A DNA stretch of 35,966 nucleotides from the NCBI GenBank assembly GCA_024421085.1, contig JAHQYN010000024.1, positions 1-35,966 on the forward strand, given 5' to 3'. The notes beneath the pieces were generated by a model. That model was not told the origin of the DNA and searched no databases. It worked only from the letters and a program-made list of their open reading frames with translations. Positions 1 to 35,966 of the stretch are shown in pieces. How positions within the stretch are numbered: the stretch's first letter is position 1; each line of letters opens with the position of its first letter. The position numbers and the translations under genes were made by a program. The stretch is from Acidimicrobiia bacterium (GTDB lineage: Bacteria; Actinomycetota; Acidimicrobiia; Acidimicrobiales; Aldehydirespiratoraceae).

Positions 1-102
1 CTCGCGCTCATCCAAGACGCCCTCAACCACATGCCCCGCAAACTCCACAACTGGAAACCTACACAACACGTCTACACTATGCTCTGTCGCAACCACCGAT
101 AG
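1..102 (+). mobile_element. IS30-family transposase, 3' end only
   Basis: An open frame enters from the left edge and stops at TAG 100-102, giving 33 C-terminal residues. The segment ALNHMPRKLHNWKPTQ matches the usual end of IS30-type transposases, where a short helix is followed by LNxRPRKxLxWxTP. The catalytic DDE residues would lie outside the window. The right terminal inverted repeat should lie in the next few tens of bases, but I cannot define it without the left end. It sits at the outer edge of the defence genes and may mark an island boundary. The family call rests on this one short motif. Confidence 0.5.
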
Positions 103-140
103 AGCTTGCCGATCTTCTGGGCTCGACGGAACTTTTTGAT

Positions 141-452
141 ATGTGTTGGGAGTTTCACCGGAAGGTGATAGAATGCACACGGCCGCGTCTCATACTGTGT
201 ATGGGAAGATGCGCCCAACGCTTCCTTCAAGAAAAGACACACGCTAAAATGCAAATCCAGTGTCTGTCAAGGAGTTGTGACAACTCGTTCTTGGTCGAAG
301 TCTACGAGAACTGCCGTGGTTGCAGGCTGGTCGTACTCAAGCATCCCAGTCGCTGTGATTGGCGGAACGCAAAGTCAGATCCCTCTGAAACTGTCCGCCG
401 CGCCCTGAAAGGCGCCAACAGTCGTTGGTCGTCGCAAGATGTTGCTGTTTGA
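141..452 (+). CDS. 5'-truncated gene, possibly uracil-DNA-glycosylase-like
   Basis: The first ATG of this frame is at 141, but the frame is open back to the window edge and overlaps the transposase end, so the true 5' part is probably missing. The visible 103 residues contain RPRLILCMG, a hydrophobic strand after a short helix, and later LVVLKHPSR followed by a helix with RRAL. This resembles the C-terminal half of the uracil-DNA glycosylase superfamily, in which a conserved HPS segment binds DNA. The catalytic N-terminal half is not present here. Base composition is lower in G+C than the chromosome to the right. It is probably a remnant cut by the IS30-like element; the identity is tentative. 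Confidence 0.35.
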   Translation: MCWEFHRKVIECTRPRLILCMGRCAQRFLQEKTHAKMQIQCLSRSCDNSFLVEVYENCRGCRLVVLKHPSRCDWRNAKSDPSETVRRALKGANSRWSSQDVAV

Positions 453-553
453 TGTTGTAACATCGCAGATGGCAGCGGTACCTTGCCCACGGCAACGCGA
501 TTGCGGCCACTCGCGCGTCGTGCTCGTTGATGTTCTCGTGGCATCGGCAAAGC

Positions 554-574
554 CGGTTGTGGATCCCACAACCG
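554..574 (-). terminator. hairpin terminator of the defence operon
   Basis: A perfect 9-bp inverted repeat (CGGTTGTGG / CCACAACCG) with a 3-base loop begins 16 bases beyond the methylase stop codon. On the minus strand it is followed by a short T-containing stretch (CTTTG), not a full U-tract. Position and stem quality fit an intrinsic terminator closing the three-gene operon. Confidence 0.6.
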
Positions 575-589
575 CGGACGCACTCTGGT

Positions 590-3500
590 TCAGCGTCCTG
601 CGGGGAAATACAGTTCGGCCCAGTCGGGTCGGGTGCTGAGGTCGTGGCGTAAGGACGGGTCGGCGGGTGGTGGGTCGAGAGCGGCCTCAAACGGCTCGCC
701 GTTAGCGTTCGATTCGGTTATGCGGTCGTAGTTCTCAAGAATCAGACGTTTCGTGCGATACTCACCAAATTGATTTTCGTCATCGCGACGGACGATGGGA
801 AACGAGTCCAAGATGTAGTCCACTTCGTCCCTGTCTATGCCGTACACGTGGAAGAAGGCTGCGTCGAGTTCAGTTCGTATGCTCTCTCGCCGGTCTGGGT
901 CCCAGCGATAGGGATGGGGAGAAATGTCCCATGATGTTTCAATCAGCTCCTTGGCCGCACGCGCTACATGATCCGTGAATTCGCCACTGATCGGCGCAAC
1001 GGGCAGTTGGCGAGTTATGTAGTACTGGAGATTCGTGCCCCCCAATTTCTGACGGCACACGAAGTCGACGACGAAACTAGTCGCGACGGCAGTGAGGAGA
1101 TAGTTCTCATCGGTGAGCGACATGAGGATGTTGTCACCAGCGCCATAGCGCGGGAATAGGGAATAGATCCATGTCCTTACATCCGTTGCCCGGCAGATTT
1201 TTCGCCAACCCCCGAGTAGACCTTGATGATCTTTGATCTGCTCTTCGACATCGGGCATCGGCACCCAGTATCTCGGCATGGCCAGAAAGCAAGGGTCTTG
1301 CTTCTCGGATACCATAACGTCCCTAAAGCCATCCCTCTCAAAGGTTGCCCAGCGATGATCGAAGTGGTGGATCATCTTCGCTTCGTAGAGAGGGAGATAG
1401 CACTCCTCGCCCCTTGTAAAGGTGCTCCCTCGAAGCACCCATTCTTCGGATTCGAGTTGGTCACGGGTACGGAACATGTGGGATGCACTCGACATATGAA
1501 ACATGGTTGACAACGAGACACGCCAGGGATTCTGTTCTGGTGGACCCTCGGCAATGAGCACGGGCACGCGCCGGTAGATACCCTTCGTGATTTCGGCATC
1601 GTGGCGCGTTCGGAAGATTGGGCAGGTGCGTGTGTTGGGGTTTAGAAGCGCAAAATCTTCGGGGGTGAGGGTGAAGCGGCGTTCTGGATCATTGAGATCG
1701 GCAGTGTCGAGCGCAAAAAAGACGAAGTCGACCTCCTCCACAGGACGCTGACGGCCGGAGAGCGTGAGCAGGCAGAACTTGTAGCTGCGGTGCACACCTT
1801 GGAAGATTGCTTTCCGATTCTCAAAATCGAACAAGCTGACGAGGCTGCGCTTCTCGACGACGTCACGGAAAAAGAACTTCGTGGTGTCATCAGTGGCGAT
1901 TCCCGAGGGGACGATCACGCCCAATCGCCCGTTGAGTCCGACCGAGTTTCTCATGCCCTCAGCAAAGACCGAGTACGTATTGACGTCACCACGGCCGCAG
2001 AGCGGGTAGCGGCTTGAGGATCGCAAGAAATGGCTCACGCCATCTGCCTCACGGAGGGCAGCTTCATAACGAACAAACAGTTCTGGGTTGTCTGATTCAA
2101 GAGCTCTGATGAGGCGTTTTCTTGAGGCGGCGTTCGGAGCAGCGGCGATATCCGAATCGTGCTCAGCAAAGAACTCCTTCTCTTGAAGCTTGACCCGCTC
2201 CCACGGAGGATTGCCGAGCACCACGCTGAATCCGCCGCTCCACCCGGCGCGATCAATTTCGGCTGCCCTAAGGTCACTGGGGACACAGAAGACATCTGGG
2301 AAGGCGAGGTGGAAGTGGAGGAAGCGATATCTGTCAGCTAACTCCCTCACACGATCTACGACATCGTCTGGAACGCGAGTGGGATCATCGAGAAGCCGGT
2401 TGATCGTTGCAGTGGTGATCGGAGGCTCCCCAACAGCTTTCTGGCAGACAAAGGCCGCGCACCAAGCATCAGCAGCGAGCCTTGCTCGTGCGGCTTCCTG
2501 AGATCGGTTGAGGTCGCGTAACAGTTTTGCTTTGCGGCTGACATCTTCAACCGTGCTGTCCGGTACAGCGTTGATCTGCGCGATTGCGTCGGCAACCGGC
2601 CTGCTAACGGTCGACACTGATTCCTCGAATAAATCAAGAACAGTTTGACCCTCGCGTTCGCTCTTGTTGCGCTTCCTGAGTTTCGCCACAACTTTCCTGT
2701 CATCACCTCCGAGCGGTTTGAAAGCACTATCGGGGATGCCGTCGGACAGCAGTCGAGGGGTGGTTCCTAGCAGTGCGTTTCCACAGACGATGCGGTGATC
2801 CAAGAAGCTGAGCGGCTTTCCCGGTTCGGTGGCTTCGAGCCAGAGGCTGACCTTGCACAACTCGACGGCCATGGGGTTCACGTCGATCCCATGGAGACAC
2901 CGACCTACGACATCGCGCAATGCACCGCGAACATCTTGCGGCGACGGTTCGATTCCCCCTGCACGGACACTTGCCAAGCGCCGCGCGATGCGGTTGGCAG
3001 CCGCAATGAGGAAGTGACCTGAACCGCAGGCCGGGTCAAGCACTGAAAGTCGCAGGATGGCTTTCTCGGGATCGGTGGAACGAGCGGCTTCGTCTAGCAC
3101 CGGATCGAGTGCAGACTCAAGCAGTTCGTTGATGAGGCTGGTTGGCGTGTAGTAGCTGCCAGTGGTCTTGCGTTCGTTACCGGCGGCATTTTCGAGAGAA
3201 AACCGTCGGGCGTGGACATCGACTTGGGCGTGCAGTTCAAGCAGGCTCTCATAGATTGAGCCAAGCTCCTCCGCACCAAGGTTCCGATAGTCGACGTTTC
3301 GATCAACTCTGCCTTCGACATCGCGGGTAATGGTGAGCTGACGAATGGCTTCGAGGAGGCGGGCATTGTCGATGCTTGCACCCTCCAACGCCGCGACGCT
3401 GTCCGGTGCCCACAAGAAGCTGCCGAGTGGCGAGAGTCCGAGTTTCGGCTCACCTTCGCGCCAAAGAGCCCGCATCGTGACCTGGAGTCCGGCCCACAGA

Positions 3501-4519
3501 TCATCATGAGCCGAACCGCGGCGTCGCCTTGCAAGTCGAACCAGTCGGCCGACGGAGTAGAAGTCGCGGTATCGGCCCCGAGTGACCTCGTCGGTCTCGG
3601 GTGCTAGGAGGAGGTCACGGGCTTCGGCAACGAGCAAGAAGAGGATTCGGTAGACGACGCGCAGCAATTGGCGTTGGAATTCGGAAGTCGAGAGCGTGCC
3701 GTCTCTGATCTGGCTCCTAAGGTCCGAATTGGCATGGTGGTCAAGGAAGCCCTCGCCAAGGCTCTCAATGGCACTTTCGACGCCATCCCGAAGACGGTCA
3801 AGGGCGCGCGTTCCGGTGCTGGCGGCGTGTTGGGTCCATGACTCGAGAAGGCACTTCTCGGGCGGGTCGCCCTCAAAACGGGTGCGGTGGCAGGTAAGCC
3901 ATAGGAGGACGAAGTCGCTGTAGTACTCGCCGTCGAAGATGGCTCGCAGGTCGAACTCAACGTAAGCCTGTCGGGTCAGAGAGGCGTTATCGCGCAACAG
4001 CCGTAGCACTGCCCCGTTGGTGAGCAATGCCCAGAGGTGGTCGTCGCTGCGATTGATGAACTCTTGGACGAGGCCGTGGGGTGAGCTCTTGGCTGCCCCG
4101 GGGATGCCCGGTGTGCGTCGATCAATAGGCACCTTGATCCCGAGAACATGTACCGGCACAGACGGTCCCCACTGGTGAGAAATGGCGTATTCCTTGCCGT
4201 CAATCACCGCGGCACGGGCTTGGGGTATTCCTGCGAAGCCAAGCTCGTCGAGCAGGGGTCGTAACCATCGGTCGCGCGTGAGCGTCGTCGCTGTCTGATC
4301 ACTGTCGGGGAGCAACTCAAGCTGTACCTTGAAATTCGACCATAGCGCGACTAGACGGTTCCAACTTCGTGTGATGTGGTCGTTAAGCCGTTCCCCTGGT
4401 ACGAGTCCGTACGATTCGAAGCTCGTGCCATCGAGGTCTTCCGATCCCCTCGCGATCTCGGTCAAGAGGTCGGATGGAAGTAACCCGCCTACCGACGTAA
4501 CCGTCTTGAAGTCGCTCAC
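590..4519 (-). CDS. drmMI: DrmMI-like Eco57I/PglX-type adenine-N6 DNA methyltransferase
   Basis: A 1309-residue protein expected to methylate adenine in host DNA so that a partner restriction machinery spares it. S-adenosylmethionine motif I, DPACGSGHF, is at residues 495-503. The catalytic motif IV, NPPW, is at 770-773, preceded by GFSVVLG. YYTPTSL at 456-462 is the usual entry to an N6-adenine methylase core. The roughly 450-residue N-terminal region and a long C-terminal region (probable target recognition) match the size of class 1 DISARM and PglX-like methylases. No PD-(D/E)XK nuclease is evident at its N terminus, which argues against a stand-alone type IIG enzyme. The start is GTG at 4519, overlapping the DrmD-like stop by GTGA. 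It is the last gene of the operon. PglX of BREX is the main alternative, but no pglZ or brxC lies nearby. Confidence 0.75.
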   Translation of the reverse strand: MSDFKTVTSVGGLLPSDLLTEIARGSEDLDGTSFESYGLVPGERLNDHITRSWNRLVALWSNFKVQLELLPDSDQTATTLTRDRWLRPLLDELGFAGIPQARAAVIDGKEYAISHQWGPSVPVHVLGIKVPIDRRTPGIPGAAKSSPHGLVQEFINRSDDHLWALLTNGAVLRLLRDNASLTRQAYVEFDLRAIFDGEYYSDFVLLWLTCHRTRFEGDPPEKCLLESWTQHAASTGTRALDRLRDGVESAIESLGEGFLDHHANSDLRSQIRDGTLSTSEFQRQLLRVVYRILFLLVAEARDLLLAPETDEVTRGRYRDFYSVGRLVRLARRRRGSAHDDLWAGLQVTMRALWREGEPKLGLSPLGSFLWAPDSVAALEGASIDNARLLEAIRQLTITRDVEGRVDRNVDYRNLGAEELGSIYESLLELHAQVDVHARRFSLENAAGNERKTTGSYYTPTSLINELLESALDPVLDEAARSTDPEKAILRLSVLDPACGSGHFLIAAANRIARRLASVRAGGIEPSPQDVRGALRDVVGRCLHGIDVNPMAVELCKVSLWLEATEPGKPLSFLDHRIVCGNALLGTTPRLLSDGIPDSAFKPLGGDDRKVVAKLRKRNKSEREGQTVLDLFEESVSTVSRPVADAIAQINAVPDSTVEDVSRKAKLLRDLNRSQEAARARLAADAWCAAFVCQKAVGEPPITTATINRLLDDPTRVPDDVVDRVRELADRYRFLHFHLAFPDVFCVPSDLRAAEIDRAGWSGGFSVVLGNPPWERVKLQEKEFFAEHDSDIAAAPNAASRKRLIRALESDNPELFVRYEAALREADGVSHFLRSSSRYPLCGRGDVNTYSVFAEGMRNSVGLNGRLGVIVPSGIATDDTTKFFFRDVVEKRSLVSLFDFENRKAIFQGVHRSYKFCLLTLSGRQRPVEEVDFVFFALDTADLNDPERRFTLTPEDFALLNPNTRTCPIFRTRHDAEITKGIYRRVPVLIAEGPPEQNPWRVSLSTMFHMSSASHMFRTRDQLESEEWVLRGSTFTRGEECYLPLYEAKMIHHFDHRWATFERDGFRDVMVSEKQDPCFLAMPRYWVPMPDVEEQIKDHQGLLGGWRKICRATDVRTWIYSLFPRYGAGDNILMSLTDENYLLTAVATSFVVDFVCRQKLGGTNLQYYITRQLPVAPISGEFTDHVARAAKELIETSWDISPHPYRWDPDRRESIRTELDAAFFHVYGIDRDEVDYILDSFPIVRRDDENQFGEYRTKRLILENYDRITESNANGEPFEAALDPPPADPSLRHDLSTRPDWAELYFPAGR

Positions 4520-7344
4520 AACGCCAGCTTCGGGAGGTAGATGTATATGCCGAGCACATCTGGTGGCAGTTGGGGCTTGGCCTCAACGCGACCGAGCGTT
4601 CCGCCCCTGCGACCAACTGCTTCGCGTACCTGGGCATGGGCTTTCGCAAGGTTCTCTGCCCGTCGGTGGGCAGCGTCTTCAAGACCGGGCCTCCAGCCGG
4701 ATTCGCCCGCAAGAATCTCGGCTACGAGTTCCCGCTGAACACGTTCATCGATGTTGGCAACCGGCCGAAGTTCCAACAGAGGTTCCGCATCCTCACTGTT
4801 GAGCCATACAGGCTCGCTTGGTTCGCCAGTGAACGCCATTACCACGGCATCTTCGGCAAGCATGGCTGAACGTCTGTAGCGGCTGTCGGCAACGAGACTC
4901 ATCCTGAAGCGACAAAGCAGCAACACGGTTTTCTCCGTGACTTCGTCGGTCTCGATCACTCCAGCCCGAGCCGCAGGCCCCTTGAGCAATGGATCTAAGG
5001 CTTCATCCAGTACGTGAGCGGCAAGGCCGGCAACTATTGGATGGGTCCGAGAAAGGTGGGTCACACCGCTACGGACCGGAAGTTCAAATGCCGTCTGCAA
5101 GCTGGTTTCACCAGCAACCAGGCCAACCGAATCGCGCAATGACAGCGGAGTCTCTCCGAACTCAAGGGTGGTGTCGGTGCTCCCCACAACCACACCGCCG
5201 TATGCCTGAGTGGTGGTTCGGACGAATGTCTCAACGTCGGTACCCGACCCGACTGCGGCCTGGACGACAGCAAGCTCGGCAGCAACCTCATCGGGGTCAA
5301 TGGTGTGCTGGGCGAAGATAGAGCGTGATTGACGCTCCCGTTCTTCGGCCGCATCCCATTCGAGGTGGAGCTGTTCGGTGGTCGGTCTCAAGAACTCGTC
5401 GAAGCCGGGCAACCGCTCCTCGATGGCGACATTGCTCCGCATTAGCAGCGTCTCCGCGAGAGCTTCAATGAGTTCACCTGTAGTGCCGGGCACCGGGATG
5501 GACACACCCAGTGCTCTTCGAATCTTGACGTGCTTGCGAAGCAGCACTTCCAGCACAGTCTCGTCGATCTGGTTGTCTGCTCCGTAGTAGGTGATTACGC
5601 GAACTTCGGGTTCTGGCTGCCCGAATCGGTCGACGCGACCCTCTCGTTGTTCGAGCCGGGTCGGGTTCCAGGGCAAGTCATAGTGCAATACGGCGGAGAA
5701 ATGGTCCTGGAGGTTGATGCCCTCGCTCAGACAGTCGGTTGCTACAAGCACTCTGCGCTTTTGTTTGCCCAGCGCGGTTACTCTTGCCTCACGCTCGGCT
5801 GGTGGGATGCGGCCAGTAACCGCTTCGACTTCTACACCGAGTCGGCTGGGAAGCAAGTCACGAAGGTGGTCAGCCACGTACTCGGCAGTCTCGATGAACC
5901 GGCAAAACACGATGGGGTCGAATCCGTCAGTGATGAGCTGTCTTACGAGTTTCGCGGCTTCGACTAGTTTCCGGTCGTCGTCCCCCGAAAGAGCATCGGC
6001 AGCCTTCGCGAGTTCGCGGAGCTTGCGACTGACGGGGTTGTCCGGGTTGTCTTCACTATCACTGCCGGGCACCACGTCGACGCCCTCTTCGGCCTCTTCC
6101 AGGTCGAGTACGGTCTGGCGACCGATCTCATCGGCTTCATCAACATTGGTGGATTCGGCAGTGGAAGCTCTGGTTCGCATCGTCGCCGCTGCCGCAGCCG
6201 GACTCGAGGCCAATGCCCTCAGCAGCCCCAGTGCCGACCACCACCGAACCCGCTGGCGATGGCCATCGGTTGTTCGAACTGTCTCACGAGCGAAATGGAG
6301 AACCTCGCCGAAGACCTGCCGGTAGGCAGCCGAAAGCCCGTAGGTAGCCTCGGTCTCCTTGCGCTGTGGAAACTTGGTGTCCACTTGCAAGTAGCTGTGT
6401 ATATCGCCGCGTCGGCGTTGTACCAGGTAGCGGGCCAACTCTTCGCGCTGTTGGCGGTGTTGTTCGCCGGCCAGGCTGTCGGGCAAGTGCTGGAACTTGG
6501 GATCAAGCAGCGACAGCAAACTGCGGAATGATCCCTCCTTACCAGAGTGTGGGGTTGCGGTGACGAGGATGAGGTGACGATCTGGGTCGGATTCCGATAG
6601 GTCTCGCACAAGCTGAAACCGCTGATGCCGGACGCCTGAACCCTCCGACGCGTCGGCACAGGCATGGGCTTCGTCAACAATCACCAGCTCTGGGCATGCG
6701 CGAATGAAGTCATCTCGCCTGCGGTCAGACTTGATGAAGTCGATCGAGACCACCGTGTGGTCATAGATGTCGAAAATTGACTGATCGTGAGCCAAGCCTC
6801 GTTCCAACCGAGCGGCCGTGGAGGGGAGAACGAGTTCGGCAGCAATGTGGAATTTGTCGGCGAGCTCGGTCTGCCACTGCTCGGCGAGATGTGGTGGACA
6901 GAGGACGCAAAGCCGCCGAGCATCACCTTGCTCAATGAGTTCCTTGGCCACCAGAGCCGATTCAATGGTCTTGCCGATTCCCACATCGTCCGCGATCAGC
7001 AGACGCACTGGATCGAGCTTGAGGGCCATCAGAAGTGGCACAAGCTGATAGGGACGGGGCTCCACCGCGATCTTGGCCACCGAGCGGAATGGGCCTGCAC
7101 TTGAGCGGAAGCCGAGCCTCAACGCATCACGAAGCATGCGAGCCGACCGGTAGTCTCCGAGTTGATCGGGGTTGGGCAGATCGAAGGTAGCCGGCTCGAC
7201 CGGTTCGAGCGCAGTGAGGATACCGGTCACCTCTTCATCGGTGCCACCCAGCGGGCGGACCATAAGCAACTCGTCGGTGGATTCAGGCAACACAACCCAC
7301 TCGCGATTGCGGGCGTTCACGAGAGCGCCGGTTGCGAACGTCAC
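4516..7344 (-). CDS. drmD: DrmD-like SNF2-family helicase
   Basis: A 942-residue superfamily 2 ATPase. Walker A is DDVGIGKT at 119-126, the Walker B DEAH box is at 224-227, and motif III TATPHSG is at 262-268. Motif V is ATDCLSEGINLQ at 535-546 and motif VI is QREGRVDRFGQ at 566-576. The arginine-rich motif VI and DVGIGKT loop are of the SNF2/RapA type. The N-terminal stretch (REWVVLP, then VRPLGG and a second acidic strand) resembles the DrmD family of class 1 DISARM. An acidic low-complexity linker at about 395-437 separates the two RecA lobes. Such proteins are thought to translocate on DNA. The start is GTG at 7344, overlapping the upstream helicase stop by 4 bases, so translation is probably coupled. 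RapA/HepA-like helicases of other methylase-linked defence systems are the alternative. Confidence 0.75.
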   Translation of the reverse strand: MTFATGALVNARNREWVVLPESTDELLMVRPLGGTDEEVTGILTALEPVEPATFDLPNPDQLGDYRSARMLRDALRLGFRSSAGPFRSVAKIAVEPRPYQLVPLLMALKLDPVRLLIADDVGIGKTIESALVAKELIEQGDARRLCVLCPPHLAEQWQTELADKFHIAAELVLPSTAARLERGLAHDQSIFDIYDHTVVSIDFIKSDRRRDDFIRACPELVIVDEAHACADASEGSGVRHQRFQLVRDLSESDPDRHLILVTATPHSGKEGSFRSLLSLLDPKFQHLPDSLAGEQHRQQREELARYLVQRRRGDIHSYLQVDTKFPQRKETEATYGLSAAYRQVFGEVLHFARETVRTTDGHRQRVRWWSALGLLRALASSPAAAAATMRTRASTAESTNVDEADEIGRQTVLDLEEAEEGVDVVPGSDSEDNPDNPVSRKLRELAKAADALSGDDDRKLVEAAKLVRQLITDGFDPIVFCRFIETAEYVADHLRDLLPSRLGVEVEAVTGRIPPAEREARVTALGKQKRRVLVATDCLSEGINLQDHFSAVLHYDLPWNPTRLEQREGRVDRFGQPEPEVRVITYYGADNQIDETVLEVLLRKHVKIRRALGVSIPVPGTTGELIEALAETLLMRSNVAIEERLPGFDEFLRPTTEQLHLEWDAAEERERQSRSIFAQHTIDPDEVAAELAVVQAAVGSGTDVETFVRTTTQAYGGVVVGSTDTTLEFGETPLSLRDSVGLVAGETSLQTAFELPVRSGVTHLSRTHPIVAGLAAHVLDEALDPLLKGPAARAGVIETDEVTEKTVLLLCRFRMSLVADSRYRRSAMLAEDAVVMAFTGEPSEPVWLNSEDAEPLLELRPVANIDERVQRELVAEILAGESGWRPGLEDAAHRRAENLAKAHAQVREAVGRRGGTLGRVEAKPQLPPDVLGIYIYLPKLAL

Positions 7345-10300
7345 AGGGTGCCTTCCCCAAAGACCCGCTCGTTCGACTCAATGATTTGTTTCCAGTCATC
7401 CTGGTAACCGAGGCGAACAACAAGGAGGCCGAGCCGTCTGAGCGCAGCTTCCTGCTCCTCATCGCGTGCTTGCCGTCTAGCATCATCGTGATGCGGGCCG
7501 TCGATGAAGATCACCGTTCTCTGCGCCGAGTAGTAGAAGTCGACTCGGGTGTTGGCCTGCTTGATGTAGACCTGACTGCGGTCGGGCAAGCGAAAGCCAT
7601 GGGTCCGCAAGTGATTGAGGAACCTCCGCTCAAGCGACGACTCCACACCTGAGTCGAGTGCGGCTTCAACCTCCTTGGGTGGTACCAACTTCGCCTTCCG
7701 AAGCTGACCAAGCACCGGTTCGGCCGCGCGTCTGTCGAGCAGTTGATGCTCCGTCTGATTGCGGTACGAGAGCAGGCAATCATAGCAGGCCGCCTCGCAC
7801 TTCTCGCCGCTGGGAAACGGCAGTTCTTCACCATTGCTGGGATCAATGTGACAACGGCGCAAGGCCTCCTCCGCGACACGACGCCACAAGGTCGGTTCAT
7901 CGACCAACCGGCGCAGCGCCCCCGCGCCTCCCTCAGCAGACTCGTAGAAGAGCAACTGGTTGCGCGAGTCGACACTGGGCAGCGGCTCAGCAGCGACCTC
8001 GTCCTCTTCGAGTTGGAACACAACCTGGAACGCGACCTTCAGAGCGGCTTGGAGGGAGGACATTTCTTCGATGGACATGTCCTGGACTGGGGTGACGAGA
8101 AGCACATTTCGGCTGTCTTCCACAAAGGGCACGACTCGTCTTGTCCGGTTGGACTGCGGGTCGTCGTCGTCTTCGGCCTCGGCGTCATTGGCGCTGCTCC
8201 AGTAACCCCGCTCGATGTCGAGAACAAAGCCGAGCTGCCCTCTATTCTGGCGACGGCGCCAACCGAGATTGATGCGCCAGATGGTCGCAGTGTCTCCGTA
8301 GGCGAGATGGAGCAGATCCTCGCCGTCGGGGCCTCGCACAATCGCCTCATCAACTGAGAGTTTTCCTTCACGCTCAGCAAAGTAGATGCCCGAGATGATC
8401 TCGTAGCCCTTGCGTTGACGCTCTTCCTCGTCCGAAGTGATCCGATCACGTCGCACTGTCGACACATTCTGGAGCCGGAACAAGCTCTTGAGCGGGGGTG
8501 GGAGCTCATTATCGCAGAGCACGCATACATCTGGGTGCACCCCGCCGGTGAGTGGGTGAAGGTAGCCGCATTGAGCGCACTGTTTGGCTTCCTGGGTCGC
8601 AATGCTCCCGTCATCAAGTTCCAAGTCCCCAACTGGGAGTATCACTCGATTGATTCGATAGCGGGCGCCCTCGTGGTACACCAGGCTCTGCGGCCCGAAC
8701 TCGTTGATGGCCAAGAAGCGCGGGCGCTGCAAGAACTCAGGATTCGAGAACCTGCTCTTGCGTCCAGGAATGAACGCGGACAAAGGAAGGCGTGGAAACG
8801 AATAGCCCGGCAAGAAACCCTCTGCAGCAAAGTACCGGTAGGTGTAGAAATCTGACTGGTTGCGGCTGTCGCTCTCGGCCCGAAGGAGGTCCAGTTGGTT
8901 CTCGGCTTCTCGTCGCAGTCGATCCGCCGAGCGCTTCTGCTCCTTCGTGCTACTGGCCGACTGCTTTATTTTCGATTGCTCCCGCGCCTGCTGCATCGCT
9001 GCCTTGTACAGGGAACGCCAACGGTTGAGCGCTTCACCGAAGCGATCCTCCATTGAGGCGAGCGCATCGTCCAACCAGCCATCGTGCCACCACGGTGCCT
9101 TTGACAATCGTGGGCCGAGATCGGCCAGCACCTTCTCGGCCCTTGCCTTTGCCTTCGCCCGGACCGTGGCGTCGGCGAAGTGTTTCGAAATGTCCCCAAA
9201 GATGGGCGGTTCGTCGAGTTCGTCGGCAAGATCGAGGACATCGGTCATCGACGCGCCCAGATCGATTCCGCTCTCCGCCAACCAGATCGCGTGGACGTGC
9301 GCGCGGAGCAGATCTTGGTTGGCGAGCTCGAGACGTGGTGCCTCCACCTGTCCAGCCACCATCTGCTCAGGGCGCTGGAAGTAATGCTGGTCATGGGAGT
9401 TGCCGGCGGTGCAATACGTAAACACCAAGGCCGGCTGGCCACTACGACCGGCACGCCCCGACCGCTGCGCATAGTTGGCAGGCGTCGGTGGCACGTTGCG
9501 CATGTTCACCACGTTCAGCTGAGAAATATCCACGCCCAACTCCATGGTGGGTGAGCAATACAGCACCGGCAGCTCGGCTGTGCGAAATCGGTCTTCGCGT
9601 TCGAGCCGATCCTCGTAGGGAACTTGTGCCGTGTGCTCTCGTGCCTCAACCCCTCTCAAGCTCTCCCCCATCTTCGTGTACAAATCCATGAAGAAGTGAT
9701 TTGTCCGTCGCTGGCCCGGAGCATGGGGCATGCGGATGTGGTCCTGATAGGGCTCGTCGCCGTCTCCGGCCACCCAACGCATCGCTGCCGCAGGCAACTG
9801 GTACTTGGTGACACCTTGACGGTCTTCTCCCACCGCAGCCAACAGGCCATAGATGCGGAGCCGCTCGAAGAGCTGTCGGATAATCTCGTCGGTGTCGGCG
9901 AGTGTGAGGCGCTGGTCTTCTCCGAGAGCATTGGGGCGCCGAAGAAACTGCCCGTAACCGCCACGGGCGGAGACAAAGACCGTGTCACGAACGTCGCCCC
10001 GAGTACGGCCCCGGGGAACGACCACAGGAGCAACCCGCAAGCGGTCATCCTCGATCGCCCAACCACCCCTGAGCGCCTGGTCGGAGCGACGTTTGATCTG
10101 CGCCTGCTCGGCCGCCTCCGTGACATCGACCCTCACCGCAACTTCCCGCCGGATCATGTCCAACAGCACTCTCAAGACAAAGGCCCGAGTCTGTGGCACC
10201 ACCTTGTCAAGAACCGGATGGCAACTCGACCACTCAGACTCATCAGCAGCGAGATCATCGAGCGATGGATACTCGATCTTGAGCAGGCCGGTCTGCTCAA

Positions 10301-12482
10301 GATTGGGCTGGGTCAGACGCCAACCACGCGCGAGGTCCCAGTATACGCGATACACAAGCACACTCTCGAGTGCGCTTTCTGTCTGCTGTCTGGCCAAGCC
10401 CTTCAATTCCGGTTCAAACGCGTAGCTCTTGAACGGCAGATCAAGTGCATCAAAAACCCTCCGCGGCAGTTCATCGAAGCTCAGGCCCGCCGGCCCCGCC
10501 GCCTTGGCTGCTTGATACAGGGCAGCTCGAAGCAACGTGACTTGCACAAAATCGTTGAAGTGGCCTGCCTGGAGGGATGCGTCCTGGCGATTGTCAGTGA
10601 AAGACAGCAGCTTCTTGGCAATGTCTGGAAGATCGGCTGAGTCACGCAAGTTCTTGACCGTGGCGAGCGACATGATGGTGGTCGCGGTGGAACGCCCATC
10701 AGAACCGAGAGTGCTCAACCGGCTGAAGTCCCGGCCCAACCTGCCCGCGTACGACACTCCGCAGGAAAGGCAGAATCGAAACGGTGTCGGAACCCACCAC
10801 GCTGCCACACCCGTTTCCCCAATTTCGCCCGAAGGACTCACCACGGAGAGTCTGGGAATGTGTTCGCGGTGATTCTTCCGAAGCCGACCCTCATCGTCGA
10901 GCCAGTCCAGTGGGAGCTTCTGCAGCATGGTTGCGGGGTCTTCGGGCCAGGGTTCACTGGTGCTCAGATAGATGAAGCCTGCGACTCCCTCGTCGTCATC
11001 GTCTTGGGCATCGCCAAGGTCTCTAGGCACCAGAACCGGCCCGGTTGAACGATCTTGGCGGCGCACCACGTAGTAGTCCTGCCCACACTCACGGCAGAAC
11101 GCGAGTGGCAACAACACCTTCGAACGATTCGTGCCGGGCACAAAACGTTGTCGGGTGAGCGTGATGTATCGATCATCGGGGGCCTCGGGAGGTGCGTAAA
11201 CCGTGTCACCACGGCTCAAGAACTGATGCAGCCGGAAGGCGAAGGCAGGGAAACCACTGTCGTTTTCGATCGAATACCCCGCAAGCAGATGGGCCTTGAT
11301 CGCTTCGACGCATTCGTCAGGGGGAAGACCGGTCAGGGTGCTCAGCCGCGCCGCTGCGCCTGTAGGGCCTTCGATGGCCAGCGGTTGGGCGCGAACCAGC
11401 CTGCCTTCCTCTTCGACAAGCCCGAATGTTGACTCGATCCAACTTGAGAGCGGACTGGCGATGAACTGCTCGTAGTCGTTCGGCGGCGTTTGTCTCTCCG
11501 TTACACACTCAGCGAGAGCAGCGACGAATGCCGGATCGTTGTCGCTCTGCTCGACTGTTACCCGTTCAAGCGTCTCGCCGATCACGCGTTCGGGACCCAC
11601 GTCCGTGCCGAAGATTGTGCTGGCCACCTCGGCGATCTTGGCTTTGCGCTCCTCGGGGTCGCCCTCGCTGGACATGGTCGCCGACGTGCCCACACACAAG
11701 AGGTCTGATGCACCCGACGCTTCTCGGAGCCTGCGCACCAGCAGTGAGACGTCAGCGCCCTGACGACCCCGATACGTGTGCAGCTCGTCCAGCACCAGGT
11801 AGCGCAGGTCCGAGAAGCGCCGAACTAGCCGTCTATCCGTGTAACGCGTGAGGATCAACTCCAACATCACATAGTTGGTGAGAATGACATCAGGAGGGTT
11901 CTGAAGGATCGCCTCGCGGGCATCGCGATCATCTTGACCGGTGTAGCGGGCGAAGCTCACCGGTCTGGCGCCACCCCAGGAGCCGTGATCGAGGAACTTG
12001 GCGAGTTCGTCGGCCTGGCTGTTGGCGAGGGCGTTCATCGGGTAGACCACGACAGCCTTCACACCTTCGCCCGTGCCGCTGCGTAGCACATGATCAACAA
12101 TGGGTACGATGTAGCTCAGGCTCTTGCCCGAACCTGTTCCTGTCGTGAGGACATAGTTGTCGCCGGCCTTCGCTGCACGGATTGCGTCCACCTGATGCTG
12201 GTGCAGTGCCATCTGCTTGCCCACCGCATCATCAGCAGACTTGTCGAGGCGAAAGATCTCCCGACACCGCTCGTGCAGAATCCTCAAGTTCACGAACTCG
12301 TCGACCGTCCCGCCACTCTTGAACGCCGGGTTCAGGCCAATCTGAGGCGCCGGCCAGAGCCTGCCCCGCTCAAACGCCTCATCGACATGCCCGTGGATAC
12401 GGTCATCCTTGATGGCTAGGAAACTGGTCGCGTACCGGCGGTAGCTCTCAATCAGTTCATCCCTGAGTCTGAAAACGTCCAT
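7341..12482 (-). CDS. DEAD/DEAH helicase fused to DUF1998-type zinc domain and PD-(D/E)XK-like nuclease
   Basis: A 1713-residue first gene of the defence operon. Walker A TGTGSGKS is at about 114-121, DELH at 232-235, SAT at 267-269 and motif VI QRSGRAGRSGQ near 1005. Zinc-type cysteine pairs occur near 466 (CREC), 574 (CLSC) and 1300-1325 (CAQC and CVLC). A four-cysteine block CEAACYDCLLSYRNQ near 1560 is the hallmark of DUF1998/MZB domains. The last 100 residues contain RVDF near 1643 and VIFIDGPHHDD near 1658, resembling Vsr/DUF559 nucleases. ATG 12482 is preferred over GTG 12515: the protein then begins MDVFRLRDEL as relatives do, a purine-rich AGGA precedes it, and the longer form would start inside a hairpin. 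It combines features that DISARM places in DrmA (helicase), DrmB (DUF1998) and DrmC (nuclease). The domain calls are firm except the nuclease, which is probable. Confidence 0.75.
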   Translation of the reverse strand: MDVFRLRDELIESYRRYATSFLAIKDDRIHGHVDEAFERGRLWPAPQIGLNPAFKSGGTVDEFVNLRILHERCREIFRLDKSADDAVGKQMALHQHQVDAIRAAKAGDNYVLTTGTGSGKSLSYIVPIVDHVLRSGTGEGVKAVVVYPMNALANSQADELAKFLDHGSWGGARPVSFARYTGQDDRDAREAILQNPPDVILTNYVMLELILTRYTDRRLVRRFSDLRYLVLDELHTYRGRQGADVSLLVRRLREASGASDLLCVGTSATMSSEGDPEERKAKIAEVASTIFGTDVGPERVIGETLERVTVEQSDNDPAFVAALAECVTERQTPPNDYEQFIASPLSSWIESTFGLVEEEGRLVRAQPLAIEGPTGAAARLSTLTGLPPDECVEAIKAHLLAGYSIENDSGFPAFAFRLHQFLSRGDTVYAPPEAPDDRYITLTRQRFVPGTNRSKVLLPLAFCRECGQDYYVVRRQDRSTGPVLVPRDLGDAQDDDDEGVAGFIYLSTSEPWPEDPATMLQKLPLDWLDDEGRLRKNHREHIPRLSVVSPSGEIGETGVAAWWVPTPFRFCLSCGVSYAGRLGRDFSRLSTLGSDGRSTATTIMSLATVKNLRDSADLPDIAKKLLSFTDNRQDASLQAGHFNDFVQVTLLRAALYQAAKAAGPAGLSFDELPRRVFDALDLPFKSYAFEPELKGLARQQTESALESVLVYRVYWDLARGWRLTQPNLEQTGLLKIEYPSLDDLAADESEWSSCHPVLDKVVPQTRAFVLRVLLDMIRREVAVRVDVTEAAEQAQIKRRSDQALRGGWAIEDDRLRVAPVVVPRGRTRGDVRDTVFVSARGGYGQFLRRPNALGEDQRLTLADTDEIIRQLFERLRIYGLLAAVGEDRQGVTKYQLPAAAMRWVAGDGDEPYQDHIRMPHAPGQRRTNHFFMDLYTKMGESLRGVEAREHTAQVPYEDRLEREDRFRTAELPVLYCSPTMELGVDISQLNVVNMRNVPPTPANYAQRSGRAGRSGQPALVFTYCTAGNSHDQHYFQRPEQMVAGQVEAPRLELANQDLLRAHVHAIWLAESGIDLGASMTDVLDLADELDEPPIFGDISKHFADATVRAKAKARAEKVLADLGPRLSKAPWWHDGWLDDALASMEDRFGEALNRWRSLYKAAMQQAREQSKIKQSASSTKEQKRSADRLRREAENQLDLLRAESDSRNQSDFYTYRYFAAEGFLPGYSFPRLPLSAFIPGRKSRFSNPEFLQRPRFLAINEFGPQSLVYHEGARYRINRVILPVGDLELDDGSIATQEAKQCAQCGYLHPLTGGVHPDVCVLCDNELPPPLKSLFRLQNVSTVRRDRITSDEEERQRKGYEIISGIYFAEREGKLSVDEAIVRGPDGEDLLHLAYGDTATIWRINLGWRRRQNRGQLGFVLDIERGYWSSANDAEAEDDDDPQSNRTRRVVPFVEDSRNVLLVTPVQDMSIEEMSSLQAALKVAFQVVFQLEEDEVAAEPLPSVDSRNQLLFYESAEGGAGALRRLVDEPTLWRRVAEEALRRCHIDPSNGEELPFPSGEKCEAACYDCLLSYRNQTEHQLLDRRAAEPVLGQLRKAKLVPPKEVEAALDSGVESSLERRFLNHLRTHGFRLPDRSQVYIKQANTRVDFYYSAQRTVIFIDGPHHDDARRQARDEEQEAALRRLGLLVVRLGYQDDWKQIIESNERVFGEGTL

Positions 12483-12510
12483 ATCCTGCCCTGCCTCAAC
12501 TGCCAGGCGT

Positions 12511-12527
12511 GTCACTCGCTGAGTGAC
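12511..12527 (-). promoter_or_regulatory. 17-bp hyphenated palindrome upstream of the defence operon
   Basis: GTCACTC and GAGTGAC form a perfect 7-bp inverted repeat around a 3-base spacer, 29 bases upstream of the helicase ATG. It lies between the zinc-ribbon gene (stop at 12565) and the defence operon on the same strand. No T-run follows on the minus strand, so an operator or a leader hairpin is as likely as a terminator for the zinc-ribbon gene. Confidence 0.45.
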
Positions 12528-12564
12528 TTCGTAGCAGAAACCAACCGCGCACGCAGGAATGCGC

Positions 12565-12753
12565 CTAGTCGTCTTTGAGGGCGACGGCGTTGGGGGTGAC
12601 GTTCATCTTCGGTTCGTACTCGGGGGCCGTCACCTCCACGGCTTCGCCGCCGAGGCTGGCCCTGAGCTGCTCGCGGCATGATGCGCAGGGGCCGTAGTAC
12701 TCGACTTCGCACTCTGTGGCGCAGCGCGGACAGGTGATCGACAGGATTTCCAT
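12565..12753 (-). CDS. small zinc-ribbon protein, 62 aa
   Basis: Begins at ATG 12753 and encodes MEILSITCPRC, then a spacer and GPCASC: two CxxC pairs about 15 residues apart, a rubredoxin-like knuckle pattern that should bind one zinc. The remaining 35 residues are polar with no transmembrane segment. It is divergent from the FAD oxidoreductase gene (100 bp between the starts) and upstream of the defence operon on the same strand. Its G+C content resembles the chromosomal side, so I take it as the first gene outside the island. I do not recognise a function. The regular cysteine spacing is the only strong evidence that the frame is real. Confidence 0.6.
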   Translation of the reverse strand: MEILSITCPRCATECEVEYYGPCASCREQLRASLGGEAVEVTAPEYEPKMNVTPNAVALKDD

Positions 12754-12796
12754 GAGTGCAGTGTGGCGCGTCGGGGGCGCAAGCCAGCTGACCCGA

Positions 12797-12846
12797 TCTG
12801 AGAATGTCGCGATTTCGGATATGATCCCGCATCGCGCAGGAGGGGG
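12797..12846 (+). promoter_or_regulatory. promoter and ribosome binding site of the FAD oxidoreductase gene
   Basis: A good -10 hexamer TATGAT lies at 12820-12825, with only a weak -35 (TCTGAG, 12797-12802, 17-base spacing). The start site would be near 12832. The strong Shine-Dalgarno AGGAGG at 12838-12843 is 10 bases before ATG 12854 and decides that start over upstream in-frame ATGs. Confidence 0.5.
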
Positions 12847-12853
12847 CAGTCAT

Positions 12854-14305
12854 ATGGACGGTGACCAGAGCCGCGCGTCGGAGGCGCAGGTTGTGGTGAT
12901 CGGCGCGGGTCCCGCGGGGCTGACCGCCGCCTACCAACTCGGCAAGCACGGTCGCAGCGCGCTCATCTTGGAAGCAGACGATGTGGTGGGCGGAATCTCG
13001 CGCACGGCCAAGCGCGACGGCTGGCGATTCGATATCGGCGGCCACCGCTTCTTCACCAAAGTCGCCCCGGTGTCGGACCTCTGGCACGAGATCCTCCCCG
13101 CGGAGGACTTCCTGTTGCGCCCCCGCATGAGCCGGATCTTCTATCAGGGCAAGTTCTACGACTACCCCCTCAAGGCCGTCAACGCACTCAAGAATCTGGG
13201 GATCGTCGAAGCGGTCCGCTGCGTCATGTCCTACTTCTGGGTCAAGATTCGGCCGCCGCAGGACCAGACGTCCTTCGAGGGATACGTCGCCGCCAAGTTC
13301 GGTTGGCGGCTCTACAAGACCTTCTTCAAGACCTACACCGAGAAAGTCTGGGGCGTGCCGGCCGATGAGCTCGAGGCGGACTGGGCCGCGCAGCGAATCA
13401 AGAACCTGAACCTGATCAACGCGATCACCGGCGCGATCATTCCCAGACGGAACTCCAAGGGCATCACCAGCCTCATCGAGGAGTTCGAGTATCCGCGCCA
13501 CGGCCCCGGAATGATGTGGGAAAGATGCACCGAGTTGGTCACCGAGCAGGGCAGCACAATCGAGTTCAACTCGAAAGTCACCAAGATCCGCCACGCTGAC
13601 GGTGTTGCCACCGAGGTCGTCACGACCGGCCCAAAGGGTCAACGTGCATACGCATGCGACGCGGTCATCTCCTCGATGCCGATTCCCCGGCTCGTCCAGG
13701 CCATGTACCCCCCGGCTTCGCCCGAGGCGCTGCGCGCCGCCGCCCAACTCAAGTTCCGTGACTTCCTGACAGTCGCCCTGGTGGTCCCCGCCGAAGACGG
13801 CTTCCCCGACAACTGGATCTACATCCACTCCCCCGAAGTCTCGGTCGGCCGGGTGCAGAACTTCGGGTCGTGGTCGCCGGACATGATCCCGGTGCAGGGC
13901 AAGACATGTCTGGGCCTCGAATTCTTCGTCAACGAGGGCGACGAACTCTGGGAGACCGACGACGACGACCTCGTGGCTCTGGGGACCAGAGAGATGGCGA
14001 CCCTCGGCCTGCTCGACCCCGCCCGAGTCGAGCGGGGGTATGTGGTGCGGATGCCCAAGGCGTACCCGATGTACGACGCTGCCTACAAGGCGAACGTCGA
14101 CACCCTGCGCGCTTGGCTCAGCGACGCTGCCCGCAACGTTCACCCGGTCGGTCGCAACGGGATGCACCGCTACAACAACCAGGACCATTCCATGTACACG
14201 GCGATGCTCACCGTCGAGAACCTCGTCAACGGCACCAGCCACGATGTCTGGGAGGTAAACGTCGAGGCGGACTACCACGAGGAACGCAAGGCGGGCGGCC
14301 ACTGA
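12854..14305 (+). CDS. FAD-dependent oxidoreductase, UDP-galactopyranose-mutase/amine-oxidase-like
   Basis: A 483-residue cytosolic flavoprotein. The dinucleotide-binding loop VVVIGAGPAGLTAAYQL is near residues 14-30, followed by the acidic strand end and GGISRTA. FDIGGHRFF near 60 is the second FAD contact typical of this group. The later segments YNNQDHSMYTAM and VNGTSHDVWEVN form the C-terminal FAD-binding region. This family (COG1232-like) includes protoporphyrinogen oxidases and sugar-nucleotide mutase relatives. In actinobacterial cell-wall loci members sit beside polyprenol-phosphate glycosyltransferases, as here, where a family 2 enzyme starts 39 bases downstream. A role in modifying a lipid-linked or nucleotide sugar is inferred from context. 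The substrate cannot be read from sequence. Confidence 0.8.
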   Translation: MDGDQSRASEAQVVVIGAGPAGLTAAYQLGKHGRSALILEADDVVGGISRTAKRDGWRFDIGGHRFFTKVAPVSDLWHEILPAEDFLLRPRMSRIFYQGKFYDYPLKAVNALKNLGIVEAVRCVMSYFWVKIRPPQDQTSFEGYVAAKFGWRLYKTFFKTYTEKVWGVPADELEADWAAQRIKNLNLINAITGAIIPRRNSKGITSLIEEFEYPRHGPGMMWERCTELVTEQGSTIEFNSKVTKIRHADGVATEVVTTGPKGQRAYACDAVISSMPIPRLVQAMYPPASPEALRAAAQLKFRDFLTVALVVPAEDGFPDNWIYIHSPEVSVGRVQNFGSWSPDMIPVQGKTCLGLEFFVNEGDELWETDDDDLVALGTREMATLGLLDPARVERGYVVRMPKAYPMYDAAYKANVDTLRAWLSDAARNVHPVGRNGMHRYNNQDHSMYTAMLTVENLVNGTSHDVWEVNVEADYHEERKAGGH

Positions 14306-14358
14306 TGGCCGCGTCGCGCTGCGAGCCGTTCGACGAGCCGTTCGATGAGCGGGTCTGA
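14305..14358 (+). CDS. 17-codon bridging reading frame
   Basis: ATG 14305 overlaps the oxidoreductase stop as TGATG, and the frame runs to TGA 14356-14358, 14 bases into the glycosyltransferase gene. The product would be MAASRCEPFDEPFDERV. Its second half comes from a 12-bp tandem repeat. It could couple translation across the gap, but it may equally be chance; there are no homologs I recognise. Confidence 0.2.
   Translation: MAASRCEPFDEPFDERV
14323..14346 (+). repeat. 12-bp tandem repeat, two units
   Basis: GAGCCGTTCGAC is followed directly by GAGCCGTTCGAT and then GAGCGG. The second unit's C-to-T difference supplies the ATG start (14345) of the downstream glycosyltransferase. Confidence 0.7.
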
Positions 14359-15073
14359 GCGCGAACGGACGATCGTCGTCGTCCCGGCCTACAACGAGCA
14401 GGAGGCGCTGCCCGCGGTGCTCGCCCAACTCGCCGCCACGGTGGGCGACCTCGACGTGATCGTGGTTGATGACGGTTCGAGCGATTCCACGGCGACGGTG
14501 GCGCGCGATGCCGGGGTGCGATGCATCGTGCTGCCCTTCAACCTCGGCATCGGCGGGGCGCTGCGGGCCGGCTACCGCTACGCGGTTGACCACGGTTATC
14601 AGCGGGCCGTGCAGTTCGACGCCGACGGTCAGCATCGCGCCGATCAGATCGGGGTGCTGACCGCAGCGCTCGATTCGGGCGCCGACCTGGCGGTCGGCTC
14701 CCGCTTCCTGGAGGGGGACTACGACGTCGGGCGCAGCCGGGCGGCGGCGATGTGGGTGCTGAGGGTGGGCGTTCGAGTGATCACCGGGCAGTCCTTCAGC
14801 GACACGTCGTCGGGGTTCCGGGCAATTCAGGGAGACCTGCTGGAAGTCTTCGCCCGGGAGTACCCCGTCAACTACATGGACTCCGTGGAGACCCTCGTCG
14901 AGGCCTGTCGCCGTGGGTACACCGTCGTTGAGGTTCCAGCGTTGATGAGCCAACGCACCGGCGGCGTACCGTCGCAACGTCCGTTGAGGCTGGTCTACCA
15001 CTACGCCCGCCTGATAGTTGCCCTCATAGGCTCCCCCCGCCGCAGAACCAAACCCACCCGCGCGCCCCGTTAG
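14345..15073 (+). CDS. family 2 glycosyltransferase, polyprenol-phosphate mannosyltransferase-like
   Basis: A 242-residue protein with a GT-A fold. VVVPAYNEQEALP opens the nucleotide-binding half, VIVVDDGSSDST carries the first acidic cluster, and FDADGQH is the metal-binding DXD. SDTSSGFRAI follows, as in dolichol- or polyprenol-phosphate sugar transferases. There is no C-terminal membrane segment, so it is the soluble short form that works at the inner face of the membrane. It probably makes a lipid-linked sugar donor for membrane glycosyltransferases such as the arabinofuranosyltransferase downstream; that link is inference. ATG 14345 is the first start in this frame and gives the expected N terminus. 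The gene converges on the next glycosyltransferase with 23 bases between stops. Confidence 0.85.
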   Translation: MSGSERERTIVVVPAYNEQEALPAVLAQLAATVGDLDVIVVDDGSSDSTATVARDAGVRCIVLPFNLGIGGALRAGYRYAVDHGYQRAVQFDADGQHRADQIGVLTAALDSGADLAVGSRFLEGDYDVGRSRAAAMWVLRVGVRVITGQSFSDTSSGFRAIQGDLLEVFAREYPVNYMDSVETLVEACRRGYTVVEVPALMSQRTGGVPSQRPLRLVYHYARLIVALIGSPRRRTKPTRAPR

Positions 15074-15096
15074 TTCGGCTCCAGCTGCGCCCGGCG

Positions 15097-16002
15097 CTAG
15101 CAACGAGTTCTTCCGTGGGGGTGTTCTTTGGAGCTGATCCGGGCCGGTGGGGGGCCGTAGCGGCCGCGGAGATGGTCCCAGATCGCCAACAGCCGTCCGC
15201 GAATCGACCAGTGCAGCCCCCGCGCCGGTGGGTGAACGACTCCCACCGGGATCTGGACCAGCGCCACGGCTATACGAAACAGCGAGTTGGTGACACCGAA
15301 GTGTTCACGAAGCATCAACAGCGTGTTGCGCAGTTGCAGGTAGGCGACCCGTTCGACCGAGGAGCTCATGCCGGGGTTGCGGACCTCGGCTCCCCGGACC
15401 ACCCCGCACAACCAACCCGCTCTGGCGGCACGAATACCCAACTCGGCCTCTTCGCAGTAGGCGAAGTAGCGTTCGTCGAACAGACCGACCTCCAACAGGA
15501 AGCTCCTCCGGCACATCATCAGCGTTCCGTGCGGATAGTCGGAGGGGTCGAATCCCCGGGTCGCTGTCGGTGCCGCGTCGATCGAGCCGAGGAACGGCTG
15601 GATGATCGGACGTGCGTTGTCTCCGACGTCCGCGCTCATCAGCCCGACCCGCGGCTTGTCGGCAACGGCCGCCAGCATCTTCTCGATCGTGTCCGGGTTG
15701 GGCACCGCATCATGGGGTGCGAGCGCCACCCACTGCCCGGTTCCGCGTCGCAGGAAACGTCTCATACCGACGTTGGCCCCGGGCCCGAACCCGAGGTTGC
15801 GGCCGGTGATGATCAGTTCGGCTTCGCCCACCAGGTCGGTGAGCGCTCCGGCAGTCGAGGCTTCGCTGCCGTTGTCGACGACTGTCACCTGCGTGGGAAC
15901 CGTCTGCGACCTGAAAGTCTCGACGGTGCGTCCTATCTGCTCAGCACGGTTGCGGTGAACCACCACAACCGTCACCGGCTCGGTGTCGGGCGCCCCAGTC
16001 AT
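15097..16002 (-). CDS. family 2 glycosyltransferase, rhamnosyltransferase-like
   Basis: A 301-residue GT-A enzyme of the COG1216 type. VTVVVVHRNR begins the fold, VTVVDNGSE is the donor-binding acidic turn, and GRNLGFGPGANVGM is the conserved GN-GFG-A-N segment of this group. PHDAVPNPD replaces the more usual LNPD/DXD segment. FDERYFAYCEEAELGIRA is the catalytic ED-like region. It probably transfers a deoxy-sugar or hexose to an envelope glycan. ATG 16002 is chosen because upstream sequence in the same frame (back to 16251) is arginine-rich, lacks family similarity and would overlap the divergent family 4 gene. The two divergent starts are 59 bases apart and must share a compact promoter region. 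Confidence 0.8.
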   Translation of the reverse strand: MTGAPDTEPVTVVVVHRNRAEQIGRTVETFRSQTVPTQVTVVDNGSEASTAGALTDLVGEAELIITGRNLGFGPGANVGMRRFLRRGTGQWVALAPHDAVPNPDTIEKMLAAVADKPRVGLMSADVGDNARPIIQPFLGSIDAAPTATRGFDPSDYPHGTLMMCRRSFLLEVGLFDERYFAYCEEAELGIRAARAGWLCGVVRGAEVRNPGMSSSVERVAYLQLRNTLLMLREHFGVTNSLFRIAVALVQIPVGVVHPPARGLHWSIRGRLLAIWDHLRGRYGPPPARISSKEHPHGRTRC

Positions 16003-16061
16003 TGTCGGCCAGCATGCTGCGCGCCGTGAGAGTTGGGCAACCCGGCGGCTAACCTGCGTCG

Positions 16062-17267
16062 GTGCCGCGGGTGCCTGAACCAACGGAATTCGCTTCGTCG
16101 GCCGACGCCGCACCGACGGTCGGCAAGATCGGCGACCTTGCTGCCGAAGCAGGGATCGGGCGTGTCCACATGCTGGCTTGGCGCGACCTCGCCGACGTGG
16201 AGGCGGGCGGTTCAGAGATCCATGCTTCCGCGGTGGCCTCGCTGTGGGCACAGGCCGGCGTGGAGGTCACCATCCGGACCTCCTATGCGCAGGGTTCGCC
16301 ACCTGAATCGACCCGTGACGGCTACCGGGTGATCCGCCGAGCAGGGAGATATCTGGTGTTTCCGCGTGCCGCGTTCGCTGAGGCGACGGGTCGCCACGGC
16401 CCCCGCGACGCTCTGGTCGAGATCTGGAACGGGGTGCCCTTCTTCTCACCTGTCTGGGCGCGCGGCCCACGCGTCACCTGGTTGCACCATGTGCACACCG
16501 AGATGTGGCCGCTGGTGCTCACTCCCCGGCTGGCCCGGATCGGGCAGGTCCTTGAGAGCCGATTGGCGCCACCGTTCTACCGTCGAACACCGGTGGTGAC
16601 GCTCAGCGAGTCGAGCAAGGCGATGCTGCTGAAGCGGTTGGGGTTTCGAGATGAGAACGTGCATGTCGTGGCGCCCGGGGTCTCACCGATGTTCTCGGGG
16701 GCCGGCGAGAAGTCTGAGTCGCCGAGTGTGTTGGCCGTCGGCCGCCTGATGCCTCCCAAGGCTTTCGACGAGCTGATCGAGGCGATGGCCCGGGTCCGTG
16801 AGGTCGTGCCTGCGACCCTGACGATCGTTGGTGAGGGCTACGCCCGGGATGCTCTCGAGAACCAGATCTCGCGTCTGGGAGCAGAGCATTGGTGTGAGCT
16901 GGCGGGTCGAGTCGACGATCAGACGCTGGTCGGGCTCTACCGGTCATCATGGGTCGTGGCGGCTGCCTCGAAGAGTGAAGGCTGGGGCATGACCCTGACC
17001 GAGGCCGCAGCATGCGGCACTCCCGCTGTTGCAACGAGGATCACCGGCCATTGCGATGCCGTGTCCGACGGCGTCACGGGTCTGCTGGTTGATTCCCCGA
17101 ACGGTCTCGTCGAGGCGCTGGTGAGTGTATTGAGCAACTCGGAGTTGCGCGACCGCATGGCTGAGGCGGCCCGCCGACGAGCACTCGGGTTCACCTGGGA
17201 GCGCACCGCGTATGACACGATGGCGGTGCTCGCCGCGGCTGCTCGACGCACCCGCCATGGGTCGTAG
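16062..17267 (+). CDS. family 4 glycosyltransferase
   Basis: A 401-residue GT-B enzyme that retains the anomeric configuration. The N-terminal acceptor-side loop MLAWRDLADVEAGGSEIHA is near 37-55. The second Rossmann half begins SPSVLAVGRLMPPKAFDEL. The donor-binding E-x7-E motif lies in EGWGMTLTEAAACGTPA, followed by VSDGVTGLLVD. The start is GTG 16062; ATG 16170, just before the conserved MLAWRD segment, is a possible shorter start, and neither has a strong ribosome binding site. The 3' end overlaps the AftD gene by 11 bases, suggesting the two are co-expressed and act on the same glycan. The sugar is unknown. Confidence 0.85.
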   Translation: MPRVPEPTEFASSADAAPTVGKIGDLAAEAGIGRVHMLAWRDLADVEAGGSEIHASAVASLWAQAGVEVTIRTSYAQGSPPESTRDGYRVIRRAGRYLVFPRAAFAEATGRHGPRDALVEIWNGVPFFSPVWARGPRVTWLHHVHTEMWPLVLTPRLARIGQVLESRLAPPFYRRTPVVTLSESSKAMLLKRLGFRDENVHVVAPGVSPMFSGAGEKSESPSVLAVGRLMPPKAFDELIEAMARVREVVPATLTIVGEGYARDALENQISRLGAEHWCELAGRVDDQTLVGLYRSSWVVAAASKSEGWGMTLTEAAACGTPAVATRITGHCDAVSDGVTGLLVDSPNGLVEALVSVLSNSELRDRMAEAARRRALGFTWERTAYDTMAVLAAAARRTRHGS

Positions 17268-20200
17268 CCGGCTGGGCTGCCGACTGGGCCGCCGACTGGG
17301 CCACGCGGCCCCCTTGACCGTTGCCGCGGTCGTTGCCTACCTGCCGCTGATCTTCTCGAGCCCGGGCAAGGTTGGCGCCGACACGAAGACCTACCTGTAT
17401 CTCGATCCGTCACGCCTGTTGGCCGAAGCGTCGTCTCTGTGGGACAGCGACATCGCTCTGGGGACGGTGACCCACCAGACGATCGGCTACCTGTGGCCGA
17501 TGGGTCCGTTCTATTGGTTGGCCGAGACGCTTCAAAGCCCGGACTGGCTGGCTCAGCGCCTCTGGCTCGGTTCGATCCTGTTCGCGGCTGCCGCGGGAGT
17601 CCGCTATCTGCTCAAGACGCTCGACTGGCGCGGCGGCGGTCTGCTGGTGGCGATGCTGGCCTACGAACTCAGTCCGTACGTCCTGCACTACTCGGCTCGC
17701 ATCTCGGTCGTGCTGCTGCCGTGGGCCGGTCTGCCCTGGATGATCGCCCTCACCATCAGAGCGGCTCGTCGCGGGGGTTGGCGCTATCCCGCCTGGTTCG
17801 CGCTGGTGGTGGTCACGGTCGGTTCGGTGAACGCCACCGCTGTGCTGCTGGTGGGGTTGGCGCCGCTGCTCTGGCTCATGCACGCCGCTGGAGTCGAACG
17901 TTCCATCACGGCGCGCAGCGCAGTCGGGGTTGCGTCGAGGATCGCGGCGACCTCTCTGGGCGTGTCGCTGTGGTGGATCGCCGGTCTGGCGCTTCAGGGC
18001 GCCTACAGCCTGCCAGTGACCCGTTACACCGAGACCTACGAGGTGGTTGCGGATGCCGCGACGGGTCCCGAGGTGTTTCGGGGGCTCGGCTACTGGTTCT
18101 TCTACGGTAACGACAAGTTCGGTCAGTGGATCGAGCCGAGCATCGAGTACACCCAGGGGGTATGGCTCCATTTCTTGAGCTTCGGGCTGGTCGTGTTCGC
18201 GCTGTTGGGAGCGGCGCTGATCCGTTGGCGGCATCGTTGCTATTTCGTGCTGCTGGTCGTGGTCGGCGGGCTCGCCGCGATCGCCTCGCATCCCTTCGAC
18301 AGACCGAGCGCCCTGGGTTCGGTGTTCAAGGCGTTCACAGAGACCGATGCTGGTCTGGCCCTGCGTTCGACGCCCCGGGCGTTGCCGATGCTGGTCTTGG
18401 CGGTGGCCGTCTTCTTGGGGATGATCGCCAACGCGGTGCAGCGGCGCTGGCCGAGCCCGGGCCGCGCGCTGGCGGTGGTGATCTGCGTCGCGGTGGTGCT
18501 CAACAATCCGGCGATGTGGAGGATCCGCATGATTGAAGAGCACCTGCATCGTGATGAAGCCATCCCCGAGTACTGGATCGAGGCGATCGCGAGCCTCGAC
18601 GACTCCGGTCGCGAGGGCCGGGTGATGGAGGTTCCCGGGTCGGACTTTGCGTCTTACCGCTGGGGCAACACTGTCGACCCGATCACGCCCGGACTGTTGG
18701 ACCGCGGCTATGTGGCCCGGGAGTTGGTCCCGTTCGGTTCTGCGCCGTCAGCCGCTCTGCTGACCGCGTTCGACCGCCGCTTCCAGGAGGGCTCCCTCGA
18801 CCTCGATTCGGTGGTGCCGGTTGCTGGGTTGATGTCGGTTGACGACTTGGTGCATCGCGCTGACCTGAGTTTCGAGCGCTTCCGCACTCCCCGACCGGTG
18901 GCGTTGGCGGACCAGTTGGCCCGCACGCCAGACCTGGGGCCCGGTGTCGGCTTCGGTGACCCGGCACCGAATGTGGCTGGCCCCGAACAGACGCTGCTCG
19001 ACGAAGTGTTCCTCAGCACCGATCCGACATTGGCCGATCCCGCGCCGGTGACGGTCCATCAGGTTTCGGATGCTCTCGATGTCGTCCGGCTGCGCCCGCT
19101 CGCGGGATCAACGGTGATCGTAGGCGACGCCGAGGGCATCGTTGATGTTGCCGGTGCCGAGTTGTTGGATCTGGACCGGCCGATCTGGTTCGCCGCGGAC
19201 CTTGTCGCCGACGACACCCTGCGTTCGACGGTCCTGGCCGAGCCGAGCCACATTGTCATAACCGACACCAATGCCCGCAGGGCCCGGCGCTGGGGAACGT
19301 TGCGGGAGAACGTCGGAGCAGTCGAACGCGCAGGAGAGGCTCCGCTGGTGGACGACCCGACCGACAATCGACTGCCGCTGTTCGCTGAACTCGATCAACG
19401 CAGCGACCTCGATGCCGACGACAACCGGACCGTGGCCGTGCAGCAGGGCGACTTCACGGTTCAAGCCAGCGCCTACGGCAACCCGGTGACCTACACCAAC
19501 GATGACCGAGTCTTCTATGCCGTCGACGGCGACCTCAACACCGCCTGGGTCGTGGCCGCGTTCGCGGAGGCCCGCGGTGAGTTTCTGGTATTCGACTTCA
19601 AGTCCGAGACAACGATCTCGGAGTTGACTTTCGTGCAGCCGCTCGGCGACACCAACCGCCGCATCACCGAGGTGGAGATCAGAGCTTACGGGCCTGCAGT
19701 AGCGGACCCGGTGCTGGGCCGCTTCGCGTTGGGGCCTCAGAGCCATGATGCAGGCGGCCAGACCGTCGAGTTCGCGGCCGTGACAGCATCGCAGGTGACC
19801 GTGGAGATCACCGATCTTGACCTGGGCGTGTTCGCTACGTATCCTGGAGTGTCGCCGGTGGGATTCGCCGAGGTGCGCATCGACGGATCACCCCAACCGC
19901 TGTATGAGACGATTCGCACGCCGGTCGCCCTGGTCGAGGCCTTGGGAACGGGCCTCGACGATCACGAGTTGTCGGTGGTGCTGACTCGGGAGCGCTCGAA
20001 TCCTGCGGAGCCCGTGCGCGACGATCCGGAACCGGAGATGCACCGCTGGGTACCGATTCCGGCGGGACGCAGCTTCGAGGTCTTTGGCGCGGTGAGGCTC
20101 TCGGCTGCGGCACCCGAATCTCAGTTCGATGAGCTCTTGGGTCGAACCGGGACCCCCTCGGGGTTGGGCATGACCGCGCGTTCCAGCGGCCGACTTCCCG

Positions 20201-21618
20201 GTGACCTGCACAGCGCCGCCTCGTTCGCCTTCGACGGCGACCCGAACACAGCATGGACCGGAGTGTTCGGGCCTCAGGCGGACCAGTGGCTCCAACTCGA
20301 CATCGCCGAGCCGGTTCATGTTGGGAATCTTGTGGTGGATGTCGTGGCTGACGACTTCCATTCACTGCCGCGCCGAATCCTGGTGTTCACTGACGGTGAG
20401 CCGGCCGGTGAGATCGTGCTCGCCGGCGGTCTCCGCTCCGGCGCCAGGGGTGCGACCCTCTCGCTGGTACACCGGCTCGACCGCATGGTTTCGTCGCTGA
20501 TGCTGGTGGCGGCCGACGTCGAGGAGCGCACGACCCGGGACTGGTACTCCAATGCAGCCGTGGCCATGCCGATCTCGATAGCGGAGGTCGGTCTCGGAGA
20601 CGGCGTCCATTTCAGCGAAGCGTCCGACATCGACACGGGCTGCGTCGAGCTGCTGGCTGTGAACGGGGCTGCAGTCACCGCACGCGTGTCAGGGTCCGCG
20701 CCAGACGCCCTGGCCCGCCGGGAGCTGTCGCTGTCGGGCTGTGGTGAGACGGTCTCGGTCGCTGACGGGCTCAGGATCGAGACGCGGTCAAGGTCCTTCG
20801 GATTCGACCTTGACCAGCTCGTGCTGCACAGTCCCCGCCCCATTGAAGCTCCACCGCTGATGCCTTCGGTTGAAGTGCTGAGCCATGACGACACGTCCTA
20901 CTCCCTGAGAGTGCCGGCAACCGATGACGACACCTGGCTGGTGCTCGGGCAGAGTCACAACGCTGGCTGGTCGGCGCGGGTCAACGGGGTCGATTTGGGA
21001 GACCCCGTGCTGATCGACGGGTTCGCCAACGGCTGGCACCTCCCGGCGGGCGATGAACGCTCAGTCGTGCTGCGATGGACCCCTCAGAGGCTGGTTGACT
21101 GGGCTCTGTGGATGAGCCTGTTCGCCGTTGTCGTCGTTGTCTGGTTGGCCATGCGTGGTTCTGTGCGGCCTGACAACTCGGTTGCTCGGCGGCGTGACGG
21201 CCCCGAACTTCCGGTTCTCGATCCTGTCGTCGGCTTCCCAGACAAGGTCTCAGACAAGGTCTCAGACAAGGACAGGACTCCGTCTGCAGGTTCGGCAAGG
21301 CTGATCGCCAGCGGTGCGGCCTCGGCGTTCGGGTTCGCGCTGCTCAACCTGCCGCAGTGGCATCTCGCCGCGGTCGCCCTCGGAGCAATCGTGGCAGTCG
21401 GCATCTGGCGGCCGCGCTGGTGGAACCGTCCGGCGCTGTACTCGGCTCTGCTGCTGGGCATCGCCGCGTTGTCGATCATGGTCGACCAGAGAAGGTTCCG
21501 GTACCCGCCCGACTTTGTGTGGCCACAGCAGTTCGAGGGTGTGCACGTCTTGGCCGTACTGGCTCTGGTGCTGCTCTTCGCAGACTATCTGCGTTCGGCC
21601 CATCGCCCCGACGCCTGA
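17257..21618 (+). CDS. aftD: AftD-like alpha-(1->3)-arabinofuranosyltransferase (DUF3367)
   Basis: A 1453-residue polytopic membrane GT-C enzyme, the usual size for AftD. After a basic N terminus the first helix leads to GADTKTYLYLDP with the catalytic-loop acidic residue, then WDSDIALGTVTHQTIGYL and PMGPFYW, the family signature. About ten further helices run to residue 440. The extracytoplasmic part holds two discoidin/F5-8-like beta modules (about 728-812 and 976-1048, each with an FDGDxNTAW-like motif) that may bind glycan. Helices at 1278-1299 and from 1349 on end the protein. In mycobacteria AftD branches the arabinan of arabinogalactan and lipoarabinomannan using decaprenyl-phosphoryl arabinose. 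ATG 17257 overlaps the preceding gene. A 12-bp repeat encodes a DKVS-rich cytosolic linker between the last helices. Confidence 0.85.
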   Translation: MGRSRLGCRLGRRLGHAAPLTVAAVVAYLPLIFSSPGKVGADTKTYLYLDPSRLLAEASSLWDSDIALGTVTHQTIGYLWPMGPFYWLAETLQSPDWLAQRLWLGSILFAAAAGVRYLLKTLDWRGGGLLVAMLAYELSPYVLHYSARISVVLLPWAGLPWMIALTIRAARRGGWRYPAWFALVVVTVGSVNATAVLLVGLAPLLWLMHAAGVERSITARSAVGVASRIAATSLGVSLWWIAGLALQGAYSLPVTRYTETYEVVADAATGPEVFRGLGYWFFYGNDKFGQWIEPSIEYTQGVWLHFLSFGLVVFALLGAALIRWRHRCYFVLLVVVGGLAAIASHPFDRPSALGSVFKAFTETDAGLALRSTPRALPMLVLAVAVFLGMIANAVQRRWPSPGRALAVVICVAVVLNNPAMWRIRMIEEHLHRDEAIPEYWIEAIASLDDSGREGRVMEVPGSDFASYRWGNTVDPITPGLLDRGYVARELVPFGSAPSAALLTAFDRRFQEGSLDLDSVVPVAGLMSVDDLVHRADLSFERFRTPRPVALADQLARTPDLGPGVGFGDPAPNVAGPEQTLLDEVFLSTDPTLADPAPVTVHQVSDALDVVRLRPLAGSTVIVGDAEGIVDVAGAELLDLDRPIWFAADLVADDTLRSTVLAEPSHIVITDTNARRARRWGTLRENVGAVERAGEAPLVDDPTDNRLPLFAELDQRSDLDADDNRTVAVQQGDFTVQASAYGNPVTYTNDDRVFYAVDGDLNTAWVVAAFAEARGEFLVFDFKSETTISELTFVQPLGDTNRRITEVEIRAYGPAVADPVLGRFALGPQSHDAGGQTVEFAAVTASQVTVEITDLDLGVFATYPGVSPVGFAEVRIDGSPQPLYETIRTPVALVEALGTGLDDHELSVVLTRERSNPAEPVRDDPEPEMHRWVPIPAGRSFEVFGAVRLSAAAPESQFDELLGRTGTPSGLGMTARSSGRLPGDLHSAASFAFDGDPNTAWTGVFGPQADQWLQLDIAEPVHVGNLVVDVVADDFHSLPRRILVFTDGEPAGEIVLAGGLRSGARGATLSLVHRLDRMVSSLMLVAADVEERTTRDWYSNAAVAMPISIAEVGLGDGVHFSEASDIDTGCVELLAVNGAAVTARVSGSAPDALARRELSLSGCGETVSVADGLRIETRSRSFGFDLDQLVLHSPRPIEAPPLMPSVEVLSHDDTSYSLRVPATDDDTWLVLGQSHNAGWSARVNGVDLGDPVLIDGFANGWHLPAGDERSVVLRWTPQRLVDWALWMSLFAVVVVVWLAMRGSVRPDNSVARRRDGPELPVLDPVVGFPDKVSDKVSDKDRTPSAGSARLIASGAASAFGFALLNLPQWHLAAVALGAIVAVGIWRPRWWNRPALYSALLLGIAALSIMVDQRRFRYPPDFVWPQQFEGVHVLAVLALVLLFADYLRSAHRPDA
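21239..21270 (+). repeat. 12-bp tandem repeat inside aftD
   Basis: CAGACAAGGTCT occurs twice in full and a third time in part. In frame it encodes DKVSDKVSDKD, in a hydrophilic linker between C-terminal membrane helices, so copy-number change would be tolerated. Confidence 0.8.
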
Positions 21619-21639
21619 GTGCCCCCCGCCTGAACGCCC

Positions 21640-21660
21640 GACGCTGCGAGTCGCAGTGTC
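21640..21660. terminator. bidirectional terminator-like hairpin between aftD and gltD
   Basis: GACGCTGCG and CGCAGTGTC form a 9-bp stem with one G-T pair and a 3-base loop. It occupies most of the 48-base gap between the convergent aftD and gltD stops. No T-run is present on either strand, so termination is inferred from position. Confidence 0.45.
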
Positions 21661-21666
21661 ACGGGA

Positions 21667-23127
21667 TCAGCGCAACGGGGCTGAGGTCGGCGTGACCGGG
21701 CTGGGAAGCAGGGTGTGATCAGTCAACCAGCGGTCCACGGATGCAGCAGCTGAGCGCCCCTCCGCAATCGCCCAGACAATGAGGCTCTGACCGCGTCCCA
21801 TGTCTCCGCACACGAAGACACCGTCCACGTTGGTCGCCCACTGGTCGTCACGGGCCACATTGCCGCGCTCATCGAGTTCCACGCCGAACTGGTCGAGCAG
21901 CGGTTGAGGCTCAGCTCCAGTGAAGCCCAGGGCCAACAGCACCAGGTCTGCCGCAAAGTGCCGCTCCGAGCCCTCAACGGGGTCGAAACTCACGCGACCG
22001 TCGCGGAGACGCTGCTCTACGGCCACCGAGCGCAGCCCGGTCACTCGACCGTCGTCTCCGCTGAACTCGACGGTGTTGATGGCGAACTCACGCTCGCCCC
22101 CCTCCTCATGGGCGGAGCTGACGCGGTAGATCATCGGCCAGGTGGGCCAGGGATTCGTCGTGGGCCGTTCATCGGGTGGACGGGGCATGATCTCGAACTG
22201 GTGTATCGACGCCGCGCCCTGGCGCAGCGCGGTCCCGAGGCAGTCGGCCCCGGTGTCGCCACCGCCGATGATGATCACGTCCTTGCCCTCGGCGGTGATG
22301 GTCGGCTCAGCGAGGTCGCCCTGCTGCACATGGTTGGCGATCGGCAGGTACTCCATGGCCTGGTGGATGCCGTCGAGTTCCCGGCCCGGTATCGGCAGGT
22401 CGCGGGCCTGGGTTGCTCCACATGCCAGGACCACGGCAGCGAAGGCGCCGCGCAGCTCGTCTGCTGAGACGTCGACACCGACCGCGGTGTCGCACACGAA
22501 GCGGGTGCCTTCCGCTCGCATCTGGTCGAGACGCCGGTCGAGGTGCCGCTTCTCCATCTTGAACTCGGGGATTCCGTAGCGAAGGAGCCCCCCGGGCCGG
22601 TCTGCTCTCTCGTACACGACCACTTCGTGTCCGGCGCGGGTCAGTTGTTGCGCGGCGGCGAGCCCCGCGGGGCCCGAGCCCACGATCGCCACACGTTTCG
22701 AAGTCGCCACGGTTCCCGTCACCGGGGCGATGTTGCCGTCGGCCCAGGCCCTGTCGACGATCTCCACCTCGATCTGCTTGATGGTGACCGGGGGCTCGTT
22801 GATGCCGAGTACGCAGGCGGTTTCACACGGTGCGGGGCAGAGGCGTCCGGTGAACTCCGGGAAGTTGTTGGTGGCGTGGAGTCGCTCTATGGCTTCGCTC
22901 CACTGCCCGTTGTGAGTCAGGTCGTTCCAGTCGGGAATCAGGTTGCCGAGCGGGCAGCCGTTGTTGCAGAAGGGGATCCCGCAGTCCATGCAGCGGCTTG
23001 CCTGTCGACGCAGGTCCGACTCCGGGAAGTCCTTGTAGACCTCCTTCCAGTCGAGCAGCCGCACCGGGACCGGGCGCCGCTCGGGAAGCTGTCGTTCGTG
23101 TTTCAGGAATCCGCGGGGGTCAGCCAT
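21667..23127 (-). CDS. gltD: glutamate synthase (NADPH) small subunit
   Basis: A 486-residue beta subunit that passes electrons from NADPH through FAD and iron-sulfur centres to the large subunit, completing glutamate formation from glutamine and 2-oxoglutarate. The N-terminal cysteine region CMDCGIPFCNNGCPLGNLIP (near 46-65) and a second set CPAPCETAC ligate the [4Fe-4S] clusters. The FAD loop is VGSGPAGLAAAQQL and the NADPH loop is IIGGGDTGADCLGTA. The C-terminal GDMGRGQSLIVWAI closes the FAD site. Length is normal. ATG 23127 begins 21 bases after the gltB stop, so the two form one operon. The frame is intact throughout, unlike the upstream gltB. Confidence 0.95.
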   Translation of the reverse strand: MADPRGFLKHERQLPERRPVPVRLLDWKEVYKDFPESDLRRQASRCMDCGIPFCNNGCPLGNLIPDWNDLTHNGQWSEAIERLHATNNFPEFTGRLCPAPCETACVLGINEPPVTIKQIEVEIVDRAWADGNIAPVTGTVATSKRVAIVGSGPAGLAAAQQLTRAGHEVVVYERADRPGGLLRYGIPEFKMEKRHLDRRLDQMRAEGTRFVCDTAVGVDVSADELRGAFAAVVLACGATQARDLPIPGRELDGIHQAMEYLPIANHVQQGDLAEPTITAEGKDVIIIGGGDTGADCLGTALRQGAASIHQFEIMPRPPDERPTTNPWPTWPMIYRVSSAHEEGGEREFAINTVEFSGDDGRVTGLRSVAVEQRLRDGRVSFDPVEGSERHFAADLVLLALGFTGAEPQPLLDQFGVELDERGNVARDDQWATNVDGVFVCGDMGRGQSLIVWAIAEGRSAAASVDRWLTDHTLLPSPVTPTSAPLR

Positions 23128-23148
23128 TGTCGTCGGTGTCCGTTGCCG

Positions 23149-26100
23149 TCATCCGCTGGAGGCGGCCATGATCGCCTCCACTTCGTCGCCGCCCTGGGAG
23201 CGGGCCATTGCCGCGGCGGCCATCACCCGCCGGTAGTCGGTTGGGGTGACCTTGACGAAGTCAGCCGCGCTGGTCCCCCACTCAGCCAGGATCCGCGCCG
23301 CGATCTCGCTTCCGGTCTCGTGGCGGTGTTTCACGATCCTGTCGCGCAGCCATTCGAAGTCTTCGTCGTCGGGCTCCTCCAGGACGACCATTTCAAGGTT
23401 GGTGCGTGCCGGAAGTCGTTTGTCGGGGTCGTACACGTAGGCGATTCCGCCGCTCATTCCGGCCGCGAAGTTCCGTCCGGTCGTGCCGAGTATGACTGCG
23501 CGCCCGCCAGTCATGTATTCGCAACCGTGGTCGCCGACTCCCTCCACCACGGCGACCGCTCCAGAGTTGCGCACACAGAACCGCTCCCCCACCCGACCTC
23601 GCAGGAACAGTTCCCCGGCGGTGGCGCCGTAGAGGATCACGTTTCCTGCAATGACGTTCTGTTCAGCAACGAACTTCGCGCTCTGTGGTGGGCGAACGAC
23701 TATGCGTCCGCCACAGAGGCCCTTGCCGACGTAATCGTTGGCGTCGCCTTCGAGTCTCAAGGTGATGCCTCGGGGAACGAACGCGCCGAGGCTGTTGCCG
23801 GCCGACCCCGTGAAGTTGACGATGATCGTGTCGGAGGGAAGTCCTTCGCCTCCGAACCGTTTGGTGACCTCATATCCGAGCAGTGTGCCGACCGTTCGAT
23901 TGACGTTGCGGATCGGGATGTCGATGGTGACCGGACGCTGTTCTTCAAGGGCACCGCGCGCCAGCGATATCAGGGTCTGGTCGAGCGCCCGTTCGAGGCC
24001 GTGGTCCTGCTCCTTTGATTGATGGCGACGCGCCTCGCGGGCGATCTCGGGCAGGTGCAGGATCGGGGTCAGGTCCAATCCGTCGGTCTTCCAGTGGGCG
24101 ACGGCGTCGCTGACATCGAGCACCTCGACCTGTCCGATCGCTTCGTCGAGCGTGCGGAATCCGAGTTCTGCCATCAGTTCCCGGACCTCCTGCGCGATGA
24201 ACTCGACGAAGTTCACGACGAATTCGGGCTGCCCTGAGAAGTTCTCACGCAGCTTCTCATTCTGGGTGGCGACGCCGACCGGGCAGGTGTCGAGATGACA
24301 GACCCGCATCATGATGCAGCCCATGACCACCAGCGGGGCTGTGGCGAAACCGAATTCCTCGGCACCGAGCAGTGCCGCGATCATCACGTCGCGGCCGGTC
24401 TTGAGTTGGCCGTCGCACTGCACGACGATGCGGTCGCGCAGGTCGTTGAGCAGCAGCGTCTGCTGAGTCTCGGCGAGGCCCAGTTCCCAGGGAGCGCCTG
24501 CGTGCTTGATCGACGTCTGCGGTGAGGCCCCGGTGCCGCCGTCGTGGCCGGAGATGAGCACCACGTCGGCGTGGGCTTTCGACACTCCCGCGGCGACGGT
24601 TCCCACCCCGACCTCGGCCACGAGCTTGACGTGAACTCGAGCTTGAGGGTTGGAGTTCTTGAGGTCGTGGATCAACTGGGCGAGATCTTCAATCGAGTAG
24701 ATGTCGTGGTGGGGCGGAGGTGATATCAAACCGACCCCGGGCGTCGAATGACGGGTCTTGGCGATCCAGGGGTACACCTTGTTGCCGGGCAGTTGCCCGC
24801 CTTCACCAGGTTTGGCTCCCTGGGCCATCTTGATCTGCAGGTCATCGGCGTTGACGAGGTATTCGCTGGTGACCCCGAACCGTCCACTGGCCACCTGTTT
24901 GATGGCGCTGCGGCGCAGGTCGCCGTTGTCGTCGGGCACGAAGCGGTCGGCGTCCTCGCCCCCCTCGCCGGTATTCGACTTGGCCCCTATGCGGTTCATG
25001 GCGATGGCGAGCGTCTGGTGAGCTTCAGGGGAGATCGAGCCGTAGCTCATCGCTCCAGTTGAGAAGCGCTTGACGATGGAGGGGACCGACTCGACCTGCT
25101 CGATCGGCACCGGCTGGCGGTCCGACTTGAATCGAAACAGTCCTCGAAGCGTCCCCAGACGCTTGGACTGGTCGTTCACCAGGTCGGTGTACTCCTTGAA
25201 GATGTCGAATCGCCCTTCGCGGGTGGCGTGCTGAAGCTTGAACACGGTCTTTGGGTTGAACAGGTGGTACTCGCCCTCGCGTCGCCACTGGTACTCGCCG
25301 CCGACTTCCAGGGATCGATGCGAGCGCTGTGTCGCGACTCGCGGATAGGCCAGTCGGTGACGTGCGGCAACCTCTCGGGCCCGGACGTCGAGTCCCACGC
25401 CGCGCGGCCCGGGACGCCGAGCCCCCCGCCGTCGAGGCGGCTGCCCGTCCCGGTGAAGTCCTCGTCGGTGCCTTCGCGGGCCAAGCCGATCGCCTCGAAA
25501 ATCTGCGCGCCGGTGTACGACGCCACAGTGGAGATCCCCATCTTCGACATCACCTTCAAGACACCCTTGCCTGCGGCATCGACATAGTTGCGGTGCGCCT
25601 GCGACAGCGGCATCGACGGGTCGAGTCCGTGCTCGCCCCGCTGCACCATCTCGCTGATCGTCTCGAGCGCTAGGTACGGGTTGATGGCGTTGGCGCCGTA
25701 GCCGATCAGCAGGCAGATGTGGTGGCACTCGCGGATGTCGCCGGCCTCGACCACCAGTCCGGCCCGGGTGCGGCTCTTCTGGCGGACGAGATGATGGTGT
25801 ACTGCGCTGGTGGCAAGCAGCGAGGGAATCGCCGCTTCCAACTCGTTGGTGCCACGGTCACTGAGCACCAGCACCGTGGCGCCGCCCTCGATGGCCGCGT
25901 CGGCGGCCCCGCGCAGTTCGCTGAGCGCGCGCTTCATTGCCTGGCCGTCGGCCATGCCCTGGGCGTCGGTCATGCCTTGGGCGTCGGCCATGCCCTGGGC
26001 GTCGGCCATGCCTTGGGCGTCGGTCGTCTCCTCGGCGTCGGCGGCGACCGGGTAGAGGGTGGACAGGACCGCGGCACGAAAACCTGGCGGCCCCTCGGTT

Positions 26101-27902
26101 CCGTCTAGGGCGGCCAAGCGAGCGAGTTCGTCGTCGGTGATCACCGGGTTGTCGAGATGGATCGTTCGACAGGAACTGGGCCGGGGGTCGAACAGGTTGC
26201 CCTCAGGGCCAACACGCGCGAACAGCGACGTGATGATCTGCTCGCGGATGGCATCGAGTGGCGGGTTGGTGACTTGGGCGAAGAGCTGCTGGAAATAGTC
26301 GCTCAACTGTCGTGAGCGGCTGCTCAATACTGCGATGGGCGTGTCTGTGCCCATCGATCCGATGGCCTCTGAGGCGTTGGCGGCCATGGGCGCCAACAAC
26401 AGCTTCTTCTCCTCGTGGGTGTAGCCGAAAGTCAGCTGCCGCTGGGTCAGCGTCCCCTCCTCGCTGCGTCGCGGTGCGGCGGCTGGAAGGTCCTTGAGCG
26501 TGGTGAGGTTCTGGTCGATCCACCTCTGGTAGGGGCGGGCTGCTCCAAGACGCGACTTGATCTCGTCGTCTCGAATGATGCGTTTCTCGTTGGTGTCGAT
26601 GAGGAACATCCGGCCGGGCTGGAGGCGGCCCTTCTCGACCACCTGGTCCGCCGGGACCTCGACCACGCCGACCTCGCTCGCCATGATCACCAGACCCTCG
26701 GCGGTGACCCAGTAGCGCGAGGGGCGCAGACCGTTGCGGTCCAGCACTGCGCCGATCACCTCCCCGTCGGTGAAGGCGATCGAAGCGGGGCCGTCCCAGG
26801 GCTCCATTCGAGTCGAATTGAACTGATAGAAAGCGCGCTGGGCCGGGTCCATGTGCTGGTGGTGTTCCCACGGTTCGGGGATCATCATCAACACCGCTTC
26901 ATCCACTGGATACCCCCCGAGGACCAACAGTTCGAGTGCCTCATCGAAACCGGCGGTGTCGCTGGCACCCTCGGTGCAGATCGGGAAGGCGCGTTCGAGC
27001 CCCGGCAGATGCGGTGACTTGAGCAGCGCCTCCCGGGCGCGCATCCAGTTGCGGTTTCCGGCGATGGTGTTGATCTCGCCGTTGTGGGCGACCATCCGGT
27101 AGGGGTGGGCAAGGGGCCACGAGGGGAACGTGTTAGTGGAGAAACGGGAATGCACCAGGGCCAGCGCACTCTCGACCCGGTCGTCGCCCAAGTCTTGGTA
27201 GAAGTCGGCGAGCTGAGGAGGAGTGAGCATCCCTTTGTAGACGATCGTTCGGGAGCTGAGCGACGGGAAGTAGACCCGTTCGGAGGGCTTGGCTGCGCCG
27301 CCCATGGCCCGGCTCTGCGGATCCTGGGGCCTGAGGCCACCCTCGGGCGATGCGGGAATCCGGATCTCGTGCTCTATCCGTTTGCGGGCAATGTAGGCCC
27401 GGCGGTCCAGGTCGAGGCCGCTCAACCCTTCGGCGCTGATGAAGATCTGCCGGAATACGGGCATCGTCATGAGCGCCGCGGACCCGATCACCGACTCGTC
27501 CACCGGCACGTCGCGCCAACCCAGGGTGACCAGGCCCTCCTCGCCGATGATGCGTTCGATCTCACGGGAGGCGATGCCTGCGCGGGCGGTGCCTGCGCGT
27601 CTGTCGGTCCGGGGGATGAAGGCGACGCCGGTGGCGTAGCAGCCCGGCTCGGGCAGCTCGAAGGGGACCACGTCGCGGTAGAAGCGGTCCGGTGTCTGGA
27701 TCAGGATTCCCGCTCCGTCTCCGGTGTTGATGTCGGCGCCCTGGGCGCCGCGGTGCTCCATGTTGCACAGCGCCGCGAACCCGGTGAGGAGCACATCGTG
27801 GCTGCGTCGGCCGGCGATGTCGCAAACGAAGCTGACGCCGCAGGCGTCGTGCTCGTTTCGGGGGTCGTAGAGACCTTGGCGCGGGGGCTGTCCGCGAAGC
27901 AT
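23149..27902 (-). CDS. gltB: glutamate synthase large subunit, reading frame broken once
   Basis: The alpha subunit: hydrolyses glutamine and channels ammonia to an FMN site that makes glutamate. ATG 27902 follows AGGAG by 6 bases and gives a 20-residue propeptide before the catalytic Cys21 (NEHDACGV). The class II amidotransferase domain, central domain, FMN barrel with the [3Fe-4S] cysteines [12 protein letters not shown] (about 1190) and the C-terminal beta-helix ([11 protein letters not shown]) are all present. The frame is good to about residue 827, then shifts at 25393-25421, where an imperfect 29-bp duplication lies; read literally the first frame ends at 25176. Removing 29 bp yields 1574 residues in one frame, including [20 protein letters not shown] as in relatives. 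A downstream product of up to 859 residues is open from 25728. An 18-bp repeat array adds AQGMAD units at about 629-652. I judge the break an artefact or a very recent lesion. Confidence 0.85.
25371..25421 (-). repeat. imperfect 29-bp-period duplication breaking gltB
   Basis: CTCGGCGTC (25413-25421) and CTCGACGTC (25384-25392) start two copies, 29 bases apart and 17 of 22 bases identical. Because 29 is not a multiple of 3, the frame shifts. Removing 25393-25421 restores one open frame. Confidence 0.75.
25947..26018 (-). repeat. 18-bp tandem repeat array, four units, inside gltB
   Basis: Four near-identical units of GTCGGCCATGCCCTGGGC (differing by C/T at two positions) encode AQGMAD or AQGMTD four times, with a decayed unit on each side. 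The array lies at residues about 629-652, in a linker of the central domain. Confidence 0.9.
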
Positions 27903-28111
27903 CTGCATCTCCTGGGAGTGTTCCGGTAATGAGGCGTGAAGCCGACACACGTGAGCGGGGACGACGCTGGCCCGGCTCAGACGTTGCCCAATGATACCGA
28001 ACTTGGCCCGAACCCGCCATCGCCTTCCGATACGGCCCCGCCCCACGCGCCGCAGAGCCCGCCGCCGCGGGCGCGCCGAGCGCAGCATCGGTGCCTGAAT
28101 TAGTCGCTCCC
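27903..28111 (-). other. 209-base region upstream of gltB
   Basis: It contains the gltB ribosome binding site AGGAG (27909-27913). A TATCAT hexamer in a locally A+T-richer stretch near 27990-28000 on the minus strand could be a -10, but no convincing -35 is seen. The remainder up to the trkH stop is G+C-rich with no supported gene. Confidence 0.3.
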
Positions 28112-29742
28112 TCAGGTTTGCAGAGCTACACGGACGGCGCGGTAGGGCGCTGCGAACATCAACAGCACCGGAAAGATCTCCAGACGCCCGATCAGCATGA
28201 ACGCGGCGAGCAGCAGACGGGCCGGCTGGCTGAAGGCTTCGGCGTAGGACGAGGTCGGCCCCGCCTCACCGAGTGCGGGCCCCATGTTCCCCAACACCGA
28301 GATGATCGTGCCGATCGAGGTGGTGAGGTCGCCGCCGAGCATGGTCAGAGCGACGGCGCCGAAACAGATCAGCAGGACGTAGAACAGGAAGAAGCCAGCC
28401 ACGCGCGACACTAGGTCTTCCGACACGGCCACTCCCCCGTGCTTCACCGCGAAGACGGCGCGGGGCTGTTGAGTGTGCTTCATCGAGCGCATCATGTGAC
28501 CGGCGAGCACTCTCACCCGCATGACCTTTATGCCCCCGGAGGTCGAGCCTGCCGAGGCGCCCACGACGAACAGCAACAGGATCACCATCTGAGCCGCCGG
28601 CGCCCATGCAGCGAAGTCTCCCGCAGTCCCGGCGCCGGTGGCATTGCCGAAGCCCGTGCTGGTGCCCAGCGAGATCACGTTGAACACGCCTGCTCTCAGC
28701 GCCTCGCCTCCGCCGAGAGGCTCCCCGAGCCACAGCACCCCGACCCCCACGGCCGCCCCCCCCCGCCGAGGGGCTCGCTGACCCACAGCACCGCGCCCGC
28801 GACGGCCGCCGCCCGGGCGATCAGCGACACGAACGTTCGCAACTCCCAGTCGCGGCCGTAGGCGCCGAGGTCGCCGTGGGCAGCCCGCCAATGGAGCGCG
28901 AAATTGACGGCCCCGAAGAGCATCCCGGCGATTATCACCAATTCGACCACAAGGCTGTCGAAGTGCCCGATCGAATTTGCATAGGGCGAGAAGCCGCCGG
29001 TCGCCGCGGTCGTGAGACCGTGGGCGACGCTGTCGTAGAGACCGGGGCCGGGAACAACGAACAGCGCGACCGCGACTCCCACCGTTGACAACGCATATAT
29101 GGACCAGAGCTGCCGAGCGGTCTCAGACACCCGCGGCGCCAGCCGGTCCGAGGAGGGACCGGGCGCCTCTGCGGCGATCAGGTCCAGACCCCCGACCCCC
29201 AGGTAGGGCAGCACCGTCACGGCCAGAACGACTATTCCCATGCCCCCGTACCACTGGCTGAGCTGGCGGTACATCATCAGGCCCCGGCCCGGTCGCTCGA
29301 AGTCTTCCATGACCGTGGAGCCGGTGCTCGAGTACCCCGAGGCGGACTCGAAGATCGAGTTGACCAACTGCTCGACGAGATCGACCCCTGAAGTCGCGAA
29401 GGTGCCGGCGAGCACGTATGGCACCGCGCCGAACAGGGTCATGGCAGCCCAGGTCCAGCCGACCGCCGCGAAGACGTCTCGCGTCCGCGTTGAACCGACG
29501 CGGGTGCGCCACCACAACAGACCCCCGACACCACCGGAGATCAGCGCTCCCAGTGCAAGCGCCCCGCTGTCTTGGTTCGTCGAGGCCAATTCGATCAGCG
29601 TGCAAATCACCATGCCCGCGGCAACGAATATCAGGGCCAGTCCCATCACGTGCAGAGCGGTGCTGGGGCGGCCGCCCGGTGCGCCGTGCAGCATGGTTGC
29701 TCGGCGTGCCTGGCCTGCCCGGGTCCGCCAGAAACCTCTCAT
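28112..29742 (-). CDS. trkH: TrkH-family potassium uptake membrane subunit 2, reading frame broken once
   Basis: Forms the K+ pore that pairs with the cytosolic gating subunit TrkA. Four membrane-pore-membrane repeats are recognisable: ASGYSSTGS (pore 1), LTTAATGGFSP (pore 2), GTSTGFGNATG (pore 3) and SVLGNMGPALG (pore 4), with GGMGIVVLAV between. The selectivity-filter glycines of pores 2-4 are present. The frame from ATG 29742 is good to about residue 311, then shifts inside a 53-bp-period imperfect duplication (28711-28810). With 53 bp removed the product is 525 residues, normal for TrkH. It lies 99 bases downstream of another trkH. A strand-matched downstream fragment is open from 28891. 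I regard the break as probably artefactual. Confidence 0.8.
28711..28810 (-). repeat. imperfect 53-bp-period duplication breaking trkH 2
   Basis: Copies at 28711-28757 and 28764-28810 share 39 of 47 bases and both encode the same motif, VLWLGEPLGG and VLWVSEPLGG in their own frames. The junction includes nine consecutive C residues. 53 is not a multiple of 3, so the frame shifts. Confidence 0.75.
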
Positions 29743-29802
29743 CGCTGCCGCCCCGCGGAGGCGCCGAGCGCCGTGGAGCGAAAGCGCGCCCAGGGTAGGC
29801 GC

Positions 29803-29914
29803 CGGCGCAGCGAGTGACCGATCTGCTTGCGGGAATGCACGTCAGCGCCTCCGCGTTCGACGGCTCATCAACCAACGGCGCAGCGAGTGACCGATCTGCT
29901 TGCGGGCATGCACG
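29803..29914 (-). repeat. 39-bp direct repeat: trkH 1 tail copied after its stop
   Basis: Positions 29876-29914, inside trkH 1 and encoding HARKQIGHSLRR, recur at 29803-29841 with one mismatch. The second copy begins at the base after the trkH 1 stop codon (29842-29844), in the gap before the next trkH. The period is 73 bases. Confidence 0.85.
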
Positions 29915-31438
29915 CCCCAGACGATGGCGATCATCAACGGAACCAGGGAGAGGCGTCCGGCCAACATGAACGGCACCAGCGAGATCCGCGCCCAGCCGTT
30001 GAAGTCGCTGAGCTCGCCGTAGGGGCCTGTGCCGATCCCCGGACCGTGTGTCGCGAGCACCGAGATGCCGGTGTAGATGGCACCGACGAGGTCGACACCG
30101 GCGAGTGCCAGCAGTGCGGCCGCGGCCGCGCAGGCAGCAAGATGGGCGGTCTGATGGCCGGTCATGCGTTCGATGGCGCGATTGTCGACCGCTCGCCCGC
30201 TGCTCTTGAGCACGACCACAGCACCAGGGTCGAGTTGGCGACGCAACTCTCGCCGGGCGAACGCGACCAGGATCCGAGCCCTGCCGATGCCCAAGCCGCC
30301 GCCGGCGGAGCCGGTCATCGAACCTGTGGCGATGATCACCAACAGCAGCGCTGCCACGCCGTGGTCGAGCGCGGTCCAGTCAGTTACCGCGAAACCGGTC
30401 GTGCTCGCTGACGAAGCGATCGTGAACAGCGAGTCATGCCAGGAGAGTTCATCGGCACGCCACCAGACCAACAGTGTTCCCAGCAACAGGACTGCGCCGT
30501 AGACACGAAGCTCCAGACTGCGGACCAGCGACTTGGCCCGACCTCTGATCGCCCACCAGACAACCGCGTAGCTTGCACCGGCGATGATCATCCCGACCGT
30601 GGCCACAGCCGCAGCTGCTGTTCCGAAACTCGCGAACGAGTCCGGCGCCGATGAGAAACCACCGGTCGAGACCGTGGTGAGCGCATGCACGGCGCTGTGC
30701 TTGGTTCCCATTCCTGTGGCCGCGTAGGCAACCCCGATGAGCGCGGTGATCCCGAGATAGGTCACCATGATCTGGAGTTGACGGGTGCGCTTGTTCCGCG
30801 CGAAGTCATCGTTGGCGATCCACTCCGTCGGGGCGAGGCGTTTCTGCTGCAGTGCCGCGGGCAGCGCCACCACCCCGGCGAGGATCCCCACGAGCCCCCC
30901 GAGCCACTGGGTGGCTTCCCGCCGGCGCGCCGCGGGGCGCCCCCCCCCCCGGGGGGGGCCCCCCCGCGGCCCCGCGGACCCACGGGGTGGATGCCCGCCA
31001 CAGCGCCATCGGCACCGACAGCTCGCTCGGGTCGAGAGTCGTTACTGCGGTGGTGCTAAAGCCGGCGGCCGCCTCGACAGCAGCGTCGTCGAAGCGGCCG
31101 ATGGTCCCGGTGACCAGGTACACCGCGGCGCCCACCGCGACGAGCGCGAGCCAGGCGGCCGCCAGACCAGACAGGACCGCTGACGGGGCAGGTCGCCGGC
31201 GCCGGACCAACCTGGCGCGTGAACGCAGCGCGACTGCGATGAGCAGCACTGCTGTGCCCGCCAGCACCGCGCTGTCGCCCAGCGCGTCGAGAGAGCCCGC
31301 AACAGCGCACAACAGCGTGACCGCCCCCAGCCCCAGCAGTCCGTCGGTGACGGTCAACACGATGTGCGAATCGCGGCGCGGCCTGCGTGGGTCGAGTGCG
31401 CGTAGACGGGCGCGTGGAGCGCTGGGGGGAGGGCTCAC
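29842..31438 (-). CDS. trkH: TrkH-family potassium uptake membrane subunit 1, reading frame broken once
   Basis: A second K+ pore protein, divergent from its neighbour. Pore segments are AAAGFSTTAVTT (1), LTTVSTGGFSS (2), SSASTTGFAVT (3) and LATHGPGIGTG (4). A basic N terminus (RRPRR) precedes the first helix. GTG 31438 overlaps the trkA stop as GTGA, so it is translationally coupled to its gating partner. The frame shifts near residue 146, where WRASTPWV is followed by about 50 bases of extreme G+C sequence and then WREATQWLGGL, the family consensus, in another frame. Removing 76 bp gives 506 residues. Its 3' end is duplicated past the stop. Whether it is a working transporter depends on whether the break is real. 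Confidence 0.8.
30902..31000 (-). repeat. imperfect 76-bp-period duplication with C/G runs breaking trkH 1
   Basis: Segments 30902-30924 and 30978-31000 share 18 of 23 bases and encode versions of the same WRxxTxW motif. Between them lie long runs of C, then G, then C (around 30938-30965). The 76-base period shifts the frame. Confidence 0.75.
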
Positions 31439-32778
31439 CCGAATGCTCGTCGAACCTCTTCAACGGCGGCGGGCACAGCGAAGGCGACGATGCGGTCGCG
31501 TCCCCGCAGGCGCGAGCGGCCACGCGCTATCTGCGCCTTGCCGTCACGCACGAACGCCCCGATGAGTACGTCTTTGGGAAGTCCCAGGTGCTTGACTAGG
31601 GCACCGTCCGCAGGGCTGTCGACTGCGACTTCGAGCTCGAGCACCTCCGTGTCGCCGTGAAGGAAGGTGGCGACGGCGGCGACATCGCCGCGCACGAAGC
31701 GGAGGACCCCGTTGGCTGTGGCGGTCCGCGGTGACAGCGCGACGTCGATCCCGACATCGCCCAGCAGCTTGAGCAGGGCGAGACGGTGTACCACCGCCAC
31801 CGTCTCGCCAGCGCCGCTCGACTTGGCGTACAGGCAGGCCAAGATGTTGGCGTCGTCTTCGCCGGTCAGGGCCACGATCATGTCGAATCGGCCGACGTCG
31901 GCCTCTTCGAGGAGGTCCGCGTCGGTGATGTCGCCCTCGATTATCAGGGCTTCGTCGAGGCATTCGGCCAGCGCCCGCGCCCTTTGCGGCGAGCGTTCGA
32001 CGATCACTACGTAGATCCCCCGCGCGGCCAGTCGTTGAGCGAGTATCTCCGCGGTGCGGCCTCCTCCGAGAAGCATCACCCGGTGCAGGGTGGAGCGTTC
32101 GAGGCCGAGCAGCTCGGTGACCAGTGACCGCGCCCGCTTCTTGACGGCCAGCCGGATGTGGTCCCCCGCTTCGAGGTGGTGGTTGCGGCGCGGGATGATG
32201 GTCTCGTCGCCCCGTCCGATGGAGCCCACGACGAACTCCCATTCGGGTTCGAACTCCTTGCCGACGTCGCTCAGCGAGCGCCCCACCAGCGGCGACGCCG
32301 CCGACAGCCGGGCGCCGATGACGAGTACCTCCCCTCCGGCCATCTTCTCGACCTCATCGGCGCCGGGATGGTCGATCAGCTCCAGGACGTCCTCGGCCGC
32401 TTCGGAGTCGGGATCGATCACCAGGTCGACGGCTGCTGCCTGGCGCAGCTTCGCGGCCTGCTTGCCGCGAAGCTCCGAGGCTTCTATGCGCACTATCGTC
32501 CGCTTCGCCCCCAGCAGTTTCGACAGTTGGGAGCAGACCAGATTGACCGCGTCGTCCTTGGTGACGGCCACGACTAGGCTGGCTTCTTCGACTCCTGCGC
32601 GGCGCAGCGTCTCGGGATGGGTGCCGCTGCCTTCCACCACCAGCACATCGAGGTCTTCGTCGAGCTTGCGGAGGCGCTCGCGGTTGAGGTCGATGATCGC
32701 CACGTCGTGTCCCTCCCGGCTGAGACGATCGGCGACGTAGGTGCCGACCTCACCCGCTCCAACCACGATGACGTGCAC
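31435..32778 (-). CDS. trkA: TrkA potassium uptake regulatory subunit
   Basis: A 447-residue cytosolic protein that binds NAD(H) or ATP and gates TrkH. It has the full double arrangement: RCK-N with VIVVGAGEVGTYVA at the start, RCK-C, then a second RCK-N with MLLGGGRTAEILAQRL and a C-terminal RCK-C ending DRIVAFAVP. The first dinucleotide loop is intact GxGxxG; the second has a GGGRTA variant that may bind poorly. The start is GTG 32778, with AGGAG some 12 bases upstream. It is followed by trkH 1 through a GTGA overlap, then trkH 2, giving one gating subunit for two pores. Length is typical. Confidence 0.93.
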   Translation of the reverse strand: MHVIVVGAGEVGTYVADRLSREGHDVAIIDLNRERLRKLDEDLDVLVVEGSGTHPETLRRAGVEEASLVVAVTKDDAVNLVCSQLSKLLGAKRTIVRIEASELRGKQAAKLRQAAAVDLVIDPDSEAAEDVLELIDHPGADEVEKMAGGEVLVIGARLSAASPLVGRSLSDVGKEFEPEWEFVVGSIGRGDETIIPRRNHHLEAGDHIRLAVKKRARSLVTELLGLERSTLHRVMLLGGGRTAEILAQRLAARGIYVVIVERSPQRARALAECLDEALIIEGDITDADLLEEADVGRFDMIVALTGEDDANILACLYAKSSGAGETVAVVHRLALLKLLGDVGIDVALSPRTATANGVLRFVRGDVAAVATFLHGDTEVLELEVAVDSPADGALVKHLGLPKDVLIGAFVRDGKAQIARGRSRLRGRDRIVAFAVPAAVEEVRRAFG

Positions 32779-32824
32779 GACCCTTGTCTACTCCTGTCGG
32801 GGACGGTTCGCTGATCTCTTGCCG

Positions 32825-33424
32825 CTACAGGGTGCCGGAGCGGAACACTGTCACTCTAGTGTCTGTCACCACTGCGTCCAGGGGGATGTCCCAGGGCTCA
32901 ACGGGGATCTGCTCCACCTCCTGAAAGGCGTATGCGATTCCGATGAGGGCGGGCCGCTCGTCGCCGAGGCGGCCGAGACTGCGGTCATAGAACCCTCCGC
33001 CCTGCCCGATCCTGGCGCCGGTGCGGTCGAAAGCTGTCAACGGGGCGAGCACCGCATCGTGGGCCCTGAGATCCAGCGCCTCGGACCCGACCGGCTCAGG
33101 GATGCCGAAGGCCCCTCTGGTGGAGGCGGCGGCAGGCAGCCACTCCACGAACTCCAGATGGTCGCCGACGACCCTCGGCACGGTGACCGTGGCCCCTCTG
33201 GCGATCAATCGTGACAGGATCTCGTCGATGTTCACCTCGCCGCGCACGCCGCGGTATCCGGCCACCGCCGCCGCCGTGCGCAGCATCTCGATCTTCTCGA
33301 GCTTTGCCAGCACTGCCTCGGCAGCCCGAGTCTGGCGCTCGGAATCCAGGCTGGCGCGCCGTTCGCGCATCTGTTGGCGGATCTGTTGGCGGATCTGTCG
33401 GCGTTTCGCTGCGTCGGTGCTCAT
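32825..33424 (-). CDS. 5-formyltetrahydrofolate cyclo-ligase
   Basis: A 199-residue cytosolic enzyme converting 5-formyl-THF to 5,10-methenyl-THF with ATP, which returns a storage or inhibitory folate to use. The signature IGQGGGFYDRSL is present at about residues 140-151 (family consensus RLGxGxGYYDR, with Gln for Tyr or Phe here), preceded by APLTAFDRTGAR. AYRGVRGEVNID-like substrate-loop residues lie near 57-67. The N terminus KRRQIRQQIRQQMRERR comes from a 12-bp repeat. ATG 33424 lies within the second copy of a perfect 38-bp tandem repeat; the first copy carries another ATG that opens only a 13-codon frame ending in ATGA over this start. The gene sits between hppA and trkA on the same strand. 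Confidence 0.9.
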   Translation of the reverse strand: MSTDAAKRRQIRQQIRQQMRERRASLDSERQTRAAEAVLAKLEKIEMLRTAAAVAGYRGVRGEVNIDEILSRLIARGATVTVPRVVGDHLEFVEWLPAAASTRGAFGIPEPVGSEALDLRAHDAVLAPLTAFDRTGARIGQGGGFYDRSLGRLGDERPALIGIAYAFQEVEQIPVEPWDIPLDAVVTDTRVTVFRSGTL

Positions 33425-33465
33425 CGTCGGATCTGTCGGCGTTTCGCTGCGTCGGTGCTCATCGT
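33390..33465 (-). repeat. perfect 38-bp tandem duplication at the cyclo-ligase start
   Basis: 33390-33427 and 33428-33465 are identical. Each carries the start codon and first 11-12 codons of the cyclo-ligase. A 12-bp repeat (ATCTGTTGGCGG, 33369-33392) adjoins it. Confidence 0.95.
33421..33462 (-). CDS. 13-codon upstream reading frame made by duplication
   Basis: The extra copy of the cyclo-ligase start gives ATG 33462, then MSTDAAKRRQIRR and TGA 33421-33423. The stop overlaps the true ATG at 33424 as ATGA. The original ribosome binding region would now precede this mini-frame, so the enzyme may depend on termination-reinitiation. Translation is inferred. Confidence 0.35.
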   Translation of the reverse strand: MSTDAAKRRQIRR

Positions 33466-33517
33466 GGGCCTGTGGTGCGGGCGAAGTGGTGCCAGCGGAG
33501 CCTTGCGGTTGCCGCGG

Positions 33518-35602
33518 TTAGACGAAGGCGCTGGCGAACACCAGTGAGACGATGGTCATGACCTTCAACAAGATGTTCATGGCCGGGCCGGAGGTGTCCT
33601 TGAACGGGTCGCCGATGGTGTCGCCGACCACCGCTGCCTTGTGCGGGTCTGAACCCTTGCCCCCGTGGGCGCCCGCCTCGATGTACTTCTTGGCGTTGTC
33701 CCATGCTCCGCCCGCGTTGGCCATGAAGATGGCGAGGGCGAATCCGGTCACCAGCGCGCCAGCGAGAAGACCGCCGAGCATGTCGACGTCGATGAAACCG
33801 GCGACGAGGGGAACCACCACCGCGAGCGCGCCCGGGACGACCATCTGCTTCAAGGAGGCGTCGGTGGAAATCTGCACGCACCGCGCAGAGTCCGGTGACA
33901 CGCCCTCGCGGCCCTCGCGCAGTCCGGGGATCTCACGGAACTGTCGGCGCACCTCCTCGATCATGGTGGCCGCAGCCCGGCCCACCGCGTCGATGGTGAG
34001 CGCCGCGAACAGGAACGGCAGCCCCGCCCCCAGGAACAGTCCGATGAAGACGTCGACCTCGCCGACGTTGAGGCTCAGCGCTCCGCCTTCCTGGGAGACC
34101 GCGAACTCGAAGCTCTTGAACAGTGCCAACGCGGTGAGGGCCGCTGATCCGACTGCGAAGCCCTTGGCGATGGCCGCGGTGGTGTTGCCGAGCGAGTCGA
34201 GGGCGTCGGTGACCTCGCGTACCGACGGGTCGAGTTCGGCCATCTCCGCGATGCCGCCCGCGTTGTCGGCTATCGGCCCGTAGGCGTCTACTGAGACGAC
34301 CACGCCGGTCGTGGCCAGCATGCCGATGGCGGCCACTGCGATCCCGTAGATGCCGCCTCCTTCGCCGAGGGTCTGTTCGCCGCCCCAGTAGGCGACTCCC
34401 ACGCCGACGAGCACCAGCAGCACCGACGAGGCGACCGAGACCATGCCGGCGCTGATCCCCGACAGGACCGTGGTGGCAGGCCCGGTCTCGGACTGCGCAG
34501 CGATCCGCTTCACCGGGCTGTAGTGGTCTGAGGTGTAGTACTCCGCGGTCTTGCCGAGCGCCCAGCCGACCAGCAGGCCGCCGATCACCGATACGGCGAG
34601 TCCGTAGGGGGCGTCGTAACGGTCGTCGCCGAACATCCAGTAGGCGACGCCGACCGTGGCGACGACGGTGAGGCCCATGGCAACATTGGTGCCACGGTGG
34701 AGCGCTCGGCTCAGCGCCTTGCTGTCGGTGCTGTCACCGCCCTTGACCAGGAATGAGCCGATGATCGAGGCGATCATGCCGACGAAGGCGATGGCCATCG
34801 GGAACATCAGCCGCGAGGCGTTCTCGTCGAGCCCGGCGTCGGCTGCTGCGAGGCCGCCCGCGACCGAGAACGCGGTGAGCGCTACCGGGGCGATTATCGA
34901 GCCGACGTAAGACTCGAACAGGTCGGCGCCCATCCCGGCGACATCGCCGACGTTGTCACCGACGCTGTCGGCAATGCTCGCTGGATTACGCGGGTCGTCT
35001 TCGGGGATCCCCGCCTCGACCTTGCCGACCAGGTCGGCGCCGACGTCTGCGGCCTTGGTGAAGATCCCGCCGCCGACACGGCTGAACAGCGCGATGGAGG
35101 AGGCCCCGAGGCCGTAGGCGGTGACCACTTCGAACGCTTTGTCGATCTCGAGCCATTCGACGAAGAGCAGGTAGGTGAACATCAGGCCGAGCAGGGCCAG
35201 GCCCGCTACCGCGAAGCCCATGACCGCGCCACCCCTGAAAGCCACAGGGAGTGCCGCCGAGGGGCCGTTGCGGGCGGCTTCGGTGGTGCGGGCGTTGGCC
35301 ATTGTTGCCACGGTCATGCCTGCGTAGCCAGCGGTGGCGGAGAGCACTGCGCCTATCACGTAGCTGAGCGAGGCGAAGGGGTCGATGACGATCGCCAGCA
35401 GCACGATCATCGCCACGACGAACACGGAGACCCAGGTGTACTCCTGTTTCAGGAAGGCACGAGCGCCCTTTTGGATCTCCTTCATCAAGAACACCATCCG
35501 CTCGTTGCCCGCAGGGGCCGATTCGACGGACTTGTAGTAGTAACCTGCCAGCAGCAGGCCCGCGACGGCTGAGATCATGGCCAGGTAGGGGACGGCGCTC
35601 AC
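33518..35602 (-). CDS. hppA: membrane-bound ion-translocating pyrophosphatase
   Basis: A 694-residue integral membrane enzyme with about 16 helices that uses pyrophosphate hydrolysis to pump H+ or Na+. The substrate loop DVGADLVGKVE is at about 186-196, followed by the aspartate-rich DNVGDVAGMGADLFESYVG. The second acidic set is near the C terminus (GGAWDNAKKYIE, then GDTIGDPFKDTSGPA). GNTTAAIAKG near 472 has Ala at position 476, where K+-independent enzymes have Lys, so this one should need K+. Sequence inspection does not settle H+ versus Na+. The start is GTG 35602, with AGGAG 6 bases upstream. It is the first gene of a long minus-strand run that continues to K+ uptake genes. The intact frame and normal length indicate a working enzyme. 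Confidence 0.93.
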   Translation of the reverse strand: MSAVPYLAMISAVAGLLLAGYYYKSVESAPAGNERMVFLMKEIQKGARAFLKQEYTWVSVFVVAMIVLLAIVIDPFASLSYVIGAVLSATAGYAGMTVATMANARTTEAARNGPSAALPVAFRGGAVMGFAVAGLALLGLMFTYLLFVEWLEIDKAFEVVTAYGLGASSIALFSRVGGGIFTKAADVGADLVGKVEAGIPEDDPRNPASIADSVGDNVGDVAGMGADLFESYVGSIIAPVALTAFSVAGGLAAADAGLDENASRLMFPMAIAFVGMIASIIGSFLVKGGDSTDSKALSRALHRGTNVAMGLTVVATVGVAYWMFGDDRYDAPYGLAVSVIGGLLVGWALGKTAEYYTSDHYSPVKRIAAQSETGPATTVLSGISAGMVSVASSVLLVLVGVGVAYWGGEQTLGEGGGIYGIAVAAIGMLATTGVVVSVDAYGPIADNAGGIAEMAELDPSVREVTDALDSLGNTTAAIAKGFAVGSAALTALALFKSFEFAVSQEGGALSLNVGEVDVFIGLFLGAGLPFLFAALTIDAVGRAAATMIEEVRRQFREIPGLREGREGVSPDSARCVQISTDASLKQMVVPGALAVVVPLVAGFIDVDMLGGLLAGALVTGFALAIFMANAGGAWDNAKKYIEAGAHGGKGSDPHKAAVVGDTIGDPFKDTSGPAMNILLKVMTIVSLVFASAFV

Positions 35603-35873
35603 GAATTCTCCTGTTCGTTTCTGAGAAGTGCCTCGAAGGCTACGGGCCTTCGAGTTGACCGAGACACGCTACCGAGATGCACCCCTAGCCGACACGCGCT
35701 TGTTCGAAAGGCTTCCGGCACCGGTTCCCGGTGGATTCGAATCGAGGCTCAGTCGGCGGCGTCGAGCACGGTGCGGATGCCGTCTGTGGCTTAGCGGCGC
35801 ACACGGCCCGGGGGCGACACGGCCCGGGTGTCTTGGAGGGTGATCGGGGTCGGACAGAATTTTCCGAGATTCC
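35603..35873. other. intergenic region upstream of hppA
   Basis: Holds the hppA ribosome binding site and leader hairpin, a 12-bp direct repeat ACACGGCCCGGG (35801-35812 and 35817-35828), and a GATTCGAATC palindrome. I see no supported gene in it. The hppA promoter must lie here, but no clear -10/-35 pair is visible on the minus strand. Confidence 0.5.
35632..35654 (-). promoter_or_regulatory. 9-bp inverted repeat in the hppA leader
   Basis: CTCGAAGGC and GCCTTCGAG pair perfectly around a 5-base loop, ending 30 bases upstream of the hppA GTG. In the mRNA it would form a stable hairpin before the ribosome binding site; as DNA it could be an operator. No T-run follows, so a terminator is unlikely. 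Confidence 0.5.
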
Positions 35874-35902
35874 TTGAAGACGCGGTTCTGCGACGGTAGA
35901 GT
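35874..35902 (+). promoter_or_regulatory. sigma-70-type promoter for the rightward gene
   Basis: -35 TTGAAG (35874-35879), a 17-base spacer, and -10 TAGAGT (35897-35902). Transcription would start near 35909, shortly before two in-frame ATGs. It is the best-matched promoter in the window. Confidence 0.65.
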
Positions 35903-35952
35903 CACGGCAAACCATGTCTGCCCGTTCTGGGCAACTGCAGAAAAGAGCGAGA

Positions 35953-35966
35953 ATGTCTACCTATGC
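35953..35966 (+). CDS. start of a rightward gene, cut by the window edge
   Basis: ATG 35953 follows GAGCGAGA and gives MSTY before the sequence ends. An in-frame ATG at 35914 would add 13 residues and, being about 5 bases from the predicted transcription start, would be nearly leaderless. TGCCC and GGGCA form a small hairpin between them. Too little is visible to name a product. Confidence 0.45.

Follow-up and report, generated by a model that had tools for sequence, protein, structure and literature searches.

ARMADA is an antiviral system type of bacteria that was already named in a 2025 preprint, where Type I is defined by a gene for a YprA-like helicase, followed by genes for a BrxHII-like helicase and a PglX-like methylase (Bell et al. 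2025, PMC12458937). According to that description, the Type I YprA protein ends in a Vsr-type nuclease predicted to be active, a single module is inserted into its OB region (one extra Cys4 cluster in Type I versus an additional CxxC in Type II), and armD is assigned to Type II, in which it follows armC (PMC12458937). ARMADA and Druantia were placed in one branch, and a single protein with the plan helicase-OB-CON-DUF1998 was regarded as the usual state, DISARM being the branch where it is split (PMC12458937). The phage tests in Bell et al. concerned the four-gene Type II only: in E. coli, ARMADA II gives direct protection that does not involve death of the cell, all four genes are needed, and defense is lost in Walker mutants of ArmA and ArmC and in NPPW mutants of ArmB (PMC12458937). 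No phage test of a Type I system was found in the literature searched. As for the related systems, DruE uses 3' single-strand overhangs for loading and cleaves long DNA (PMC13192584), and DISARM DrmAB responds to the structure of DNA, not to its sequence, and also senses whether it is methylated (PMC9142583).

Considering gene content, gene order, sequence, and fold together, the locus analyzed here can be assigned to ARMADA Type I as a complete armC-armA-armB operon with a probability of about 0.93. The initial annotation had allowed that the set might match an already named system, and it does; the locus adds one more copy of ARMADA rather than a new kind of system. The window (the whole stretch of DNA analyzed, 35,966 bases) is a complete contig of a genome of 3.5 Mb in 241 contigs. 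The three-gene operon first marked at 590-12482 was confirmed as three minus-strand open reading frames (7341-12515, 4516-7344, and 590-4519), in the order armC-armA-armB and with successive overlaps of 4 bases. The first, armC (7341-12482), encodes a YprA-family helicase-nuclease of 1,713 amino acids (aa) from the ATG at 12482, as initially read, or of 1,724 aa from an alternative GTG at 12515. It is followed by armA (4516-7344), which encodes an SNF2/RapA-like (BrxHII-like) helicase of 942 aa, and by armB (590-4519), which encodes a PglX-like, adenine-type DNA methylase of 1,309 aa with the motifs DPACGSGHF (residues 495 to 503) and NPPW (770 to 773). With three clean overlapping genes, this copy of the operon is intact and is one among hundreds.

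The flanks had been described as chromosomal or insertion sequence (IS) DNA. The upstream flank is chromosomal, holding a cell-wall arabinan/glycosyltransferase cluster with AftD, and no clear IS was seen in the part of the flanks scanned. A minus-strand open reading frame at 12512-15103, which overlaps the start of armC, was rejected as an operon gene, having no family match in PADLOC or Pfam, and was taken as the shadow of genuine plus-strand glycan genes. Because the window is the whole contig, only 589 bases lie beyond the end of armB, which is usually the terminal gene of the operon in the loci of relatives. A plus-strand open frame of 149 aa (window positions 3-452) neighbors the armB terminus and enters the window at the contig edge.

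Pfam assigned DEAD/DEAH, Helicase_C, MZB (DUF1998), and DUF559/Vsr-like C-terminal domains to the armC product, SNF2 and Helicase_C to the armA product, and an Eco57I/N6 methylase to the armB product, in agreement with the earlier reading of a helicase, a DUF1998-type zinc block, and a C-terminal nuclease-like domain in one protein. Within armC (all coordinates on the minus strand), the RecA1 domain spans residues 55 to 303 (11574-12320) and contains GTGSGKS (115 to 121) and DELH (232 to 235). The gap between RecA1 and RecA2 is a large insert, in which a helical segment directly after RecA1 (residues 304 to 410; 11253-11573) is followed by a beta-rich segment with two CxxC pairs (C463/C466 and C571/C574; 10761-11096) and then by further helices. 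The helical character of residues 304 to 410 comes from an AlphaFold2 model, and this segment lies where ARMADA and Druantia have a BrxA-like domain, for which it is a candidate; the list from the N-terminal fold search was filled by helicase cores. RecA2 (Helicase_C; 9438-9665) includes the invariant QRSGRAGR motif region and is followed in the model by a long helical finger; a further listed segment of armC lies at 8874-9029. The OB-CON-DUF1998 (MZB) module occupies residues 1228 to 1595 (7698-8801), with MZB itself at 7773-8054, and its OB region holds one extra Cys4 cluster (C1302, C1305, C1320, and C1323). The CxxC pairs at 463, 571, 1302, and 1320 are invariant in all 76 relatives aligned, as are the Walker A/B residues of ArmC (76/76); those of ArmA are likewise invariant (73/73, with one T-to-S change), and NPPW of ArmB is kept in 43/43. 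The ArmB alignment gave no match among solved structures at 1e-5.

AlphaFold2 models, built with 46 and 53 homologues (mean pLDDT of 87.7 and 83.6), were compared with known folds. Residues 1 to 1071 of ArmC resemble the helicase core of MrfA (Z of 27.4; 432 residues at 4.1 Å), and residues 1228 to 1595 resemble the OB-CON-DUF1998 part of MrfA (Z of 12.3) and DrmB (Z of 9.6). The C-terminal domain (residues 1613 to 1707; 7362-7646) resembles the Vsr endonuclease 1cw0 (Z of 9.3; 2.4 Å over 91 residues; 23% identity), placing it as a predicted Vsr-type nuclease of the PD-(D/E)xK superfamily. Its predicted nuclease residues E1618 (74/76), D1648 (74/76), and D1661 (73/76) are kept, and E1618 and D1648 align by sequence with E25 and D51 of Vsr. 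The Vsr histidines are partly kept, D1661 occupying the place of the first, so that catalysis by this domain is not certain.

These features agree with those of ARMADA Type I: the gene trio in the order C-A-B, the C-terminal Vsr-type nuclease, and zinc modules made of the beta-barrel CxxC pairs in the RecA2 insert and one module in the OB region. The window helicase also falls on the ARMADA/Druantia side in PADLOC, scoring 220 to 323 bits with DruE models, at most 55 with DrmA, and at most 75 with DpdJ. The phage-tested ARMADA II locus of E. coli ATCC 8739 (PMC12458937) was used as the yardstick; its ArmC scored 348 bits with DruE3 and 49 with the best DrmA model, compared with 323 and 55 for the window ArmC and 2,179 for a true DruE3. 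The window operon has no UvrD gene and has the order C-A-B rather than the A-B-C-D order with armD that marks Type II. In the helicase tree, 26 Type I rows, which were collected by their similarity to the window, with the published Type I reference WP_108720193.1 left out, formed one group (support of 99) apart from 8 Type II rows and from the Druantia-like rows. The same quick tree joined Type II with Druantia (support of 94), with very long outgroup branches, and no inference was drawn from this join. Two further YprA-type helicases of 1,826 and 1,980 aa (L155:730-10734 and L144:423-6365) formed their own clade outside the ARMADA I, ARMADA II, and Druantia-like rows, the former preceded by genes for a HerA-type helicase and a DNA methylase and the latter with an S24 peptidase domain at its end.

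The initial annotation had proposed a compact class 1 DISARM, with drmA, drmB, and drmC fused in one protein and drmD and drmMI beside it, and this is very unlikely. The DrmMI-like methylase and DrmD-like SNF2 helicase on which it drew were recovered by PADLOC, the methylase having DrmMI as its best match (215 bits) and the SNF2 helicase matching DrmD (287 bits). However, the phage-tested ARMADA system also resembles DrmD and DrmMI (331 and 191 bits), so these two markers, being common to ARMADA, do not single out DISARM. The DUF1998 part resembles DrmB, as given above, but the helicase is DruE-like rather than DrmA-like (323 versus 55 bits) and the nuclease is of the Vsr rather than the phospholipase D (PLD) type, which argues against a condensation of drmA, drmB, and drmC. 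No stand-alone drmA, drmB, or drmC is present within the operon, as had been noted, and none of the three genes encodes a PLD protein; drmC was reported to be non-essential for DISARM (PMC9142583). What survives of the DISARM reading is the different nuclease and a kinship with class 1 DISARM through the methylase and the SNF2 helicase; the locus itself belongs to ARMADA Type I.

An equally slight chance attaches to a Druantia variant, in which the large helicase would be DruE and the other two proteins accessory. The best PADLOC matches of the helicase are indeed DruE models, and the shared branch of ARMADA and Druantia (PMC12458937) fits such a reading, but the DruE matches are partial and weak beside the true DruE3 (323 versus 2,179 bits), and no DruH, DruM, DruF, or DruG was found in the operon. 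In the tree, moreover, the helicase groups with armA/armB-bearing loci rather than with Druantia-like ones, and it co-occurs strictly with armA and armB (counts below). The chain of PDB entry 9tu7 that gives the best match to the window profile aligns with the true DruE3 over its full length and is therefore Druantia, not ARMADA. Two more DruE-like YprA helicases occur in the same genome, on contig C112 (L007:7007-15395) and contig C9 (L008:51-4139); the former is preceded by a gene of 1,120 aa without any PADLOC match, and this gene pair is likely Druantia III-like.

A Dpd-type (7-deazapurine) system is less credible still: the PADLOC model PDLC02853 ("DpdE") covers the whole SNF2 helicase (4516-7344; 827 bits), but other DpdE models reach at most 146 bits, no dpdA or 7-deazaguanine genes are in the operon, and no dpd synthesis genes were seen among the annotated plasmid neighborhoods of related loci. 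The model PDLC02853 was apparently derived from a protein of the ArmA type; its DpdE label is probably incorrect and would lead to spurious assignments to Dpd. More generally, PADLOC-DB 2.0.0 (2023) would scatter an ARMADA Type I operon into DrmMI, DpdE, and DruE matches, and such operons can thus easily be mistaken for incomplete forms of DISARM, Dpd, or Druantia.

The ARMADA Type I trio recurs widely. In a sample of genomes from the same phylum, 42 of 396 had an armC match at an E value of 1e-20; among 20 of these loci, chosen for long or contig-end ArmC matches, 19 had armA next to armC and 18 had armB, with a contig end and a truncated gene accounting for the misses. When one genome was scanned for each species, at least 589 relatives were obtained, and among the best 80 of these, armA was present in 57/58 and armB in 50/50 of the loci with enough DNA, consistent with a conserved three-gene set of a putative anti-phage type. 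These 80 relatives came from Actinomycetota, Chloroflexota, Planctomycetota, Deinococcota, Acidobacteriota, Pseudomonadota, and others. Finding the same genes in the same order in distant phyla indicates that the association is above chance. The three-gene loci keep C-A-B on one strand in all cases but one (L095, with armA and armB on the opposite strand). Plasmids of Nocardioides, Rhodococcus, Roseomonas, and Deinococcus also carry the operon. Nocardioides sp. JS614 has it flanked on one side by an McrBC pair and on the other by a genuine DISARM, in which drmA and drmB are separate genes; this locus displays DISARM and ARMADA Type I side by side. In the Type I operon on plasmid MP1 of the laboratory strain Deinococcus radiodurans R1, the methylase annotation is divided over two open reading frames (L061:19946-23497), so this copy may be broken.

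The nearest relative, the metagenome-assembled genome (MAG) Acidimicrobiia bacterium SB0675_bin_33, aligns with the window at 597-12482 only (78.5% DNA identity over 11,900 bases), the alignment stopping at both operon ends, including after armB. Such confinement to the operon shows that the moving or persisting unit consists of exactly these three genes. When open reading frames were clustered across the flanks of relatives (53 downstream, 70 upstream), no conserved fourth gene emerged. The commonest neighbor is a GmrSD/DUF262-like restriction gene, found at only 12 loci (e.g., L114, L064, and L120); in L120, one such gene (5670-7577) is placed within the operon itself, separating armC from armA. 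Genes for an ArmD-like helicase of the UvrD/GajB type occur between armC and armA in five Type I loci (L044:9652-12081, L074:6928-8973, L089:6814-9027, L107:15520-17547, and L108:7613-9694), four of which form one sub-clade of the helicase tree (support of 100), with L044 placed elsewhere.

By analogy with its relatives, a mechanism can be sketched for the window operon that we hold to be slightly better than an even bet. ArmB would methylate adenines in host DNA, and ArmC, a YprA/DruE-like protein with a DUF1998 canopy, would load onto phage DNA that is unmodified or bears single strands, translocate, and then nick or cut it with the C-terminal Vsr domain. ArmA, as an SNF2/RapA-like translocase, may aid target sensing or clear proteins from DNA, or remodel or deliver DNA, and protection would be direct rather than by cell suicide, as in Type II. 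Type I may nevertheless work differently, because armD, which is needed in Type II, is absent here. A more tentative proposal, to which we give somewhat less than even odds, is that Type I needs nothing beyond its three genes for defense, and hence no armD, with one helicase-nuclease chain that senses and cuts under the guard of ArmB methylation. If true, its mechanism would differ from that of the four-gene Type II. Testing Type I would reveal whether the armD on which Type II depends is an add-on.

Taken against the known systems, the window operon shares with Druantia III (DruE and DruH) a single-protein YprA helicase with a C-terminal nuclease, whereas DruE of that system has PLD domains and the partner DruH and works without a methylase or an SNF2 helicase. 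With class 1 DISARM (DrmD, DrmMI, DrmA, DrmB, and DrmC), it shares the SNF2 helicase, the PglX-like methylase, and, distantly, the helicase and DUF1998 module; in DISARM, however, the last two are in two genes and the nuclease is a PLD protein, in contrast to the one gene and Vsr nuclease of the window. ARMADA Type II (E. coli NCTC 12900 and ATCC 8739) has the same domain plan, with 24% identity in ArmA, 23% in ArmB, and a homologous ArmC, but differs in its gene order (A-B-C-D), its longer ArmC (2,113 aa), and its armD, a RelE-UvrD fusion that is essential for defense and has no counterpart in the window operon. ARMADA Type I agrees in gene content and order, in the Druantia-side YprA helicase with its C-terminal Vsr nuclease, in the one extra zinc module of the OB region, and in its high abundance in Actinomycetota; nothing notable sets the window copy apart from it, and its nearest kin is found in an Acidimicrobiia MAG.
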